Below are positions 1-64,000 of a DNA stretch of 64,000 bases, piece by piece. Within the stretch, counting starts at the first letter, position 1; every line of letters starts with the position of its first letter. This DNA is from Halomarina rubra (GTDB lineage Archaea > Halobacteriota > Halobacteria > Halobacteriales > Haloarculaceae). A model generated the notes under the pieces. The model made no database searches. It was not told where the DNA came from and saw nothing but the letters and a program-made list of their open reading frames with translations. The stretch lies in assembly GCF_023699475.1 (NCBI RefSeq), contig NZ_JALXFV010000002.1, positions 62,001 to 126,000 of the forward strand, given 5' to 3'. The translations under genes and the position numbers were made by a program.

Positions 1-775
1 CTTCTCCGAGTTCGACCCGGGCGACGGCACCTCCCGTGCGGAAGCCGTCGTCGACCGTCTCGGCGACCTCTACTGGCAAAAGACCTACGGCGGACAGGAC
101 GCCTTCGAGTGTCTCGTCCGGACCATCCTCTCACAGAACACGAGCGACAAGGCCTCACAGCCGGCGCACGACGAGTTGATGGGTCGGTACGGCTCGGGTG
201 GGGACGCCCACCGGGACGCCGACCTCGCGGTCTCGCTGGCCGAGGCCGACCGAGATGAGTTGGCCGAGACCATCTCCTCGGCGGGGCTGTACAACCAGAA
301 GTCCGAGACCATCGTCCGCATCGCATCGCGCATCGTCGAGGAGTACGGTTCGGCGGACGCCTTCGACGCGTTCGTCCGCGAACAACCGTACGACGAGGTC
401 CGCGACGCGCTGCTCGACATGAAGGGCGTCGGGCCGAAGACCGCCGACTGCGTCCTCCTGTTCGCAGGCGGTCGCGGCGGCGTCTTCCCCGTCGACACCC
501 ACGTCCACCGCATCTACCGGCGCATGGGCATCGCGCCCGCCGACGCCGACCACGAGCGCGTTCGACAGGTGCTCGAAGCCGAACTCCCGGCCGAGAAGTG
601 CGGGTTCGGTCACACCGCGAGCATCCAGTTCGGCCGCGAGTACTGCTCGGCCCGGAGCCCCGCCTGTCTCGACGACCCCGAGGCGTGTCCGATGGCCGAC
701 CTCTGTGACCAGGTCGGCGTCTACCCGGCGACCGACGAGGTCGTCGACCCCGCCGACGCGCCGAGCGACGACTGA
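1..775 (+). CDS. nth: Endonuclease III, DNA glycosylase/AP lyase (5' end outside window)
   Basis: Base-excision repair enzyme that removes oxidised pyrimidines and nicks abasic sites. The reading frame is open from base 2, so the N-terminus lies upstream. Seen: the family helix LSQNTSD, the helix-hairpin-helix MKGVGPKTADC with the catalytic Lys, the catalytic Asp in FPVDTHVHR, and four C-terminal cysteines for the 4Fe-4S cluster. The spacing is C-X6-C-X6-C-X5-C, whereas the bacterial pattern has X2 in the middle gap, so a four-residue insertion lies in the FeS loop. The following gene starts 115 bases downstream behind its own promoter. Identification is firm; only the start is unknown. Confidence 0.93.
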   Translation, partial: FSEFDPGDGTSRAEAVVDRLGDLYWQKTYGGQDAFECLVRTILSQNTSDKASQPAHDELMGRYGSGGDAHRDADLAVSLAEADRDELAETISSAGLYNQKSETIVRIASRIVEEYGSADAFDAFVREQPYDEVRDALLDMKGVGPKTADCVLLFAGGRGGVFPVDTHVHRIYRRMGIAPADADHERVRQVLEAELPAEKCGFGHTASIQFGREYCSARSPACLDDPEACPMADLCDQVGVYPATDEVVDPADAPSDD

Positions 776-860
776 GAACGGAGCGCAGCGGGGTCGCCGG
801 CGGGTGCGACGGGACGGTTCCGGCAGACGGACGATCGCGGCTGTGTGACGGTGTAGCAGT

Positions 861-868
861 GTTTATCT
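861..868 (+). promoter_or_regulatory. TATA-like promoter of the glyoxalase-fold gene
   Basis: GTTTATCT lies 23-30 bases before the ATG at 891, the spacing expected for a leaderless haloarchaeal transcript. Confidence 0.6.
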
Positions 869-890
869 CCTCCGTCGGACGACGTCGGAT

Positions 891-1259
891 ATGGCACCAG
901 TGTTACACCTCTGCTTGAACGTCGCGGACGTCGACGCCAGCGAGTCGTTCTACGAGCAGTTCGGGTTCGAACGGTCGCGGTCGCTGGACCTCGGCGGCGT
1001 CGAGAACCGCTTCGTCGCCGACGACAACGGCATCGAACTCCAACTCAGAGAGCACCCCGAAATCGAGACACTCGACACGGGTAACGCCTGGGACCACCTC
1101 TCGCTGGGTGTCGACTCGGTGGACGACGAACTCGACCGCATCGAACACGGTGGACTCGTGAACGGACCGATGGACGTCGACGTCGCGGGTGCGCGAGTCG
1201 CGTTCGTGGAGGACCCCGACGGCCACGTCGTCGAACTGCTCGAAGAACTGGCGGGTTGA
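891..1259 (+). CDS. VOC/glyoxalase-fold protein, probable metal-dependent lyase
   Basis: A 122-residue single-domain protein of the vicinal-oxygen-chelate family. Seen: HLCLNVADVDASESFYEQFG at the N-terminus, IELQL in the middle, DHLSLGVDSVDD, and the C-terminal DPDGHVVELLE. His, Glu, His and Glu stand at the four positions that bind metal in glyoxalase I (His6, Glu52, His near 66 and the C-terminal Glu), so a lactoylglutathione-lyase-like activity is possible. Haloarchaea generally use gamma-glutamylcysteine rather than glutathione, so the thiol substrate is open. It has its own promoter and converges with the dsbB-like gene 28 bases away. Confidence 0.8.
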   Translation: MAPVLHLCLNVADVDASESFYEQFGFERSRSLDLGGVENRFVADDNGIELQLREHPEIETLDTGNAWDHLSLGVDSVDDELDRIEHGGLVNGPMDVDVAGARVAFVEDPDGHVVELLEELAG

Positions 1260-1287
1260 GTCGTCCGACGGCGACCCGCCCCCGTGA

Positions 1288-1752
1288 CTACCCGGAGACC
1301 GTCGTCGTTCTCGTGCTCGCCGTCGACAGCCGCAGCGCGCCGACGAGGCTCCCGAGGATCAGGAGGAAGGCGAGCAACGAGAGGTTCGGAATCGACAGGC
1401 CGAGACCCGGCAACTGCCACTGGATGGCCGTACAGCCGCCGCCGAAGCCACAGACGTCGCTCCCGGTCCGCTGGATGACCGAGTGGTAGCCGGCGACGAC
1501 GGTGCCGCCGAGCGCGAGCGGGAGGACGGTCCGGTAGACGCCGGGGCGGTCCTCGTAGGCCGCGACGCCGAGCACGACCACCAGCGGGTACATCAGGATG
1601 CGCTGGTACCAACAGAGGTCACACGGGATGTAGCCGTAGCCGAGACTGAACGTCAGGCTCCCTGCGGTGGCGACGAGCGCGACGAGCGCCCCCACGGCGA
1701 GCCACGCGCGGGCGGTGAGGCTGCCCGCGACACCCCCCGACCGCGTGCTCAT
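1288..1752 (-). CDS. dsbB: DsbB-like disulfide bond formation membrane protein
   Basis: Integral membrane oxidoreductase of 154 residues that reoxidises a DsbA partner with quinone. Seen: about four membrane segments, the first cysteine pair in IPCDLCWYQR, and a second outer-loop pair in VCGFGGGCTAIQW (C-X5-C, the short BdbC-like spacing). Its ATG overlaps the stop of the upstream DsbA gene by four bases (1749-1752), so the two are co-transcribed and probably translationally coupled. Together they form an extracytoplasmic dithiol oxidase pair. Confidence 0.9.
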   Translation of the reverse strand: MSTRSGGVAGSLTARAWLAVGALVALVATAGSLTFSLGYGYIPCDLCWYQRILMYPLVVVLGVAAYEDRPGVYRTVLPLALGGTVVAGYHSVIQRTGSDVCGFGGGCTAIQWQLPGLGLSIPNLSLLAFLLILGSLVGALRLSTASTRTTTVSG

Positions 1753-2435
1753 CGGGAGGCGAACTGGTCGAGGGCGTTCCGGGTCGCCTGCGGGAGGCTA
1801 TCGCCCTCGTACGCTTTGACCACCTGGCCGTCGACGACGAGTGTGGGCGTCCCCCGGTAGCCGGCGTTCGTCGCGTCGGTCGCGGTACGGCTCATGAGCC
1901 GTGTGTACTCGTCGTCCTCTATCTGCGAGCGGACGGCGTCGACGTCGCTGACGCCGACCTTCTCGGCGGCCGTCGTCAGCCAGTCGGTCGTCGCCCACTC
2001 TCGACTCGACTCGCCCTGGTTCTCCATCACGTACTCGTGGAACGTCCAGTAGTGCTGGGGGTCGACGTTCCAGACGGCCAGCCCCGCGCGTGCGGCCCGG
2101 ACGTCGTCGTTACCGAAGATGTTCCACGCCCGGAATCGGAGGTCGAGGTCACCCGACTGGACGTAGTCGCCGACGAGTTCGTTCAGCGCGCCCGTCGAGA
2201 ACGTCGCACAGTGGGGGCACTTCCAGTCACCGTAGTAGACGACGGTCGGCCTGTCACCGCTGCCCATCGTCTCGTAGTCGTAGTCGCCGGGCGAGTCCGG
2301 AATCGGCGCGTTCGTGACGGCCGTGTCCGGTACGTCGTCGGGGAGGTCACTGCTACCGTCCGCGAGACACCCTGCCAGTCCCGCCGCCGCGATGGTCCCG
2401 CCCGCGAGCAGGAACCGCCGCCGAGAGGAGGTCAT
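1749..2435 (-). CDS. DsbA-family thioredoxin-fold lipoprotein, Tat exported
   Basis: Extracytoplasmic thiol oxidoreductase. The start at 2435 is chosen because it places a twin-arginine signal (SSRRRFLLAGG) and lipobox LAGC directly at the N-terminus, with Cys23 as the lipidated residue; the longer frame adds 18 residues before it. CPHC (residues 73-76) is the redox site, and RGTPTLVVDG holds the cis-proline loop. Length is 228 residues. It is translated just ahead of the DsbB gene with a four-base overlap, so DsbB is its natural partner. A perfect 9-bp inverted repeat lies 36-60 bases upstream. Confidence 0.9.
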   Translation of the reverse strand: MTSSRRRFLLAGGTIAAAGLAGCLADGSSDLPDDVPDTAVTNAPIPDSPGDYDYETMGSGDRPTVVYYGDWKCPHCATFSTGALNELVGDYVQSGDLDLRFRAWNIFGNDDVRAARAGLAVWNVDPQHYWTFHEYVMENQGESSREWATTDWLTTAAEKVGVSDVDAVRSQIEDDEYTRLMSRTATDATNAGYRGTPTLVVDGQVVKAYEGDSLPQATRNALDQFASR

Positions 2436-2470
2436 TGGGGAACGTATCCGATTCACGAGAATGAATGTTG

Positions 2471-2495
2471 TGGTGTGTGACTCGAACACACACCA
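2471..2495. promoter_or_regulatory. Perfect 9-bp inverted repeat upstream of the dsbA-like gene
   Basis: TGGTGTGTG (2471-2479), a 7-base spacer, then CACACACCA (2487-2495). It lies between the end of the DHQ synthase gene and the DsbA start, 36 bases or more upstream of the ATG, so on the far side of the expected TATA position. It could be an operator or an mRNA hairpin at the aroB' 3' end. Confidence 0.45.
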
Positions 2496-2534
2496 GGTCG
2501 CCGTGGCGGTCGGCTCCGGTCGGCCGTCCGGCGC

Positions 2535-3716
2535 TCAGCGCTCGATGATGGACTCGTCGACGGTCTCCCCGAAGTGCCGACCGCCGGTCTCGTAGTAGAC
2601 GAGCACCTCGTCGCCCTCCCGGAGGTCGGTGACGGCCTTGCGGCCCTCGCGGGTGGCGACCTTGATGGTCTCGGCGTTCTGGAGCAGCGTCTCGACGACG
2701 TCGCTCCCCTCGCCTGTGTCGAGTTCGGCCTGCACGCGGAACATCGGGCGGCGTTCGATCTTCGAGCGGCCGACGATGGCCTCGCGGGTCGATCCGTCGG
2801 CGGCGACGACCTGCACCTCGTCGCCCGACTTGAGTTCGGCGAGGTACTTCGTCGACCCGTCGGGCGTCCGGACGTAGGCGTGGACCGCCCCGGCGTTCAC
2901 CCGGAACGGCCGGGAGGCGACGTACGGCGAGTCGGCGGTCTCGGCGTGGACGAAGAACAGCCCTCGGCTCATCGACCCGACCAGCATCCCCTCGTCGTGT
3001 TCGAACAGGCTCCCCGTGTCGACACAGACCCGGTCGGCGCTGCCGACCTCCTCGATGGCGGTGACCGTCGCGTACGAGAGGTCGAGGTCCTCGCGGTCGG
3101 TCGCGTCGCGCAACTCGACGGTCTCGCGGATGACGTCGGTGTCGTCGGTGTCGAGCAACACGGCGTCGGCTCCCTGTTCGAGCGTCTCGAAGGCGGTCTT
3201 GGCCTCCTCGGCGGTCGTGACGCCGGCGACGAGCGTCGTCTCGCTCCCGATGCGCGCGATGAGGTTCTCCAGCGGGATTATCTTCCAGTCCTCGCCGACG
3301 ACGATGGTGTAGTCGGCGGCCTTGGCGGCCGCCTCGGCGAACGCCTCGTAACCCTTCCCCTGGATGCGGACGAACGAGGCGTCGGCCTGCCCGCGCCGGA
3401 GCGTCGTCAGGTCCGCCGACCCCGAGAAGTCACCGGGGAGGTCGACCGTCCCGTCGCCCTCCGCACCCTTCCCCACGACGAGGGCGTCGGGTTCCGCGCC
3501 GCCGTCGGCGCGCTCGGACTCGGCTTCCATCACGTGGACGTCGTCGCCCGCGAACGCCGCGACGTTCACCGTCCCCAACTCTCGGACCTTCTCGACGTCG
3601 GCGCGGTCGACGAGCACCCAGTCGACGCCCGCTTCGAGGCCCGCCGTGATGCGTCGTCGTCGCGCGTCCCAGTCACCGACCTCGTCGTCCGCCTTGAGCC
3701 AGACCGCACGTGTCAT
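2535..3716 (-). CDS. aroB': 3-dehydroquinate synthase II
   Basis: Archaeal enzyme that oxidatively cyclises 2-amino-3,7-dideoxy-D-threo-hept-6-ulosonate to 3-dehydroquinate with NAD, replacing bacterial AroB. The 393-residue length matches the family. Seen: N-terminal MTRAVWLKADDEVGDWDARR, conserved GKGYEAFAEAAA, DWKIIPLENLIA, FVHAETADSPYVASRPFRVN and the C-terminal beta-rich region with RPMFRVQAE. The partner that makes its substrate is the aldolase-type aroA' at 13854-14648; aroE lies at 35338. The upstream TTCATTACG suggests a leaderless promoter. Confidence 0.92.
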   Translation of the reverse strand: MTRAVWLKADDEVGDWDARRRRITAGLEAGVDWVLVDRADVEKVRELGTVNVAAFAGDDVHVMEAESERADGGAEPDALVVGKGAEGDGTVDLPGDFSGSADLTTLRRGQADASFVRIQGKGYEAFAEAAAKAADYTIVVGEDWKIIPLENLIARIGSETTLVAGVTTAEEAKTAFETLEQGADAVLLDTDDTDVIRETVELRDATDREDLDLSYATVTAIEEVGSADRVCVDTGSLFEHDEGMLVGSMSRGLFFVHAETADSPYVASRPFRVNAGAVHAYVRTPDGSTKYLAELKSGDEVQVVAADGSTREAIVGRSKIERRPMFRVQAELDTGEGSDVVETLLQNAETIKVATREGRKAVTDLREGDEVLVYYETGGRHFGETVDESIIER

Positions 3717-3815
3717 GGTCGCACGCTGTTCGGGTGACGTAATGAACGTGCTGGAAGCGCCAGTCTGCTGTGGGCTCGGTGAGGTGTTCGGCCTGCGACG
3801 CCGACTCGCACAACG

Positions 3816-3823
3816 CTTTTGCC
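3816..3823 (+). promoter_or_regulatory. TATA-like promoter of the HAD gene
   Basis: CTTTTGCC lies 24-31 bases before the GTG start at 3847. The same octamer stands at the same distance before the lipase gene at 17722. Confidence 0.45.
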
Positions 3824-3846
3824 GACCAGTTCGCTAGCTCCACCGA

Positions 3847-4533
3847 GTGACTGTGTCCTCCTCCCTCTCGACGGTGCTGTTCGACCTCGACGACACGCTC
3901 TGTGAGTACCGCCGCTCGCCGACCGACCGTCGCGCCGCGGCGTTCGACCGCGTCGGCGTCGCCCCCTACGGGTCGCCGACCGACTTCGACACCGTCCTCG
4001 GCGACCTGCCACCCGCCGACACCGACGTCGGGTTCTACACCAACTGGTTCGCCGCCGCCGCCGACCGCGTCGACGCCGACCGCACGCACGCTCCCGACCT
4101 CGGCCGAGCGTACGCGGCGGTCCTCGACCACCGCGACGTCCGCTACCGCCCCGGCGCTCGCGCGGCGCTCGACCACCTCACCGACCGCGCCGGCCTCGAC
4201 GTGGGCCTCGTCACCAACGGCGGGCGCGCGAACCAGACCCAGAAACTCGACGCGCTCGACCTCGCCGACAGTTTCGACGTGAGCGTCTTCGCCACGCCCG
4301 AACGGGGGATGAAACCCGACCCCTACCCCTTCGAGCGTGCGCTTTCGGCGCTCGACGCGAGTGCCGACCGGACGCTCTACGTCGGCAACTCACTGCGCGC
4401 GGACGTCGCCGGCGCGGGGAGCCTCGGTCTGCGGACCGCCTGGTTCCCGACCGACCGCGCCCGCGTCCCCGACCCCGACCCGACGCCCGACCACACGCTC
4501 GACTCGCTGGCGGAGCTCCCGGCGTTGCTCTGA
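3847..4533 (+). CDS. HAD-superfamily hydrolase
   Basis: A 228-residue phosphatase-like protein. Seen: motif I LFDLDDTLCEY (nucleophile Asp), motif II LVTNGG, motif III Lys in GMKPDPYPFERAL, and motif IV YVGNSLRADVAGAGSLGLRT. A helical cap lies between motifs I and II, so it is a class I HAD like phosphoglycolate phosphatase. The start is GTG; another GTG two codons later would also serve. The substrate cannot be read from sequence. Confidence 0.85.
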   Translation: MTVSSSLSTVLFDLDDTLCEYRRSPTDRRAAAFDRVGVAPYGSPTDFDTVLGDLPPADTDVGFYTNWFAAAADRVDADRTHAPDLGRAYAAVLDHRDVRYRPGARAALDHLTDRAGLDVGLVTNGGRANQTQKLDALDLADSFDVSVFATPERGMKPDPYPFERALSALDASADRTLYVGNSLRADVAGAGSLGLRTAWFPTDRARVPDPDPTPDHTLDSLAELPALL

Positions 4534-4567
4534 GCCGTCACGGCTCACCGCCTCCACGCCCCTCCCG

Positions 4568-4574
4568 TTTTATG
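4568..4574 (+). promoter_or_regulatory. TATA box of the acyl-CoA dehydrogenase gene
   Basis: TTTTATG lies 26-32 bases before the ATG at 4600, consistent with leaderless transcription. Confidence 0.6.
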
Positions 4575-4599
4575 TCGCTGCTGGCTGTCACTCTCTGCC

Positions 4600-5742
4600 A
4601 TGACGTTCCGTCTCACCGACGACCAGCGCGAGTTGCGCGACGAGATACGCCGGTTCGTCGCGAGCGAACTCACACCGGTCGCGTCCACGCTCGACCACAG
4701 CCACACCTACCCCCGCGGTGTCCTCGACGCGCTCGCGGACCGCGGCGTCACCGGCCTCACCGTCGACGAGGCGTACGGCGGCCGCGGCGAGGGCCACGTC
4801 GAACTCGCGGTCGTCGTCGAGGAGCTGTCGGCCGGGATGATGTCGGTCGGGGCCGCGCTCGCGCTCCACCTCGGGGTCGCGTCGGTCGTCGAGCGCTTCG
4901 GCTCCGACGCCCTGCGAGGCGACGTGCTGCCGTCGATGGCACGCTTCGACACCGTCGGCGCACTCGCGCTCACCGAGGCGAACGCCGGGAGCGACAAAGC
5001 CGCGATGGAGACCCGCGCCGTCCGTGAAGGGAGCGAGTGGGTCGTCTCGGGACACAAACAGTGGGTGACGAACGTCCGCGAGGCCGACGTCGCCCTCCTC
5101 TACGCGAAGACCGGCCCCGAAGCGGCGGCCCCCGAGAACGTCAGCGCGTTCCTGGTGCCGACCGAGGACCTCACCGTCGACCACGACTGGGCCGCCATCG
5201 GTGGGAACAGTGTCCCGACCGCACGCGTCGAGTTCGCGGACCTCCGCGTCCCCGACGACCGCATGGTCGGCGAGCAGGGGATGGCGCTCGTCGAACGCGG
5301 GCGACTGCACGGCGGCGTCAACCTCCCGGCCCGTGCGGTCGGCATCGCCCGCGCCGCGCTCGACGCGGCGGTCGACTACGCCGACGAACGCGAGCAGTTC
5401 GACCAGCCCATCGGTGAGTTCCAGGGCGTGCAGTGGCGACTCGCGACGATGGCCGGACGGGTCGACGCCGCGCGACTGCTGACGCTCCGGGCGGCCGACG
5501 CGGCCGACCGCGGCGACCCCGACGCCGGCGCGCAGACGAGCATGGCGAAGGTCCACGCCACCGAGGCGGCCGTCGAGAACGCCTCCGACGCGATGGACGT
5601 CCACGGCGGCGTCGGCTTCACGAGCGAGTACCCCGTCGAACGGTACTTCCGGGACGCGAAGCTGCTCACCGTGGCCGGCGGGCCGAACGACGTCCACCGC
5701 AACACGGTCGCCGACGCCGTGCGCTCGGTGCCCACGGAGTGA
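4600..5742 (+). CDS. Acyl-CoA dehydrogenase
   Basis: FAD enzyme of 380 residues that introduces the alpha-beta double bond in acyl-CoA esters. Seen: N-terminal helical domain, ALTEANAGSDKAAMETRA (FAD/substrate strand), NSVPTARVEFADLRVP, the helix YADEREQFDQPIGEFQGVQW and HGGVGFTSEYPVERYFRDAK. The usual C-terminal catalytic Glu segment (E-G-T) reads VAGGPNDVHRN, without the Glu. Glu232 in LVERGRLHGG occupies the position used as base in isovaleryl- and long-chain-CoA dehydrogenases. That suggests a branched or long substrate; the assignment is inference. Confidence 0.9.
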   Translation: MTFRLTDDQRELRDEIRRFVASELTPVASTLDHSHTYPRGVLDALADRGVTGLTVDEAYGGRGEGHVELAVVVEELSAGMMSVGAALALHLGVASVVERFGSDALRGDVLPSMARFDTVGALALTEANAGSDKAAMETRAVREGSEWVVSGHKQWVTNVREADVALLYAKTGPEAAAPENVSAFLVPTEDLTVDHDWAAIGGNSVPTARVEFADLRVPDDRMVGEQGMALVERGRLHGGVNLPARAVGIARAALDAAVDYADEREQFDQPIGEFQGVQWRLATMAGRVDAARLLTLRAADAADRGDPDAGAQTSMAKVHATEAAVENASDAMDVHGGVGFTSEYPVERYFRDAKLLTVAGGPNDVHRNTVADAVRSVPTE

Positions 5743-5838
5743 CCGTCGGACCGTCGATTCGTCGGGTCGCCCGGCGGTCACCCCGAAGACCGCAGGTGCA
5801 GGGCGCTCCGTCTTGCTCGCCGGGGCGTACCACGAACC

Positions 5839-6114
5839 ATGGCAGAGAACGTACAGCCCAGCGTCGTCGAGACGACCGAGAACTTCTACCACGTCCGGTT
5901 CCGTGACCCCGAGGAGTTCGACGAGATTCGAACGCCGGAGTGGGCGACGGCACCCGCGGAGTCGGTCGTCGCCGGAAGCGAGGTCCGGACCGGCCACCGG
6001 CGAGCGGGCGACGACTGGTCCATCCAGAGCGTCCTCGTTCCCGTCGACGAGGTCGACGGCGAGCGTGAGGCCGTCGACCGGGCGACGGCGATAGCCGAGA
6101 AGATAGCGGAGTGA
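5839..6114 (+). CDS. Small conserved-looking haloarchaeal protein of unknown function
   Basis: An acidic 91-residue protein without membrane segments or cysteines. It begins MAENVQPSVVETTENFYHVR and ends with the helix AVDRATAIAEKIAE. Composition and codon use match the neighbours, and it is better formed than any overlapping frame. It lies 96 bases after the acyl-CoA dehydrogenase on the same strand. I recognise no family. Confidence 0.7.
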   Translation: MAENVQPSVVETTENFYHVRFRDPEEFDEIRTPEWATAPAESVVAGSEVRTGHRRAGDDWSIQSVLVPVDEVDGEREAVDRATAIAEKIAE

Positions 6115-6390
6115 GGCCCACCCGCTCGCCGCTCGCGCTCGCTCCCGGACCCCGTGACGGCAGTCCGGACGCGTCGGGTGGGTCTCGTGCCCCCGCAAGC
6201 AGCGAGGTCATCCGTCCACCGGGTCTCCGTTCCCGGTGCGAAGGAGCCCCGACGAACCGCCTCCACCCGACGACCGGTCACCTCTGGTGTCGGTGTGGCG
6301 GCGTCGACTCCACGGAACCCACGGGACTGCTGGAGCGGGGACCCCACCGACTTCCCACACAGCGCGGACACCCGAGACGAGACCACCACG

Positions 6391-6936
6391 ATGCTCACCG
6401 AACACTTCACCGACCTCCGACCGACCACCGACAGCCGTGCGGACGCCGCCCGCTTCGACTCCTCGACGGCGAACGGAACGGCCGCCGACGTCGAGGAGCG
6501 GTGGCGGACGGTCGCGACGAGCGCCGTCGGCGGGGGCCTCGCGACGGTCGTGATGACGCTGTTCCGAGAACCGACCGCGCGGTCGCTCCCGCCGACCGCC
6601 GACTTCCTCGGTCGGTGGCTCGGCGGCGCACCCGAGGACTACCCCGTCTCCGCCCTCGCGTTGCACCTCGTCTACGGCGTCGTCGCGGGCGTCGTGTTCG
6701 GCGCTCTCTGGCGACGATTCGTCCCGCGAACGAGCCAGCCGGAACTGTTCGGCATCCTCACCGGAAGCGCGTACGGACTCGTCCTCTCTGTGTTCGGCCG
6801 GCGCGTCGTGCTCAGACACCTCGTCGGCATGCGCCTCGACCCGGACGAAGCGAGCGTGTTCCACGCGGGGCACCTCATCTACGGCGTCGCGCTCGGTGGC
6901 TGGGTTGGCTCGCGGGTCCACCGGACCGACCCGTGA
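6391..6936 (+). CDS. Multi-pass membrane protein of unknown function
   Basis: 181 residues from the ATG at 6391; the frame is open further upstream, but the extension (from 6154) has poor composition. After an N-terminal soluble stretch of about 45 residues, hydrophobic segments appear near SAVGGGLATVVMTLF, ALALHLVYGVVAGVVFGALW, LTGSAYGLVLSVFG and HLIYGVALGGWVG. The glycine-rich segments and the conserved HL(V/I)YGV repeats suggest an internal two-fold duplication. No catalytic motif is visible. The 276 bases before it hold nothing I can name. Confidence 0.65.
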   Translation: MLTEHFTDLRPTTDSRADAARFDSSTANGTAADVEERWRTVATSAVGGGLATVVMTLFREPTARSLPPTADFLGRWLGGAPEDYPVSALALHLVYGVVAGVVFGALWRRFVPRTSQPELFGILTGSAYGLVLSVFGRRVVLRHLVGMRLDPDEASVFHAGHLIYGVALGGWVGSRVHRTDP

Positions 6937-6966
6937 GTCGGCCGACGGTCGGCCGTCGCCGAGGGG

Positions 6967-8511
6967 TCACCGCAGGGCGTCGCCGTCGGGCGTGAACGAC
7001 TCGTACGAGAGGTCCTCGGTCGCCGGCCCGTCGACGACGCGTCCGTCGAGTCGGAACCGCGACCCGTGACAGGGACAGTCCCACGTCCGTTCGCCGTCGT
7101 TCCAGCGGAGGAGACAGCCCATGTGCGGACAGACGCCGTCGACGACGTGGACGGTGCCCGTCTCGTCCCGGTAGCGGCCGAGGACGGCCCGACCGTGTCG
7201 ACCCACCGTCGCCTCGCCGGGAGCGGGCAGGTCTGGGTCTCCTCCCGAGAGTCCCTGCACCCAGTCGCGAACGAACGTCGTGGCGACGGCCGCGTTCTCG
7301 GTGGCCAGTTTCGGAGCGGAGGCCCGGAGCGTGGCGCGGAGCGGTTCGAACGCGTCTCTGTTCCGGTTCGACCGACCGGTGAGCAGGTCGGCCAGTAGCA
7401 CCCCCGCGGCGGTGCCGTTCGACATCCCCCAGCCGCCAAAGCCCGTCGCTACGTACAGTTTCGGCCAGAACGGGGCCAGCCCCCCGACATACGGGAGGCC
7501 GTCGGCGGAGGCGTAGTCCTGTGTCGACCAGCGGTACGGAATCGCCTGCACGTCGAACTGCTCTCGCGCCTCGGCTTCGAGCGCGGCGTACCGCTCGGCC
7601 GTCGGTGCTCCGTGCCCGGTCTTGTGGTTCTGGCCCCCGACGAGCGTCAGGGACTCCCCGTCCACCCGGGCGGGCCGAACCGAGAAGTACGGGTCCGTCG
7701 CCCGGTAGTACATCGCCTCGGGTGGCGGGTCGTCGGTCTCGAGCGCGAGGACGTACGACTGTTTCGGGTACTGCCGGAGGAACGCCCCGACCCTGTCGAG
7801 AAGCGGGAAGTGCGTCGCGAGGACGACGTCGTCGCTGACGACAGTGTTCCCGTTCGCCGTGACGCGACAGCGCGTCCCCGTCTCGACGTCCGTCACACGG
7901 CTCCGTTCGAACACCTCGCCCCCGGCGTCGACGACCGCTCTCGTGAGTCCGAGCAGGTACGCGTGTGGGTCGAAGAGCGCCTGGTCGTCGACCCGAACGC
8001 CCGCCACGGCGTCCCGGAAGGGGACGTCGTCGGCGGCGGTCGCGGGCAGGCCGGCGCGGGTGGCCGCCGCGACCTCGTCGCGGACCGACCCGACCTCCGC
8101 GACCGAATCGGTGTACGTGACCGCGGGGAGCCGTCGGAACCCGCACTCGATTCCGTGCGCCTCGACCCGGTTCGCGACGAACTCGACGGCGCGTCGGTTT
8201 GCGTCGGCGTACTGGCGGGTCGTCTCGACCCCGTGGCGTCGCTCCAGCGCGTCGTAGACGAGACCGTGTTGGGCCGTCACCTTCGCCGTCGAGTGGCCCG
8301 TTACGCCGTGTCCGATGCGGTCGCGTTCGAGGAGCACGACGTCGCGGCCGCGTTCGGCCAGGAGGAGCGCCGTCGTCACGCCCGCGACGCCGCCGCCGAC
8401 GACCGTCGTCTGCGTCCGGACGTCCGTCTCGAGCGTGGGTGCCGGTTCCTCGTCCGGTGGCTCCAGCCAGAGCGAGCCACCCCGGTCGTCGGCCCTCCCG
8501 AAGTCGGTCAT
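6967..8511 (-). CDS. FAD-dependent amino-acid-oxidase-type oxidoreductase with C-terminal Rieske domain
   Basis: 514 residues from the ATG at 8511. An N-terminal DAO-type FAD domain carries the dinucleotide motif VVGGGVAGVTTALLLAERG and GHGVTGHSTAKVTAQHGL. A C-terminal Rieske domain (about residues 420-514) has CPHMGC and CPCHGSRF, giving the C-X-H and C-X2-H ligands of a 2Fe-2S cluster. This domain order is known from a family of oxidoreductases with unknown donor. The longer frame to 8793 is rejected because its extra 94 residues look like random GC-rich translation. It converges with the membrane protein at 6391. Confidence 0.87.
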   Translation of the reverse strand: MTDFGRADDRGGSLWLEPPDEEPAPTLETDVRTQTTVVGGGVAGVTTALLLAERGRDVVLLERDRIGHGVTGHSTAKVTAQHGLVYDALERRHGVETTRQYADANRRAVEFVANRVEAHGIECGFRRLPAVTYTDSVAEVGSVRDEVAAATRAGLPATAADDVPFRDAVAGVRVDDQALFDPHAYLLGLTRAVVDAGGEVFERSRVTDVETGTRCRVTANGNTVVSDDVVLATHFPLLDRVGAFLRQYPKQSYVLALETDDPPPEAMYYRATDPYFSVRPARVDGESLTLVGGQNHKTGHGAPTAERYAALEAEAREQFDVQAIPYRWSTQDYASADGLPYVGGLAPFWPKLYVATGFGGWGMSNGTAAGVLLADLLTGRSNRNRDAFEPLRATLRASAPKLATENAAVATTFVRDWVQGLSGGDPDLPAPGEATVGRHGRAVLGRYRDETGTVHVVDGVCPHMGCLLRWNDGERTWDCPCHGSRFRLDGRVVDGPATEDLSYESFTPDGDALR

Positions 8512-8848
8512 GGCGATGGGACGTGCCGCTGTCCGGCCGTCGGTTCGCGAAGCGGGTACATCGCTCTCGGTTTCGCAGGGGTCGGCTTCACGCTCCGGCC
8601 TGCGGACGCAGCCTCCGGCGGCCGCTGCACGCGCGGTCGCCGCCCCCGCCGGCACCGGCAAGGCTCGACGCTGAGTACGTGCTTCGCTGACGTGTCTCCT
8701 ACGGCGTCGGGAGTCGTGCCCGTCGCCGAGGAGTCCCCATGAAGTCCCAGCGAACCGCCCGGACCGGTCGCCAGCACCGTCTGGAGCGTGCACGCCGGCT
8801 CGCCGTCGTCGGGTCGACCGAACTGCGGTCGGCCGGTGGGGGACGCCG
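8512..8848. other. 337-base intergenic region, nothing assignable
   Basis: Lies between the divergently transcribed Rieske-FAD gene and the antiporter gene, so it must hold both promoters. I see no clear TATA box, no RNA gene and no convincing ORF. The frames that cross it have arginine-rich, low-complexity translations typical of shadow frames. Confidence 0.5.
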
Positions 8849-10117
8849 GTGACGACGACCTACCTCCTCGGCCTCGTCGTCGTGGGAGTCGTCGTTCTCG
8901 CCGCGGCGGTCCTGCCCGAACTCCTCTCGGAACGTGCGCTCTCCCCCGCGCTCGTCTACCTCGCCTTCGGAGCCGTCGTGTTCTCGCTGCCGCTCGGCTG
9001 GCCGTCGCTCGACCCGATAGCGAACGGCGTCGTCGTCGAGCGACTGTCCGAGTTCGTCGTCGTCGTCTCGTTGATGAGCGCGGGACTGAAGCTCGACCGC
9101 CCGTTCGACGTCCGGAGCTGGTCGACGACGTGGCGACTGCTGGCCGTGACGATGCCCCTCACCATCGCCGGAGCGGTGCTCGCCGGCTGGTGGGTCCTCG
9201 GACTCGCTCCCGCGACGGCGGTGTTGCTCGGCGCGGTCCTCGCCCCGACGGACCCCGTGTTGGCGTCCGACGTCCAGGTCGGTCCGCCCGGCGAGGGCGA
9301 GGACGTCGGCGACGACCCCGCCGACCTCCGGGACAACGAACACGAGGTCCGATTCGCGCTCACCTCGGAGGCCGGCCTCAACGACGGACTGGCGTTCCCG
9401 TTCGTCTACGTCGCCGTCCTCGTCGCGACGTCCGGGGTCGGCGGGACCGACTGGGTCGGCACGTGGCTCGGGACGTACGTCGTCGGCAAGATACTCGTCG
9501 GCGTCGTCGGTGGCCTGGTCTGCGGGACCGTGCTCGCCGAACTCCTGTTCCGAGCCGCACCGACGACGCGCCTCGCCCGAACGGTCGAGGGCATCGAGGC
9601 GCTCGGTGGCACGCTCGTCGTCTACGGGGCGACGGAGCTGGTCCAGGGCTACGGCTTCGTCGCCGTCTTCGTCGCGGCGCTGGTCATCCGGCACCGCGAG
9701 CGCTCTCACGAGTACAACCAGGCGCTACACGACTTCGCCGAGGTGACGGAGCGTCTCGTCGTGGCCGTCCTGATCGCCCTGTTCGGCGGCATGGTCGCGA
9801 GCGGACTCCTCGCCCCACTGACGTGGCCGGCGGTCGCGGTCGCACTGGTCGTCGTGTTCGTCCTCCGACCGTTCGCGGGCGGTATCGGTCTCCTGGGAAC
9901 GGGCATCTCGGTCGACGAGCGAGCGGCCATCGCGTTCTTCGGCATCCGTGGCATCGGCTCGTTCTACTATCTCGCGTACGCGCTCGAACAGACGACGTTC
10001 GTCGCTTCTCGGTTCGTGTGGGCGCTCGTGGGGTTCGTCGTGCTCACCTCGCTCGTCGTCCACGGCGTCGTCGCTACACCGGCGATGCGACTGCTCTCGC
10101 GACGGGGCGAAGCGTGA
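8849..10117 (+). CDS. Cation/proton antiporter, CPA1 (NhaP-like)
   Basis: A 422-residue membrane protein with about 12 hydrophobic segments, starting at GTG. Seen: FGAVVFSLPLGWP, SAGLKLDRPFDV, the unwound-helix motif LGAVLAPTDPVLASDV and the ion-site motif SEAGLNDGLAFPFV. The Asn-Asp pair is the mark of electroneutral CPA1 exchangers. A roughly 25-residue acidic loop follows the APTDP motif. Likely role: Na+ extrusion or pH control across the cytoplasmic membrane. It converges with the SDR gene. Confidence 0.92.
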   Translation: MTTTYLLGLVVVGVVVLAAAVLPELLSERALSPALVYLAFGAVVFSLPLGWPSLDPIANGVVVERLSEFVVVVSLMSAGLKLDRPFDVRSWSTTWRLLAVTMPLTIAGAVLAGWWVLGLAPATAVLLGAVLAPTDPVLASDVQVGPPGEGEDVGDDPADLRDNEHEVRFALTSEAGLNDGLAFPFVYVAVLVATSGVGGTDWVGTWLGTYVVGKILVGVVGGLVCGTVLAELLFRAAPTTRLARTVEGIEALGGTLVVYGATELVQGYGFVAVFVAALVIRHRERSHEYNQALHDFAEVTERLVVAVLIALFGGMVASGLLAPLTWPAVAVALVVVFVLRPFAGGIGLLGTGISVDERAAIAFFGIRGIGSFYYLAYALEQTTFVASRFVWALVGFVVLTSLVVHGVVATPAMRLLSRRGEA

Positions 10118-10147
10118 GCACCCGGGGCGAGCGGTCGACCGGCCGCC

Positions 10148-10933
10148 TCAGAACGCCCCCCACCCGCCGTCGACGTACAGCACCTCGCCGGTGACGTAGC
10201 TCGCCTCCTCGCTGGCGAGGTAGCAGTACGCGGGTGCGAGGTCCTCCGGGAACCCCGCCCGCTCCAGTGGTACGGGTTTGACGAACCCCTGGTCACCCGC
10301 CCGCTCCTGTGTGCTCTCGGTGCCGTTCTCGGTGAACTCCGTCGCTATCTGGCCGGGGGCGACGGCGTTGACGCGGATGTCGGGGGCGAGTTCGAGCGCC
10401 GCGCCGCGCGTTATCATCGCGATGGCGGCCTTCGTCGCGTCGTACTGGACCTGACCCTTCTGGGCGAACCGCGAGGAGATGGAGGCGGTGTTGAGGATGA
10501 CGCCGCCGTCACCCCGGTCTCGCATGTCGCGGGCGGCGGCCTGCGTCCCGTAGAACGTCCCCTTGACGTTGACGTCGATGATTCGGTCGAGGTCGTCGGC
10601 TGCGAGGTCGACGAGCGACTCGCCGACGAACAGGCCGGCGTTGTTGACCATCACGTCGACGCCGCCCAGGTCGCGGGCGGCCTCGACGACCGTCGCCACG
10701 TCGCCGGGGTCGGCGACGTCGCACTCGACGTACTCCGCCTCCCCTCCGCCCTCCCGAATCACGCGGTGGGTCGGCACGCTGGCGTGGTCGTCCTTCGGTT
10801 TCTCGCGGACGTCTGCGACGACCACCGTCGCACCGGCCCGGCCGAACTCGAGGGCCGTCGCCCGGCCGATGCCCGAACTTCCCCCGGTCACGACGACCGT
10901 CTCTCCACTGTAGTCGAACGAGAGCGAACCCAT
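10148..10933 (-). CDS. SDR-family NAD(P)-dependent oxidoreductase
   Basis: A 261-residue classical short-chain dehydrogenase. Seen: TGGSSGIGRA (cofactor Gly motif), VVADVR after the second strand (acidic residue favouring NAD), NNAG, and the catalytic YDATK. The C-terminal EEASYVTGEVLYVDGGWG is typical of the glucose-dehydrogenase / 3-oxoacyl-reductase group. A 17-residue insertion (KPKDDHASVPTHRVIRE) follows the second strand. The substrate cannot be told from sequence. Confidence 0.9.
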   Translation of the reverse strand: MGSLSFDYSGETVVVTGGSSGIGRATALEFGRAGATVVVADVREKPKDDHASVPTHRVIREGGGEAEYVECDVADPGDVATVVEAARDLGGVDVMVNNAGLFVGESLVDLAADDLDRIIDVNVKGTFYGTQAAARDMRDRGDGGVILNTASISSRFAQKGQVQYDATKAAIAMITRGAALELAPDIRVNAVAPGQIATEFTENGTESTQERAGDQGFVKPVPLERAGFPEDLAPAYCYLASEEASYVTGEVLYVDGGWGAF

Positions 10934-11078
10934 GGACGGCCCGACGGGCGGCGAGAACTAATCGCTATGCGTTGCCTCCAGACTGGCGACGCCTGCGCTC
11001 CGCACGCGGCGGCGTCAAAACCGGGTGGCAGAGGCAGGGCGCGGGACCAACGGGTCACCGCGAGCACTTCCGTCCTAG

Positions 11079-12218
11079 ATGAGTACGGAGTCTCCGCCAC
11101 TGCACGACCGTATCGGCGCGGTCGAACGCGTCGCCGTCGACGACGAACGCCTGCTCACTATCGCCGTTCCCGCCGACGAGTCGGTCGCGTCGGTCCACGA
11201 GCGCGTCGAGGAGGACCACGCCGAGGCGTCGTACATCGACACGGACGACGCCACGAGCCACGAACGCGACGCGCTCGAACACGCCCGTCGAGTGCTCGCC
11301 GACTACGAGACCACGCCCGACAACGGACTGGTCGTCTTCGCCGGCGTCGTCGACGACGCGGCGACCGACTGGACGTTCGACGCCCTGCCCGACCCGGTGA
11401 CGGAGTCGCGCTACGCGTGGGCCAACGAGTTCGACACGTCGCCGCTCGACGCCGTGGTCGGTCCCTCGAACAGCGTCGGTCTGCTCGTCGTCGACCGCGG
11501 CGGCGCGGCGCTCGGCCGCCTCGACGACGGCCGCCTCGACGTCCTCGAGGAGTTCGACAGCGACGTGATGGGCAAGACCCGAGCGGGCGGCCAGTCCGCC
11601 GAACGGTTCGAACGCGAGCGCGAACGCCAGCGCGACGAGTTCTTCGACCGGGTCGGCGAGACCGCCGAGCGAGCGTTCCGCGACCGGACGGCCGCAGAGC
11701 GCGCCACCGACGGCGACGGTGCCGTCGACGGAGTCGAGGACGAGGAGGGCGGTGTCGAAGGAGTGCTGGTCGGGGGGACGACCGGGACCGTCGAGCGGTT
11801 CGTCGAGGACGGACACCTCTCCTCGCGTCTCGTCGACGCGATGCTCGGCGACCCGTTCGCCGTCGAGTACGCCAACGAACGCGGCCTCGAACGACTCGCG
11901 GAACTCGGGCGCGACCGCATCGCGGCCGTCGAACGGCGTGGCCCGCGCGAGACGCTCGAAGACCTGTTCTCGGCGGCGGCCGACGAGGACCGGGTCGCCT
12001 ACGGTCGCGAGGGCGTCGCGGAGGCGCTGACCTACGACGCCGTCGAGACGCTGGTGCTCGCCGACTCGCTCCGCACCGAGGCGTTCCGGGCGCTCGAATC
12101 GCAGGCGACCGACCAGGGCGGGGAGGTGGTCGTCGTCCCGGCGGACGTCGAGGGAGGCGACCGGTTCCGCGAGGGGTTCGGGGGGCGCGCGGCGTTCCTC
12201 CGATTCCCCATCGAGTGA
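11079..12218 (+). CDS. aRF1-like (Vms1/eRF1-type) GGQ protein, probable peptidyl-tRNA hydrolase
   Basis: 379 residues with the three-domain plan of archaeal release factor 1. Domain 2 carries GKTRAGGQSAERFER, with GGQ at residues 170-172, the motif that triggers hydrolysis of peptidyl-tRNA. Domain 3 ends in VAYGREGVAEALTYDAVETL and a C-terminal FGGRAAFLRF. Where aRF1 has the stop-codon-reading NIKS just before the long helix, this protein has SYIDTDDATSHERDALEHAR, so codon recognition should be lost. It therefore fits Vms1-type ribosome rescue rather than normal termination. Residues about 215-235 are an acidic, variable insert. Confidence 0.82.
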   Translation: MSTESPPLHDRIGAVERVAVDDERLLTIAVPADESVASVHERVEEDHAEASYIDTDDATSHERDALEHARRVLADYETTPDNGLVVFAGVVDDAATDWTFDALPDPVTESRYAWANEFDTSPLDAVVGPSNSVGLLVVDRGGAALGRLDDGRLDVLEEFDSDVMGKTRAGGQSAERFERERERQRDEFFDRVGETAERAFRDRTAAERATDGDGAVDGVEDEEGGVEGVLVGGTTGTVERFVEDGHLSSRLVDAMLGDPFAVEYANERGLERLAELGRDRIAAVERRGPRETLEDLFSAAADEDRVAYGREGVAEALTYDAVETLVLADSLRTEAFRALESQATDQGGEVVVVPADVEGGDRFREGFGGRAAFLRFPIE

Positions 12219-12221
12219 GCG

Positions 12222-12234
12222 CGAGACTGTCTCG
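12222..12234. repeat. 13-bp perfect palindrome after the GGQ gene
   Basis: CGAGAC-T-GTCTCG begins three bases after the stop at 12218 and lies 69-81 bases before the first HTH-10 gene. It may be a regulatory site for that gene. Confidence 0.3.
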
Positions 12235-12302
12235 AACCTGTGACTGTGGCCGATTCGGAACGTAGGGTACTCTTTTCGAACTCTGGGTCCTCTACGTACC
12301 CG

Positions 12303-12968
12303 ATGAGCACTATCGTCGTAGGCTCCATTCCCTCCGAGAGTTTCGCGCTCAGTCAGACGCTCCAACGGGTCGACGACGTCGACTTCGAGTGTGAACGGCT
12401 CGTCGAGACCGGCGAGGAGAGCGTCGCCCCGCTGTTGTGGGTCCGTGGCTCCGACGAGGAGACGCTCAAACAGGCACTCGACGACGACCCTTCGACGACG
12501 GACGTCGAACTGCTGAGTTCGTTCGACGGCGAGTGGCTCTACCGGATGGAGTGGGTCGACCGTGTCGACCTCGTCCTCCAGATGATAACGAACTCGCAGG
12601 CGACCATCATCGAGGCCTGGACGGACCACGGGCGGTGGTATCTCCGGGTCCTCTACCCCGACCGCGACAAACTGTCGAAGACCTACGACTACTGCGAGGA
12701 GCGGGGCGTCGAGTTCGACATCGAGATTATCAGGGAGATGGAGGGCGACCCGAGCAGTCGGTTCGGCCTCACCAGCGAGCAGTTCGACGCGCTCGTGTCC
12801 GCGTGTGAGGCGGGCTACTTCGCCGTCCCGCGCGAGACCGACCTCGACGAGTTGGCCGAGGACCTCGACATCTCCCACCAGGCGCTCTCCGAACGCCTCC
12901 GCCGCGGGACCGAGGTACTCGTCACCGAGACGCTGTTGGTCGGCCAGGGCGTTCGTCCCGACGACTGA
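12303..12968 (+). CDS. Bat-like HTH-10 transcriptional regulator, paralogue 1
   Basis: 221 residues from the ATG at 12303. The N-terminal domain is of the Bat-associated sensor type (MSTIVVGSIPSESFALSQTL onward). The C-terminal HTH-10 domain lies at about residues 158-210 (LTSEQFDALVSACEAGYFAV, then LDELAEDLDISHQALSERL). Such proteins are haloarchaeal transcription factors. The next gene is a close paralogue; parts of the two are nearly identical in DNA, including LLSSFDGEWLYRMEW and the recognition helix, while other parts differ. The upstream ORF extension to 12240 is not needed. Confidence 0.88.
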   Translation: MSTIVVGSIPSESFALSQTLQRVDDVDFECERLVETGEESVAPLLWVRGSDEETLKQALDDDPSTTDVELLSSFDGEWLYRMEWVDRVDLVLQMITNSQATIIEAWTDHGRWYLRVLYPDRDKLSKTYDYCEERGVEFDIEIIREMEGDPSSRFGLTSEQFDALVSACEAGYFAVPRETDLDELAEDLDISHQALSERLRRGTEVLVTETLLVGQGVRPDD

Positions 12969-12986
12969 GACGAATCGGGACCGTCG

Positions 12987-13018
12987 CACAGGTACCGAGT
13001 GAGACGAGACGACCTGTG
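12987..13018. promoter_or_regulatory. Inverted repeat CACAGGT / ACCTGTG between the two HTH-10 genes
   Basis: Perfect 7-bp arms at 12987-12993 and 13012-13018 with an 18-base spacer, about 125 bases upstream of the second HTH-10 start. A possible operator or 3'-end hairpin of the first gene. Confidence 0.3.
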
Positions 13019-13110
13019 GTCTCCGAACCCCGGCGAGCGGCCAGTCGTCGACGAATCGTATCAACAGTAAATCAGTTTCGGACAGTCGTGGCCGGCGACC
13101 TGAGCAACCC

Positions 13111-13117
13111 GTATATC
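13111..13117 (+). promoter_or_regulatory. TATA box of HTH-10 paralogue 2
   Basis: GTATATC lies 25-31 bases before the ATG at 13142, so the second paralogue has its own promoter. Confidence 0.6.
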
Positions 13118-13141
13118 CTGGGCCGACCCACTCTCGAACTG

Positions 13142-13801
13142 ATGAGCACTATCGTCGTCGCCTCAGTTCCGGCCGAACAGTTCGCGCTGTACCGGACGCT
13201 CCAGGCCCACGAGGACATCGCCGTCGAGTGCGAGCGACTCGTGGAGACGGGTGCGGACGCCGTCGTCCCGCTGGTGTGGGCGACCGGTCCCGACGAGGAG
13301 ACGGTCCGGGCGGCGCTCGAAGCGGACCCGACGACGACGGACGTCGAACTACTGAGTTCGTTCGACGGCGAGTGGCTCTACCGGATGGAGTGGGTCGACC
13401 GGGTGGGGGTCGTCCTCCAGATGATCGCGAACTCCGAGGCGACCATCATGGAGGCGTGGACCGACCGCGAGCGCTGGTGGTTCCGAGTGCTGTTTCCAAC
13501 CCGCGAGGGACTCTCCTCGACGCACGACTACTGCGAGATCAACGACCTCCGGTTCGACATCGAACTCGTCCGGGAGATGGAGGGCGACCCGAGCGGTCGC
13601 TACGGCCTGACGACCGAGCAGTTCGACGCGCTCGTGGCGGCCTGTGAAGCCGGCTACTTCGCCGTTCCGCGTGAGACCGACCTCGACGAGTTGGCAGAGG
13701 ACCTCGACATCTCCCACCAGGCGCTCTCCGAACGCCTCCGCCGTGGGCAGGAGGCGCTCGTCACCGACACGCTGTTACTCGGGAAGAAGAGCCTCGGATA
13801 G
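13142..13801 (+). CDS. Bat-like HTH-10 transcriptional regulator, paralogue 2
   Basis: 219 residues, same architecture as the preceding gene. The two share MSTIVV at the N-terminus, the block TDVELLSSFDGEWLYRMEWV and the whole DNA-binding core LDELAEDLDISHQALSERLR. Identical DNA-binding cores imply overlapping target sites, whereas the sensor halves differ (for example LYRTLQAHEDIAVE against LSQTLQRVDDVDFE). It is transcribed from its own TATA box and converges with aroA' 50 bases away. Confidence 0.88.
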   Translation: MSTIVVASVPAEQFALYRTLQAHEDIAVECERLVETGADAVVPLVWATGPDEETVRAALEADPTTTDVELLSSFDGEWLYRMEWVDRVGVVLQMIANSEATIMEAWTDRERWWFRVLFPTREGLSSTHDYCEINDLRFDIELVREMEGDPSGRYGLTTEQFDALVAACEAGYFAVPRETDLDELAEDLDISHQALSERLRRGQEALVTDTLLLGKKSLG

Positions 13802-13853
13802 CCCCCGCTCGTCGTTCGCGAGAACCGTACGGAGGAGCGTCGCGACGGGTCGT

Positions 13854-14648
13854 TCAGACGCGAGCGGAGAGGCCGGCCCGTTCGAGTGCGTCCACGGCAT
13901 CCGCGTCCTCGTGGACGACGGCGCTGACGGCGCGGGTGATGGCCTCGGGGTCCTCGTGCTGGAACACGCTGCGCCCCATCGAGACGCCCGCCGCGCCGGC
14001 GTCCATCGCCCCGCGGACCGCCTCCAGCGTCGCCTCGTCGCCCGATGGCGACCCGCCGGCGATGACGACCGGCAGGCGCGTGGACTCGACGACGTGTTCG
14101 AAGCTCTCGGCGTCGCCGGAGTACGCCGTCTTGATGACGTCCGCGCCGAGTTCCTCGCCGAGTCGGACCGCGTGACCGAGCGCCTCGGCGTCGTGTTCGT
14201 CGACACCGGGGCCGCGGGCGTACGTCATCGCGAGGACCGGGACGCCGAACCGTTCGGCGGCCTCGGTGACCTGTGCGAGGTCCTCTATCTGTTTCGGTTC
14301 GTGGTCGCTCCCGACGTTGAGGTGCAGCGAGACGGCGTCCGCGCCGGCGCGGATGGCCTCCTCGACGGTGCCGGTCATGCGCTTGTCGTTGCTGTCCGGG
14401 CCGATGGTCGTCGAGGCGTTGAGGTGGACGATGTAGCCCGCGTCGTTCTTGTTCGGGTGGACGCGCGGGGCGACACCTTTCTGGGTGAGCACGGAGTCGG
14501 CCCCGCCGCGCGTCACCGCGTCGATGGTCGACTCGATGTCCTTCAGCCCCTGTACTGCCCCCATCGTGATGCCGTGGTCCATCGGGACGACGACGTACTT
14601 CCCGTCTGTCCCGATTCGGTCGAGTCGTGCCTGTGTGCCTGCGTTCAT
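13854..14648 (-). CDS. aroA': 2-amino-3,7-dideoxy-D-threo-hept-6-ulosonate synthase (aldolase type)
   Basis: First dedicated step of the archaeal shikimate route from aspartate semialdehyde. A 264-residue class I aldolase fold starting at the ATG at 14648 (MNAGTQARLDRIG). Seen: PMDHGITMGAVQGL, KGVAPRVHPNKND, the Schiff-base Lys in ADVIKTAYSGD, MTYARGPGVDEHD with the catalytic Tyr, and the phosphate-binding IAGGSPSGDE and GVSMGRSVFQ. It lies 28 bases after trpA on the same strand, so it is probably the last gene of trpCBA-aroA'. Its product feeds the DHQ synthase II at 2535. Confidence 0.92.
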   Translation of the reverse strand: MNAGTQARLDRIGTDGKYVVVPMDHGITMGAVQGLKDIESTIDAVTRGGADSVLTQKGVAPRVHPNKNDAGYIVHLNASTTIGPDSNDKRMTGTVEEAIRAGADAVSLHLNVGSDHEPKQIEDLAQVTEAAERFGVPVLAMTYARGPGVDEHDAEALGHAVRLGEELGADVIKTAYSGDAESFEHVVESTRLPVVIAGGSPSGDEATLEAVRGAMDAGAAGVSMGRSVFQHEDPEAITRAVSAVVHEDADAVDALERAGLSARV

Positions 14649-14676
14649 TGAGTGTGTGAGAGTGTGGCAGGTTCGT

Positions 14677-15603
14677 TCAAGTCCGTTCCGATTGCGCTCG
14701 CTCTGCCCCGGCGAGCGCACCCCGTTTCAGTTCGCGTGCGAGCGTCTCGAGACGGTCGGCGACCGCCTCGGTGGAGTCGCCGTTCTCGTGGCCTTCGGCG
14801 ACGTCGCCAGACGCCGTCTGGCTGGCAGCCGAGGTTCCCTCGGCGACGATGTCGACGAGTGCACTGCCGACGATGACGCCGTCCGCACCGGCCGCCACTA
14901 CCTCGCGGGCCTGCTCGCCCGAGGAGATGCCGAAGCCGACCGCCTTCGGGAGGTCCCAGCGGTCCAGGCGGTCGAGGCTCGCGCCGGTCTGGTCGCTCAC
15001 GTCGGCCTTCGCGCCGGTGACGCCGAGTCGCGCCTGGACGTAGACGTACCCCGAGGTCCGCTCCATGATGCGTTCGAGGCGCTCGCCGCGGGTGGTCGGC
15101 GCGACGATGAAGATCAGGTCCAGACCGAACTCGTCACACGCCTCCCGCAGCGGGCCGGCCTCCTCTGCGGGTAAGTCGGGGACGACGAACCCCTCGATAC
15201 CCACCTCGGCGGCGCGTTCGACGAACGGCCGTGGACCCGCTCCCTCGCTCGCGGTTCCACCGCTCGCGTCTTCCGAGGCGCTTCGCGCCTCGCTCCCCCC
15301 GAACTGGTAGACGAGGTTGTAGTAGGTCATGCAGACCAGCGGCGCGTCCACGTCGAGCGTCTCGACGGCGTCGAAGAACTTGGTGGGCGTCATCCCGCCC
15401 GACAGCGACCGCACCACGGCCGACTGGATGGTCGGCCCCTCGGCGATGGGTTCGGAAAACGGCAACCCGAGTTCGATGACGTCCGCCCCGCCACGGTCGA
15501 GCGCTCGGACGTACTCCAGGCTCGATTCGAGGTCCGGGTCGCCGAGCGCGAGGTACGGGACGAACGCCGGTCCGTCGGCGAACGCCTCGTCGAGACGGCT
15601 CAT
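14677..15603 (-). CDS. trpA: Tryptophan synthase alpha subunit
   Basis: Cleaves indole-3-glycerol phosphate to indole, which passes to TrpB. 308 residues from the ATG at 15603, which overlaps the trpB stop by four bases. A GGAGGG Shine-Dalgarno-like run sits at 15609-15614. Catalytic Glu and Asp are seen in [16 protein letters not shown] and [22 protein letters not shown] binds phosphate. A low-complexity insert ([20 protein letters not shown], near residue 110) coincides with a DNA hairpin at 15274-15292. A further acidic tail of about 35 residues precedes the C-terminal helix, so the protein is longer than the usual 265-280 residues. Confidence 0.94.
15274..15292. repeat. Hairpin-forming insertion inside trpA
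   Basis: CGAGGCG-CTTCG-CGCCTCG is a perfect 7-bp stem with a 5-base loop. It encodes part of the extra [13 protein letters not shown] segment. A palindrome of the same design (8-bp stem, 5-base loop) lies at 48191-48211 outside genes. Confidence 0.5.
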
Positions 15604-16847
15604 CGCATCCCTCCGGAGAACACGTCCATATCCGGTGCGTTCGGAATCTCCCGACTGGCGGTCTCCTCGATGACCGATTCGAGGTCCTTGTCGCCGCGCC
15701 CGGAGACACAGACGACGACGCTGTCGCCCAACTGCTCGGACGTGGCCTGTTCGAGCCACGCGACGGCGTGGGCCGTCTCCAGCGCCGGGATGATACCCTC
15801 GGTCTGGGAGAGGCGGTGGAACCCTTCGAGCGCCGCGTCGTCGTCGACGGTGACGGGCGTGACTCGCCCCTCGTCGACGAGGTACGCGAGTTCGGGGCCG
15901 ACGCCGGCGTAGTCCAGCCCCGAGGAGACGCTGTGCGATTCCACTATCTGCCCGTCGCGGTCCTGGAGGAGCTTCGTGCGTGCGCCGTGGAGCACGCCCT
16001 CGGTGCCCGTCGACAGCGACGCGGAGTTGGGTGCGACGCCCTCCTCCTCGTCGACGGCGAGGGAACTGCCGCCGGCCTCGACGGCGTAGAGGTCGACCGA
16101 CTCGTCGGAGACGAACCGGGAGAACGCGCCCATCGTGTTCGACCCGCCGCCCGCACAGGCGACGACGCTGTCCGGCAGACCGCCGACCTGGTCGTCGAAC
16201 TGCCTTCGGGCCTCCTCTGAAATCACGGACTGGAACTCCCGGACCATCGTCGGGAACGGGTGTGGTCCGACCACGGAGCCGATGACGTAGTGGGTCGTCT
16301 CGACGGTCGTCGCCCAGTCGCGCATCGTCTCGCTGATGGCCTCCTTGAGGGTACCGCGACCGGTCGTGACGGGGTTGACCGCCGCACCGTTGAGTCGCAT
16401 CCGAAACACGTTCGGGCGCTGGCGGTTGATGTCGCGTTCGCCCATGTATATCTCACAGGGCACGTCGAGGTGGGCCGCAGCCATCGCCGTCGCCGTGCCG
16501 TGCTGTCCCGCACCGGTCTCGGCGACGATGCGCTCTTTGCCCATGTACTTCGCCAGCAACACCTGCCCGAGGGCGTTGTTGAGTTTGTGCGCGCCGCCGT
16601 GGAGCAGGTCCTCGCGTTTGAGGAACAGGTCGGTGTCGTAGCGCTCGCTGAGGCGGTCGGCGCGCTGGAGCGGGGTCGGTCGGCCGCCGAAGTCCCGCAA
16701 CCGCTCGCGGAACTCGTCGACGAACCCGTCCTCGTTCTCCAGCACGTACCGCCGGTAGGCGTCGTCCAGCTCCTCGATAGCCGGCATCAGCGCCTCCGGA
16801 ACGTACTGTCCACCGTACTCGCCGAACTTGCTCGTGTCGCTGCTCAT
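15600..16847 (-). CDS. trpB: Tryptophan synthase beta subunit
   Basis: PLP enzyme of 415 residues that joins indole and serine. Seen: N-terminal [20 protein letters not shown] Lys88 in [13 protein letters not shown], catalytic Glu in [13 protein letters not shown], phosphate-binding [12 protein letters not shown] and the C-terminal [11 protein letters not shown]. This is the TrpB1 form that partners TrpA. It overlaps trpC upstream and trpA downstream by four bases each (16844-16847 and 15600-15603), a tightly coupled trpCBA unit. Confidence 0.96.
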
Positions 16848-17617
16848 GAGTCGTCCATTGGTGTCGTCAGTCGTCTCGTGTTCGCTTCGACGCTACCGCC
16901 GCCGCGGACGATGCCCGTCCCGACGAGCAGGCCGTCCGCGCCGGCCCGTCGCATCCGGGCGGCGTCGGCCGGGTCCGCGATACCGCTCTCGGCGATCAGC
17001 GTCACGTCGTCCGGAACGTGGGGCGCGACGCTCTCGAACGTTTCTAAGTTCACCACGAGGTTCGCGAGGTCACGGTTGTTCACGCCGACGACGTCCGCAC
17101 CCGCGTCGAGCGCTCGCTCCAACTCCTCGCGGTCGTGGACCTCGACGAGCACCTGAAAGCCGCGCTCGCGGGCCGCCGCGAGCATCCCTTCGAGGTCGTC
17201 GAGGAACCGGGCGATGAGCAACACGACGTCGGCCTCGGCGGCGTCGAGCTGTGCCTCCTCCAGCAGGAAGTCCTTCCGGAGGACCGGGACGTCGACCGCC
17301 TCGCGGACGCGGTCGAGCGTCTCGACGCTCCCGCCGAAGTGTTCGGGTTCGGTCAGCACCGACAGCGCCGCAGCGCCGCCGGCGACCATCCCGCGTGCCA
17401 GTTCGACCGGGTCACGCTCGTCGGTGCCCTCGGTCGTCGGACTCGTCGGCTTCACCTCGGCGACGACCGGGACGCGACCGGCTGCCTCGGCGCGCGCGAG
17501 CGCCGACGGGAGGTCCCGGGGCGTCACGGCGACGCGCTCGGCCGGCGTGGGCCGCGCGCGGGCCGCCTCGAGAATCGAGGCGACCGCGGGGGCCAGCTCT
17601 CCTTGACTGTCCATCAT
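16844..17617 (-). CDS. trpC: Indole-3-glycerol phosphate synthase
   Basis: Fourth step of tryptophan synthesis, a 257-residue TIM barrel. Seen: [14 protein letters not shown] with the catalytic Lys, [41 protein letters not shown] and LIAESGI. It starts the trpCBA unit; two ATG codons in a row (17617, 17614) are both possible starts. A CCTTACGT box stands 24-31 bases upstream, giving a nearly leaderless message. trpD, trpF and the feedback-type trpE are not in the window. Confidence 0.95.
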
Positions 17618-17640
17618 TGTACTTCGATGGACTAGTCTGT

Positions 17641-17648
17641 ACGTAAGG
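17641..17648 (-). promoter_or_regulatory. TATA-like promoter of trpCBA
   Basis: Reads CCTTACGT on the minus strand, 24-31 bases before the trpC start. The CTAG at 17632-17635, between box and start, is one of the few CTAG sites I noticed in the window. Confidence 0.5.
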
Positions 17649-17691
17649 CTTGCGGGTCGTGGTGCAACGTGTCACGCGACCTGCCCGGTCG

Positions 17692-17699
17692 CTTTTGCC
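17692..17699 (+). promoter_or_regulatory. TATA-like promoter of the lipase-like gene
   Basis: CTTTTGCC, 23-30 bases before the ATG at 17722. Confidence 0.45.
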
Positions 17700-17721
17700 G
17701 ACCGACGATGTAGACGGAGCG

Positions 17722-18336
17722 ATGGGAACGGGGGAGACCACACATCCGGTGTTGCTCGTGCACGGCTACGGCGACGCGGGCGCGACGCCCTGGTGGCGGA
17801 CGCTCGAAGGGCGGTTCCACAACCGGGGATACCCGGACGACGCCGTCGAGACGCTGTCGTTCGGGGTGCCGGGGCTGACGCTCGGGTCACCGCGGCGGTA
17901 CGCCGAGCGCATCGGCGACCGCGTCGAGACGCTTCGCGACCGGTACGACTCGCGGGTCGACATCGTCGCGCACTCGATGGGCGGCCTCGGCGCGCGCTGG
18001 TACGTCGAACGCGGCGGCGGCGCGGCGTTCGTCGACGACCTCGTCACGCTCGGGACGCCCCACCAGGGGACGACGCTGGCGTACACCCAGCCGACACCCG
18101 GCGGGCGGGCGATGACGCCCGACAGCGACTTCCTGACCGTGCTCAACGGTCGGCGACCGCCCCGTGGCGTCGACTACACCGCCGTCGGGAGCGACGACGA
18201 CGGACTCGTCAGCCCCGACCGCGCCTCGCTCCCGTTCGAGGCGCGCAACGTCCGGAACGTCCACGTCAGCGGCCCGGGCCACATGGCGCTCGTCTCGGAC
18301 GCTGGCGTCTTCTCGCAGTACGCGGACGCGCTGTGA
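17722..18336 (+). CDS. Alpha/beta-hydrolase, lipase/acyltransferase type
   Basis: 204 residues from the ATG at 17722, chosen because it follows the promoter at the right distance. Seen: oxyanion-hole motif VLLVHGYGDAG, nucleophile elbow AHSMGGLGARW (G-X-S-X-G form), TLGTPHQGT, a likely catalytic Asp in DDGLVSPDRA and the final His in GPGHMALVSD. This order matches the EstA/LipA group of esterases. No signal peptide is visible, so it appears cytoplasmic. It is divergent from trpCBA. Confidence 0.85.
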   Translation: MGTGETTHPVLLVHGYGDAGATPWWRTLEGRFHNRGYPDDAVETLSFGVPGLTLGSPRRYAERIGDRVETLRDRYDSRVDIVAHSMGGLGARWYVERGGGAAFVDDLVTLGTPHQGTTLAYTQPTPGGRAMTPDSDFLTVLNGRRPPRGVDYTAVGSDDDGLVSPDRASLPFEARNVRNVHVSGPGHMALVSDAGVFSQYADAL

Positions 18337-18420
18337 GGTCGCCACCGGGGCGCGCCGTCGCGACGGGCGGTCGTCGAGCGGCATGCTAACCTTCATACTT
18401 CGGTTTCCCGTGAGACCGCT

Positions 18421-18882
18421 ATGGACGACGTGGCGGGCATCTACGCCCGGGAGTTCGAGTATCTCGACCGCTACGTGCAGGTCGGCATCGCCAGCGGCAA
18501 GGTCATCTCCCTGACGTTCCCCCGGACGCCCGAGGACGACGCCGAGACCGACCACCCGCTGCTCGACCGCATCGAGGCGTATCTGGAGGGTGACGACGAA
18601 TCGTTCGACGACGTCGAACTCGCGTTGACGGTCCCGACCGACCAGCGCGAGGTGTTGCTCGCGGTCCGCAAGATACCGTTCCGCAAGCAGGTGACCGTCG
18701 AGCGACTCGTCCGGAACGTCGCCGGCCTCGACGCCGACGACGAGGCCGACCACGACACCGTCCGGACCGCACTCGCGAACAACCCCATCCCCCTACTCGT
18801 CCCCGACCACCGCGTCCGCGACGGACCGAGCGGCGCGCCACCCGAGGTCGAACAGCGCCTCCGGAGCATCGAAGAGCTGTAG
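18421..18882 (+). CDS. MGMT-family protein without the catalytic cysteine
   Basis: A 153-residue protein whose C-terminal half (residues 75-140) aligns with O6-alkylguanine-DNA alkyltransferase: REVLLAVRKIPFRKQVTVER, then NPIPLLVPDHRVR. In active enzymes the latter reads PCHR; here it is P128-D129-H130-R131, so the methyl-accepting Cys is Asp. The usual GxxxxY of the recognition helix is also altered. Alkyltransferase-like proteins with Trp or Ala at this site bind damaged DNA without repairing it; Asp is unlike the forms I know. It precedes the rhomboid and endonuclease V genes. Confidence 0.8.
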   Translation: MDDVAGIYAREFEYLDRYVQVGIASGKVISLTFPRTPEDDAETDHPLLDRIEAYLEGDDESFDDVELALTVPTDQREVLLAVRKIPFRKQVTVERLVRNVAGLDADDEADHDTVRTALANNPIPLLVPDHRVRDGPSGAPPEVEQRLRSIEEL

Positions 18883-19019
18883 TAGATTCGGACTGTGTGA
18901 AACACGTAACGTTCCTCCCACCGTGAGACGAATCGCTTCTATTCACCGACGAGAACGGTTCTGGGGCGGCCGACCCATCGACCCAAACCCCTTTGCCGTC
19001 GGATACCTAGCCTCACGTA

Positions 19020-19925
19020 ATGGCACTGTGTGACGAGTGTGGGCGGCAAGAGAGCATGCCGTACAACTGTCGGCACTGCGGCAACACCTTCTGCTCCGAG
19101 CACCGCCTCCCGGAGTCCCACGACTGTCCGGGCCTCCAGAACTGGGGCGACCCGAGCGGCGTCTTCGACGGCGGGTTCGACGACAGCGTGAACCAGCAGC
19201 GCTCGTCGGGTGGCGCGCTCTCCGGTCTGACCGCGACGAACGGCCCGCTGAGCTACTTCCGCGGGAACATGTCCTACGTGTTCCTCGCGCTGATGCTGGT
19301 GACGTTCGTCGCCCAGCAGATCGTCATCAACGTGTTCAGCCCCCAGCTACACCAGGACCTGTTCGTCCTGACGTCGACCGAACCGCTCGCGGTGTGGACG
19401 TGGTTCACCTCCATCTTCGCTCACAGCCCCGTCGGCTTCACTCACATCCTGTTCAACGGCATCGCGCTGTACTTCTTCGGCCCGGTCGTCGAACGACAGA
19501 TCGGTTCGAAGGCGTTCACAGCGCTGTTCCTCGTCAGCGGCGCGGTCGCCGGCCTCGGTCAGATCGGCCTGACCATCGCGCTCAACGAACCCGCCAGCGG
19601 TGTCCTCGGTGCGAGCGGGGCCATCATGGCCATCATGGGCGTGCTGACCGTCCTCAACCCGGACATGCGGGTACTGCTGTACTTCTTCATCCCCGTGCCC
19701 ATCTGGGTGCTGACGTTCGGCTACGCCGGTCTCTCGCTGGTCGGCGTCCTCTCGCCGGGGACGAACGTTCTCGGCGGCAACGTCGCGCACATGGCCCACC
19801 TCTCCGGCCTCGTCATCGGCCTGCTGTACGGCGAGTACGTCAAGCGGCAGGGCGTCCGCGCCCCCGGACAGGTCCAGTTCGGTGGCGGCGGTGGCGGCAT
19901 GGGCGGCGGCCGGCGTCGGTTCTAA
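19020..19925 (+). CDS. Rhomboid intramembrane protease with N-terminal AN1 zinc finger
   Basis: 301 residues. Residues 4-36 form a complete AN1 finger: CDEC, then NCRHC, FCSEH and ESHDC, giving all eight Cys/His ligands. A linker of about 45 residues leads to six membrane segments. The rhomboid dyad is seen as Ser199 in LGASGAIMAIMG and His260 in AHMAHLSGLVIG, and HILFN (142-146) supplies the conserved His/Asn. The tail is a glycine-rich repeat. It cleaves membrane proteins within the bilayer; the cytosolic AN1 finger could recruit substrates or a ubiquitin-like (SAMP) partner, which is inference. Confidence 0.92.
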   Translation: MALCDECGRQESMPYNCRHCGNTFCSEHRLPESHDCPGLQNWGDPSGVFDGGFDDSVNQQRSSGGALSGLTATNGPLSYFRGNMSYVFLALMLVTFVAQQIVINVFSPQLHQDLFVLTSTEPLAVWTWFTSIFAHSPVGFTHILFNGIALYFFGPVVERQIGSKAFTALFLVSGAVAGLGQIGLTIALNEPASGVLGASGAIMAIMGVLTVLNPDMRVLLYFFIPVPIWVLTFGYAGLSLVGVLSPGTNVLGGNVAHMAHLSGLVIGLLYGEYVKRQGVRAPGQVQFGGGGGGMGGGRRRF

Positions 19926-19950
19926 CACCCCGTCGCTCCTCTCTCGGGTC

Positions 19951-20757
19951 GTGAACGTCGCCCGTCCCGAGTTCCGTCCGGACCCCGAGTCGACCCGCGA
20001 GGAGATGGAAGCCCTCCAGCACGACATCGCCGCGAGCGCCCGCTTCGACGACGACCACGGTTTCGACCTCGACACACTCGGGACCGGCGACGCCGCTCCC
20101 TCACAGACGACGCTCGACTCACCGACCGAGTCCGACTCACCGGTCCGTCCCGACCCACTGCTCGTCGCCGGCGTCGACCAGGCGTTCCTCGACGACCGGG
20201 CCGTGAGCGCCGTCGTCGTCCTCCGGGACGGGGAGGTGGTCGAACGCACTCACGCCGTCTCGCCGCTCACCTTCCCGTACGTCCCCGGTCTGCTGTCGTT
20301 TCGCGAGGGCGGTCCCATCCTCGACGCGTTCGAGCGTCTCGACACCACTCCCGACGTCGTGCTGTTCGACGGGTCGGGGCGCATCCACTACCGGCAGGCG
20401 GGGTTGGCGACGCACATGGGCGTCGCGCTGGACGTGCCCGCGCTGGGCGTCGCCAAGAGCCTGCTCTGTGGGACCCCGGTCGCCGACACCGACCACTTGG
20501 AGGCGGGAGAGTCGGTCCCCATCGAGGCGAACGACCGGATGGACTGCGAGGCGGGGACGCTCGTCGGTCACGCCGTCCAGACCCGGCAGTTCGACTCCTA
20601 CCGTATCAACCCGGTGTACGTCTCGCCGGGCCACCGCGTGAGCGCGGCGACCGCTCGCGACGTGGTGTTGGGCTGTCGCGGGGGGTACAAACTGCCCGAA
20701 CCGACGCGGCTGGCCGACGCCTACGCCGACGAGGTGAAAGAGGATGTGCGGGAGTGA
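19951..20757 (+). CDS. nfi: Endonuclease V
   Basis: Nicks DNA (or RNA) next to deoxyinosine. Start taken as GTG at 19951, which gives 268 residues; the frame runs back to 19882 inside the rhomboid gene. Seen: catalytic Asp in VAGVDQAFLDD, FPYVPGLLSFREGGP with the catalytic Glu, the second Asp in VVLFDGSGRIHYRQAGLATH and LGVAKSLLCG. The family motif G.IHPR is changed to IHYR. An acidic region of about 40 residues (about residues 35-65) separates the N-terminal helix from the core. Gap to the rhomboid gene is only 25 bases, so the two are probably co-transcribed. Confidence 0.9.
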   Translation: MNVARPEFRPDPESTREEMEALQHDIAASARFDDDHGFDLDTLGTGDAAPSQTTLDSPTESDSPVRPDPLLVAGVDQAFLDDRAVSAVVVLRDGEVVERTHAVSPLTFPYVPGLLSFREGGPILDAFERLDTTPDVVLFDGSGRIHYRQAGLATHMGVALDVPALGVAKSLLCGTPVADTDHLEAGESVPIEANDRMDCEAGTLVGHAVQTRQFDSYRINPVYVSPGHRVSAATARDVVLGCRGGYKLPEPTRLADAYADEVKEDVRE

Positions 20758-20778
20758 CGCCGACCGGAGTCGCGGACC

Positions 20779-21099
20779 TCAGCGGTCGCGTCGCGTGACG
20801 TAGACGGGCGTGGCGTCGTCGCGGAGCGCGCGGATGGTCCGGGCGGCACCGCGGCAGTCGGCGACGACGTCGGGGTCCATCCACGGCGAGACCTGCGTGA
20901 ACGCGTCGACCAGCGCGTCGAGGAGGTCCTCGGGCGCGCGCTGGCTTCGGCCGTCCGGGACGAGGCCGTGGTCCGTCTCGTCGAGGATGGCCTCGACGAC
21001 GCTCTTGTCGATGGTGACGCCGAGACCGTCGGGACGTGGTCTGACGACGGGGCTGTCGGGTACCGATGGGTCGGGGCCGGGTGGGTTGTGGGGTGTCAT
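20779..21099 (-). CDS. Small protein of unknown function
   Basis: 106 residues if it starts at the ATG at 21099 (MTPHNPPGPDPSVPDSP); an earlier start at 21204 adds 35 residues of weaker composition. A proline-rich N-terminus is followed by a helical region with LGVTIDKSVVEAILDETDHG and a C-terminal TIRALRDDATPVYVTRRDR. There are no membrane segments. It converges with endonuclease V 21 bases away and is divergent from the SDR gene at 21269. I recognise no family. Confidence 0.65.
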   Translation of the reverse strand: MTPHNPPGPDPSVPDSPVVRPRPDGLGVTIDKSVVEAILDETDHGLVPDGRSQRAPEDLLDALVDAFTQVSPWMDPDVVADCRGAARTIRALRDDATPVYVTRRDR

Positions 21100-21239
21100 C
21101 GTCGTTCGGGAGGGTCGCGGTCGAAACGCGGGTTGCGTCGAAGGGACCGTCTCGTCCGAAGACGACACGAACCACACTCCAAGAGGTTGGGCTTGCGAAT
21201 CCACTCCGCAGCGACTCGTCGCCGCTCCGACCGTCCCCT

Positions 21240-21247
21240 GTTAAGTG
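21240..21247 (+). promoter_or_regulatory. TATA box of the SDR gene
   Basis: GTTAAGTG, 22-29 bases before the ATG at 21269. Confidence 0.55.
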
Positions 21248-21268
21248 CGACCGGCGTGAGACGCGGTT

Positions 21269-22090
21269 ATGGCCAAGACGGTGTTGATTACGGGTGCGTC
21301 GTCGGGAATCGGTCGGGCGACCGCTCGCGCTTTTCTCCACGAGGACTGGACCGTGTACGCGACCGCTCGGTACCCCGCAGATATCGCGGACCTCGCCGAC
21401 CGTGGCGCGGAGACCGCCGCGCTGGACGTGACCGACGAGACGCAGGTCCGGGCGGTCGTCGACCGGATGGACGAAGAACAGGGCCGCATCGACTGTCTCG
21501 TCAACAACGCAGGCTACGGGCAGTTCGGCCCCGTCGAGGACGTGCCGACCGACCTGGTCCACGAGCAGATGGACGTGAACCTCTACGGCCCTCACCGCCT
21601 CATCAAGGCCGTCCTCCCGCACATGCGCGAACGCGGCGAGGGGCGCATCGTCAACGTCTCCAGCGTCGCGGGCCGGTTCGCGACCCCCGGAATGGGCGTC
21701 TACTCCGCCTCGAAGTTCGCGCTCGAAGCACTCACCGACGCGCTCAGAAACGAGGTCGAACCACACGGCATCGAGGCCGTCCTCGTCGAACCCGGACCCG
21801 TCGAGACGCAGTTCGCCGACCGCGCGGAGGACGAACTCGACGTCCTCGACCGGTCGGGAGCCTACGAGACGCTGTACAAACTGTACGACGACGGCACCAC
21901 GTTCGGCGGCAGTTCCCCCGTCGCCGTCCGCCCCATCGACGTCGCGGAGGTCATCGTCGAGGCGTCGGTCGTCCCCGAACCCGAAGCGCGCTACCCCGTC
22001 GGCGCGTTCGCGGACCTCTCGCTGAAGGCCCGGTTCCTGCCCGACCGCGTCCGTGACGCGGTGTTCGGCCTGCTCGGCCGACTGCTCTGA
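21269..22090 (+). CDS. SDR-family oxidoreductase
   Basis: 273 residues. Seen: ITGASSGIGRATA, VYATARYP with Arg after the second strand (favours NADP), NNAGYG, VSSVAGRFATPG and catalytic YSASK, then VEPGPVETQF. This pattern is close to the 17-beta-hydroxysteroid / retinol-dehydrogenase-like branch, which often acts on lipids or aldehydes. The C-terminal 60 residues extend beyond the Rossmann core. Glycerate 2-kinase starts nine bases after its stop, so the two are probably one transcript. Confidence 0.9.
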   Translation: MAKTVLITGASSGIGRATARAFLHEDWTVYATARYPADIADLADRGAETAALDVTDETQVRAVVDRMDEEQGRIDCLVNNAGYGQFGPVEDVPTDLVHEQMDVNLYGPHRLIKAVLPHMRERGEGRIVNVSSVAGRFATPGMGVYSASKFALEALTDALRNEVEPHGIEAVLVEPGPVETQFADRAEDELDVLDRSGAYETLYKLYDDGTTFGGSSPVAVRPIDVAEVIVEASVVPEPEARYPVGAFADLSLKARFLPDRVRDAVFGLLGRLL

Positions 22091-22099
22091 GGGCCGGTC

Positions 22100-23413
22100 G
22101 TGGTGACTCACGACTCGGCCGCCGACCGCGCCGCGCGCTACGACCTCGCCCGCGAGTGCATCGAGGCTGGCGTCGCCGCCGCGGACCCCGAACGGGCCGT
22201 CACCGACCAGCTATCGCTCGACGGCGAGTCGCTCACGGCCGGCGAGTGGACGGTCGACCTCGCCGGGTACGACCGCGTCGTCGTCGCCGGCGGCGGGAAG
22301 GCGAGCGCGGCGGTCACGCGCGGCCTCGTGGCCGTCCTCGGTGAACGCCTCGACGACGGCCTCGTCGTCACGGACGGCGACGACGCCGGAACCGACCCCG
22401 TCGACGTCGCTCTCGGCGACCACCCCGTCCCGAGCGAGCGCAACGTCGCCGCCACCGACCGCCTCTGCGACCTGCTCGACGCGGCCGACGAACGGACGCT
22501 CGTGCTCGCGCCGGTCACCGGCGGCGGGAGCGCGCTGCTGGCCGCACCGACGGTCCCGCTCGGCGAGTTCCGGGACCTCACCGAAGCGCTCGTCGAGAGC
22601 GGCGCGACCATCAACGAGATAAACGCCGTCCGCAAGCGTCTCTCGCGGGTGAAAGGCGGTAGATTGGCCGCCCGCGCTGCGCCCGCGACGGTCCTCGCGC
22701 TCCTCGTCAGCGACGTCGTCGGTGACGACCCCGCGACCGTCGCCAGCGGACCGTTCACGCCCGACGAGACCGGTGTGGACGAGGCGCTCGCGGTGCTCTC
22801 GCGGTACGACGTCGATGCGAGTGACGCGGTTCGGCAGGCCGTCGAGACGGCCACCACACACGCGGGGCCGTTCGAGCACGTCCACACGCACCTGCTTGCG
22901 TCCGGTCGGACGGCTATCGACGCGGCGGCCGACCGTGCGCGTGAAGCGGGCTACGACCCGCTGGTGCTCTCTTCGCGGATGCGCGGCGAGGCCCGGGAAC
23001 TCGCCCTCGCGCACGTCGCCGTCGCCGAGGAGGTGCTGGCGTCGGGCGACCCCGCACCGCCTCCACTGGCGCTCCTCTCGGGTGGTGAGCTGACGGTGAC
23101 CGTCCGCGGCGACGGCGTCGGCGGCCCGAACCTGGAGTTCGCGCTGGCGGCCGCGCTGGAGTGCCCGCCGCACGTGACGCTCGTGAGTGTGGACACCGAC
23201 GGGCGCGACGGCGGGACGGACGTGGCCGGCGCGGCCGTCGACAGCGCGACCGTCGAGGACGTCGCACGTGCCCGGCAGTCGCTTGCAAGCAACGACACCC
23301 TCCCCCATCTCGGCGAGCGCGACGCGCTGCTCACCGTCGACAGTGCGACGAACGTGAACGACCTCAGAGTCGTGCTGGTGGACGCGCCGGAGCGACTCGA
23401 AGAATCGTCGTGA
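22100..23413 (+). CDS. Glycerate 2-kinase (MOFRL family)
   Basis: Phosphorylates D-glycerate to 2-phosphoglycerate, linking glycerate to lower glycolysis. 437 residues, GTG start, with a second GTG next to it. Seen: VVAGGGKASAAV, LVTDGDD-like and VLAPVTGGGSALLAAPTVPL, INAVRKRLSRVKGGRLA, LLVSDVVGDDPATVASGPF, and the C-terminal MOFRL domain with LSGGELTVTV, GGPNLEFALAAAL and DTDGRDGGTDVAGA. All family blocks are intact. Confidence 0.93.
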   Translation: MVTHDSAADRAARYDLARECIEAGVAAADPERAVTDQLSLDGESLTAGEWTVDLAGYDRVVVAGGGKASAAVTRGLVAVLGERLDDGLVVTDGDDAGTDPVDVALGDHPVPSERNVAATDRLCDLLDAADERTLVLAPVTGGGSALLAAPTVPLGEFRDLTEALVESGATINEINAVRKRLSRVKGGRLAARAAPATVLALLVSDVVGDDPATVASGPFTPDETGVDEALAVLSRYDVDASDAVRQAVETATTHAGPFEHVHTHLLASGRTAIDAAADRAREAGYDPLVLSSRMRGEARELALAHVAVAEEVLASGDPAPPPLALLSGGELTVTVRGDGVGGPNLEFALAAALECPPHVTLVSVDTDGRDGGTDVAGAAVDSATVEDVARARQSLASNDTLPHLGERDALLTVDSATNVNDLRVVLVDAPERLEESS

Positions 23414-23422
23414 CGCTCCTTC

Positions 23423-24616
23423 TCAGGCGAGACAGGCGGCGACGACGCGCAACATCGTCTCGCCCGCCACCTCCTCGGCGAACAGCGGGACGCGTTTGAT
23501 GTCCTTTCCGCGGAACACCTCGTTAGCTCGCTGGAGGGCCTTCTGCTGGCTCTGCCAGCGCCGCGAGCAGAACTCGCAGTGTTCGGGGTCGGGGGTGACG
23601 AAGGCGTCCTCGTCGACGTCCGCGACGTTGGTGATGTCCTCGGTGACGCGGTTGACGACGACGGTGCTACAGTTGACGCCGTAGTCACCCAGTTCGCGTA
23701 GGAGGCGTTCGGACTCGATGACGCTCAGCGTCTCCGGGACCATCACGACCCGGAAGTCGGTCTTGTCGGGGTCCCGGAGCGCGTCGCGGAGGCGTTCGAC
23801 GCGGTCGGCGAACTCGCGGAGGCCACCGACGTCGGTCGCGTCGGGGTCGCCGAACGGACCGGGCATGTCCCCGAGCATCCCGCTCATCCGCTCGCGCAGT
23901 TGGAGCATCTGGCCGAGCATCGAGTCGAGCGCCTCGGGCAGTTGCAGGAGGCGGAGCGTGTGACCCGTCGGTGCGGTGTCGACGACGACGCGGTCGAAGC
24001 GCTCGTCGTCCATGTACTGGAGCAGGAGTTGCATCGCGGCGGTCTCGTCGTCACCGGGCATCGCCCCGCCGCCGCCCATCGGGTTCATCCCGCCGAACAT
24101 CGCGTCCGCCGCCCCGAACCCCTCGTTCACGTCGAACCCGCTGTCCGACCCCGACCCGCCCTGACCGGGTGCGCCCGCGCCTCCGCCCATCCCGAAGCCA
24201 CCCATCCCGCCCGTGCCGCCGAACGGCCCCGCGTTCCCGCCGTTCGCGTCTCCGTCGGCACCCACGCCGCCGGGGCCCATCCCACCCATGCCGGGACCGC
24301 CCGACCCGTCGAACGGGTCGTCGGCGCGTTCGGGGTCGATCTCGACGGCGTAGAGGGGCATGTCGTCGCGGATGCGCGCCGGTTCGTCCGGAATCGGCGT
24401 TCCGAGGACGTCCGACAGCGAGTGGGCGGGGTCCGTCGAGACGGCGAGCGTCGGCGTCCCGTCGTTGGCGCTGGCGAGCGCCGTCGCCGCCGCCATCGTC
24501 GTCTTGCCGACGCCACCCTTCCCACCGTAGAGGACGTAGTCCGGGGCGTCGACGCCCTCCGGCGTGACGTCCTCGGCGTCGATGTCCTCGACGGCCTCGA
24601 CCTCGATGGTGTTCAT
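23423..24616 (-). CDS. Get3/ArsA-family ATPase with Gly/Met-rich insert
   Basis: 397 residues from the ATG at 24616. Seen: deviant P-loop YGGKGGVGKTT (30-40), switch I STDPAHSLSDVL, A-loop EIDPERA, switch II VVDTAPTGHTLRLLQLPEAL and a zinc-type CEFC near residue 350. These mark the tail-anchored-protein targeting (Get3/TRC40) branch rather than the arsenite pump. Residues 104-188 are an insert rich in Gly and Met, between A-loop and switch II where the client-binding helices lie. A second Met-rich stretch (MLGQMLQLRERMSGMLGDMP) follows switch II. It converges with the glycerate kinase gene 10 bases away. Confidence 0.9.
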   Translation of the reverse strand: MNTIEVEAVEDIDAEDVTPEGVDAPDYVLYGGKGGVGKTTMAAATALASANDGTPTLAVSTDPAHSLSDVLGTPIPDEPARIRDDMPLYAVEIDPERADDPFDGSGGPGMGGMGPGGVGADGDANGGNAGPFGGTGGMGGFGMGGGAGAPGQGGSGSDSGFDVNEGFGAADAMFGGMNPMGGGGAMPGDDETAAMQLLLQYMDDERFDRVVVDTAPTGHTLRLLQLPEALDSMLGQMLQLRERMSGMLGDMPGPFGDPDATDVGGLREFADRVERLRDALRDPDKTDFRVVMVPETLSVIESERLLRELGDYGVNCSTVVVNRVTEDITNVADVDEDAFVTPDPEHCEFCSRRWQSQQKALQRANEVFRGKDIKRVPLFAEEVAGETMLRVVAACLA

Positions 24617-24968
24617 ACGTCTCCTACCGCATCGCGCCACGAGTATCCGTTGGTACGGACGGGCACCGCCGGCCGACACCGGGATGCGCGTGGGGTCCGT
24701 TCCCACACCATAGAAATCGTTATGCGGGACGCCTCCATCGCTCAGTCGAGGGCAGATGACAGACGCGAAACCGTTCTGAGGTGACACCCGCACGCGGGTG
24801 TCTCCACGTCTCGACCGCCCACGCCGTGCACAGCGGCGCACACCTACTCATGACGACCACCACACCGACGCCAGTCCGTACCGTCGTTCGACCGCCCGCC
24901 GACGCCGCCCCCGCGGACCTCCCGCCCGACTCAGCACCGCTCTCCGACCGCCCGACACGACCCTATCG
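24617..24968. other. 352-base divergent region between the Get3-type ATPase and the ABC exporter
   Basis: Must carry both promoters. Contains an AAATCGTTATG run near 24715 and a perfect 9-bp inverted repeat at 24783-24802. A 63-codon frame from GTG at 24781 ends in a four-base overlap with the exporter ATG, but its translation (TTTTPTPVRTVV, proline-rich) is not convincing, so I do not call it a gene. Confidence 0.5.
24783..24802. promoter_or_regulatory. Perfect 9-bp inverted repeat upstream of the ABC exporter
   Basis: GACACCCGC-AC-GCGGGTGTC. The 2-base centre makes it better suited to a dimeric DNA-binding protein than to an RNA hairpin. It lies 167-186 bases before the exporter start. Confidence 0.45.
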
Positions 24969-26870
24969 ATGACAGCCACGCAGGATTCAGCTTCAGAATC
25001 AGACGACGAAGACGACACATTCGAAGAACAGCGCGCACGCGTCGACAAGCCGATGCGCCGTCTGTTCCGGCAGTACGGCAGCCTCCACCGCCGACCGCTC
25101 GGTATCGGTCTCGGTGCGAGCCTGTTCGCCCACACGCTGGCGCTGCTCCCGCCGTTCGTCCTCGGTCTCGCCGTGGACGCGGTGTTCCTCCAGACCGAAC
25201 CGTACGACCTGCCGCTGGTGCCCGACTCGTGGCTCCCGACCGGCCAGGTCGACCTGTTCTGGCTCTCGGCGGGCATCGTCGCCGCCTCGTTCTTCCTCTC
25301 GGCGCTGTTCCAGTGGGGGAAGGGGTGGGGCCTGAGCGTGTTCGCCCAGCGCGTCCAGCACGACGTGCGCGCGGACACCTACGACGCGATGCAGGGTCTC
25401 GACCTGGGCTTCTTCGCCGACAAGCAGACCGGCGAACTGATGAGCATCCTCAACAACGACGTCAACCGCCTCGAACAGTTCCTCAACGGCGGTCTCGGGG
25501 TGCTCACCCAACTGCTCGTCACCGTCCTCGGCGTCGCCGGGTTGCTGTTCTACGTCAACCCGCAGTTGGCGCTGTTGACGCTCGTGACGGTGCCCATCAT
25601 CGCGGTGTTCACCCACAAGTTCGTCCAGACCATCCAGCCGATGTACGCCGACGTCCGCTCGACGGTCGGCCGGATGAACTCTCGCCTGGAGAACAACCTC
25701 GGGGGTATCGAGGTCATCAAGGCCTCGAACACCGAGACCTACGAGACCGACCGCGTCACCGACACCTCCCAGGAGTACTACGACACGAACGTCCGGGCAA
25801 TCACGACCCGGGTCAAGTTCTTCCCCGGTCTCCAGTTGACCGCGGGTATCGGCTTCGTCATCACGTTCGTCGTCGGCGGCGTCTGGGTGTTCCAGGGCGC
25901 ACCGGGACCGTTCTCCGGCCCGCTCAGCGTCGGGAACTTCGTCACGTTCGTCTACCTCGGCCAGCGCCTCATCTGGCCGATGGCGCAGTTCGGTCAGCTC
26001 ATCAACCTGTACCAGCGCGCGCAGGCCTCCGCCGAGCGCATCTTCGGACTGGTCGACGAACCGACCGACCTCCCCGAACGCGAGGACGCCACCGACCTCG
26101 TCGTCACCGACGGCCGCGTCGAGTACGACGACGTCACCTTCGGCTACGGCCGCGACGACGACGAGGACGCGACGGTGCTCGACGGCGTGAGCTTCGACCT
26201 CGACTCCGGGGAGATGCTCGCGCTCGTCGGGCCGACTGGTGCGGGGAAATCGACCGTCCTCAAACTCCTGCCACGACTGTACGACGTGGACTCGGGAGCG
26301 ATCCGTATCGACGGTCACGACGTCCGTGACGTCACCCTCGGCAGTCTGCGCGAGTCCATCGGCTACGTCAGCCAGGAGACGTTCCTCTTCTACGGGAGCG
26401 TGAAGGAGAACATCGCCTACGGGACGTTCGACGCCACCGACGAGGAGATTCGCGAGGCCGCGAAGATGGCCGAGGCCCACGAGTTCATCACCGAGTTCGA
26501 GGAGGGCTACGACACGCTCGTCGGCGAACGCGGCGTGAAGCTCTCGGGCGGCCAGAAACAGCGCGTCGGTATCGCCCGCGTGCTGTTGCAGGACCCCGAC
26601 ATCCTCATCCTCGACGAGGCGACCAGCGACGTCGACACCGAGACCGAACTGCGCATCCAGCGCTCCATCGACCGCCTGGTCGAAGACCGCACGGTACTCG
26701 CCATCGCCCACCGCCTCTCGACTATCAAAGACGCCGACCAGATTCTCGTCCTCGACGACGGCGAGGTGGTCGAACGCGGCACCCACGACCGCTTGCTCGA
26801 CGCCGAAGGCGTCTACGCCGACCTCTGGGGCGTCCAGGCCGGCGAGAAGAGCGCGCTCCCGAACCACTGA
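24969..26870 (+). CDS. ABC exporter, fused permease and ATPase (MsbA type)
   Basis: A 633-residue half-transporter that would work as a homodimer exporting a lipid or hydrophobic compound. After an acidic N-terminal tail come six membrane helices (about residues 45-330), with the coupling-helix region FFADKQTGELMSILNNDVNR. The ATPase domain has Walker A LVGPTGAGKST, Q-loop YVSQETFLFYGSV, signature LSGGQKQRV, Walker B ILILDEATSDVD and the H-loop IAHRLSTI, all intact. It stands alone in its transcript. Substrate unknown. Confidence 0.94.
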   Translation: MTATQDSASESDDEDDTFEEQRARVDKPMRRLFRQYGSLHRRPLGIGLGASLFAHTLALLPPFVLGLAVDAVFLQTEPYDLPLVPDSWLPTGQVDLFWLSAGIVAASFFLSALFQWGKGWGLSVFAQRVQHDVRADTYDAMQGLDLGFFADKQTGELMSILNNDVNRLEQFLNGGLGVLTQLLVTVLGVAGLLFYVNPQLALLTLVTVPIIAVFTHKFVQTIQPMYADVRSTVGRMNSRLENNLGGIEVIKASNTETYETDRVTDTSQEYYDTNVRAITTRVKFFPGLQLTAGIGFVITFVVGGVWVFQGAPGPFSGPLSVGNFVTFVYLGQRLIWPMAQFGQLINLYQRAQASAERIFGLVDEPTDLPEREDATDLVVTDGRVEYDDVTFGYGRDDDEDATVLDGVSFDLDSGEMLALVGPTGAGKSTVLKLLPRLYDVDSGAIRIDGHDVRDVTLGSLRESIGYVSQETFLFYGSVKENIAYGTFDATDEEIREAAKMAEAHEFITEFEEGYDTLVGERGVKLSGGQKQRVGIARVLLQDPDILILDEATSDVDTETELRIQRSIDRLVEDRTVLAIAHRLSTIKDADQILVLDDGEVVERGTHDRLLDAEGVYADLWGVQAGEKSALPNH

Positions 26871-26970
26871 CGGGGCCTCGCCGCTCGCTCGCGCCCCGCC
26901 GGTGAGAACGGAAACGGGTTTACACCCGCGATTTCCTGGTTAGTACAGCACGCTCACTGCGCTTGTATCA

Positions 26971-27606
26971 ATGCTCGTCGCCACGATTCGACTCAGTCAC
27001 CCCGACCTCACCATGGCCCGGACGTTCGAGCGGGTCCCCAACGTGCGCGTCCACCCCGAACACCAGACGATGATCGACGACGGGTTCGTCCACTCGTACG
27101 CCACGGTCTGCTGTGCAGACCTCGCGCGGTTCGACGCGGCGCTGGCGGAGGACCCGACGGTGCTCGACTGGTCGCGACACGGCTGTGACGGCGACCCGGT
27201 GTACGCCCTAGAGCTATCGACCGACCGCCTCCGGTTCGGTCCCGTCTTCGTCGACATCGGTCTCCAGGTTCTCGACCTCGTGGGCGGCGACGGCGGCTGG
27301 ACGTTTCGGTTGCGGACGCCCGACCGCGGGTCGCTCGCCTGCCTCCGACGGTACTGCGACGAGGAGGGCGTCAGCTTCGAACTCCGCTCGCTCACCGACA
27401 TCGGCGAGGAGTCCGCCCTGGGACTCACCGTCGAGCAGCGAGAGGCGCTGCGAGTCGCCTACGAGATGGGCTACTTCGAGGAGCCACGGGCGGTCTCACT
27501 GGCGGAACTCGGCGAGCGACTCGGCGTCTCCGCGACCGCCGCCGGCCGCCGACTCCGCCGAGCGACCGCGGCGTTCATCGAGCACTCGCTGGTCGACGAC
27601 GTATAA
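26971..27606 (+). CDS. Bat-like HTH-10 transcriptional regulator
   Basis: 211 residues. An N-terminal sensor-like domain (MLVATIRLSHPDLTMARTFE onward) is followed by HTH-10 at about residues 150-205, with LTVEQREALRVAYEMGYFEE then LAELGERLGVSATAAGRRLR. It is only distantly similar to the pair at 12.3-13.8 kb. The HalOD1 protein follows on the same strand 56 bases later. GGTTAGTACA about 30 bases upstream may be the promoter. Confidence 0.87.
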   Translation: MLVATIRLSHPDLTMARTFERVPNVRVHPEHQTMIDDGFVHSYATVCCADLARFDAALAEDPTVLDWSRHGCDGDPVYALELSTDRLRFGPVFVDIGLQVLDLVGGDGGWTFRLRTPDRGSLACLRRYCDEEGVSFELRSLTDIGEESALGLTVEQREALRVAYEMGYFEEPRAVSLAELGERLGVSATAAGRRLRRATAAFIEHSLVDDV

Positions 27607-27662
27607 ACGAGTCACATATGAACGCCACAACCGATGCCTGGTGACGCTTGACAACCGGTGTG

Positions 27663-28010
27663 ATGACGAAACGAGAGACTGTCTCCGGTACGACAACGTT
27701 TAGCGTCCGCCACGACCTGGCAGAGTCACTGGTCATGACCATCGCCGACACCGTCGCGGCGGCGACCGGCCGACACACGGACGACCTGCCGGCGCTGTAC
27801 GACGCCGTCGCGCCAGGGGCGCTCGACGCACTGTTCATGCCCCGCGGGGAGACGCGGTCGACCCCCGACGGATGGCTCTCGTTCGACTACGCCGGCACCC
27901 ACGTCACCGTCGCGGCCGACGACGAGGTCAGCGTCCACGTCCGGACCGACTCGCCGGTCGACGAGGAGACGTTCGCGGCCAACAGTCCGGCCGCCGTCGC
28001 CGACGACTGA
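27663..28010 (+). CDS. HalOD1 output-domain protein
   Basis: 115 residues made almost entirely of one HalOD1 domain, a haloarchaeal module predicted to act downstream of sensors. Seen: SVRHDLAESLVMTIADTVAA, DDLPALYDAVAPGALDALF, and GWLSFDYAGTHVTVAADDEV near the end. The ATG at 27663 is chosen over the TTG five codons earlier. It has no DNA-binding region, so it would need a partner; the HTH-10 protein just upstream is the obvious candidate. Confidence 0.85.
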   Translation: MTKRETVSGTTTFSVRHDLAESLVMTIADTVAAATGRHTDDLPALYDAVAPGALDALFMPRGETRSTPDGWLSFDYAGTHVTVAADDEVSVHVRTDSPVDEETFAANSPAAVADD

Positions 28011-28111
28011 GTCGCCGACGGATTCGGACCCGGCCCCGACCAGCGCGTCGGGTCGGTCCCCGGCCGTCGAACCGCGGACAGTTTCTTGCTCTCGGCTCTC
28101 GGAGACCCGCC

Positions 28112-28624
28112 ATGGACGACAGTCTCGACGATGTCGAGCGCCGGGTCGGCGACGCGCTGCGCCGCGACGGCCAGACGCTCGCCGTCGCGGAGTCGTGTAC
28201 CGGTGGCCTCGTCGGTTCGCTGCTGACCGACGTCCCGGGGTCGAGCGACTACTTCGACCGCTCGGTGGTGACGTACTCCTACGCCGCGAAACGCGACCTG
28301 CTCGCCATCTCCCGGGAGGTGCTCGACGCTGAGGGCGCGGTGAGCGCCCCCGTCGCGGCGGGGATGGCCCGAGCGGTGTGTGACACCGCCGACACCGACT
28401 GGGGGGTGGCGACGACGGGTATCGCCGGCCCGGACGGCGGCACCGACGAGAAACCCGTCGGGACGGTGTACGTCGGCGTCGCCAACGCCGCGCCGTGGGG
28501 CAGCGGTGACTCCCGGACCACCGTCGAGCGCCACGAGTTCGACGGCTCGCGCGACGAGGTGAAAGCCGCCTTCGCCAGACGAGCGCTCGCGGACCTGCTG
28601 GCGCGCATCGAGTCCGACCGGTGA
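28112..28624 (+). CDS. pncC: CinA C-terminal-domain protein, probable nicotinamide-nucleotide amidase
   Basis: 170 residues comprising only the CinA C-terminal domain. Seen: AESCTGGLVGSLLTDVPGSS with the catalytic Ser, VVTYSYAAKRDLL, GAVSAPVAAGMARAV and the loop GIAGPDGGTDEKPVGTVYVG. The family deamidates NMN to nicotinate mononucleotide for NAD recycling. The N-terminal pyrophosphatase-like domain of full-length CinA is absent, as in stand-alone YgaD/PncC proteins. Confidence 0.9.
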   Translation: MDDSLDDVERRVGDALRRDGQTLAVAESCTGGLVGSLLTDVPGSSDYFDRSVVTYSYAAKRDLLAISREVLDAEGAVSAPVAAGMARAVCDTADTDWGVATTGIAGPDGGTDEKPVGTVYVGVANAAPWGSGDSRTTVERHEFDGSRDEVKAAFARRALADLLARIESDR

Positions 28625-28772
28625 CCACCGGCCGAACGGACGAGACCGAGCGCCGACCGCCGACGTTCGGCCACCGACCGGACACTGGCTGCCGACCGAC
28701 CGCCGACCAGACGCCCGACTGCCACACCGCTCGACCGATGGGGCTTTGCCGTCGGCCTCGCCAGCACACCGC

Positions 28773-29267
28773 GTGAACAAGGAAGGACACGTCATCAACG
28801 GCCTCCTGCTGGGCGTGGGGCTCGGGTTCGTCCTCGAACCCGGCGGCGACGTCGAGACGCTGACGACGGTCGTCGCGGTCACCGTCCCGGTCGTCCTCGG
28901 CGCGCTGTTCCCGGACGTCGACACGGCGTTCGGCCGTCACCGCAAGACGCTCCACAACCTGCTGGTGTTGGGGCTGTTCGTCGCCTTCCCGGTCGTCTTC
29001 GACAACCTCCACTGGGTCTGGGTCGGCGTCCTCACCCACTACGTGCTGGACGTCGTCGGGAGCAAACGCGGCATCGCGCTGTTCTACCCGCTCTCGACGG
29101 AGTACGGCTTCCCGACGGGCGTGGCGACCAGCAGCAGGTACGCCAACCTCGTCACGCTCGTCGTCACGGCCGTCGAACTGCTCGTCGCCGCGGCCATCGT
29201 CCGCTACGCGCCGGAACTCGTCGCCGAGTTGAGCCGGGTCCCGCCGCTGTCGGACCTGCCGTTGTAG
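28773..29267 (+). CDS. Membrane-bound metal-dependent hydrolase-like protein (YdjM/DUF457 type)
   Basis: 164 residues from GTG at 28773. Seen: an early His in EGHVINGLLLGVGLGF, the conserved GALFPDVDTAFGRHRKTLHN with Asp/His residues inside a membrane segment, and HYVLDVVGSKRGIALFYPLS. About four membrane spans. This spacing of Asp and His is the pattern of the YdjM (LexA-regulated) membrane family of unproven hydrolase activity. It is followed convergently by the PHP gene. Confidence 0.78.
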   Translation: MNKEGHVINGLLLGVGLGFVLEPGGDVETLTTVVAVTVPVVLGALFPDVDTAFGRHRKTLHNLLVLGLFVAFPVVFDNLHWVWVGVLTHYVLDVVGSKRGIALFYPLSTEYGFPTGVATSSRYANLVTLVVTAVELLVAAAIVRYAPELVAELSRVPPLSDLPL

Positions 29268-29313
29268 AACGCGTCTCTCGTCGCCGCTGACCGACCCTCT
29301 CCTCGGGTCCGTC

Positions 29314-30069
29314 TCAGTACACCCGGACGTCGTCGAACCGCCCGTCGTAGGCGATGTGGCCCGGATGAGTCGGTTCGGTCGCCGACAGCAACACGCGGTC
29401 GATCTTCCCCCACGTGTTCTCCAGTCCGAGGTGGGCGAACTCCGCCGCACAGCGCAGTTCGTGGCCGACACCCTCACGGTGGTACACCTGACGCGGTGCC
29501 CGTGACCGCAGGAGTTCGGCGAGGTGAGCGACGTCCTCGACGTCCTCGTTGAACTCGGTCCACGCCTCGCCGACGGTGCCGAGGAGGTGGGCGTACGAGG
29601 AGGTGAACCCGGGGGTCCCCGTCTCGCGGGCGATGCGGACCGCCCGCTCGTTGTCCCGCGGGAGGTGTTTCGGGTTGTACACCTCGACGGCGTCGACGTC
29701 GAACCGCTCGATGTCGCGCTCGTCGAGACTCACCGTCAGGAACTCCGGGTGGGGGGCGAGCACGGCGGCGTCCTGGCGTTCGAACTCGGCCATCGCTCCT
29801 TCGAGGGTGATGAAGTCGGGTACGGGGTCGGTCAACCCGAGCGCGAGGACGTGCTTGCGACGCTGCCAGTTACCGGTGAACACCTCGCGGGCGGGGAACA
29901 CCTGTAGCTCCTCGTCGGAGAACGCCTCGGCTTTCGCCGCGATGTTGGGCAGGCGGACGAAGTGGGGGGCGTAGACGAGCGCGTCGAGCCCTCGGTCCTT
30001 CGCACGCTCGACGACGCGGTCGTCGAGGATCTTCACGTGCATGTCGACGCGGAAGCCGTCTGCCGTCAC
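29314..30069 (-). CDS. PHP-domain protein with altered metal motif
   Basis: 251 residues from GTG at 30069. The family normally opens with D-X-H-X-H; here it is VDMHVKILDD, so the second His is Lys13. Later motifs remain: DALVYAPHFVRLP, FPAREVFTG, VLAPHPEF and VEVYNPKHLPRDN, and SSYAHLLGTVG near residue 170. The last 70 residues match the PHP-associated C-terminal region. Probably a phosphoesterase-like enzyme or a degenerate derivative. A GATTAAGC box precedes it. Confidence 0.78.
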   Translation of the reverse strand: MTADGFRVDMHVKILDDRVVERAKDRGLDALVYAPHFVRLPNIAAKAEAFSDEELQVFPAREVFTGNWQRRKHVLALGLTDPVPDFITLEGAMAEFERQDAAVLAPHPEFLTVSLDERDIERFDVDAVEVYNPKHLPRDNERAVRIARETGTPGFTSSYAHLLGTVGEAWTEFNEDVEDVAHLAELLRSRAPRQVYHREGVGHELRCAAEFAHLGLENTWGKIDRVLLSATEPTHPGHIAYDGRFDDVRVY

Positions 30070-30092
30070 GTCCGTCGTTTCTCGCGGTCACC

Positions 30093-30100
30093 GCTTAATC
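30093..30100 (-). promoter_or_regulatory. TATA box of the PHP gene
   Basis: GATTAAGC on the minus strand, 24-31 bases before the GTG start at 30069. Confidence 0.5.
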
Positions 30101-30162
30101 GGTTCGAAAGGTGAGGCGTCGGCTGTGAGACGACAGGAGTTTCGAGAAGGTCGGTCGTTCGG

Positions 30163-30600
30163 TTACCGCTCTTCGGAGTCGAGAACTCGAATCTGGTCAC
30201 CGCGCACGGTGACGGGGATGGGGACCGTCGCCTCGTACAGTTCGACGGTGACCTGGTCCTTGCTCTCGTCGATGCGCTGGACCTGCGCCTTCTCGCCCTT
30301 GAACGGACCGGCGATGAGTTCGACGATGTCCCCCTCGGCGATGCCCTCCACGTCGGGTTTCGGCGAGAGGAAGTGCTCGACCTCCATGATGCTCGACTTG
30401 CCGGGCACGACGCCGCGGGCGTGGGGAATCTCGTCGAGGATGCGTTCGAAGACGGCGGCCTCGTCGGCCTCGACCATCACGTAACTGGTCAGCGAGTCCG
30501 GCGCGAGCGCGGCGTGGATGGTCTCCTCCTCGCGGGTCATGATCATGTCGGCGACCGTTCGCTCCTGGCTGGCGGTCGTCTTGACGGCGAATATCGCCAT
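30163..30600 (-). CDS. spt5: Transcription elongation factor Spt5 (NusG homologue)
   Basis: 145 residues: an N-terminal NGN domain ([20 protein letters not shown], then [16 protein letters not shown]) that binds the RNA polymerase clamp, and a C-terminal KOW domain ([20 protein letters not shown]). It stimulates processivity. Its ATG shares one base with the secE stop, the classical archaeal secE-spt5 order, so the two are co-translated. Confidence 0.96.
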
Positions 30601-30773
30601 CAGACACCACCGGGGAGGAGCGTCATGACCGCGAAGATGAGAAACCCGATGAGGCCGATGAAGACGATACCGGCCCCCGCGATGAGCGCCACCTGGGAGA
30701 ACTCCTCGGTGGAGGGCGTGCTGGCGAGTTTCAGCACGCGAACGTACGAGTTCAGGTCCTTCGGTACTTCCAT
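30600..30773 (-). CDS. secE: SecE, protein translocase gamma subunit
   Basis: Short gene of 57 residues. Begins [20 protein letters not shown], an amphipathic helix lying on the membrane, then one membrane span [20 protein letters not shown] and ends LLPGGV. This is the size and layout of archaeal SecE/Sec61-gamma. Its stop overlaps the spt5 start by one base. A purine-rich run AGAAAGATAGAAAAAGG lies just upstream on the coding strand and includes the likely TATA region. Confidence 0.93.
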
Positions 30774-30828
30774 GCGGCGGGATTACCGGCGCGCCTTTTT
30801 CTATCTTTCTACAACGATATGAGACGGG

Positions 30829-31044
30829 TCACTCCTCGACGCGTGTCGCAGTCGTGAGCCGCCGACCGCCCGCGACGGCCGCGCCGAGGGCCTGAAGCAC
30901 GACGACCACGCTACTGACGGAGAAGGCGACGAACGCGAGCACGCTGAGTAGTTCCGTCCTCGCGAGGACGGTCGCGTTGTGACTGGTGAGTAAGACGAGC
31001 ACCGCAGCGACGAACTGCTGGAGGGTCGGTGTGAGCGAGACCAT
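30829..31044 (-). CDS. Small two-span membrane protein between ftsZ and secE
   Basis: 71 residues with two hydrophobic segments (LQQFVAAVLVLLTS and LLSVLAFVAFSVSSVVVVLQ) and a short basic-acidic tail GRRLTTATRVEE. Same strand as ftsZ, secE and spt5; 48 bases separate it from the ftsZ stop and 55 bases from secE. No family recognised. Its setting suggests membrane or division-site function, which is inference from position only. Confidence 0.68.
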   Translation of the reverse strand: MVSLTPTLQQFVAAVLVLLTSHNATVLARTELLSVLAFVAFSVSSVVVVLQALGAAVAGGRRLTTATRVEE

Positions 31045-31060
31045 ACGCTCACGGAGTCGG

Positions 31061-31072
31061 GGTAGAAAAAGA
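31061..31072 (-). terminator. U-run after ftsZ, overlapping the promoter of the small membrane gene
   Basis: On the minus strand this reads GTTCTTTTTCTA just after the ftsZ stop (31093). Archaeal termination uses such T-runs. It also lies 17-28 bases before the next start at 31044, so it may double as a TATA-like element. Confidence 0.45.
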
Positions 31073-31092
31073 ACGTATCGCCGGCGGGTCGA

Positions 31093-32298
31093 TTATTCGA
31101 TGAAGTCGATGTCGCCGTCGTCGTCGGGGTTCGGTTCCTGCCCTTCGACGCGGTCGGCCGAGACGCCGTCGGCCTCGTCGCCCTTGCCGTAGATCTGCGG
31201 GGAGTCGACGCCCGTGACGACGACCATCGTCTCCATCTTGTCCTCGAAGTCCGGGTTGACGGAGGCACCCCAGATGATGCGCGCGTCGGTGTCGATGCGC
31301 TCGTAGATCTCCTCGACGACGCCCTCGGCCTCCTCGATGGACATGTTCGGGCCACCGACGACGTTGATGAGCGCCGAGTTCGCCCCCGAGAACTCCACGT
31401 CGAGCAGCGGCGAGCGGAGCGCCGAGCGGATGGAGTCCTGTGCGCGGTTCTCGGAGTCGGACTCGCCGAGTCCGATCATCGCGACGCCACCGTTCTCCAT
31501 GATGGTCTTCACGTCGGCGAAGTCGACGTTGACGAGGCCGGGTTTGGTGATGAGTTCGGTCATCCCCTTCACGGAGCGCATCAGCACGCGGTCACAGATC
31601 TTGAACGCGTCCTGCAGCGGGAGGTTCGGTGCGTAGTCGAGCAGTCGGTCGTTCGGGATGACGATGACGGTGTCGGCGACCTGTCGCAGGCGCTCGAGAC
31701 CGGCGTCGGCGTTCGCGCGCCGTCGCTCGCCCTCCGCGGTGAACGGGATGGTGACGACGGCGATGGTGAGCGCGCCGGCCTCCTGGGCGGCCTGGGCGAC
31801 GACCGGGGCGCTCCCGGTGCCGGTGCCGCCGCCGAGACCGGCGGTGATGAACACCATGTCGGAGTCGCCGATGGCCATCTGGATGTCGTCGATGTTCTCC
31901 TGGGCGGCCTCCTCGCCGATCTGGGGGACCGACCCCGCGCCGCGACCGCCGGTGCGTTTGCGTCCGATGAGGATCTTCGAGTCCGCGTGTACCTGCTCCG
32001 CGAGGTGCTGGGCGTCGGTGTTGGCGGCGACCGTCTGCGCGCCGTGGATGCCCTCCTGGGCCATCCGGGTGACGGTGTTGCCGCCACCGCCGCCACATCC
32101 GAAGACGGTGATCTTCGTCTCCAGGTCCTTGACGATGTCCGCGAGCTCCTCGTCGGTCATCGTCCCGGAGTTGGCGCCGGGCGCACCGGCGGTGTTCGTG
32201 GAGCCCTCTGCCTGTGGCTCCGCCCCGTTCCCACGCGGGGAGTTCTCCTCCCGAGATTGTTCGGCCTCGTCGATGGCGTCCTCTATAAGCGAGTCCAT
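31093..32298 (-). CDS. ftsZ1: Cell division GTPase FtsZ (FtsZ1-type by position)
   Basis: 401 residues. An acidic N-terminal tail of about 55 residues precedes the GTPase domain. Seen: [15 protein letters not shown], the tubulin signature [17 protein letters not shown] (GGGTGTG at 156-162), [28 protein letters not shown], and the T7 loop [15 protein letters not shown] that completes the next subunit's site. The C-terminal tail ends in acidic GDIDFIE. The neighbourhood with secE and spt5 is that of FtsZ1, the Z-ring assembly factor in haloarchaea. A GTTAGACTAAC palindrome sits in its promoter. Confidence 0.95.
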
Positions 32299-32319
32299 GC
32301 CTGCGCGGAATGTTACAGA

Positions 32320-32330
32320 GTTAGACTAAC
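32320..32330. promoter_or_regulatory. 11-bp palindrome in the ftsZ promoter
   Basis: GTTAG-A-CTAAC, 22-32 bases before the ftsZ ATG, where the TATA box is expected, and overlapping the dtdA stop codon. Either an unusual symmetrical promoter element or a repressor site. Confidence 0.4.
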
Positions 32331-33732
32331 TATCTTTCGCCGATGTCTGACGCTCGTCAGACGGCGAGTCGACCGAGAACGACCGTCTCCGTTCCCGGTG
32401 GACATCGGCCGCGGAGATAACTGTACCGTCGACGGACACGTCCTGGCCGTTCGAGAGCCGACCGAACGCCGGTCCCTCCTCGACGCCGCGTTCGCGGGCC
32501 AGCGCCGGGTCGAACGCACGGTCGGTGACGACGACCCGACCGTCCTCGCGCTCGACGGCGTCGAACTTCGATTCGAGCACCGCGACCAGCGCGTCGACGG
32601 CCCCCTCGATGCGCTCGCGCTCCTCGCTCGCGTCACCTGCCGGGACGACGACCGGGCCGGCGAGACGGGTCCCACCCTCGTCGGTGCCGACGGCGACGCT
32701 CCGCTCGCGGACCAGTTCCAGCGTCCGCTCGCGGTCGATGCCGGTGGCCTCCGCGAGCAGTTCGTCCGGGAGCGAGCGGATAGCGAGGTCCGTGTCGCCC
32801 CACGCTCGACCGTCCTCGCGTGCCAGCGCCCCGAACCGGAGGCCGTCCTCGACGCTCGTCACGTCGCGTTCGAGGCGCTCGACCAGGTCCAACGGGACGC
32901 CCGTCGTCTCTCTGGCCCACGTCTCGCTCACGACCTCGTAGCCGAGGGCTGCCAACTGCTCGCGCAGGAACGGTCGCTCGCCGTCGACCAGCGCGCGGGT
33001 CGCCCCCGACCGCTCGAACGCGCGACGGAACACGTCGCGGTGGGCGTCGGGCGCTTCGGGTAGGTCGTCGAGACCCCAGTCGGCGGCGACGTGACCGACC
33101 GCCCAGTCGGTCTCGCGGACGACCCGTTCGAACCGGGGGACGTAGTGACCGCCACCGAAGCCGACGAGCGTCCGTTCGGGCGTCGGGTCCACCCCCCGGA
33201 GGTCGAGGGTCGCGCGGGCGACGGCGCGGGCGGCCTCGTCGTCGGCCCACTGTTCCTCGTCGCTGCCCAACTCGACGAACAGGGAGGGCGTCTCGACGTC
33301 GGTCGGTCCGTGGTGGGTACACTCCATCCCCACGTCGTAGCCCTCGGGGGCGTACCGGTCGAGCGCGTCGCGGGCGGCCTTCTGTGCGCCGGGGGCGGCC
33401 CGCGCGAACTGCCCCGCTTCCCCACCGTACTCCGCGACCCCGACGTTGCCCGTCGGATGCGCGGTGAGCAGCGGCCCGGTGTCCCCGGCGTGTCGGGAGA
33501 CGACCGCGAGGCAGTCCACCTCGGCGTCGAAGGCGGTGTCCGGTGCCTCGAGGTAGATGTGGAGGTCGTCGAACACTCGCAGTTCGGCGTCGGGGAGGCG
33601 GTAGACGGTGCCGCCCCCTTCGGCGTCGGGCCGCGTCTCGTCGGCGCGTTCCTCCCAGTCGGCCAGGTCGAGTAGCTGTGTGCCGATACGTTCGGAGGCG
33701 CTGTCGGCACGACTGACGACGATTCCGAGCAC
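32326..33732 (-). CDS. dtdA: D-aminoacyl-tRNA deacylase (DTD2 / DtdA)
   Basis: Removes D-amino acids mischarged onto tRNA. 468 residues against about 270 in other archaea. The catalytic domain (residues 1-280) has VVSRHAGDTGPLLTAHPTGN, MECTHHGPTDVETPSLFVEL and FGGGHYVPRFE, the metal and catalytic motifs. The C-terminal 190 residues are an acidic, haloarchaea-style extension with RSLPDELLAEATGIDRERTL. Same strand as ftsZ, ending 28 bases before its start. Confidence 0.92.
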   Translation of the reverse strand: MLGIVVSRADSASERIGTQLLDLADWEERADETRPDAEGGGTVYRLPDAELRVFDDLHIYLEAPDTAFDAEVDCLAVVSRHAGDTGPLLTAHPTGNVGVAEYGGEAGQFARAAPGAQKAARDALDRYAPEGYDVGMECTHHGPTDVETPSLFVELGSDEEQWADDEAARAVARATLDLRGVDPTPERTLVGFGGGHYVPRFERVVRETDWAVGHVAADWGLDDLPEAPDAHRDVFRRAFERSGATRALVDGERPFLREQLAALGYEVVSETWARETTGVPLDLVERLERDVTSVEDGLRFGALAREDGRAWGDTDLAIRSLPDELLAEATGIDRERTLELVRERSVAVGTDEGGTRLAGPVVVPAGDASEERERIEGAVDALVAVLESKFDAVEREDGRVVVTDRAFDPALARERGVEEGPAFGRLSNGQDVSVDGTVISAADVHRERRRSFSVDSPSDERQTSAKDS

Positions 33733-33810
33733 GCTCCGGCTACGATGGTCGGGTGAAAAACGGTGTCGAGACGGCGCGGGGTGGTGACGGGATGGGCCGT
33801 CGACGTCGGG

Positions 33811-35244
33811 TCAGTCGGCGGACTCGGGTTGGGTGCCCCCGCCGAACGCCTCGCGGGCGGTCGTCACGGTCCGGCCGAACAGCGCGCGCACCTCGTTCCA
33901 CCGAGTGGCGAACAGGTAGCCGCCGATGACGAGGTAGAGGACGGTGTAGGCGTACAGCACGTAGATGCTCAACGCCTCCGCGGAGTTCGGGAGCGTCAGG
34001 CCGAAGGCGGTGAACGTGCCCGACCCCGTCTCGGGGAACGAGAGGATGATGGCGAACTCGATGAGCACCTGCGAGATGAACAGTGCGAACAGCCCCGCCG
34101 CCTCGCGCAGCGATATCTCGAAGTTCGTCAGGATGGCGATGGCGAAGAAGCTCTGTGCCGCGGTGATCCATATCTCGGCGACCTGCTTCTGGTCGAACGG
34201 GAGCGTCGCTATCTCACCGGCCGCGATGGAGTAGACGACCGCGATGGTCCCGATGAGCAGCGTCCACTGGTTGAGCTTCGAGGAGATGAGCGCGTTGAAC
34301 CCCGCGGTCGAGCGCGCCTTGTTGACGAGGTAGGCGACGACGATGAGTTCGGGCGCTTCGGACGCCAGTGGCGCGATCCACTGGATCATGAAGAACTCGG
34401 GGATACCGTAGTCCTGCCCGAGTAGCTCGAGCCCGTGGGCGAAGTGTTCGACGGAGACGAATATCATCAGCCCCGAGTAGACGAACAGGAACAGCACGGA
34501 GGCGATGCGTGGCCCCTTCGACCACGACTGGAGGTAGCCGGGGACGCCGACCTGCTCTTCGTGCTCGACGTCGCCGCGGATGATGATGGCGATGTAAACG
34601 AGGTAGAGACCGACGAGGACGATGGTGTCGACGATGCCGATACCGCCGGCCGCGCCGCCGCCGTTGAACGTGCCGAGGCTGAGCGGAACGAGGAACGCGA
34701 ACGCCGTCGCCGCGAGGAGGAACGCGATCTCGGTCGCGATGCCGCGGTCGAGGGTGACGACGTCCTTGAGGAACCCGCTGCGCTTCTCGACGGCCGGGTC
34801 GTTCGTCGTGCGGGCCTTGTAGATGGTGAACAGCGCGATCGCCGACCAGCCGACACCGATGAGGATGCGGTTCGCGCCCGTCATGTTCGCGACCGCGAGG
34901 TTGGCGTTCCGTGCGCCCTCGGCCGTGCCGGCGTTCGCACCCGCGTTCCAGGCGTACAGCGCGTCGACGGCGTACTCCGGGGCGACCGCAAGGATGGCGA
35001 GGACGGCGATGGCGAACGCCCGGGGGACGTCCTTCTCGGCGGTCTCTGCACCCCACGCGAGGAGGAACGACGCACCGAGCACGGCCAGGCCGCTGACGGC
35101 GACGACCTGTCCCGTCGTGAGCAGCGCTTCGGGCGAGTCGAGACTGGGTGTCGTGAGGACGTACAGCCGTGTCGCGACCCACGGAGCGGTCAGGAGGAAC
35201 GCGAAGGCGACCGCGCTCAGTGGGTGGCGTAACCGGTCGAGCAT
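33811..35244 (-). CDS. Cation exchanger of the Na+/Ca2+ (CaCA) family
   Basis: 477 residues from the ATG at 35244, with 11-13 hydrophobic segments in two homologous halves. The alpha repeats are visible as AILAVAPEYAVDALYAWNAG and PLASEAPELIVVAYLVNKAR, each with the ion-binding Glu after Pro. This resembles plant-type and prokaryotic cation/Ca2+ exchangers; the ion is not determined by sequence. It is divergent from aroE. Confidence 0.85.
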   Translation of the reverse strand: MLDRLRHPLSAVAFAFLLTAPWVATRLYVLTTPSLDSPEALLTTGQVVAVSGLAVLGASFLLAWGAETAEKDVPRAFAIAVLAILAVAPEYAVDALYAWNAGANAGTAEGARNANLAVANMTGANRILIGVGWSAIALFTIYKARTTNDPAVEKRSGFLKDVVTLDRGIATEIAFLLAATAFAFLVPLSLGTFNGGGAAGGIGIVDTIVLVGLYLVYIAIIIRGDVEHEEQVGVPGYLQSWSKGPRIASVLFLFVYSGLMIFVSVEHFAHGLELLGQDYGIPEFFMIQWIAPLASEAPELIVVAYLVNKARSTAGFNALISSKLNQWTLLIGTIAVVYSIAAGEIATLPFDQKQVAEIWITAAQSFFAIAILTNFEISLREAAGLFALFISQVLIEFAIILSFPETGSGTFTAFGLTLPNSAEALSIYVLYAYTVLYLVIGGYLFATRWNEVRALFGRTVTTAREAFGGGTQPESAD

Positions 35245-35308
35245 TACCGAATCTGGCGCGAGGCGCGCACCTATCTCTTTTGTTCCAGTCGTATCCGGAG
35301 TCGCCGTT

Positions 35309-35316
35309 GTTAACGT
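35309..35316 (+). promoter_or_regulatory. TATA box of aroE
   Basis: GTTAACGT, 22-29 bases before the ATG at 35338. The hexamer TAACGT recurs 14 bases later. Confidence 0.55.
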
Positions 35317-35337
35317 ACCACCCGCTAACGTGTGGGT

Positions 35338-36147
35338 ATGGACGTCTTCGGTCTCCTCGGCAACCCGGTGGGACACTCGCTGTCGCCGCCGATGCACGAG
35401 GCCGCTTACGAGGAACTGGACCTCGACGCGCGGTACGTCACGTTCGAACCAGCCCCCGAGAACCTCGGGCGGGCGCTCGACGGCGCGGCCGCCCTCGGCG
35501 TCGCGGGTCTGAACGTCACCATCCCGTTCAAACAGGCCGTCCTCGACCACGTCGAACCGGACCCACTGGCCGCCCGCATCGGCGCGGTCAACACCGTCGA
35601 CTTCTCGACGACGCCACCGACGGGTGCCAACACCGACGCGGTCGGCGCGGTTCGAGCGCTCCGACACCACGACGTCGCGCTGGAGGGGACGGCCGTCGTC
35701 GTCGGCGCGGGCGGGGCGGGCCGTGCGGTCGCGTTCGGTCTCGCCGATGAGGATATCTCGGTTCGGGTCGTAAACCGGACCGTCGACCGCGCCGAGTCGC
35801 TCGCGGCGGACCTCCGTGAAGGAGGGTTCGAGGCGAGCGCCCACGGTCTCGACGCGCTCGACGGCTGTCTCGCCGACGCGTCGCTGCTCGTCAACTGTAC
35901 GAGCGTCGGGATGGAGACCGACGAGACGCCGGTCCCCGAACCCACCCTCCACTCCGACCTGGTCGTCATGGACGCCGTCTACGCCCCGTTAGAGACCCGT
36001 CTGCTCCGTGAGGCGGCCGCCGCCGGCGCGACGACGGTCGACGGGGGGTGGATGTTACTGTACCAGGGCGTCGAAGCGTTCGAGCGCTGGACCGGCGAAC
36101 CCGCACCAGTGGAGACGATGGCGCGGGCGCTACGGGTACGGCTTTAA
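35338..36147 (+). CDS. aroE: Shikimate 5-dehydrogenase
   Basis: Reduces 3-dehydroshikimate with NADPH. 269 residues from the ATG at 35338; a GTG two codons earlier is less likely given the promoter spacing. Seen: [33 protein letters not shown] with the catalytic Lys, GAVNTV, the cofactor motif [15 protein letters not shown] with [11 protein letters not shown], and the C-terminal [19 protein letters not shown]. Complete. It complements aroA' and aroB' in the same window. Confidence 0.96.
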
Positions 36148-36148
36148 G
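36142..36148 (+). promoter_or_regulatory. TATA box of the HhH gene inside the aroE 3' end
   Basis: CTTTAAG overlaps the aroE stop codon (TAA at 36145-36147) and lies 26-32 bases before the next ATG at 36174. Confidence 0.5.
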
Positions 36149-36173
36149 TGGTCCGGGGAAACTACTAACCAAC

Positions 36174-37013
36174 ATGAGCATCCTCGACAGAATCAAGTCG
36201 TTACTCGGGATGGGGTCGTCGACCGACGAGGAGTCGTCGGGCTCCGGCCGCGGGGTGCACGTCGAGCGCGAACGCGACAGCGAGACGGCAGCGACCGAGC
36301 GAACCGACGAACCGACGGACGACGAGACCACCGACGAGACCGACGAGGCCGCGGCGGCCGAGACGGACGCGACGGCCTCGACCGGGTCGGTGACCGACGA
36401 ACCGCCCGAGGAGTCCGTAGAGGCGGCCACGGAGCCAGCAGAGGCCGCCGGGCCCGACTCCCAGTCCGAACAGCCGAGCGACGTCGACGCCGACGAGACC
36501 GACGAGACCGACGAGACCGACGACGCGGTCGATGCCGACGAGACCGACGAGGACGCCGAGTCGCTCATCGACGAGGCCGAGACGGAACCGCCGGAGACGG
36601 ACGACGCGACCGACGACGAGACGGAGTCCGACGACACGGCCGACGACACCGAGGACGCGGCCGAGGAGGTCGCCGACGAACCCGACGCCGAGGCGAGCGG
36701 CGAACTCGTCGACCAGGACGCGGGCATCGAACCGGGCGAGGCGGTCGGGTCGGCCGACCCCGACTCGCCCGACAGTGCGGCCGAACCCGCCGAGGCGGCC
36801 GGTCCGACGCCGGACGCGACCGAGGACATCGAGACGGCCGACGGCGTCGACGACATCAAGGGCATCGGCCCGGCGTACGCCGAGACCCTCGCCGAGGCGG
36901 GCGTCGAGAGCATCTCGGACCTGGCCGACGCCGACCCCGAGTCGCTCTCCGAGGCGACCGGCATCTCCGAGAAGCGACTCGAACGCTGGGTCGGACGTGC
37001 GAAGAACCGCTGA
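36174..37013 (+). CDS. Acidic low-complexity protein with C-terminal helix-hairpin-helix
   Basis: 279 residues. It opens with an amphipathic basic-hydrophobic helix (MSILDRIKSLLGMGSS). Residues about 20-215 are an extremely acidic Asp/Glu/Thr-rich stretch with repeats such as DETDETDETD. The C-terminal 60 residues are a helix-hairpin-helix domain (DDIKGIGPAYAETLAEAGVE, then LSEATGISEKRLERWVGRAK) of the RNA-polymerase-alpha / topoisomerase type. The N-terminal helix could anchor it to membrane and the HhH could bind nucleic acid or protein. No function is known to me. Confidence 0.8.
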   Translation: MSILDRIKSLLGMGSSTDEESSGSGRGVHVERERDSETAATERTDEPTDDETTDETDEAAAAETDATASTGSVTDEPPEESVEAATEPAEAAGPDSQSEQPSDVDADETDETDETDDAVDADETDEDAESLIDEAETEPPETDDATDDETESDDTADDTEDAAEEVADEPDAEASGELVDQDAGIEPGEAVGSADPDSPDSAAEPAEAAGPTPDATEDIETADGVDDIKGIGPAYAETLAEAGVESISDLADADPESLSEATGISEKRLERWVGRAKNR

Positions 37014-37100
37014 CACGGCCCGGTCGACGGTCGTCTCGACCGCCACCGTCCGACGCGGTGGACCGAAACGCCGATAGCGAAACCGCTTCTCTCCCAACCA

Positions 37101-38606
37101 ATGCCGACGGTTGTCACGGACCGAGACGAGTTCGCCGCCGTCGCGAGCGACGCCCTCGACGGCGCGTCCGCGGACGACCGGGTTCGCGTACCCGTCGAGG
37201 TCCGGGTCCACGTCGACCCGTTCGACGCCTACCGCCGGGCGCGCGACGGGTCGCCGAGCGCCTTCCTGGAGACGACCGGCGGGGCCGAGGGCTGGGGCTA
37301 CCTCGCGACCGACCCGGTCTCGGTGACGACGGTCGACCCCGACGGCGGGGCACTGCCCACGCTCGAAGCCCTCCTCAACGAGACGACGCTCGCCCGCGGC
37401 GACTGCGACGTCCCCTACCCCTGTGGCGTCCTCGGGTGGCTCTCGTACGACGTCGCCCGCGAACTGGAGCGCCTGCCGGAACACGCCGAACGGGACACGC
37501 CGTACCCGCACCTCGAAGTGGGCGAGTTCGACCGAGTCGCGACGTGGCGTGAACCCCACGACGGAGCGTGCGAGGTTCGAGTCACCGCGTGTCCGGTCGT
37601 CACAGACGCCGACCCGACCACCGTCGACGCGGCCTACGACCACGGCCTCGACCGGGCCACTGACCTCGCTACGGCGATGGTCGACGGCGACCCGAGCGTC
37701 GGTGCCCCGCCGGTCGACGCCCACGAGGCGGAGTTCGAGAGCGACTGCACGCGCGAGGCGTTCGCCGACCGCGTCCGGTTCATCAAGCGCGCCATCCGGG
37801 ACGGGGAGACGTTCCAGACGAACGTCTCCCAGCGGTTGCGTGCGCCGGCGGCCGTCCATCCCGTCGACGCGTACGCCGCGTTGCGGGCGGTGAACCCCGC
37901 GCCGTACTCCGCGCTCGTAGAGTTCCCGTCGACGGACCTCGTGAGCGCGAGTCCCGAACTCCTGCTCCACGCCGAACCCGACCTGGACGGGACGGCGACC
38001 CGCCTGCTCACCGAACCCATCGCCGGGACCCGGCCGCGCGGCGAGACCCCCGACGAGGACGCCACCCTCGAAGCCGAACTGCTCGGCGACGAGAAAGAAC
38101 GTGCCGAACACGCGATGCTCGTCGACCTCGAACGCAACGACCTCGGGAAGGTGAGCCAGTTCGGCAGCGTCGAGGTGAGCGAGTACCGCCGCGTCGACCG
38201 CTACAGCGAGGTGATGCACCTCGTCTCGCTCGTCGAGGGTCGCCTGCGCGAGGACCGCACGCTCGCCGACGCCGTCGCCGCGGTGTTCCCCGGCGGCACC
38301 ATCACCGGCGCGCCGAAACCCCGGACGATGGAGCTCATCGACGAGGTCGAACCGACCCGCCGCGGCCCCTACACCGGCTCGATAGGTATCTTCGGCTTCG
38401 ACGACCGCGCGACGCTCAACATCGTCATCCGGACGCTCGCCCGTCCCGACGAGGAGTACCGCCTCCGGGTCGGCGCGGGCATCGTCCACGACTCCGACCC
38501 CGAAGCCGAGTACGACGAGACGCTCGCGAAGGGCCGGGCGCTCGTCAAGGCGCTCGACGCCGCGATGGACGACCGGGACCTGCACGTGGAGGGTGAGTCG
38601 CGATGA
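37101..38606 (+). CDS. pabB: Chorismate-utilising synthase component I (aminodeoxychorismate or anthranilate synthase)
   Basis: 501 residues; amidates chorismate with ammonia from the partner amidotransferase. Seen: [76 protein letters not shown] and [10 protein letters not shown]. The N-terminal part lacks the LLES tryptophan-feedback motif of TrpE and reads [18 protein letters not shown], and the operon continues with a PabC-like gene; both favour p-aminobenzoate synthesis. Against this, PIAGT is the anthranilate-synthase form; typical PabB has PIKGT. The symbol is provisional. Confidence 0.85.
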
Positions 38607-39241
38607 TCCTCGTCGTCGACAACTACGACTCGTTCGCGTACAACCTCGTCCAGTTCGTCGGGGAGGCGCTGCTCTCGCTCGACGCCGACCCGTACGAGGA
38701 CGTGGTCGTCCGGCGCAACGACGCGCTCGACGCCGCCGCCATCCGCGAGTTGGCCCCCGACGGTGTCGTCGTCTCGCCCGGTCCCGGCACGCCCGAGGAC
38801 GCGGGCGTCTCCGTCGACGTGTTCGACCTCCCGTCCCCCGCGCTCGGGGTCTGTCTCGGCCACCAGGCGCTCTGTGTCGCCAACGGCGTCCCGGTGGGCT
38901 ACGCCCCCGAGGTGGTCCACGGAAAGCCCTCGACCGTGACCCACGACGGACAGGGGGTGTTCGCGGGCCTCCCCGACGAACTCGAGGTCGGCCGGTACCA
39001 CTCGCTGTGTGCGACCGGCGACCTGACGGACGACCTGGAGGCGACCGCCCGGACCGCAGACGGGACGCTGATGGCCGCCCGCCACCGCGATCATCCCCAC
39101 GTCGGCGTCCAGTTCCACCCCGAGAGCATCCTCACCGACGGCGGTCGTCGGATGGTGTGGAACTTCTGTGCCCGCGCGCTCCGCGGCGAGTGGCCCGACG
39201 CCGACGCGGCGGGCGCGCCCGCCGTGGACCACGTGCTGTGA
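38603..39241 (+). CDS. pabA: Glutamine amidotransferase component of aminodeoxychorismate/anthranilate synthase
   Basis: 212 residues. Releases ammonia from glutamine for the preceding subunit. Seen: [27 protein letters not shown] (oxyanion loop), nucleophile Cys in [21 protein letters not shown] and the His-Glu pair in [11 protein letters not shown]. It overlaps the pabB stop by four bases and has a GGAGGGTGA ribosome-binding-type run at 38588-38596, so translation is coupled. An insert ([13 protein letters not shown]) lengthens the N-terminal loop. Confidence 0.93.
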
Positions 39242-39297
39242 GGAGGCGCGGAGGCGAACGCGGTACGGCCAAGTCCCGTCCCCGAGAACCGCCGGGT

Positions 39298-40179
39298 ATG
39301 CAGTACCACGTCGACGGCGAACTGGTCCCCCGCGAACGGGCGACCGTCTCCGTCGAGGACCGCGGGTGGCGCTACGGCGACGCCGCATTCGAGACGTGTC
39401 GGGCCTACGGCGGCGAGGTGTTCGCGTGGGACGCCCACCGCGAGCGCATCGAGCGCACCTGCGAGACCCTCGGGATGCCCGACGCGGTGCCCGACGACCT
39501 CGCGCTGCGCGTCGCGGAGACGCTCGACGCCAACGACCTGGCCGACGCGTACGTCCGGGTCACGGTCTCGCGGGGCGTCCAACCGGGAAAACTGACTCCC
39601 CGCGAAGAGGTCGACCCGACGGTCGTCGTCGTGGTCAAAGCGCTTCCACGCGGCGGACGGCCCGCCAACGGTGGCGAGCGCGTCTGGGACGGCCCGGCGG
39701 TCGTCCAGTCGGTCACGACCCGCAAGCCGCCCGCGAACGTCCTGCCGCCCGAGGCGAAGACCCACAACTACCTCAACAGTATCCTCGCCCGTCTCGAACT
39801 CCGACGGGCGTCGAGCGAACGGTACCGCCCCGACGAGGCGCTCCTGCGAGACGCCGAGGGCTACGTCGCCGAAGGTGCGACTTCGAACTGCTTCTTCGTC
39901 GACGACGGGACGCTGAAGACGCCCGCCGAGGGGTCGCTCTTGCCCGGTATCACGCGACGGACCGTCCTCGACCTCGCGGCCGACGAGTCGTTCCCCGTCG
40001 AGACGGGCCGGTACACTCCCGACGACGTGCGCGGGGCCGACGAGGCGTTCCTGACGAACGCGACGTGGGAGATTCGGCCCGTCGAGTCCATCGACGGTAT
40101 CGCGACGGAGGCAGGACCGGTCACGCGCCTGCTCCAGCGTCTCTACGACGACCTGGTCGAGTCACGCTGTTACGACTGA
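39298..40179 (+). CDS. pabC: Class IV PLP aminotransferase/lyase, probable aminodeoxychorismate lyase
   Basis: 293 residues from the ATG at 39298. Seen: VDGELVPRERATVSVEDRGW, YGDAAFETCRAYGG, PLP Lys in PEAKTHNYLNSILARLE, VAEGATSNCFFVDDG and TNATWEIRPVESID. The fold-type IV family also contains branched-chain and D-amino-acid aminotransferases, so the lyase role rests on position directly after pabB-pabA (57 bases), which would complete p-aminobenzoate synthesis for FolCP at 58984. Confidence 0.82.
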   Translation: MQYHVDGELVPRERATVSVEDRGWRYGDAAFETCRAYGGEVFAWDAHRERIERTCETLGMPDAVPDDLALRVAETLDANDLADAYVRVTVSRGVQPGKLTPREEVDPTVVVVVKALPRGGRPANGGERVWDGPAVVQSVTTRKPPANVLPPEAKTHNYLNSILARLELRRASSERYRPDEALLRDAEGYVAEGATSNCFFVDDGTLKTPAEGSLLPGITRRTVLDLAADESFPVETGRYTPDDVRGADEAFLTNATWEIRPVESIDGIATEAGPVTRLLQRLYDDLVESRCYD

Positions 40180-40204
40180 GTGTGGCGTTCGTGGCGCTGC
40201 CGGG

Positions 40205-41284
40205 TCACTCCTCGTCGGTCGCGCCGACCGGGTGGGCGTCCTCACGCTCGACGCCGTCGAACTCGGTGACGAAGTCGGCCCCGAACGCCGACGAGGGCGT
40301 CTGGTAGCCCGTCGTGGTCTCGCCGTCGAGCGTGCGTCGGGCGGCCTCGACAGCGGTCATCGCCGTCAGCGTGTAGGTCTCTGGCGTCCGGAGGCGTGCC
40401 TCGTACGTCTCCTCCCCATCCGAAATCTCGCCCCAGACCAGCGCCATCCCCTCCTCGCGTTCGTCCGCGTCGGGGCCGACGACGGTGCGGTCGACGACCG
40501 CCGACAGCGTCCGCTGGACCCACTCGCGGTCGAGGAGCGGCGCGAGTCGGTCGGTCGCTTCGAGCGCCTGCACGGCCCGCTCGGGGACCGCGGTGTACAC
40601 CTGGACGTTCGGGACGCCCGTCGAGTGGTACGCGGTCGCCACGTCGCCCCAGGGCACCGTCACCGCGAGCGTCTCGCCCTCTCCGAAGTCGACGCGGCGA
40701 GTGTCGTGGACCGACGAGACGGCCGTGACGCGGCCGTCGCGACGCACCGCACCGCCCTCGCCGATGGACTCGACGGCGGTCCGCATCGTCCCTCGGGAGA
40801 ACGACCCGAACGCCTGGAACCCCAGCGAGAGCTCCGTCGCGTCGGGGAGCGACTCCGCGAGGTGGGCGGCCAGACAGTCCGTCGGCACCACGTCGAAGCC
40901 CACGCCCGGCAGGACGGCGATGCCCGCTTCCTCGGCCTCGGCGTCGCGGGCCGCCAGCGCCTCGAACACGCCGATTTCGCCCGTGATGTCGAGGTAGTCG
41001 GTGTCGGTCGCGACGCAGGCGTCGACCAGCGGGTCGGCGGTCCGTGAGAACGGTCCCGCGCAGTTGAGCACGACGTCCACGTCCGCGAGGTGACGCTCCA
41101 CGACGCGCTGGTGGTCGAGCGTGAACGCCCGCGAGGGGAGGTCGTGGTCGTCGGCCTGCGCTTCGAGTTTCGAGGGCGAACGCCCGCCCAGAATCACGTC
41201 GTGGTCGTCGAGGTGCTCGCTCGCCCGGTCAGTAACGAGGTCGCCGGTGTAGCCGTACGAGCCGTAGACGAGTAGCGTCGCCAT
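40205..41284 (-). CDS. Saccharopine-dehydrogenase-like / trans-acting enoyl reductase family protein
   Basis: 359 residues. An N-terminal Rossmann fold (LLVYGSYGYTGDLVTDRASE) with VVLNCAGPFSRTADPLVDAC and DYLDITGEIGVFEALAARD is typical of the eukaryotic-SCCPDH-like and mycobacterial trans-acting enoyl reductase group, which acts in lipid metabolism. VLPGVGFDVVPTDCLAAHLA follows. The C-terminal domain is less conserved. It converges with pabC. Substrate unknown. Confidence 0.82.
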   Translation of the reverse strand: MATLLVYGSYGYTGDLVTDRASEHLDDHDVILGGRSPSKLEAQADDHDLPSRAFTLDHQRVVERHLADVDVVLNCAGPFSRTADPLVDACVATDTDYLDITGEIGVFEALAARDAEAEEAGIAVLPGVGFDVVPTDCLAAHLAESLPDATELSLGFQAFGSFSRGTMRTAVESIGEGGAVRRDGRVTAVSSVHDTRRVDFGEGETLAVTVPWGDVATAYHSTGVPNVQVYTAVPERAVQALEATDRLAPLLDREWVQRTLSAVVDRTVVGPDADEREEGMALVWGEISDGEETYEARLRTPETYTLTAMTAVEAARRTLDGETTTGYQTPSSAFGADFVTEFDGVEREDAHPVGATDEE

Positions 41285-41387
41285 GAGCCGTCGTACTCGC
41301 GGCCGCCGGAAAGGCGAACCGCTCGCGGCAGTCGTCGCCCGCGACGGTCGTCGGAACGTACTTCCGTCCGGTCACGAACGCCCCGAC

Positions 41388-41615
41388 ATGGACTCCCTCC
41401 ACCGTATCGCACGCGACTGCCGGACGCTGTTGCTCGCCGTCCAACTGACGCTGTTCGGGGTCCTGTTCTGGAACGCGACCGACGGGTTCCGCCTGCTCGG
41501 GTTGTCACTGGGCGTCGTCGCGTTCGGCCTCACCGCCGTCACCGTCGTCCGGATGCTCTCCGGTCCCGTCGTCCCGGTCGAGGACGGCCCGGCCGACGAG
41601 GACGCGTCCGACTGA
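41388..41615 (+). CDS. Small two-span membrane protein
   Basis: 75 residues from the ATG at 41388: MDSLHRIARDCRTLLLAVQL, two hydrophobic segments (LLLAVQLTLFGVLFWN and LLGLSLGVVAFGLTAVTVV) and an acidic tail EDGPADEDASD. The open frame starts earlier (41283), but that part is arginine-rich. I recognise no family; similar short membrane proteins are common in haloarchaea. Confidence 0.65.
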   Translation: MDSLHRIARDCRTLLLAVQLTLFGVLFWNATDGFRLLGLSLGVVAFGLTAVTVVRMLSGPVVPVEDGPADEDASD

Positions 41616-41711
41616 AGCGGGGACGGACCGCGTCGACCGACCGAACAGGGTCCCGGCCGACCTCCGCTTCGAAACCAGAACCCTTGAGCGGCGGCCCCGC
41701 GAGGTCGAGGC

Positions 41712-42134
41712 ATGGACGAGGACCGACGTATCGCCGCCGTCTCGGAGGTGCCCACCGACGGGACGCTCCTGTTCACTCTCCGCGACGGGTTCGACCGCGA
41801 GGAGGCCATCCTCGTGCGCCTCGGCGGTGAGTCCGGCGACGACGCCATCCACGCCTGGAAGAACTACTGTCAGCACTGGACGGACGTGCGCCTCGACAAG
41901 GGGTCTGGCGCGGCGGTCCGGGAGGGGGAGGTGCTCTGTCAGCGCCACGCCGCCACCTTCGAGAAGGGGTCGGGGCTGTGCACCCACGGTCCCTGCGAGG
42001 GTGCGTACCTGGAGGACGTCGCGGTGACGGTCCACGACGACGCGGTGTACCTCACCGAAGCGGACTACGAGTTCGACGGTCTCGGGCCGTCGGGGGACCA
42101 CGACCTCTCGTCGGGCGGTCGCATCGGCTTCTGA
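41712..42134 (+). CDS. Rieske 2Fe-2S ferredoxin-like protein
   Basis: 140 residues, soluble, no signal. Seen: first ligand pair in WKNYCQHWTD (C-X-H) and second in LCQRHAATFEKGSGLCTHGP (C-X2-H), with the conserved second-loop Cys of Rieske proteins (GLCTHGPCEG). The family includes electron carriers for ring-hydroxylating oxygenases and nitrite reductase small subunits. No oxygenase lies next to it, so the redox partner is unknown. Confidence 0.88.
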   Translation: MDEDRRIAAVSEVPTDGTLLFTLRDGFDREEAILVRLGGESGDDAIHAWKNYCQHWTDVRLDKGSGAAVREGEVLCQRHAATFEKGSGLCTHGPCEGAYLEDVAVTVHDDAVYLTEADYEFDGLGPSGDHDLSSGGRIGF

Positions 42135-42194
42135 GCGCCACCGGGACGATACTCTCTTCGGGACAATTCACCGGTTTGACGGCTCCTTCGGCCC

Positions 42195-42201
42195 GTTTAT
42201 C
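42195..42201 (+). promoter_or_regulatory. TATA box of the SOUL-family gene
   Basis: GTTTATC, 24-30 bases before the ATG at 42225. Confidence 0.6.
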
Positions 42202-42224
42202 GTCCCTCCGTGCGTACCCGTGGC

Positions 42225-42899
42225 ATGGGTCAGAGGACAGGACTGGCAGTCGTGGCTACGGTCGGCCTCGTCGCCGCGTGGGTCGGGTGGGGGGCCTACG
42301 CGCGGCGGTCGGTCGCGGTCGTTCCGTACACGACCGTCGAGACGGTCGACGGGGTGGAGATTCGAGCGTACCCGGCGTCGGTCGTCGTCGAGACGACGGC
42401 CCCCACCGAGGACGAGGCGTACGCTCGACTGGAGCGGTACCGCTCGGGTGCCAACGAACCGCGAGCGGACGTTCCGATGGCGACGCCCGTCAGCACGCAC
42501 GTGGGCGTCAGAGAGCGCGAGGGGCGCGTCCTGGCACCCATCCGCGTCGGTGGCGAGGCCGTCGCGTCGACGGTTCCGGTTCGCTCGACGACGGCCGACG
42601 ACCGGGTGACGGTCGGCATCACGCTCCCCGAGGGCTACACCGTCGAGCGCGCGCCACGACCGACGAACGCGGAGGTGACGGTCCGCGCCGACCCGCCACG
42701 GACGCTCGCGGTCCGCCCGTTCTCGTGGTGGGCGACCGACGACCGGACGGAGAGCCAGGAGGCGGCGTTGCTGTCGGCGCTCGACGGCACGGGTCTCGAA
42801 CAGACGGGCGCCCCGGTGTTGTTCCGGTACGACCCGCCGCTGACGCCGCCGTTCCTCAGACAGAACGAGGTAGCCGTCGCCGTCGACGTCCCCGGCTGA
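42225..42899 (+). CDS. SOUL heme-binding family protein, membrane anchored
   Basis: 224 residues from the ATG at 42225. Begins with one membrane span (GLAVVATVGLVAAWVGWGAY) that anchors the rest outside the cytoplasm or serves as a signal. The SOUL domain follows: VPYTTVETVDGVEIRAYPAS, EDEAYARLERYRSGAN, ADVPMATPVSTHV and a C-terminal PVLFRYDPPLTPPFLRQNEV. Members bind heme or porphyrin. The single-gene transcript ends convergent to the zinc-ribbon regulator. Confidence 0.88.
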   Translation: MGQRTGLAVVATVGLVAAWVGWGAYARRSVAVVPYTTVETVDGVEIRAYPASVVVETTAPTEDEAYARLERYRSGANEPRADVPMATPVSTHVGVREREGRVLAPIRVGGEAVASTVPVRSTTADDRVTVGITLPEGYTVERAPRPTNAEVTVRADPPRTLAVRPFSWWATDDRTESQEAALLSALDGTGLEQTGAPVLFRYDPPLTPPFLRQNEVAVAVDVPG

Positions 42900-42952
42900 A
42901 CCGGACCCGCCGGTCGGTCCGGAACTGGGCTATCGGGGTGGCCGCGTCGCCC

Positions 42953-43243
42953 TCACTCGATGGTGAACACCGGTTCCTCGACGTTCTCGCTCTTGCAGTC
43001 CGGACAGCGCGAGGGTCGGTTGACGAGGTCGTCGAAGTCGGTGAACCCACAGTCGCGACACTCCGGCGGGGCCGCCAGCAGTTGCTCGTCGCTCGGGTCG
43101 AGTGACTTCGAGATGTGTTCGACGTGCGAGAACACGGTCGCCGTCCGAACGCCGAACTCGCGGGCGAGGGTGCCGGCGGGAGCGGGGTCGTCACGGAGGC
43201 GGTCGGCGATACGCTGGCGCGTCGTCTCCTCCTCGGCGCGCAT
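42953..43243 (-). CDS. HTH and zinc-ribbon transcriptional regulator
   Basis: 96 residues from the ATG at 43243. An N-terminal winged helix (TTRQRIADRLRDDPAPAGTL, then EFGVRTATVFSHVEHISKSL) is followed by a zinc ribbon with CRDCGF and CPDCKSENVEEPVF. This is the compact archaeal HTH-plus-Zn-ribbon family of predicted regulators. It is divergent from the NDP-sugar synthase gene. Confidence 0.87.
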   Translation of the reverse strand: MRAEEETTRQRIADRLRDDPAPAGTLAREFGVRTATVFSHVEHISKSLDPSDEQLLAAPPECRDCGFTDFDDLVNRPSRCPDCKSENVEEPVFTIE

Positions 43244-43363
43244 ACGTGAAGCCGTACCACGCCAGCCGACATACGTGTTCGGGCGACGGCCACACGAGCC
43301 GACCTGTCGTCGGGTCGGATAGAAGGCGCAACGCCTATCACGGCAGCAACAGACGCGCAACAC

Positions 43364-44320
43364 ATGCACGCGGTCGTTCTCGCGGGTGGGTACGCCACCC
43401 GCCTCTGGCCAATCACGCGCCACCGCCCCAAGATGCTCCTCCCGGTCGGTGACACCACCGTCATCGACCGTATCCTCTCGGAACTCGAGACCGACGACCG
43501 GATCGACCACGTCTACATCTCGACCAACGAGCGCTTCGCTCCCGCGTTCGAGGCCCACCTCGAGGCCCACCCCTACGAGAAGGCCTCGCTCTCCATCGAG
43601 GACACGAACGTCGAGACCGAGAAGTTCGGCGTCGTCGGTGCGCTCGCCCAACTCGTCGAGCGCGAGGGGGTCGACGAGGACCTCCTGGTCGTCGCCGGTG
43701 ACAACCTCATGGGGTTCGAGATGGGCGACTTCCTCGACTTCTACGAGGAGAAGGGTGCGCCGACCATCGCCGCCTACGACGTCGGGTCGCTGGAGAAAGC
43801 CACGAACTACGGGTTGGTCGCGCTGGAGGGCGACCGCGTCGTCGACTTCCAGGAGAAACCCGAGAACCCCAAGAGCACGCTCGTCTCCATCGCCTGCTAC
43901 GCCTTCCCCGCCGAATCGGTGCGGTTCCGCGAGTACCTGTCGGGTGACAACAACCCCGACGAACCCGGCTGGTACATCCAGTGGCTCCAGGCCGAGGAGG
44001 GGGTCCACGCCTTCTCCTTCGAGGAGCCGTGGTTCGACATCGGCACGCCCGACGCCTACCTCGAAGCGGTAGCGTGGGCGCTCGGCGGCGAGACCGTCGT
44101 CGCGGCCGACGCGACCGTCGAGGACTGCGACCTCGGCCAGAACGTCCACGTCATGCCCGGCGCGACGCTCTCGGGCGTCTCCGTCTCCGACAGCGTCGTC
44201 TTCTCGGAGGCGACCATCGAGGACTCCGACATCGTCGACTCCATCGTCGACGAGCACGCCGAGGTCCACGGCAAGACGCTCACCCACTCGCTGGTCGGGT
44301 CGTACTCGCGACTGAGCTGA
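43364..44320 (+). CDS. NDP-sugar synthase (glucose-1-phosphate thymidylyltransferase type)
   Basis: 318 residues. Nucleotidyltransferase domain: VVLAGGYATRLWPITRHRPK with the G-G-X-G-X-R-like loop and LPVGDTTVIDRIL, then VVAGDNLMGFEMGDFLDFYE (metal Asp) and VVDFQEKPENPKS. The C-terminal 90 residues form a left-handed beta-helix tail with hexapeptide-like repeats (VVAADATVEDCDLGQNVHV). It activates a sugar for glycosylation; the base and sugar are not defined. Two epimerase-like genes follow on the same strand. Confidence 0.9.
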   Translation: MHAVVLAGGYATRLWPITRHRPKMLLPVGDTTVIDRILSELETDDRIDHVYISTNERFAPAFEAHLEAHPYEKASLSIEDTNVETEKFGVVGALAQLVEREGVDEDLLVVAGDNLMGFEMGDFLDFYEEKGAPTIAAYDVGSLEKATNYGLVALEGDRVVDFQEKPENPKSTLVSIACYAFPAESVRFREYLSGDNNPDEPGWYIQWLQAEEGVHAFSFEEPWFDIGTPDAYLEAVAWALGGETVVAADATVEDCDLGQNVHVMPGATLSGVSVSDSVVFSEATIEDSDIVDSIVDEHAEVHGKTLTHSLVGSYSRLS

Positions 44321-44408
44321 CGCGAGAGCGACTCGCCGACGCCCCACCGCCCTCACCCTCCGGGCCACGACTCACACACTTTTCCCCTCCTGCCGCGACG
44401 CTCCGGAC

Positions 44409-45401
44409 ATGCCGTCAGCACTCGTCGTCGGCGGGACGCGCTTCATCGGTCGCCACACCGTCGCGCAGTTCCTCGCCAACGACTACGACGTGACGACGCT
44501 CACCCGCGGCGAGAGCGACGACCCGTTCGCCGACACCGACCGCGTCTCGAACGTCCAGGGTGACCGCAACGACCGTGAGGCGCTCGAACGTGCCCGTGAC
44601 CGCGCCGACCCGGACGTCGTCGTCGACACGTGTGCGTACTTCCCGCGACAGGTCCGGACGGCCACCGACGTGTTCGCCGACTGTGACTCGTACGTGTTCG
44701 TCTCCAGTGGCAGCGCGTACGACCAGAACGCCGAGGACGTCCCGATGCGCGAGGGCGAGACGCCGCTCCACGACTGCACCGACGAGCAGGCCGAGGACGA
44801 GTCGATGGAGACGTACGGCCCCCGGAAGGCCGAGGGCGACCGCGCGGTGTTCGAGGCCGCCGAGGAGGGCGTCTACGCCATGTCCGTCCGCCCGATGCTC
44901 GTCTACGGTCCCCACGACTACACCGAACGCTACGCCTACTGGGTGAACCGCGTCGCGGAGTACGAGCGCGTGCTGGTCCCCGGTGACGGCGGGAGCCTGC
45001 TCCACCGCGCGTACGTCGCGGACGTGGCCCACGCCCTGCGTCTGGTCGCCGAGCGCGGCGAACCGGGCGAGGCGTACAACGTCGCCGACCGCGACGCGGT
45101 GACGCTCGACCGCTCGCTGACCCTCGCGGCGGACGCACTCGACACCGACGTCGAACTGGTCCACGCCAGCGAACACGACCTCGCACGCGGCGACCTCTCG
45201 CCCGAGGAGTTCGTCCTCTACACCCCCTCGCCCGCGCTCGTCTCGACCGAGAAACTCCACGCGCTGGGCTGGGACTCGACGCCCCCGGAAGTCGCCGTCC
45301 GCGAGACGGTCCAGTCCCACCGCGAACACGACCTCACGGGCGAGGAGTACGACCCCGGTCGCGAACGCGAGGCACGGGTCGTCGACGCGCTGACCGAGTG
45401 A
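44409..45401 (+). CDS. NAD-dependent epimerase/dehydratase, tandem paralogue 1
   Basis: 330 residues. Seen: ALVVGGTRFIGRHTVAQFLA (cofactor loop), NVQGDRNDREAL, YVFVSSGSAYDQNAEDVPMR and ETYGPRKAEGDRAVFEA. The YXXXK is replaced by YGPRK. This is the CSP41-like extended-SDR branch whose members may bind RNA or modify sugars. The following gene is a close paralogue. TTTTCCC about 30 bases upstream may be its promoter. Confidence 0.87.
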   Translation: MPSALVVGGTRFIGRHTVAQFLANDYDVTTLTRGESDDPFADTDRVSNVQGDRNDREALERARDRADPDVVVDTCAYFPRQVRTATDVFADCDSYVFVSSGSAYDQNAEDVPMREGETPLHDCTDEQAEDESMETYGPRKAEGDRAVFEAAEEGVYAMSVRPMLVYGPHDYTERYAYWVNRVAEYERVLVPGDGGSLLHRAYVADVAHALRLVAERGEPGEAYNVADRDAVTLDRSLTLAADALDTDVELVHASEHDLARGDLSPEEFVLYTPSPALVSTEKLHALGWDSTPPEVAVRETVQSHREHDLTGEEYDPGREREARVVDALTE

Positions 45402-45417
45402 CGCGAGCACGCGGTCG

Positions 45418-45482
45418 GTAGCGATGTCCCCGCTCACCGTCTCTCGTTCACCGCTCCCTGCTCCGTCGTCCGGTATCGCTAC
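45418..45482. repeat. Spaced inverted repeat GTAGCGAT / ATCGCTAC between the epimerase paralogues
   Basis: Perfect 8-bp arms at 45418-45425 and 45475-45482 with a 49-base spacer, ending 30 bases before the second paralogue. It may bound a regulatory region; significance uncertain. Confidence 0.3.
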
Positions 45483-45512
45483 ACCCTTGGCCCGCGCGAC
45501 ACACCGCCACAC

Positions 45513-46490
45513 ATGGACACGGCACTCGTCGTCGGCGGCACGCGCTTCATCGGCCGCCACACCGTCGCGGAGTTCCTCGACCACGGCTACGAGGTCACCA
45601 TCTTCAACCGCGGGAACCACGAGAACCCGTTCGCCGACGACGAGCGCGTCTCGCACGTCGAAGGCGACCGGACGACCGACTCGGCGCTCGAACGCGCGAA
45701 ACTGGAGGTCGACCCGGACGTCGTAATCGACTGCGTGGCCTACCAGCCCAAAGACGTGCGCGCCGCGACCCAGATTTTCGGCGACTGCGACGCCTACGTC
45801 TACATCTCCTCTGGGGCGGCCTACGGCGTCGAGGAAGCGCCGAAACGCGAGGACGACACGCCGCTGTGTGACTGCACGCCCGAGCAGGCGACCGACGACT
45901 CCGCGGAGACGTACGGCCCCCGGAAGGCCGAGGGCGACCGGGCGGTGTTCGCGGCCGGCGACCGCGGCGTGCAAGCGATGTCGATCCGCCCACCCATCGT
46001 CTACGGCCCGCACGACTACACCCGGCGGTTCGACTACTGGATCGACCGGGTGAAGACCGAAGCGCGACTGCTCGTCCCGTACTCCGAGTTGCGCCACCTC
46101 GTCTACGTGAAGGACGTCGCCAGCGCCATGCGCGTCATCGCCGAGGAAGGCGAGGCGGGCGAGGCGTACAACGTCGGGACCCACACGCTCCCGCTGCTCA
46201 CCGAGTGGGTCGACGCCGTCGCCGCGGAACTCGGCCGCGACGTCGAGCAGGTCCGGGTGGGCGACCGGGAACTCGACGCCGTCGACCTCGCCGCCGACGA
46301 CTTCGCGCTGTACCGCGACTACCCCCACGTCCTCGCGACCGAGAAACTCGAAGCGCTGGGCTGGGAGGCGACGCCCGTCGCCGAGTCCGTCGCCGAGACG
46401 GTCGCCGCCCACCCCGACGGCGAGGGCCGGGAGAACGGCCCCGACCGCGAGACCGAAGAACGGATGCTCGGCGTGCTGGAGACGTTCTGA
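45513..46490 (+). CDS. NAD-dependent epimerase/dehydratase, tandem paralogue 2
   Basis: 325 residues, same plan: ALVVGGTRFIGRHTVAEFLD, VEGDRTTDSALERAK, YVYISSGAAYGVEEAPKRED and ETYGPRKAEGDRAVFAA. Several blocks are nearly identical in DNA to the preceding gene (start region and the YGPRKAEGDRAVF segment), others are divergent. C-terminal substrate domain: PYSELRHLVYVKDVASAMRV, then LALYRDYPHVLATEKLEALGW-like end. It likely arose by duplication. Confidence 0.87.
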   Translation: MDTALVVGGTRFIGRHTVAEFLDHGYEVTIFNRGNHENPFADDERVSHVEGDRTTDSALERAKLEVDPDVVIDCVAYQPKDVRAATQIFGDCDAYVYISSGAAYGVEEAPKREDDTPLCDCTPEQATDDSAETYGPRKAEGDRAVFAAGDRGVQAMSIRPPIVYGPHDYTRRFDYWIDRVKTEARLLVPYSELRHLVYVKDVASAMRVIAEEGEAGEAYNVGTHTLPLLTEWVDAVAAELGRDVEQVRVGDRELDAVDLAADDFALYRDYPHVLATEKLEALGWEATPVAESVAETVAAHPDGEGRENGPDRETEERMLGVLETF

Positions 46491-46494
46491 GGTC

Positions 46495-46511
46495 GGGCAA
46501 GAGTCTTGCCC
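46495..46511. promoter_or_regulatory. 17-bp perfect palindrome before the MaoC gene
   Basis: GGGCAAGA-G-TCTTGCCC, 22-38 bases before the ATG at 46533 and five bases after the preceding stop. It covers the expected TATA position. Confidence 0.5.
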
Positions 46512-46532
46512 CCGCCGCCTACAGTCGCCGAC

Positions 46533-46979
46533 ATGTCGTTGTACTACGAGGAAATCGAGGTCGGGCACAGTCGCGACTGCGGGAGCGTCACCGTCACCCG
46601 CGAGGACCTGCTGTCGTTCGCCGAGCAGTTCGACCCCCAGCCCATCCACACCGACCCCGAGGCGGCCGCCGAGTCGATGTACGGCGGCCTCATCGCCAGC
46701 GGGTGGCACACCGCCGCGCTGTCGGCGCGACTGCTCGTCGAGGGGTTCATGAACGAGACGGCGAGTCTCGGCGGACGAGGGATGGACGACCTGCGCTGGC
46801 ACGCGCCCGTCAGACCGGGCGACACGCTCTCTGTCGAGGTCGAAGTGCTCGACAAGGAACCGGACGACCGAAATCCGGGGATGGGCCACACGCGCGTCGG
46901 CGTGACGACGACCACCGACGACGGCGAGACGGTGCTGACGATGGTCGGTCTCGGTCTCGTCGAGCGGCGCGGGGACTGA
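46533..46979 (+). CDS. MaoC-like (R)-specific hydratase
   Basis: 148 residues, single hot-dog domain. Seen: YYEEIEVGHSRDCGSVTVTR, the catalytic-type Asp-His in FAEQFDPQPIHTDPEAAAES, YGGLIASGWHTAALSARL and LRWHAPVRPGDTLSVEVEV. Catalyses hydration of trans-2-enoyl-CoA in PHA or fatty-acid pathways. A 17-bp palindrome covers its promoter, suggesting regulated expression. Confidence 0.9.
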   Translation: MSLYYEEIEVGHSRDCGSVTVTREDLLSFAEQFDPQPIHTDPEAAAESMYGGLIASGWHTAALSARLLVEGFMNETASLGGRGMDDLRWHAPVRPGDTLSVEVEVLDKEPDDRNPGMGHTRVGVTTTTDDGETVLTMVGLGLVERRGD

Positions 46980-47041
46980 CCGGCTGCGCCCGACTCTCGT
47001 GACCGCCCGGCCACGTTCGCACCCGCTGACGAGTACGAACC

Positions 47042-47048
47042 GTTATAC
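47042..47048 (+). promoter_or_regulatory. TATA box of egsA
   Basis: GTTATAC, 23-29 bases before the ATG at 47071. Confidence 0.6.
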
Positions 47049-47070
47049 GCCACGACGGGCCACTGAGGGT

Positions 47071-48117
47071 ATGTTCGACAAACGGTCGTGGATTCGGCTT
47101 CCACGGAACGTCCTCGTGGGCCGGGGCGTGCTCTCCGAGACGGCCGACGCCGTCGGGGAACTCCACCTCGCGGGCACGCCGCTCATCGTCACCAGCCCCA
47201 CGCCACGACGGTTGGCTGCCGAGTCGGTCGCCGAGCAGTTCGACGGGTGTCCGATGGTGACCGTCGAGACGGCCAGTTTCGCGGAGGTCAAACGCGTCAT
47301 CGACGAGGCCGAGGACTGCGAGGCGGGCTTCCTCGTCGGCGTCGGCGGCGGGAAGGTCATCGACATCGCGAAGATGGCGAGCGACGAACTCGGGATGGGG
47401 TTCGTGAGCGTCCCGACCGCCGCGAGCCACGACGGCATCGTCTCCGGGCGCGGGTCGGTCCCCGAAGGGGACACGCGTCACTCCGTCGCCGCCGAGCCAC
47501 CGCTGGTCGTCGTCGCGGACACGGGCATCGTCGCCGACGCGCCGTGGCGACTCACCACCGCGGGCTGTGCGGACATCATCTCGAACTACACCGCCGTCAA
47601 GGACTGGCAGCTCGCCCACCGGCTGAAGAACGTCGAGTACTCCGAGTACGCCGGCGCACTGTCGCGGATGACCGCCGAGATGCTCGTCGACAACGCAGAC
47701 TCCATCCGCCCCGGGCTGGAGGAGTCCGCCTGGCTCGTCATCAAGGCGCTCGTCTCCTCGGGCGTGGCGATGTCCATCGCCGGCTCCTCGCGGCCCGCAA
47801 GCGGCGCGGAGCACCTCATCAGCCACCAGCTCGACCGCATCGCGCCCGGCACCGCGCTCCACGGCCACCAGGTCGGCGTCGCTTCGGTCGTCACCGAGTA
47901 CCTCCACTCCGGGGACATGGGGCGCTGGCAGAACGTCCACGACGCGCTGGGAGCCATCGGTGCGCCCACGACCGCCGAGGAACTGGGCCACTCCCCCGAG
48001 CAGTTCGTCGAGGCGATGACGACGGCTCACGAGATTCGCGACCGCTACACCATCCTCGGCGACGGCGTCAGCGAGGAGGCCGCTATCGAGGCGGCGACGG
48101 TCACCGGCGTCATCTAA
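47071..48117 (+). CDS. egsA: sn-Glycerol-1-phosphate dehydrogenase
   Basis: Makes the G1P backbone of archaeal ether lipids from DHAP with NAD(P)H. 348 residues. Seen: RLPRNVLVGRGVLSETADAV, GFLVGVGGGKVIDIAKM, VPTAASHDGIVSGRGSV with the metal-binding Asp, CADIISNYTAVKDWQLA, and His ligands in AEHLISHQLDRI and ALHGHQVGVASV. Complete family pattern. It stands alone downstream of the MaoC gene and is followed by a palindrome-rich spacer. Confidence 0.96.
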   Translation: MFDKRSWIRLPRNVLVGRGVLSETADAVGELHLAGTPLIVTSPTPRRLAAESVAEQFDGCPMVTVETASFAEVKRVIDEAEDCEAGFLVGVGGGKVIDIAKMASDELGMGFVSVPTAASHDGIVSGRGSVPEGDTRHSVAAEPPLVVVADTGIVADAPWRLTTAGCADIISNYTAVKDWQLAHRLKNVEYSEYAGALSRMTAEMLVDNADSIRPGLEESAWLVIKALVSSGVAMSIAGSSRPASGAEHLISHQLDRIAPGTALHGHQVGVASVVTEYLHSGDMGRWQNVHDALGAIGAPTTAEELGHSPEQFVEAMTTAHEIRDRYTILGDGVSEEAAIEAATVTGVI

Positions 48118-48190
48118 CGCCACCTCTTAGCCACGCGCAGGCTCCCCACGGGGTAAAACCTCTCCCAGTGAGCGAAGCTCCTTGGAGTCT

Positions 48191-48245
48191 GCGAGACGCT
48201 GAACGTCTCGCGATGGGACTAACATCCGCTTCGCACACTGTGTGC
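48191..48245. repeat. Pair of palindromes in the egsA-GNAT spacer
   Basis: GCGAGACG-CTGAA-CGTCTCGC at 48191-48211 (8-bp stem, 5-base loop) and GCACAC-T-GTGTGC at 48233-48245. They lie between two convergent genes. The first resembles the hairpin inside trpA in size and loop. They may be copies of a repeated palindromic unit or bidirectional 3'-end hairpins. Confidence 0.5.
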
Positions 48246-48273
48246 GCTCCGAGCACGCCGTTCGCTCGTCGAG

Positions 48274-48837
48274 TCAGTCGTCGCTCCGTGTGGTCCACTC
48301 CTCTCTGAGCAGACCGTACTGCACCATGTCGCGGTACTCACCATCCACGAACATGTCCCGACGGGTGCGCCCCTCCTCGGTGAAGCCGAGTGACTCCAGC
48401 AGCGCCCGCGAGGCGTCGTTGAACGCGAACGCGCCCGCACCGACGGCGGGGTGAGCGTAGGTCCGGAACGTGTAGTCGACGGCCAGCGCGACGGCCTCCT
48501 TGCCGTACCCCTCGCCGTGGACCTCGCTCACGAGGCCGTAGCCGAGTTCCGGGCGTCGCCAGGCGGCGTCCTCGACGTTGACGAAGCCGATGGCTCGGGT
48601 CTCGTCCTCCGCGGGCGACCCGCGACCGGCCGGTGGGTCGTCGAGGCAGACTGTGAACCGGTCAGCGTCGTCGTCGCGGGGCCACTCCGCGACCATCTCC
48701 GTGCGACTCGTCACCGGGTTCCCGAGTGGGAGACGGAGGGTCGGGTCGGTCCGCATGCGCTGGAGCATCGAGACGTCTTCCTCCTCGGTCGTCCGCAGCG
48801 TGACACGCTCGCCGCGTGCGACGAGTGCACCGGGCAT
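48274..48837 (-). CDS. GNAT-family N-acetyltransferase (RimJ/RimL type)
   Basis: 187 residues. Seen: VARGERVTLRTTEEEDVSML, IGFVNVEDAAWRRPELGYGL, the acetyl-CoA loop VHGEGYGKEAVALAVDYTF (R/Q-X-X-G-X-G type) and FNDASRALLESLGFTEEGRT. Acetylates an amine on a protein N-terminus, antibiotic or metabolite; target unknown. Its 3' end faces the palindrome pair after egsA. Confidence 0.9.
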   Translation of the reverse strand: MPGALVARGERVTLRTTEEEDVSMLQRMRTDPTLRLPLGNPVTSRTEMVAEWPRDDDADRFTVCLDDPPAGRGSPAEDETRAIGFVNVEDAAWRRPELGYGLVSEVHGEGYGKEAVALAVDYTFRTYAHPAVGAGAFAFNDASRALLESLGFTEEGRTRRDMFVDGEYRDMVQYGLLREEWTTRSDD

Positions 48838-48945
48838 GAGCGAACCGTCACCCGAGTCGAGGATAGGTCTTCTGTCACGACGTGCTGCACGGTCGGTCGA
48901 CGGTCCCGTTCGTGACCGGTCTGACGACGGAGCCGACCGACCGGT

Positions 48946-49425
48946 TCAGATGCTGGACGCGAACGGCGCGTCCGTGCTCGTGCGCCACTGCCACTCCTCG
49001 CCGTCGACGTCGTCGGTTCGGCCGCCGTCGAACAGCGCGCCCAACCGGTACACCGGGTCGCGAGTGGCGTCGCTCGCGTCCGTGAGACAGAGGATGGTGA
49101 TGCCGAGCAACCCCTCGATGCGACACCGACAGCCGGCGCGTTCTTCGAGGATACGGCACGCGCCCGCCTCGATGGACTCGCCGGTCGCGACGGCTCCCGT
49201 CGGGTCGGTCCACCCACCACCCCCGGGGACGGTCAGCGTGTCGCCACGGCTGTTCCTGATGCGGACGCCGGCGTCGACCACGCTCTGCTCGGCGAGTCCG
49301 CACAACTGGTCGTACGTCGGCGACGGCACCGGTAGCGTCGTCTGTCGGACCGGACACGGCCCGTACCGACCGCGAAGCGCCGAGAGCGCGGTTCGAACCC
49401 GCTCGTAGGTCTCCCCCCGAGACAT
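48946..49425 (-). CDS. NUDIX-fold protein with degenerate catalytic motif
   Basis: 159 residues from the ATG at 49425. The NUDIX box (GX5EX7REUXEEXGU) is recognisable as GAVATGE, seven residues, then RILEERAGC: the first metal-binding Glu is Ile and the last is Arg. Framework residues such as VRIRNSRGDTLTVPGGG and PVYRLGALFDG remain. It may bind nucleotides without hydrolysis or have another role. It is divergent from the GT-C glycosyltransferase gene. Confidence 0.72.
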   Translation of the reverse strand: MSRGETYERVRTALSALRGRYGPCPVRQTTLPVPSPTYDQLCGLAEQSVVDAGVRIRNSRGDTLTVPGGGGWTDPTGAVATGESIEAGACRILEERAGCRCRIEGLLGITILCLTDASDATRDPVYRLGALFDGGRTDDVDGEEWQWRTSTDAPFASSI

Positions 49426-49450
49426 ACTGGCTCCGTTTGCGAACGTCGGG

Positions 49451-49457
49451 TATAAAA
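49451..49457 (-). promoter_or_regulatory. TATA box of the NUDIX-fold gene
   Basis: TTTTATA on the minus strand, 26-32 bases before the start at 49425; one of the clearest TATA boxes in the window. Confidence 0.65.
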
Positions 49458-49647
49458 CGCCCACACCGTTCGCCGGACCGACCGGTCGTCGAGTGAGAGC
49501 GACAGGAACGCCGGCGTCTCGGGAGTGTGAGCGTGCCGTTTCTCCGGGTCTCCGCGTCGGTAGCGCACGTCTACCTCCCGAAAAATGGCTCGTTAGCGAG
49601 ACGTTATCCGCCGTGTACCTATCACCAGGGGGTGTCTCTGGAGAGTC

Positions 49648-51189
49648 ATGTCAACGGGAAGGGACGGAGGGGTCGTCGTCGACAGGACGGAGCTGCTCGA
49701 CGACCTCGAAACGACGACGCAGTTCTGGTACGCGGCCATCCTCGCGGTGGGGTTGTTCGGCCCGTTCGTCTACCTCACGCGGCCGATGCACGTCGACGAG
49801 TCGACGTTCCTCGTCCTCGGCGAGGCGATACTGAACGGGGCGACCCCCTACGTCGACCTCGTCGACCACAAACCGCCCGGCGTGTTCGCCGTCGGCGCAC
49901 TGCTCGCGTGGCTCCCCGGCGAGAGCTACGTCGCCGCGCGACTGCTCGTCGGGGCGCTCCACCTGGTCTCGGCCGTCCTCGTCGTCGCGCTCGGGACGCG
50001 CCTGCGCGACCGCCTGACGGGGCTGGTCGCGGGGCTGCTGTTCCTCGTGGGCGTCTACCTCCCGCACTTCGACGGCTACTACTTCATGACCGAGCCGTTC
50101 TGTCTGGTCGCCCTGCTCGTCGCCGCGCTGGCGCTGTTCAGCGAGCGACAGGGCACCGACGCGCTCGCGGGCGTCGCCCTCGCCGTCGGCGTCCTGTTCA
50201 ACCAGACCGTGTTCCTCGCGGGGCTGGTCGTCGTCGCGGCGACGCTGTTCGCGCTGCGTCGCCCCGAGAACCGTACCCGCGAGTTCGCGACGACGACGAC
50301 GTGGCGGTACCTCTCCATCGGCGTCCCGTTCGTGACCGTGCTGGCGCTGACGCTCGCGCTCGCCGCCGTCGGCGGGTTCCTCGACGGCCTGCTGTCGTAC
50401 GCCGTCTTCGTCCCGCTCACCGACTACAGCACGCCATTCGACCTGGGGGGCCACCTCCTCGCCGGCGCGTCGTACCTCCCGGTGTGGACGTTCGCCGCCG
50501 CGACGGTGGCCGTGCTGGCCGGTCGCGAACTGACCGGCACGCGGGTCGACGACCGCCTCTGGTTCGTCGTGTTCTGGCTCGTCATCCTCGGCTACCCCGG
50601 CGCGGTCGGGTTCAGCGGCGACCACAAACTCCTGTTCGCGTTCCCGGCCGCGGCGCTGCTCGCCGCCGTCGGTACGGTCTGGGTGTACGAGCACGTCGTC
50701 ATCGACGTGTTCGTCGACGACGAGACGGTCGACTCCTGGGCGGTCGTCGGCATGCTCGCCGCCTGTGTCGTCTTCGTCTGTGGTATCGCGCTCGCAGCGA
50801 ACGGCGTCTACGGCGTGACCATGGCCGACGAACACGTCGGACAGCAGGAAGCGAGCGCCGCCGCGCTCTCCGAACACGTCGACGGCGAGGCGTACATGCT
50901 GCCGTTCAACAACGACGTCGTCTACTTCTCGGACACCATCGAACCGGCCTCGACGTTCGTCGGACTGCCGTACTCCGAGGCGCTGGCCGACCGGGTGACG
51001 AGCGACCTCGCGGCGCAGGCGACGCCGTACGTCGTCGTCCCAGAGGGCCACCTGAACGACGACGGCACCATCGCCGCCGACACGGGCTACTTCCCCGAGA
51101 CGAAGGGCCAGATCAACGCCTACGTCGAAGCACACTACGAACAGACCGTCACGGCCGGCGGCTACGTGGTGTTCGAACGGACGGACTGA
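49648..51189 (+). CDS. GT-C fold membrane glycosyltransferase (dolichyl-phosphate-mannose mannosyltransferase type)
   Basis: 513 residues with about nine to ten membrane spans followed by an external C-terminal region. The first outer loop has RPMHVDESTFLVLGEAIL with the Asp-Glu expected of GT-C enzymes that use lipid-linked sugars, and VDHKPPGVFAVGALLAW after it. Glycosyl donors are polyprenyl-phosphate sugars; the acceptor is unknown. Likely part of S-layer or lipid glycosylation with the GT4 gene at 53335. A GGAG run precedes the ATG. Confidence 0.83.
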   Translation: MSTGRDGGVVVDRTELLDDLETTTQFWYAAILAVGLFGPFVYLTRPMHVDESTFLVLGEAILNGATPYVDLVDHKPPGVFAVGALLAWLPGESYVAARLLVGALHLVSAVLVVALGTRLRDRLTGLVAGLLFLVGVYLPHFDGYYFMTEPFCLVALLVAALALFSERQGTDALAGVALAVGVLFNQTVFLAGLVVVAATLFALRRPENRTREFATTTTWRYLSIGVPFVTVLALTLALAAVGGFLDGLLSYAVFVPLTDYSTPFDLGGHLLAGASYLPVWTFAAATVAVLAGRELTGTRVDDRLWFVVFWLVILGYPGAVGFSGDHKLLFAFPAAALLAAVGTVWVYEHVVIDVFVDDETVDSWAVVGMLAACVVFVCGIALAANGVYGVTMADEHVGQQEASAAALSEHVDGEAYMLPFNNDVVYFSDTIEPASTFVGLPYSEALADRVTSDLAAQATPYVVVPEGHLNDDGTIAADTGYFPETKGQINAYVEAHYEQTVTAGGYVVFERTD

Positions 51190-51250
51190 CCCGCTCGAAC
51201 TCCCGGCTCCGTTCTCTGACTCCTCACACTTCTGGCGAGACGCGTCGCCC

Positions 51251-53068
51251 TCAGACGTGCTCGTCGAGGAACTCGACGACCGCCGAGTACGCCTCGATGC
51301 GGTTCTCCAGTTTCGAGAGGCCGTGGCCCTCGTCGTCGAACACGAGCGTCTCGACGGGGACGTGTTCGGCGGCCTGCTCCGCGACCTGTTCGGCCTCGCC
51401 CAACGGGACGCGCGGGTCGTTCGCGCCGTGGATGACGAACAGCGGCGCGCGGATGGCGTCGATGTTGTTGATGGGCGAGATGGACTCGAGGAACTCGCGG
51501 TCGTCGGCGAGACTGCCGTACTCCGCCTCGCGCAGTTCCCTGCGCCACTCGCCGGTGTTCTCCAGGAACGTGACGAAGTTGGCGATGCCGACGATGTCGA
51601 CGCCGGCGGCCCAGAGCTCCGGATACTCGGTCATCGAGGCGAGCACCATGAACCCGCCGTAGGAGCCACCGTAGGCGACGAGACGGTCGGCGTCGACGGC
51701 CTCCTGCTCGGCCAGCCACGTCGCCGCCGCGTCGACGTCCTTCACCGAGTCCATGCGCTTCCCGACGTCGTCGAGGTGCGAGTACGCCTTCCCGTAGCCC
51801 GTCGAGCCACGCACGTTCGGTTCGAAGACGGCGTAGCCAGAGCGCAGGAAGAACTGCTTGAGCGGGTTGAACGAGGGCCGCCGCTGGCTCTCGGGGCCGC
51901 CGTGGATGTCGACGACGACCGGTGCCCCGCCCTCGGGCACGTCCTCGGGCAGCGAGAAGTACGCCGGAATCTCCCGACCGTCGAACGACTCGAACCTGAC
52001 CAACTCGGGTTCGACGAACGTCGACTCGGGGATGCCGGCCGTCGATGCGAGCGTCCAGCGGTCGGTGTCGCCCGTCTCGACGTCCGCGAGGTGGACGTTC
52101 GTGTTCTGGGTGCTCGCCGTCGTCGTGAACGCGAACGCGTCGGCGTCCTCGTCGAACGAGACGCCGCCCGCGACGCCAGCCGGGAGGTCGATGTCGGTCA
52201 CGTTCTCGACCGCCAGTCCGTCCGCCGAGAGGTCGCCCGCCCGGAGTTCGGTGTAACCGTCGACGTTCCGCGAGTAGACGAGGCGACCCGTCTCGTGGTC
52301 GATGGCGACGCCGTCGACGCTCCACTCGCCGTTGGCCTCGTCGTCGGGCAGCGTGACCCGCTCGCGGGACCCGTCCATCGCGAGTCGGTAGGCGTCGAGC
52401 GTGTCAGAATCGCGGTCGGTCGTCACGTAGAGGTACTCGCCGTCGGGGCCCCACGTCGCGCTCTGGTGGCGCTCGAACCCGTCGTGTTCGGTCAGCAGGT
52501 CCAACTCGCCCGTTTCGAGGTCGAGCACGTAGACGTCCTGGTCGAGCAGCGAGGTGGCCTGCGTGACCACCAGTCTGGAGTCGTCCGGCGAGAACCCGCC
52601 CGGCGAGTACCAGCCGTCGGACTCGAACACCAACTCGGCGTCGTCGCCCGTCTCGTCGCGGCCCTGGACGTAGACGTCGAAGACGCCCTCGTCGCGGCGG
52701 TTGGAGGCGAACGCGAACCGTTCGCCGTCGTGGCTCCAGCCACCCCAGAGGTGTTTGGCGTCGGGCATCTCCGTCAGCGGGGTTATCTCGCCCTCGGTGT
52801 CGCCCGCGAGGTCGAGGCGGTAGAACTGGAGGCGCTCGTTGCCCCCCTCGTCCATCCCGAAGACGAGTTCCTCGCGTTCGGGCGAGAACGTACAGAACGA
52901 GACCGCTTCCTCGTAGAACGTCCGCTGTACGGGCCAGCCGCGGGGTTCGTCCAGCGTCCAGACCTGCGCGGTCCCGGTCGTGTTCAGCAGGAAGGCGAGG
53001 GTCCCCGCTTCGGAGAGCGACGCGCCGTAGGCGCTTCTGATGTTGAGGTAGCGCTCGATGTCGTGCAC
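51251..53068 (-). CDS. S9-family prolyl oligopeptidase-like serine peptidase
   Basis: 605 residues from GTG at 53068 (VHDIERYLNIRSAYG); the frame is open to 53254, and another GTG lies seven codons upstream, so the start is uncertain. Residues about 30-350 form a beta-propeller with repeats such as WGGWSHDGERFAFASNRRDE. The alpha/beta hydrolase has Ser in VAYGGSYGGFMVLAS, Asp in HGANDPRVPLGEAEQ and His in FDDEGHGLSKLEN. A dipeptidyl/acylaminoacyl-peptidase that trims peptides in the cytoplasm. Confidence 0.92.
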   Translation of the reverse strand: MHDIERYLNIRSAYGASLSEAGTLAFLLNTTGTAQVWTLDEPRGWPVQRTFYEEAVSFCTFSPEREELVFGMDEGGNERLQFYRLDLAGDTEGEITPLTEMPDAKHLWGGWSHDGERFAFASNRRDEGVFDVYVQGRDETGDDAELVFESDGWYSPGGFSPDDSRLVVTQATSLLDQDVYVLDLETGELDLLTEHDGFERHQSATWGPDGEYLYVTTDRDSDTLDAYRLAMDGSRERVTLPDDEANGEWSVDGVAIDHETGRLVYSRNVDGYTELRAGDLSADGLAVENVTDIDLPAGVAGGVSFDEDADAFAFTTTASTQNTNVHLADVETGDTDRWTLASTAGIPESTFVEPELVRFESFDGREIPAYFSLPEDVPEGGAPVVVDIHGGPESQRRPSFNPLKQFFLRSGYAVFEPNVRGSTGYGKAYSHLDDVGKRMDSVKDVDAAATWLAEQEAVDADRLVAYGGSYGGFMVLASMTEYPELWAAGVDIVGIANFVTFLENTGEWRRELREAEYGSLADDREFLESISPINNIDAIRAPLFVIHGANDPRVPLGEAEQVAEQAAEHVPVETLVFDDEGHGLSKLENRIEAYSAVVEFLDEHV

Positions 53069-53334
53069 GGTCGTGGCACGTCGGACCACGGCAAAGAGCT
53101 TCGGAAACCGGGCGAGGTCGTGGTGGTCGCCCGGAGTCGGATGGCGTTCGATGCCGCCACTCCCAGAACCTCGCCCGCTGTAATGAGACACACACGAAGA
53201 GTGAACGTGCAGCGAGTCACGAGAGTCGAGACGTCTGGAGTTTCCGGTACGCACCCACCGAGCGCCCCGGTGACCCGTCGGACACGCCGCCGACCGAGCG
53301 GGGGATTCATGTCGGGGGACGACCCACCGCGGAT

Positions 53335-54567
53335 ATGCACCTCGCCATCGTCGTGACGGAGACGCGCGACTGGCGCTCGCTCGCCCCCGCTCGTGAGACG
53401 GAGTTGACCCGTCGCTACGCCGAACAGCAGGTGGCGGCCGGCCACGACGTGACGGTGTTCTGTACGCAGTTCTGGGACGGCTACGAGTCGACGCTCCGAC
53501 GCGACGGCGTCACCTACCGGGCGGTGACCGTCGCCCCCGCCGCGACGTCGTTCACGGCGCGTCTCCCCGCGTTGCTCGCGGCGGCCCGTCCGGACGTGGT
53601 CCACGCCGCGCCCACACCGCCGAGCGCGGTCCTCGCCGCGAAGCAGGGCGCACGCCTCGCGAGCGCACCGCTGGTCGTCGGCTGGGAGGGCCACGAACGG
53701 CCGACGGGACGGCTGGTCGGGCGAGCGGCGCGCGCTCCCGACGGCGTCACCGTCCCCTCGGGGTTGGTCGGGACGCGGGCGCGGAAGGCCGGCACGCCCG
53801 AGCGCCGCGTCCGGAACGTCCCGCAGGCCATCGACGCCGACCGCGTCGAGTCGGTCGACCCGACCGGCGACTACGACGTGGTGACGGCGACGCCCCTCGA
53901 CGAACACGCCAACCTCGACGGCCTCCTGCTCGCACTGGCCGAACTCCGCCGCCGGGACTGGTCGGCGCTCGTCGTCGACACCGCCGCCGAGAGCAGTCGG
54001 TCGACCCGACGTGCGCTCAGGACCGACGGCGGAGCCAGCGGTACGGACGGGTCGACCGACGGTGATGCTGACGGGAGGCCGAGCGACTCGTCGAGCGTGT
54101 CGACACCCGCCGCGACGAACGGGGTCGGTACCGCCGAGGAGGGCGACGAGGGGGCGGCCGAGCAGTCGCCCCGGGACCGTCTCGCCGAGCAGCTCGACGA
54201 CCTCCGAATCGCCGACCGCGTCACCGTCGTCGACGGACTGGACCGGGACGAGCGCCTCGCGTCCTACCGCGGCGCACACGTGTTCGTCCAGACGCGCGCT
54301 CGGGAGTACTTCGCCCGCGAACTGCTGTGGGCGCTGGCGTGTGGCTGTGTCGGTGTCGTGGAGTACCAGGCCGACTCCAGCGCCCACGAACTGCTCGTCG
54401 ACCACCCGCGGGGCTTCCGCGTGACGACGCCCGAGGAGATAGAGACCGCCATCGAGGACGCCGCCGACCTGGAACGGTGGACCGTCGACCCCGAGATGCG
54501 CCGCTACGACTGGGAACGGGTCGCCGAGGAGTACGTCGAGTACTACCGAGAACTGGCGACGGCGTAG
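53335..54567 (+). CDS. GT4-like glycosyltransferase with acidic insert
   Basis: 410 residues with two Rossmann domains. Seen: MHLAIVVTETRDWRSLAPAR, DGVTVPSGLVGTRARKAGTP, VRNVPQAIDADRVE, then HVFVQTRAREYFARELLWAL and CGCVGVVEYQADSSAHELL where the EX7E Glu pair would be (the first Glu is present, the second is replaced). Residues about 223-285 are a low-complexity Ser/Gly/Asp/Glu insert between the domains. Transfers an activated sugar to an unknown acceptor; the family match is clear but remote. Confidence 0.8.
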   Translation: MHLAIVVTETRDWRSLAPARETELTRRYAEQQVAAGHDVTVFCTQFWDGYESTLRRDGVTYRAVTVAPAATSFTARLPALLAAARPDVVHAAPTPPSAVLAAKQGARLASAPLVVGWEGHERPTGRLVGRAARAPDGVTVPSGLVGTRARKAGTPERRVRNVPQAIDADRVESVDPTGDYDVVTATPLDEHANLDGLLLALAELRRRDWSALVVDTAAESSRSTRRALRTDGGASGTDGSTDGDADGRPSDSSSVSTPAATNGVGTAEEGDEGAAEQSPRDRLAEQLDDLRIADRVTVVDGLDRDERLASYRGAHVFVQTRAREYFARELLWALACGCVGVVEYQADSSAHELLVDHPRGFRVTTPEEIETAIEDAADLERWTVDPEMRRYDWERVAEEYVEYYRELATA

Positions 54568-54613
54568 CCGCGGTGGCCGGTCGAGGCCACGGTCGCCGTC
54601 CCGGTCGGGTCGT

Positions 54614-55279
54614 TCACTCGTCGGCCGAGTCGTCCTCGAACCCCAGCGCGCGACGGTTCAGGGCGGCCTGTGCCCGGCGGAGGAGTTCCGAGGCGGCCTG
54701 GTGGGAGATGTTCGCCTCCGCGGCGAGTTCTTCGAGGCCGATGCGCCGCGGGACGTCGAAGTAGCCTTCACGGGTCGCCATCTCCAGGAGGTCGCGTTGC
54801 TTGTCGGTGAGACCGTACCCCTGGTGGTCGTCGGGACCACCCTGCTCCTCGTAGATGCGAGTCACCTCGTACCGCAGGTCGTGTTCGTCACAGAACGTCC
54901 GGAACCCGTCGAGGGCCTCCCGGTCGGGGAAGGCGACCTGGAACTGCCAGCCCTCGTTCGTCGCCGTCAGTCGCTGGATGATACTCGACTCCTCCATCAG
55001 TGCCGGGTAGACGCTCAGGTCTGCGTTCTCCTGTGAGAGCGTCAACTGGTAGAGGCGACGCGACCCGGCCTCGGTCTCCCGGCGGTAGTCGGTGACGGAG
55101 GGGTCGCCGTCGAGGCCGTCCTCGAAGCCGACCATGTCCTCGCCTTCGACCCAGGCGATGATGCGGTGGACGTCGTCGCTCGGGCGGTGTGACTGCTCCC
55201 AGATGAGGCGCATCTGGGGGGCAGCCTGAAACGTTGCGTGGAGTATGGGATGCTGGAGCGTGAATTCGACGAGTATCAT
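54614..55279 (-). CDS. Bat-like HTH-10 transcriptional regulator
   Basis: 221 residues from the ATG at 55279 (MILVEFTLQHPILHATFQAA). C-terminal HTH-10 at about residues 158-212: LTDKQRDLLEMATREGYFDV, then LEELAAEANISHQAASELLR. The N-terminal sensor half includes IIQRLTATNEGWQFQVAFPD. A perfect inverted repeat starts eight bases upstream of the ATG, a natural autoregulatory site. Confidence 0.88.
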   Translation of the reverse strand: MILVEFTLQHPILHATFQAAPQMRLIWEQSHRPSDDVHRIIAWVEGEDMVGFEDGLDGDPSVTDYRRETEAGSRRLYQLTLSQENADLSVYPALMEESSIIQRLTATNEGWQFQVAFPDREALDGFRTFCDEHDLRYEVTRIYEEQGGPDDHQGYGLTDKQRDLLEMATREGYFDVPRRIGLEELAAEANISHQAASELLRRAQAALNRRALGFEDDSADE

Positions 55280-55286
55280 CGTGACC

Positions 55287-55308
55287 GTTGAGTAGTAAAC
55301 CACTCAAC
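55287..55308. promoter_or_regulatory. Inverted repeat at the HTH-10 start site
   Basis: GTTGAGT (55287-55293), 8-base spacer, ACTCAAC (55302-55308). It begins eight bases before the ATG at 55279, so bound protein would cover the transcription start. Confidence 0.5.
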
Positions 55309-55390
55309 ACCGTGCTCCCTTTTAACTGATGGCCAACGCACCGAGTGACATCCTCGCCGACCGACACTCTCGCCGACCGACTCGGCTCGG

Positions 55391-56631
55391 TCACTCGTAG
55401 CGCAGCGCGTCGATGGGGTCGGTTCGCGCGGCGTTCCAGGCGGGGTACAGCCCCGAGACGACGCCGACAAGGACGCCCACGACGACGGCGACGACCCCCC
55501 ACTCCCAGGGGACGACGAACGGCAGGTCGACGAACACCGTCCCGGCGTAGCCGACGGCGAGGCCGGCGACGGTGCCGACGGCCGCGCCGACGACGCCGAG
55601 GACGGCCGCCTCGGTCAGGAACACCCCCAGCACGTCCCGGTCGCGCGCGCCGACGGCCTTCATGATGCCGATCTCGCGGGTCCGCTCGGTGACGCTGACG
55701 AGCATGATGTTCGCGATGCCGATGGCCCCGACGACCAGCGAGATGACCGCGACGCCGGTGACGAACGCCGTGAGCGTATCGAGGATGTCCCGCACCTGGT
55801 CGAGCAACTGCTCGTTGGTCTGGGCGACGAACTCGACGTTCGGCGCGACGAGCGTCGCGGCGTCGGACTCTTCGGCCAGGTACGTCAGCGTCCGTTCCCG
55901 CACGCCGCCGACCTGCTCGGGGCCGTCGGCGATGACGAACAGCGTCTGGTAGACCCGTTCGGGGTCGCCGCTGGTCGGTCCGGTGACGACCCGCTCGTAG
56001 AACGGGTCGGTCGGCAGGTAGACCCGCGGCCCCTGGGTGAACCCCTCGAACGGGTCCTGTGCGGTCGAGGTGTCGAGAACGCCGACGACGCGTACGTCCA
56101 CCTCGCGGCCGTCTTCGAGCGCGAGCGTCAACGTGTCGCCCGCGCGCAGTTCATCCTCGAACAGCGCCGCGGCGGCGGGGTTGAGCACCGCCTCGTCGGC
56201 TCCCTGCCTGAACGAGCGGCCCTCCCGGAGGTCGTCGGGCGCGAAGTACGAGCGACCGTACGCCGTCGCCTGCTGGAGCGCGACGGTGTCGTTGCCGTCG
56301 CTCACCGTCGACAACCGAACGGTTCCGCGGGCGACGACCTGCCGGACGTCCTGCTGCCGGTCGAGTTCGCGGACGTCGCGGTCGGTGAACACCGGTTGTG
56401 CCCCCGCGCCGGGCGGGCCGCTGACCTCCGTCGGACTCGACCAGACGTTGACGTTCGACGCCCCCTCGCCGCCGAGGTCCCCGACCAGTCCCGCCTGGAG
56501 ACTGCCGCCGAGGGTGACGAACGTGATGACAGCGGTGATGCCGATGACGACGCCGAGCACCGTCAGCCCCGAGCGGAGTTTGTGCCCCCGAATGGCGCTC
56601 AGACTCATCCCGACGGACTCGCCGAGGTCCA

Positions 56632-56632
<1 letters not shown>
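55391..56632 (-). CDS. ABC transporter permease, MacB/FtsX type
   Basis: 413 residues. One N-terminal membrane span (SGLTVLGVVIGITAVITFVT), a large external domain (about residues 45-280) and three C-terminal spans, the MacB layout. Seen: RTREIGIMKAVGARDRDVLG, the conserved coupling loop, and FLTEAAVLGVVGAAVGTVAG. Works with the ATPase encoded upstream (1-base overlap at 56632). The family pumps peptides or lipoproteins or transmits force across the membrane; no periplasmic partner is present here. Confidence 0.9.
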
Positions 56633-57342
<710 letters not shown>

Positions 57343-57364
57343 ACGGCTAGCAGGCGAGGAGGCT

Positions 57365-57373
57365 GGATAACGG
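57365..57373 (-). promoter_or_regulatory. TATA-like promoter of the ABC pair
   Basis: CCGTTATCC on the minus strand, 23-31 bases before the ATG at 57342. Confidence 0.5.
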
Positions 57374-57381
57374 TTTGCTCG

Positions 57382-57573
57382 CTACCGATACTCGGAGATG
57401 TCGACCGTGAGATCGGACGAGAGCCAACCGTCACAGTTGCCTTCTTCGACGAGGAGGGTCCGTCCCGGAGCGGTCGAACACGCGGTCGCACGGACGACGT
57501 CGTCGGGTTCGGACTCCCACTCGGACGAGAGCGCCTCGGCGGAGTCGTCACGATTTCCCTGGGAGCGAGTCAC
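57382..57573 (-). CDS. Small conserved haloarchaeal protein (VVR-TA-C-APGRT type)
   Basis: 63 residues from GTG at 57573. The C-terminal half DDVVRATACSTAPGRTLLVE followed by GNCDGWLSSDLTVDIS is a pattern I recognise from small haloarchaeal proteins of unknown function, often near regulators. Two cysteines (in TACST and GNCDG) could bind metal. A perfect GTTTAGG/CCTAAAC repeat sits directly upstream. It is encoded ahead of the ABC pair on the same strand. Confidence 0.72.
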   Translation of the reverse strand: MTRSQGNRDDSAEALSSEWESEPDDVVRATACSTAPGRTLLVEEGNCDGWLSSDLTVDISEYR

Positions 57574-57580
57574 AGCAGTG

Positions 57581-57598
57581 GTTTAGGAGGGCCTAAAC
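57581..57598. promoter_or_regulatory. Perfect inverted repeat GTTTAGG-AGGG-CCTAAAC
   Basis: Seven-bp arms with a four-base spacer, starting eight bases upstream of the GTG at 57573. It resembles the core of DtxR-type iron boxes (TTAGG...CCTAA), but without further evidence the regulator is unknown. Confidence 0.5.
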
Positions 57599-57717
57599 TT
57601 AAGCTGTGCGACTCGGTATCGGCCGGGTTCCCGACAGACCGGCCCCGGTGAGAGTTCGCCCCGTCGAACTGTCGACCGGCGGAAACGTTTTGCTCCGGAC
57701 CGACCCACCGACTTCCC

Positions 57718-58524
57718 ATGGAGTCGCCGTTCGACGACATCGCGTTCCTCGCTCGCTCGCCCAACCGCGTTCGGGTCCTCGCGGCGCTGTCGTCGGGGCC
57801 GCACACGCGCGACGACCTGCGCTCGACGACCGACGTCAGCGCGGTGACGGTCAAGCGGAGCGTCGCCGACCTCCTCGAACGGGGGTGGGCCGAGGAGGTC
57901 GCCCCGGCAGGAGGCGGGCGAACCTATCGGACGACCCGACTCGGCGACCACGTCCTCGCTGACTTCTCGCGGCTGGAGACCACCGTACGGGCGGCCCAGC
58001 GACTCGGGCCGGTCGTCGAGTGGTTGCCCGAAGACCTCCTCGACCTGGACCTCCGGGTGTTCGCGGACGCGTTCGTCCTCGACCCCGACCGCTACGACCC
58101 GACGGCGCAACTGGACCGGTGGCTCGACCTGACGCGCTCGGCCGAGCACACGACGCTCGTGACGAACGTCGTCTCCGAGGTGCTCCTCGACGCCTACCGC
58201 GACTGCATCGTCGACGGTGGGATGCGGTTCGAGGCCGTCCTCTCGGCGAGTGCGGCCGACCGCGTCGACGCATCGCCCCGGATGCGGGCGTGGACCCGCG
58301 AGATGCTCGACACGGACCGGGCGACGCTGTACCGCTCGGAGGCGTCGCTCCCGCACGTCGTCGGCGTGTTCGGCGATACGGTCGGCGTCGTCGCGACGGA
58401 CGACTACGGCGCGACCCGCGTCGGTATCGAGAGCGACGCCGAAGCGGTCCGGGAGTGGGCGCGGGCGACCTACGAGCGCTACCGGGCGGACGCGACGCCG
58501 TTCGTCCCCACCCCCGACGACTGA
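57718..58524 (+). CDS. Winged-helix transcriptional regulator (FilR1/COG4742-like)
   Basis: 268 residues. The N-terminal winged helix (residues 5-75) has FLARSPNRVRVLAALSSGPH, TRDDLRSTTDVSAVTVKRSV and GRTYRTTRLGDHVLADF. The C-terminal domain (100-260) has WLPEDLLDLDLRVFADAFVL, ATLYRSEASLPHVVGVFGDT and the final GVESDAEAVREWARATYERY-like helix. This domain pair is the haloarchaeal/methanogen FilR1-like family. Three palindromes lie just downstream before the next gene, so it may regulate that gene. Confidence 0.85.
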   Translation: MESPFDDIAFLARSPNRVRVLAALSSGPHTRDDLRSTTDVSAVTVKRSVADLLERGWAEEVAPAGGGRTYRTTRLGDHVLADFSRLETTVRAAQRLGPVVEWLPEDLLDLDLRVFADAFVLDPDRYDPTAQLDRWLDLTRSAEHTTLVTNVVSEVLLDAYRDCIVDGGMRFEAVLSASAADRVDASPRMRAWTREMLDTDRATLYRSEASLPHVVGVFGDTVGVVATDDYGATRVGIESDAEAVREWARATYERYRADATPFVPTPDD

Positions 58525-58563
58525 CCGCTCGCCCGACTGGATCCCGCCGGCGGAAACTCGAAG

Positions 58564-58611
58564 GACACGCCGTGTCGAACGAACACGTCGTGTCGACCCG
58601 ACCACGCCGTG
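58564..58611 (+). promoter_or_regulatory. Three palindromic sites of form CACGNCGTG in a row
   Basis: GACACG-C-CGTGTC at 58564-58576, ACACG-T-CGTGT at 58583-58593 and CACG-C-CGTG at 58603-58611, with centres 18 and 19 bases apart. They end just before a GATTATC box. The spacing and shared core suggest an array of operator sites for one dimeric protein. Confidence 0.6.
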
Positions 58612-58612
58612 C

Positions 58613-58619
58613 GATTATC
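58613..58619 (+). promoter_or_regulatory. TATA box of the 100-residue protein gene
   Basis: GATTATC follows the third palindrome by two bases and lies 55-61 bases before the ATG at 58674. A leader of about 30 bases and the GGAGGG at 58663-58668 fit a non-leaderless message. Confidence 0.5.
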
Positions 58620-58673
58620 TCGGCCGGTACCCTCGATACGGACGAGCGACGAACCCGTCCTCGGAGGGATACT

Positions 58674-58976
58674 ATGCCCGTCTACGAAGCACACTACACG
58701 TTCAGCGACGCACAGGGCGGTCGCCAGCAGGCGACGATGAACCACGCGATGACCGTCCTCGGCGAGTTCCAGGCCGACGGCGTCCCGATTCGACATCTCG
58801 GCACGACGCTGTCGTTCGACGCCGCGGGCGTGCCGACCGACGCGGTCGCCCGGTTCGACGCCCCGACCGTCGGGACCGTCGGCTGGTACTGCTACCTCGC
58901 GGAACTCCCCATCAGCGGGTTCCGCCGGGTCGAGGAGTCGACGCCTCCGGCGGAGGCTCGGGCGGTCTCGGCGTAG
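58674..58976 (+). CDS. Protein of unknown function behind a triple operator
   Basis: 100 residues: MPVYEAHYTFSDAQGGRQQA, then LGEFQADGVPIRHLGTTLSF and GTVGWYCYLAELPISGFRRV. No membrane segment or known motif; the alternation of short strands and helices suggests a ferredoxin-like alpha/beta fold. A GGAGGG ribosome-binding site lies five bases before the ATG (rare in this window, so it decides the start). It converges with folCP seven bases away. Confidence 0.7.
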   Translation: MPVYEAHYTFSDAQGGRQQATMNHAMTVLGEFQADGVPIRHLGTTLSFDAAGVPTDAVARFDAPTVGTVGWYCYLAELPISGFRRVEESTPPAEARAVSA

Positions 58977-58983
58977 ACCGCCG

Positions 58984-61443
58984 TCACTCCTCGTCCGCGT
59001 CGTCGAGCGCGTGGGCGGTCCGGACCGCGACGACGTTCTCGGGGACGTCGTGGACGCGGACCACGTCCGCTCCGCGGTCGGCGGCCAGTGCCGAGGCGGC
59101 GATGGTGCCCGCGGAGGCGTCGCCGGCGTCCTCGCCGACCAGCGAGAACATCGACTTGTGGGAGTGGCCGATGAGGACGGGACAGCCGAGCGCGTGGAAC
59201 TCGTCGAGTCGGCTCAGCAGTTCGAAGTTCTCGCGTTTGGACTTCCCGAACCCGAGCCCCGGGTCGACGATGATACGCGAGCGGTCCAGCCCCGACTTCT
59301 CGGCGAGGAGGACGCGCTCTCTGAGCTGTTCGACGACGTCCTCCACGACGTCGTCGTACTCCACGTCCGTGTCCGGGTCGACCGGCGCGTCGATGGAGTG
59401 CATCACGACCGTCGGGGGCTGGTACTCCGCGAGGACCTCGCGCATTCCGGGGTCGTCGAGGCCCGTCACGTCGTTGATGATGTCCGCACCCGCCTCCAGG
59501 GCCGCGCGGGCGACCGGGGCCTTCCGCGTGTCGACGGAGACGAGCGCGTCGAGGTCCGCGACGGCCTCGACGAGCGGGACGACGCGTTCTATCTCCTCCT
59601 CGACCGAGACGGGGTCCGCACCGGGACGGGTCGACTCGCCACCCACGTCGAGGATGTCGACGCCCGCCTCGACCATCGCCTCGGCGCGCTCGCGGGCCTC
59701 CGCCAGCGCGTTGTACTCCCCGCCGTCGTGGAACGAGTCGGGCGTGACGTTGATGATACCCATGACCGCCGTTCTGGCCTCCCAGGGGTACTCGGGGGGG
59801 TCGGTCTCGACGTCGAGCGTCTCCCGGAGTCGGTCGGCGACCTGCTGGAGGCCGAACGGCTGGTCGTCGAGTTTCGCGAGCAGGCGCTTGAACTGCGAGA
59901 GCGTCCCCATCAACACCACGTCGAGCGGTTCGTGGTCCTGCGTCGACAGCCCCGAGGTGGCACACTCACCACCGAGTGACAGCATCTCCTCTTTGAGGTA
60001 CTGGGCCTGTCGCGGCCGAACGCGGGTCTTGACGACGCGGTGGACGCCCTTCCCGCGCATCCGCCAGACGCCGCCTTCGGTGACGTCGGCCGATTCGAGG
60101 ACGGCGCGGGCCTCCTTCAGGTCCGTGACGCGTTTGGGTATCTCGGGAGCGACCCACGACTCGCGGGCCTCCGCGACGACGTACAGCGAACCCGTCAGCA
60201 GGACGGCGTCGCCGGGGGCGGCCGCTTCGCGCGCTCGGGCCAGCGCGTCCGGGACGTTCCCACCGACGTGGACCTCGTCCGCGCGGTCCTCGGCCCGGAA
60301 GACGCGAGCGAGCGCCTCGGGCGACTCGGCGCGGTCGGTGTCCGCCCGGCAGGTGTAGACGTGGTCGGCGCGGGGGAGCGCCGCGACCATCTCCGCGTGG
60401 TCCTTGTCGCTCATCGCGCCGAACACGAGGTGCAGGTCGTCGTAGTCGAACTCCGCGAGCGTCTCGGCGACCGTCACACAGCTTCCCGGGTTGTGCGCCC
60501 CGTCGAGCACCGTCAGCGGGTCGCGCTCCATCACTTCGAAACGGCCGGGCCAGTGGGCGCTGGCGAGACCGCGAGCGAGCGTCGGTTCGTCGAGGGGGAC
60601 GTCCAGCGCGTCGGCGACCTGCCGGGCGAGGACGGCGGCGACGCCCGCGTTCGACGTCTGGTGGGCACCGAGTTGTGAGAGGCGAGTCTCGACCGACCAG
60701 TCCGGGCCGTCGAGCGCGATTCGCCCGGACAGCCCTTCTCGACCCTCGTAGCGGGCGCGGACGTCGGGCGGTTCGGCCCGGTCGGTGTCGTCGTCCGCAC
60801 CGACCGTGACGACCGACTCGACCTCGTCGCGGACGGCCGCCAGCGCCTCGCCGGTCGTCGCGGTGACGAGTGGTGACCGCCCGGCGACCTGGGCCTTGTC
60901 GCGTGCGATCTCCGCCTCGGTGTCGCCCAGCAGGTCCGTGTGTTCGAGCGTGACCGTCGTGACCGCGCTCGCCAGCGGGTCGACGACGCTGGTCGCGTCG
61001 TAGCGCCCGCCGATGCCGACTTCGAGGACGGCGACGTCCACCTCCGCTCGCGCGAACGCCCACAGCGCGAGCACCGTCGTCGACTCGAAGAACGTCGGAC
61101 AGTCGCCCGCGGCCGCAGCGTCGAGCGTGTGCTCGCGGGTCGCCTCGACGAACTCACGGACCGCGCGTTTGGTCACCTTCCGGCCGTCGATGCGGACGCG
61201 CTCGCGGAGGTCGGAGAGGTGTGGCGAGGTGAACAGCCCCACGTCCAGGCCGGCCTCGCGGAGGGTGCGTTCGACCATCCGTGCGGTCGAACCCTTCCCG
61301 TTCGAGCCGGCGACCTGGACGCAGACGAGGTCGTCCTGGGGGTCGCCGAGAGACTCGCAGAGCGCCCGTGTCGCGTCGAGGCCCTTGCGCGACGGGTACC
61401 GGCGCAGGTCGAAGAGGAAGTTCGCGGCCTCGTGGTACTCCAT
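58984..61443 (-). CDS. folCP: Fused folylpolyglutamate synthase and dihydropteroate synthase
   Basis: 819 residues. N-terminal FolC ligase (about 1-430): VCVQVAGSNGKGSTARMVER (P-loop), GLFTSPHLSDLRERVRIDG, TTVTLEHTDLLGDTEAEIA and VMERDPLTVLDGAHNPGSC. Then a middle segment (about 435-555) with TRVRPRQAQYLKEEMLSLGG and VLMGTLSQFKRLLAKLDDQP, whose family I do not recognise. C-terminal FolP (from Met561): GIINVTPDSFHDGGEY, LDVGGESTRPGADPVS, INDVTGL, DPGLGFGKSK and HSHKSMFSL. It joins p-aminobenzoate to the pterin and adds the first glutamate in one polypeptide. Confidence 0.93.
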   Translation of the reverse strand: MEYHEAANFLFDLRRYPSRKGLDATRALCESLGDPQDDLVCVQVAGSNGKGSTARMVERTLREAGLDVGLFTSPHLSDLRERVRIDGRKVTKRAVREFVEATREHTLDAAAAGDCPTFFESTTVLALWAFARAEVDVAVLEVGIGGRYDATSVVDPLASAVTTVTLEHTDLLGDTEAEIARDKAQVAGRSPLVTATTGEALAAVRDEVESVVTVGADDDTDRAEPPDVRARYEGREGLSGRIALDGPDWSVETRLSQLGAHQTSNAGVAAVLARQVADALDVPLDEPTLARGLASAHWPGRFEVMERDPLTVLDGAHNPGSCVTVAETLAEFDYDDLHLVFGAMSDKDHAEMVAALPRADHVYTCRADTDRAESPEALARVFRAEDRADEVHVGGNVPDALARAREAAAPGDAVLLTGSLYVVAEARESWVAPEIPKRVTDLKEARAVLESADVTEGGVWRMRGKGVHRVVKTRVRPRQAQYLKEEMLSLGGECATSGLSTQDHEPLDVVLMGTLSQFKRLLAKLDDQPFGLQQVADRLRETLDVETDPPEYPWEARTAVMGIINVTPDSFHDGGEYNALAEARERAEAMVEAGVDILDVGGESTRPGADPVSVEEEIERVVPLVEAVADLDALVSVDTRKAPVARAALEAGADIINDVTGLDDPGMREVLAEYQPPTVVMHSIDAPVDPDTDVEYDDVVEDVVEQLRERVLLAEKSGLDRSRIIVDPGLGFGKSKRENFELLSRLDEFHALGCPVLIGHSHKSMFSLVGEDAGDASAGTIAASALAADRGADVVRVHDVPENVVAVRTAHALDDADEE

Positions 61444-61465
61444 GCCAACGGGTGTGCGCCGTCTC

Positions 61466-61473
61466 GGTTTTAG
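61466..61473 (-). promoter_or_regulatory. TATA box of folCP
   Basis: CTAAAACC on the minus strand, 23-30 bases before the ATG at 61443. Confidence 0.55.
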
Positions 61474-61546
61474 CCTATCGAAGTCCACGATTCCGACCCG
61501 CGACGCGCACCCGAAAGTATTCACCCGGACAGTCTGCGGTGTTGAT

Positions 61547-62338
61547 ATGAAGCGTCGTCGCCTGCTCACGCTCCTCGGCGCGGCTGCCCTCCCCGTGGCC
61601 GGCTGTCTCGACACGACCGAGTCACCCGGCACACCGTCCAGCGACACGACCGCTCCGTCGTCGGAGACGGCTACGGAGTCGCCGTCGTTCGCCGTCGAGA
61701 ACGTCGGAACGCGGCGGCAGGCGCTCACGTCGGGCGTCCACCTCGACGTCGCCGCCCACGCCGGCACCCAGTTCGTCGGGTTCGACGTGACGGAGACGGG
61801 GACCCCGACGCACCGGACCCGTCTCGGCTCGCAGTTCGCCGTCGACCTCGACGGGACTCGATACCCAGACGGGTACGACACCGTCACGAACACGCTCGGC
61901 GTCGTCCCGCGCGTCGGTGTGCCGGTCCCGGACGACGTCGCTCCCGACGAGGGGGCCATCCTCCAGGTCGACGGCGACGCCGTCGTCGACCGGTGGGCGC
62001 TCTCCGAGGAGACGCTGACCGCCCTGGCGAGTCCCGCCGCGTTCGTCGTCGAGTCGGTCGAAGTCCCCGAGACGGCCGAACCGGCGTCGTTCGAGGCGTC
62101 GGTCACGGTCCGCAATGAGGGGTCGGGAGACGGGGTCTTCCTCGCGGAGTTCGGTGCGGCCGTCGTCTCTGACGTGGCCGAAGTCGAGTTCGCGGTTCCG
62201 GCGGGCGAGTCGGTCACTCACACGGAGACGATACCGACGGAGGGCGTCGAATCGGTCGATGGCGACGTACTCCCAGTCGTGTACGACGACGGGTACTCAC
62301 GCCGTCGACGGGAGGTCACCGTCGAAGCCGGCGGGTAG
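61547..62338 (+). CDS. Secreted lipoprotein with CARDB-like domain
   Basis: 263 residues. N-terminus MKRRRLLTLLGAAALPVAGC gives a Tat-like signal and lipobox with lipidated Cys20. A Thr/Ser-rich linker follows to about residue 45. Domain 1 (45-165) has GTQFVGFDVTETGTPTHRTR; the C-terminal part FEASVTVRNEGSGDGVFLAE, then VPAGESVTHTETIPTEGV resembles a CARDB/Ig-like adhesion fold. No enzyme motif. Its last 42 bases overlap the 3' end of the convergent membrane protein gene. Confidence 0.82.
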   Translation: MKRRRLLTLLGAAALPVAGCLDTTESPGTPSSDTTAPSSETATESPSFAVENVGTRRQALTSGVHLDVAAHAGTQFVGFDVTETGTPTHRTRLGSQFAVDLDGTRYPDGYDTVTNTLGVVPRVGVPVPDDVAPDEGAILQVDGDAVVDRWALSEETLTALASPAAFVVESVEVPETAEPASFEASVTVRNEGSGDGVFLAEFGAAVVSDVAEVEFAVPAGESVTHTETIPTEGVESVDGDVLPVVYDDGYSRRRREVTVEAGG

Positions 62339-62866
62339 CGCGACCAGTCGCGGGAACGGCAGACAGCACAGCCCCAGGACGAGCGTGTCGGCGGCGAGCG
62401 CCAGCCACCACGTCGTCGCGACGACCCGCGGCCCGAGCGCGAACAGCACGCTGCACGCCAGCAGCGCGGGCCAGAGCCAGCGGTGCCGTCGCATCACGAC
62501 GCCCCACGCCGAGACGATGCGGGCGCTCGTCGCGGGCCACGTCCGAGGCGTCGCGAGGTCGTAGTGCAACGCCCGGTCGTCGGGGTACGAGCGCATCCGG
62601 GCGGCCGCGACGAACAGGTCGACGTGCGCGAACGCGAGGAGGCCGAACGTGGCGAGCGCCCACCCGAACCAGAACGGTATCGCCGGGCCGCCCCCGTTCG
62701 CTGCCCCGAGCGTGAGCACGCCGACGCCCGCCCCGACCAGCGCGGCGACCCGGTGCCAGCCGCGGTCGGCGGCGGCGACCGCCCGATGGCGGACCCGGGC
62801 GCTCCGAGTCGCCCAGAGCGTCGCGTACGGGAGGCCGACCGCACCGACGACGAGGGAGAGCAGCAT
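62297..62866 (-). CDS. Membrane protein of unknown function
   Basis: 189 residues with five to six hydrophobic segments: MLLSLVVGAVGLPYATLWAT, VAALVGAGVGVLTLGAANGG, FWFGWALATFGLLAFAHVDL, WPALLACSVLFALG and WWLALAADTLVLGLCCLPFP. The loop between segments 3 and 4 is polar and arginine-rich. Stop at 62297 lies inside the convergent lipoprotein gene (42-base overlap of the two 3' ends). Family not recognised. Confidence 0.68.
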   Translation of the reverse strand: MLLSLVVGAVGLPYATLWATRSARVRHRAVAAADRGWHRVAALVGAGVGVLTLGAANGGGPAIPFWFGWALATFGLLAFAHVDLFVAAARMRSYPDDRALHYDLATPRTWPATSARIVSAWGVVMRRHRWLWPALLACSVLFALGPRVVATTWWLALAADTLVLGLCCLPFPRLVALPAGFDGDLPSTA

Positions 62867-63004
62867 CTACGTGGCTCCTCGTCGGCCACCGACAAACGCC
62901 CTCCGGCGGAGCGGGTCGCGCCCCGTTCGACCGGTCCGTCACCGGGGTCGCCACGCAGTGGCAGGCACCAGTGACACTCCCCGTCGGCGAGTCGTCCGCG
63001 GTGG

Positions 63005-63349
63005 ATGACCGAATACACGCTGCACGTCCCCTCGATTCGTGGCACGACGAAGAACGCACCCGACATGCCGTACCAGGAAGACGACTTCGCGACCGACGAC
63101 CTCGCGGACATCGACGACTACTTCCTGCTGTCGACGTCCGACATCCCCCCGGAGGGGTTCGACGACCTCTACATCCCGGTCGCACACCTCGACCAGCGAC
63201 TCAGCCTGCCGCTCCTCCGCCGGGCGGTCGAGGAGCTGGACACGCTCGAAGACCTCGACGCCGAGACGAAGAAGGCGACCATCGACATGATTCACGACCT
63301 CGCCGAGTGCTTCCCCGACGAGGGGCTCGACGCCGGCTACGACGGCTAA
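63005..63349 (+). CDS. Acidic protein of unknown function
   Basis: 114 residues from ATG at 63005; a second ATG at 63065 would give 94. MTEYTLHVPSIRGTTKNAPD, then DFATDDLADIDDYFLLSTSD and YIPVAHLDQRLSLPLLRRAV, ending with helix ELDTLEDLDAETKKATIDMI and CFPDEGLDAGYDG. No motif known to me. Good codon use and high acidity fit a genuine haloarchaeal gene. It converges with purH. Confidence 0.65.
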   Translation: MTEYTLHVPSIRGTTKNAPDMPYQEDDFATDDLADIDDYFLLSTSDIPPEGFDDLYIPVAHLDQRLSLPLLRRAVEELDTLEDLDAETKKATIDMIHDLAECFPDEGLDAGYDG

Positions 63350-63454
63350 CCGAGGTCTCAGACGGTCGATGTTGGCGGTCGAGTCGGTCGTACTCGAACC
63401 CCCGTCCGACTCGTAGCACTCACCCGACGAACGTCTGGAACTGCGTCGCTTCGC

Positions 63455-64000
63455 TCAGTCGTGCCGGAAACTCCGCTGTCCGGTGAACGCCATCGCGATG
63501 CCGAGTTCGTCGCACGTCTCGATCACGTCGTCGTCGTTGACGCTCCCGCCGGGCTGGACGACGGCCTCGATACCGGCGTCGGCCGCCTCCTCGACGCCGT
63601 CGGGGAACGGGAAGAACGCGTCCGAGGCCATCACGGCACCGGCAGCGTCCTTCCCCTCGGCGTGCTCGTCGGCCTTCATCGCCGCGAGGCGGACCGCGTC
63701 GACCCGGGAGACCTGTCCCATCCCGACGCCGACCGTCTCGGTGCCGTCGGCGAACACGATGGCGTTGGACTTGACGTGCTTAGCGACCTGCCAGGCGAAC
63801 AGCATCGTCTCGACCTGCTCGTCGGTCGGTTCTTGCTCGGTGACGAACTCCAGGTCCGCGCGGGTGAGACGCTGCTCGTCGCGCTCCTGGACCAGTCGCC
63901 CGCCCGTGACGGGTTTCACCGTGTAGTGCTCCCCCGCTGCTTCGGGGGTGTCGAGTGAACCAACGTCCAGCACGCGCAGGTTCTCCTTCTCGCGGAGCAC
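63455..64000 (-). CDS. purH: AICAR formyltransferase domain of PurH (5' end outside window)
   Basis: The last 181 residues of the AICAR transformylase, which uses formyl-folate to make FAICAR in purine synthesis. Seen: LREKENLRVLDVG, KHVKSNAIVFADGTETVGVG, GQVSRVDAVRLAAMKADEHA, AVMASDAFFPFPDGVEEAAD, the C-terminal EAVVQPGGSVNDDDVIETCD and MAFTGQRSFRHD. Catalytic Lys and the PGGS loop are intact. Whether the IMP cyclohydrolase domain is fused upstream cannot be seen. Confidence 0.95.
   Translation of the reverse strand: MLREKENLRVLDVGSLDTPEAAGEHYTVKPVTGGRLVQERDEQRLTRADLEFVTEQEPTDEQVETMLFAWQVAKHVKSNAIVFADGTETVGVGMGQVSRVDAVRLAAMKADEHAEGKDAAGAVMASDAFFPFPDGVEEAADAGIEAVVQPGGSVNDDDVIETCDELGIAMAFTGQRSFRHD

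Follow-up and report, generated by a model that had tools for sequence, protein, structure and literature searches.

A haloarchaea-wide MGMT-fold protein family without the active-site cysteine, possibly reused as a binding protein

What might an MGMT-fold protein do in the cell when it has no cysteine to which an alkyl group could be transferred? The question is raised by an ORF in a stretch of 64,000 nucleotides from Halomarina rubra (contig NZ_JALXFV010000002.1), which we refer to as the window. The ORF (18421..18882, + strand) starts with ATG, has its stop codon within that span and encodes a 153-aa protein whose ortholog family is haloarchaea-wide. The PCHR of MGMT is replaced by P128-D129-H130-R131 (18802..18813, + strand), with the Asp129 codon GAC at 18805-18807, and the active-site motif of the protein reads NPIPLLVPDHRVRDGP. 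The first-pass annotation of this DNA had named a second cysteine taking over as the finding that would overturn its view of the site; this is ruled out, as the window protein has zero cysteines over its full 153 aa, a sequence that also precludes the transfer of alkyl groups to cysteine.

In a single-sequence search the homology to MGMT is weak though real. Pfam PF01035 (DNA_binding_1) matches the window protein at E 8.7e-6 with a borderline 25.9 bits against a curated cut-off of 27, and the score is 27.1 when the ORF is counted with its in-frame neighbours; the H. volcanii genome, used as a control, matches PF01035 above cut-off. A sequence search of the PDB returned SNAP-tag/MGMT chains at E 0.0047 and above, the best of which, 3kzz_A, is itself a Cys-to-Ala form. 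In 6y8p_A (E 0.0063) the query NPIPLLVPDHRV lies opposite NPVPILIPCHRV, placing Asp129 exactly at the Cys, and the original identification of an MGMT-like protein with P-D-H-R is borne out by these matches. Using an hhalign profile of 131 crown orthologs (102 of them retained by the program), we found a match to 19 archaeal MGMTs at 99.68% probability and E 1.3e-25; its 136 columns take in the N-domain. With 20 haloarchaeal Cys-MGMTs as the target the same profile gave 97.5% and E 5.5e-12 over just 83 columns, mostly in the C-domain, with the N-domain largely outside the aligned columns. Judged by these alignments, the two-domain MGMT fold with an HTH C-domain (PF01035) is present in the window protein, its N-terminal domain corresponding to residues 5-71 (18433..18633, + strand) and its helix-turn-helix region, located by alignment, to residues 93-121 (18697..18783, + strand). 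An AlphaFold model built with 8 sequences had a mean pLDDT of 46.9, too poor for pocket inspection.

The family is found throughout the haloarchaea. A protein search of a class sample covering 77 genera gave matches in 292 of 292 haloarchaeal genomes, the weakest best match having an E of 2.6e-16, and an alignment search of a 392-genome phylum sample matched all 81 haloarchaeal genomes at E 2.1e-36 or better. Matches from outside the haloarchaea were weaker (best E 3e-17), and all 19 that were fetched have PCHR. The plasmids searched gave no match, and one scan of viral contigs turned up no relative. H. rubra also encodes a Cys-type MGMT with PCHR on a different contig. A second strong PF01035 match of this type occurs in 39 of 116 haloarchaeal genomes, and PCHR is present in all 21 of the sequences read from those 39; the other 77 showed no PF01035 match with a score of the Cys-MGMT class. 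Because a Cys-type MGMT is present in 39/116 genomes only, the Cys-less family is evidently retained with or without one. Having lost the cysteine and most of its means of holding DNA, it probably serves a job other than alkyl repair. As a separate observation, these counts suggest that most haloarchaea may be without direct O6-alkylguanine repair. In a term find, 'ogt', 'MGMT' and 'methylguanine' were absent from the text searched of a review of H. volcanii repair (PMC7776575), and the titles, abstracts and passages of the literature searched contained no description of a haloarchaeal Cys-less MGMT-like family.

To count residues, the 153 family loci were reduced to 134 distinct sequences and aligned. 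At this site, where the first-pass annotation had proposed an alignment of haloarchaeal MGMT-family proteins as a check, Asp occurs in 124 of the 134 distinct orthologs, followed by Ser (5), Thr (2), Cys (2) and Gly (1); Trp occurs in none of the 134. Asp129 is therefore not a chance or sequencing event. Asn121, His130 and Glu151, which correspond to the hinge Asn and to the His and Glu of the MGMT Cys relay, are each invariant (134/134), and 110 of the 131 crown sequences have no Cys at all. In a tree made by a quick method with column 129 blanked, made up of 47 out of 134 family rows (every one of the 10 non-Asp rows and 37 chosen others) together with 21 canonical and 19 archaeal rows, the whole family forms a single clade (SH-aLRT 99), separate from that of the haloarchaeal Cys-MGMTs (SH-aLRT 100). 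Three deep-branching members, with PCHR in G021 and G285 and PSHR in G217, form the first branch of the family (SH-aLRT 88 for the trio) as sister to the crown (SH-aLRT 98), and site 129 needs at least 7 state changes over the tree. Since two deep-branching lineages still have PCHR, the cysteine was lost inside the family, and site 129 later settled on Asp in most lineages, never being strictly required.

If the chemistry has gone, is the grip on DNA retained? The passages of PMC10779285 on AGTs attribute their DNA work to the HTH, an Arg finger (R128), a Tyr (Y114) and the PCHR site, and describe the N-domain as the less conserved half of the protein. The flipping Tyr (human Tyr114) is present in none of the 131 crown sequences; it is present in the three deep-branching members (3/3), in all 21 haloarchaeal and in all 19 archaeal Cys-MGMTs. 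The window protein has Val93 at this position and Arg115 where MGMT has Gly. This Gly-to-Arg change, found in 114 of the 131 crown sequences, lies on the recognition helix and might be a new DNA contact, and the active-site loop of the family carries Pro136 and Pro140 at MGMT Gly positions. Arg stands at the finger position in 29 of the 131 crown sequences, and finger and Tyr occur together in none of them. We had considered the Arg finger as a deciding feature, and this is weakened: because the haloarchaeal Cys-MGMTs have mostly lost the finger too, its loss is no proof of lost DNA work. In those Cys-MGMTs (L011, L151-L170) the position is Val or Ile in 20/21 and Arg in 1/21, and base flipping by these proteins may depart from the textbook mode. 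The recognition helix is acidic in the window protein, and its mean net charge is -1.61 over the 134 family rows compared to +0.76 in the 21 haloarchaeal and +2.74 in the 19 other archaeal Cys-MGMTs; haloarchaeal proteins are acidic in general, and the in-clade Cys-MGMT control reduces this confounding of the helix charge and does not remove it. The suggestion that the protein is a purely structural DNA reader is weakened by the acidic helix and by the loss of the Tyr in 131/131 crown sequences.

The two domains also differ from those of MGMTs in how they are conserved. Once the three deep-branching rows had been removed from the crown set and the odd row L170 from the canonical set, mean pairwise identity in the N- and C-domain was 0.56 vs 0.58 in the 131 crown sequences (ratio 0.97), 0.41 and 0.70 in 20 haloarchaeal Cys-MGMTs (ratio 0.59) and 0.27 and 0.55 in 19 other archaeal Cys-MGMTs (ratio 0.49). 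This parity between the N- and C-domain is, of all the signs that the working surface of the protein has moved, the strongest.

We put at about one half the probability that the family is a two-domain MGMT pseudoenzyme, non-catalytic and reused as a ligand- or partner-binding protein. The likeness to MGMT/Ogt/AGT (PF01035) lies in the fold, matched by profile over both domains, the Asn hinge, P-x-H-R and the C-terminal Glu; the differences are the absence of the Cys nucleophile and of the flipping Tyr, Arg in place of Gly at 115, Pro136/Pro140 and the acidic HTH. The basic DNA face and the Tyr are gone, and the pocket neighbours Asn121, His130 and Glu151 and the N-domain are tightly kept. We infer that the protein would neither transfer alkyl groups nor read lesions in the manner of MGMT or an ATL. 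It would instead be a stable binding protein with a housekeeping or regulatory role, in which the N-domain and the old inter-domain pocket hold either a partner protein or a small ligand; Asp129 would be a preferred yet replaceable pocket residue and no catalyst. So read, the family shows cleanly how an enzyme can become a binder, and the intermediates are still alive: PCHR in G021 and G285, PSHR in G217, Ser or Gly at residue 129 in family f9, and Asp in most of the family. Both domains of the protein have been retained although the chemistry and the canonical hold on DNA were given up, and the N-domain is newly constrained. Furthermore, the annotation 'MGMT family' in haloarchaea need not mean alkyl repair, as 77/116 genomes showed no Cys-type MGMT.

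The first alternative is a divergent ATL, which would bind O6-alkylguanine in DNA without repairing it and pass the lesion to UvrABC. The comparison with ATLs had already been drawn from the window sequence, and it stands insofar as the protein is a Cys-less, non-transferring MGMT relative. ATLs such as S. pombe Atl1 and the E. coli ATL share the Cys-less P-x-H-R, the family has lost its Cys while the remaining pocket is kept, and a lesion reader would suit the many haloarchaea in which no Cys-type MGMT was matched. ATLs are Cys-less and linked to NER according to the passages of PMC10779285 that deal with them, and a passage of PMC3950489 reports them in 'ancestral archaea'. The comparison breaks down at the known features of the group. 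As described in the same part of PMC10779285, ATLs have no N-domain and retain the Arg finger together with the Tyr, whereas the haloarchaeal family has a conserved N-domain, no Tyr (0/131), mostly no Arg finger (29/131, and both in 0/131) and an acidic recognition helix. At the site itself ATLs mostly have Trp, according to those passages, and the haloarchaeal family has Asp (or Ser, Thr, Gly). ATL-style lesion reading fails on the features that define an ATL, and we consider it unlikely. Those passages of PMC10779285 treat Cys-less MGMT relatives solely as ATLs, a picture from which the haloarchaeal family departs.

A second alternative comes from the neighbourhood, which we compared in 47 loci (L001-L007 and 40 hand-picked for genus spread, with flanks of about 5-7 kb). 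The usual divergent neighbour is trpC, encoding indole-3-glycerol phosphate synthase, in the window at 16844..17617 on the - strand (Pfam IGPS, E 9.2e-68). It lies beside the family gene in 36 of the 47 loci, covering 8 of the 11 family codes in the comparison, and trpB, trpA and a DeoC-type aldolase usually come after it. An ORF for an alpha/beta hydrolase (lipase-like) sits between trpC and the family gene at 17650-18336 and is also found in L001, L002 and L078. Within the trpC promoter, cross-genome comparison revealed a conserved near-palindrome of the TGTACA type (17618..17654, - strand), which across crown haloarchaea reads about CGCAAGnCTTATGTACAnnnnnGTnCRTTARTGTACAnTAATG and which resembles the TGTACA TRP box of TrpY. 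The family protein could regulate transcription of the divergent trpCBA operon, its HTH reading sequence and its pocket sensing an aromatic metabolite. The linkage and the conserved element fit this, as does a lone TGTACA hexamer at the unlinked locus L116, where it stands 24 nt upstream of the gene; the H. salinarum operon is described in a passage of PMC4162585 as induced without aromatic amino acids.

The element belongs to trpC, however. It stays there in all 9 crown genomes in which trpC is away from the family gene, and none of 11 unlinked loci has the full element ahead of the family gene; we have dropped it as the binding site of the family protein on these grounds. It is absent from the three deep-branching genomes, and we found no regulator for it. 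A scan of the H. rubra genome with a 15-mer version of the operator gave 21 matches at one mismatch or fewer vs 5 for a control; one of them is the trpC site, and the ORFs beside 9 of the 20 others included no trp or aro gene by eye. The opposite flank is conserved too, with ORF clusters for a CAAX-type protease (28 of the 47 loci), LonB (28), an NMNAT-like protein (23) and a SAM hydroxide adenosyltransferase (17), so the trp linkage may simply reflect synteny, with trpC belonging to a larger conserved block. An acidic recognition helix also speaks against a sequence reader, and haloarchaeal TrpY homologs, mentioned in a passage of PMC6737238, exist as candidates for the regulator. A role in trp regulation therefore seems to us quite improbable.

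Catalysis by Asp129 fares worse. An Asp129-His130-Glu151 hydrolytic relay, with Asp as nucleophile and an alkyl or acyl ester intermediate, might act on free nucleobases or small esters; Asp in 124/134 sequences, the invariant His130 and Glu151, and Ser or Thr in 7 of the 10 non-Asp members are in keeping with this. Pfam also reports a sub-threshold match to a hydrolase, Peptidase_C15 (E 0.068, 13.6 bits, cut-off 22.7), but it is at chance level and spans residues 70-115, away from the Asp-His site. One lineage (L067) has Gly at residue 129 with the remaining pocket unchanged, and the residue changes state at least 7 times on the tree. Asp, Ser and Thr seldom exchange as nucleophiles. A catalytic or nuclease-type Asp is unlikely because Ser, Thr and Gly occur at site 129, and we give the relay very little credence. 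The more specific idea that Cys-to-Asp made a suicide alkyltransferase reusable is also highly improbable; in it, Asp129 activated by His130/Glu151 would form an alkyl or acyl ester that is then hydrolysed, with free modified bases or small aromatics and not duplex DNA as substrate. Haloalkane dehalogenases, which form an ester on Asp and then hydrolyse it, provide the analogue.

The least credible reading is a nuclease in which Asp129 is a metal ligand acting with Endonuclease V, as the first-pass annotation had hinted with a 'nuclease-like' Asp: the Endonuclease V ORF (19882..20757, + strand; Pfam E 2e-55; true start perhaps further in) lies 1 kb downstream in the window and a part of PMC10779285 describes archaeal AGT-EndoV and ATL-EndoV fusions, but the residue is Ser, Thr or Gly in several lineages, no nuclease family is among the Pfam, NCBIfam and PDB matches of the window protein, and EndoV is nearby in 4/47 loci only. 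The AN1-rhomboid and EndoV genes are indeed present as first described. Their association with the family gene is local (4 of 47 loci) and we dropped them as functional partners; the archaeal fusions resemble the window in joining an MGMT-like gene with EndoV and differ from it in that here the genes are separate.

Returning to the putative binding protein, its gene tends to carry an upstream signal of its own. A promoter-like TT[CG]AA element occurs within 50 nt upstream of the family ATG in 32 of the 47 loci, at -28 to -31 in 31 of them; after single-base shuffling the mean is 1.7 of 47. Upstream of the window gene there is no exact TT[CG]AA. In the three deepest-branching haloarchaeal genomes examined (G021, G217 and G285; motif scan, loci L110, L117 and L076) the TBP gene immediately precedes the family gene, as confirmed by Pfam for G021 and G217 and read from sequence for G285, and in G021 and G217 the stop and start of the two genes overlap.

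Follow-up and report, generated by a model that had tools for sequence, protein, structure and literature searches.

Three palindromes with the core CACGNCGTG, lying between two co-oriented genes of Halomarina rubra, are with good probability the operator of the winged-helix regulator encoded just upstream, as judged from sequence comparison. The array would be one instance of an operator type that a haloarchaeal branch of the HVO_A0261_N/FilR1 regulators probably has in common. The window analysed here is a 64,000-nucleotide stretch of the H. rubra genome, and its relevant features are as follows.

57718..58524, + strand: regulator gene P0001, 268 aa, with HVO_A0261_N winged helix-turn-helix and FilR1_middle domains (Pfam)
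58564..58576, no strand: candidate operator site 1, GACACGCCGTGTC, 6-bp arms, centre 58570, containing an exact ACACGNCGTGT
58583..58593, no strand: candidate operator site 2, ACACGTCGTGT, 5-bp arms, centre 58588, containing an exact ACACGNCGTGT
58603..58611, no strand: candidate operator site 3, CACGCCGTG, 4-bp arms, centre 58607, assigned by sequence and geometry
58613..58619, + strand: TATA-like box GATTATC, read from the sequence, of the presumed P0002 promoter
58663..58667, + strand: Shine-Dalgarno-like GGAGG, read from the sequence, 6 nt before the ATG at 58674
58674..58976, + strand: candidate target gene P0002, 100 aa, no Pfam family, predicted ferredoxin-like fold (low confidence)

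A tandem array of palindromes between P0001 and P0002

The three palindromes fall within the 149-bp intergenic region 58525-58673, with centre-to-centre distances of 18 and 19 bp. Each matches the core at 8/8 positions, with flanks of ACACG/CGTGT or CCACG/CGTGC. By its geometry, site 3 directly adjoins the TATA-like box and covers part of the presumed BRE. The initial annotation had described three palindromes with declining arms at this spacing in front of a TATA box, together with a Shine-Dalgarno sequence before the target gene, and the sequence bears out both.

Among 3000 dinucleotide shuffles of the intergenic region, the top score was 19/24 core matches and none contained even a pair at 15/16, whereas the array scores 24/24, so that the sites are not a chance occurrence. 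Single copies of CACGNCGTG mean little, because the core is common (202 copies in the 4.07-Mb genome). The longer ACACGNCGTGT occurs 11 times, against 0 for the reversed control; about six of the other exact copies lie inside reading frames with coding-like composition, and two single sites, C12:244403 and C15:212936, possibly lie between genes. The tandem arrangement CACGNCGTG N8-11 CACGNCGTG was found at two loci only, the present one and C15:974257-974284.

The adjacent regulator and its family

P0001 matches HVO_A0261_N (PF25213; E 4e-25, 87.8 bits against a cut-off of 35) and FilR1_middle (PF08350; E 6e-22, 78.5 bits against a cut-off of 27). Pfam gave no receiver-domain match along its 268 residues, the PDB held no sequence relative, and the DNA upstream of the gene contains no site of its own. 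The type is a common one, a one-component regulator with a tandem operator. Further upstream, a 63-aa open reading frame on the minus strand (57382-57573) has a weak, below-cut-off match to DUF7331.

FilR1 of Methanosaeta harundinacea, the founder of PF08350, likewise joins a winged helix-turn-helix to a FilR1_middle (DUF1724) domain; however, FilR1 works within a two-component system and ends in a receiver domain at its C-terminus (PMC5847659), whereas P0001 lacks such a domain. A word search through the FilR1 paper (PMC3991700) returned no footprint, palindrome or binding motif.

A first look at five haloarchaeal genomes gave 80 to 111 candidate family genes per genome, 7 to 14 of which reached E<=1e-20. 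In a phylogenetic tree, regulators linked to EamA transporter genes form one clade (support 100/99) and the three other P0002-linked regulators another (100/100). Outside both clades, P0001 sits on a long branch with two paralogs from genome G021 (93/84), and all three lineages fall inside a wider supported group (98/97). The specificity of P0001 is therefore inferred from this wider group. The recognition helix reads SAVTVKRSVADL in P0001 and SQATLGRILEDF in an EamA-type regulator.

The presumed target gene P0002

P0002 is coding, as homologs at 33-41% identity occur in other genomes. It is nevertheless a rare gene: homologs were present in 4 of 145 relatives, and six clear members were found across 391 genomes of the class; matches at E<=0.001 extend to 61 of the 391, a figure that includes weak matches of uncertain meaning. 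Within the family, only two of 146 genomes have the gene. Pfam and NCBIfam contain no family for it and the PDB no sequence relative, and two contig scans, with P0002 alone and with a 3-row alignment, yielded no relatives.

A 6-row alignment proved too diverse for use. The single-sequence AlphaFold2 model has the order beta-alpha-beta-beta-alpha-beta at pLDDT 67. Foldseek with this model, folded without an alignment, returned nothing at E<=0.001, with a best TM-score of 0.64 to HI0828; hence no function is claimed for P0002. Beyond it, on the minus strand (58984-61200), one long frame appears by eye to be a FolC-FolP type fusion, with folylpolyglutamate synthase-like and dihydropteroate synthase-like parts.

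The motif recurs beside homologous regulators across haloarchaea

A scan for the DNA pattern alone (CACGNCGTG N8-11 CACGNCGTG) was run over 391 genomes of the class; of the 390 other than that of H. rubra, 16 contain the tandem motif. In five of these (L044, L048, L049, L050 and L052) it is an intergenic, 18-bp-spaced pair. There it stands upstream of the gene for a P0001 homolog of full length (32-37% identity) that diverges from an EamA transporter gene, the transporter being assigned by Pfam in L044 and by sequence likeness in the other four. The remaining 11 matches overlap long reading frames. The chance of finding 5 of 16 beside family genes is of the order of 1e-7, a rough and generous estimate, three of the five being near relatives. 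It assumes about 50 family genes which, together with flanks of 600 bp, make up less than 1% of a genome.

A profile of the EamA-linked regulators was used to pick their orthologs throughout the class, which gave 67 upstream regions. Pairs at 18 bp (at least 13/16 matches) are present in 22 of the 67, compared with 0.15 in shuffles, although the orthologs are related to each other and the counts are non-independent events. No such pair was seen in 27 paralog upstream regions, a small control from five genomes of one family. After thinning to below 75% identity, 10 of 27 orthologs retained 18-bp pairs, whereas other spacings between 14 and 23 bp gave 0 to 4, and 31 of the 56 sites in the thinned set fall in two of 18 registers. 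In the full set, sites start most often at -61, -43 and -79 relative to the ATG, and -97 is frequent as well. When stacked, the upstream regions display TTTC/GAAA boxes phased at 18 bp, which end just before the regulator's TTTA box.

The EamA-type sites have the form TTTCACGGYGTGAAA. The other members of the branch use TT(T/G)CACGGYGTG(A/C)AA arrays at 18 bp, for the most part where the regulator and an EamA transporter gene share a divergent promoter; in the EamA-type arrays the last site ends about -32 from the probably leaderless start of the regulator. These divergent regulators share 31-37% full-length homology, the CACGNCGTG core and 18-bp tandem sites with the P0001 locus. Position and flanks differ: the EamA arrays are shared with the divergent EamA gene and have TTTCACG..CGTGAAA, whereas the P0001 array lies downstream of its regulator, before P0002, and has ACACG..CGTGT; the TTTC...GAAA extension is absent here.

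Sites also follow other regulator genes of the wider group. In H. rubra itself, a P0001 paralog (L089, G000:C12:503579-504355 and following) has TCACGTCCTGA and, 18 bp on, CCACGTCGTGA; the pair spans the stop codon and precedes a small membrane-protein gene, which is probably another regulator-target unit. At L104 (G021:C1:3728569-3729339), TTCACGTCGTGAA and, at 19 bp, ACACGCGGTAA stand just after a related regulator, and the gene that follows encodes a secreted, probably lipid-anchored protein. At L206 (G132), a single TCACACCGTGA comes after a related regulator, and next to it are an AGATTATCTC box resembling the GATTATC box before P0002, and a SnoaL-like gene. The motif is thus likely to be a property of the family branch and not of P0001 alone.

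Upstream of L070, a single divergent promoter contains three or more TCACGGCATGA / TCATGACGTGA sites at 17-bp spacing, along with near-copies of CAGCTCACGGTACCAAA, and so is an expanded version of the array.

Declining symmetry had been taken in the initial annotation as a sign of graded affinity. This is not upheld by the relatives, in which the position of the best site within the array varies and arm lengths follow no consistent order. The conservation in related genomes that the annotation proposed as a check is found in kind, as an architecture beside homologous regulators.

A second target candidate and conserved gene company

The other perfect tandem pair of the H. rubra genome (C15:974257-974284) precedes a gene with a SnoaL_2 domain (55.3 bits against a cut-off of 27):

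G000:C15, L015:1564-1965: SnoaL-like gene P0003, unlinked to P0001, with a site pair 19 bp apart upstream

A TTAT lies 32 bp before its ATG. From the presumed TATA box to the closest site centre is about 27 bp, compared with about 10 bp at P0002, and distances so different fit a single simple mechanism poorly.

In three other genomes (G021, G350 and G231) a P0001-type regulator gene is immediately followed, on its own strand, by a gene for a distant P0002 homolog. The DNA between the two genes contains CACG-type sites: CACGCCGTG in G021, CACGGCGTG and, at 18 bp, CACCAAGTG in G350, and a decayed first site, CACGATGTG, with CACCTAGTG 18 bp on, in G231. In G350 the regulator stands between a SnoaL gene, which comes first, and the P0002 homolog. 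G320 has a SnoaL homolog (40% identity) next to a P0002 homolog, both on one strand and preceded by CACGCCGTG and, at 19 bp, TCACCGTGA; a family regulator 1.4 kb further on is itself preceded by TCACACCGTGT and, at 18 bp, ACACGCTGTGA. The sister species of the same genus (G001) has the SnoaL ortholog without sites, but neither a near relative of P0001 (132 bits at best, against 383) nor a clear P0002. SnoaL homologs other than those of H. rubra and G320 have no tandem sites. Overall, the regulator, the sites and the P0002 and SnoaL genes thus tend to travel together.

Elsewhere (L154 / L018, genome G118), a P0002 homolog is found about 100 bp behind a gene for an HTH_10 (Bat-type)-like regulator, with CACGCTGCGTG, not CACGNCGTG, upstream; this homolog seems to have swapped its regulator.

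Proposed mechanism and alternatives

We infer that a P0001 dimer would sit on each palindrome of roughly 15 bp, centred on the CACGNCGTG core, and that tandem dimers, touching at 18-19 bp, would line up upstream of and over the BRE/TATA region. So placed, P0001 would control transcription of P0002 and very probably also that of the unlinked SnoaL-like gene, through its 19-bp-spaced pair. The adjacent winged-helix protein had been named as the likely binder in the initial annotation, a reading that the presence of the motif beside homologous regulators supports well. The FilR1_middle domain may hold a ligand pocket, and repression relieved by a small ligand of this domain is about an even prospect. 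In favour of repression are the overlap between site 3 and the presumed BRE and the end of the last EamA-type site near -32 from a start that is probably leaderless; the SnoaL pair, about 27 bp from its TATA box, does not favour it.

That last pair bears on the reading in which P0001 is an activator, its array upstream of BRE/TATA recruiting TFB/TBP and switching on P0002 and the SnoaL gene. The array does lie upstream of the TATA box in both targets, and at the SnoaL gene the closest site centre stays clear of the BRE. The overlap of site 3 with the presumed BRE and the end point of the EamA-type arrays are, however, positions typical of repression, and activation is a possible but less probable direction of control. 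The sites might also belong to some other, unlinked factor, a global regulator or a P0001 paralog, with P0001 as neighbour or co-target: its own promoter has no site, and dozens of family paralogs per genome could bind. Yet the motif tracks this regulator branch to varied neighbours (EamA, P0002-like, SnoaL-like and other genes), and the sister species keeps the SnoaL gene with neither regulator nor sites. A global factor would moreover be expected at unrelated promoters, whereas the 11 non-regulator tandem matches overlap long reading frames. We consider this ownership unlikely. Chance or composition can be virtually dismissed: the GC-rich genome does yield single CACGNCGTG sites frequently, most of them coding, but the tandem spacing, the intergenic placement, the shuffle results and the recurrence beside homologous regulators all speak against such an origin. 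Control by P0001 itself is accordingly the reading we prefer.

Relation to described systems and significance

CsmR of Haloferax volcanii, with the motif TATCA(N4)TGATA (PMC13286277), is a haloarchaeal regulator whose semi-palindromic site lies beside a TATA box, like the P0001 array; its site sequence differs from CACGNCGTG, and the two are likened by site only. A literature search that covered few subscription papers returned neither a DNA site described for any haloarchaeal family member nor a described EamA operator. The site and its recurrence appear to be undescribed. The view of the locus as an undescribed unit thus holds as far as the motif goes, but the unit is not isolated, as a second tandem operator stands before the SnoaL-like gene and the arrangement recurs across the class.

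A single operator code may extend over the whole HVO_A0261_N/FilR1 branch, with CACGNCGTG cores at 18 bp and flanks (ACACG, TTTCACG, TTGCACG) that separate paralogs, a proposal for and against which we would wager equally. If it is true, the regulons of many uncharacterised archaeal regulators would be predictable from sequence. The recurring operator in 18-bp phase predicts targets, here small ferredoxin-like and SnoaL-like proteins and in other genomes EamA exporters, and with it short oligonucleotides suffice to probe binding and specificity.
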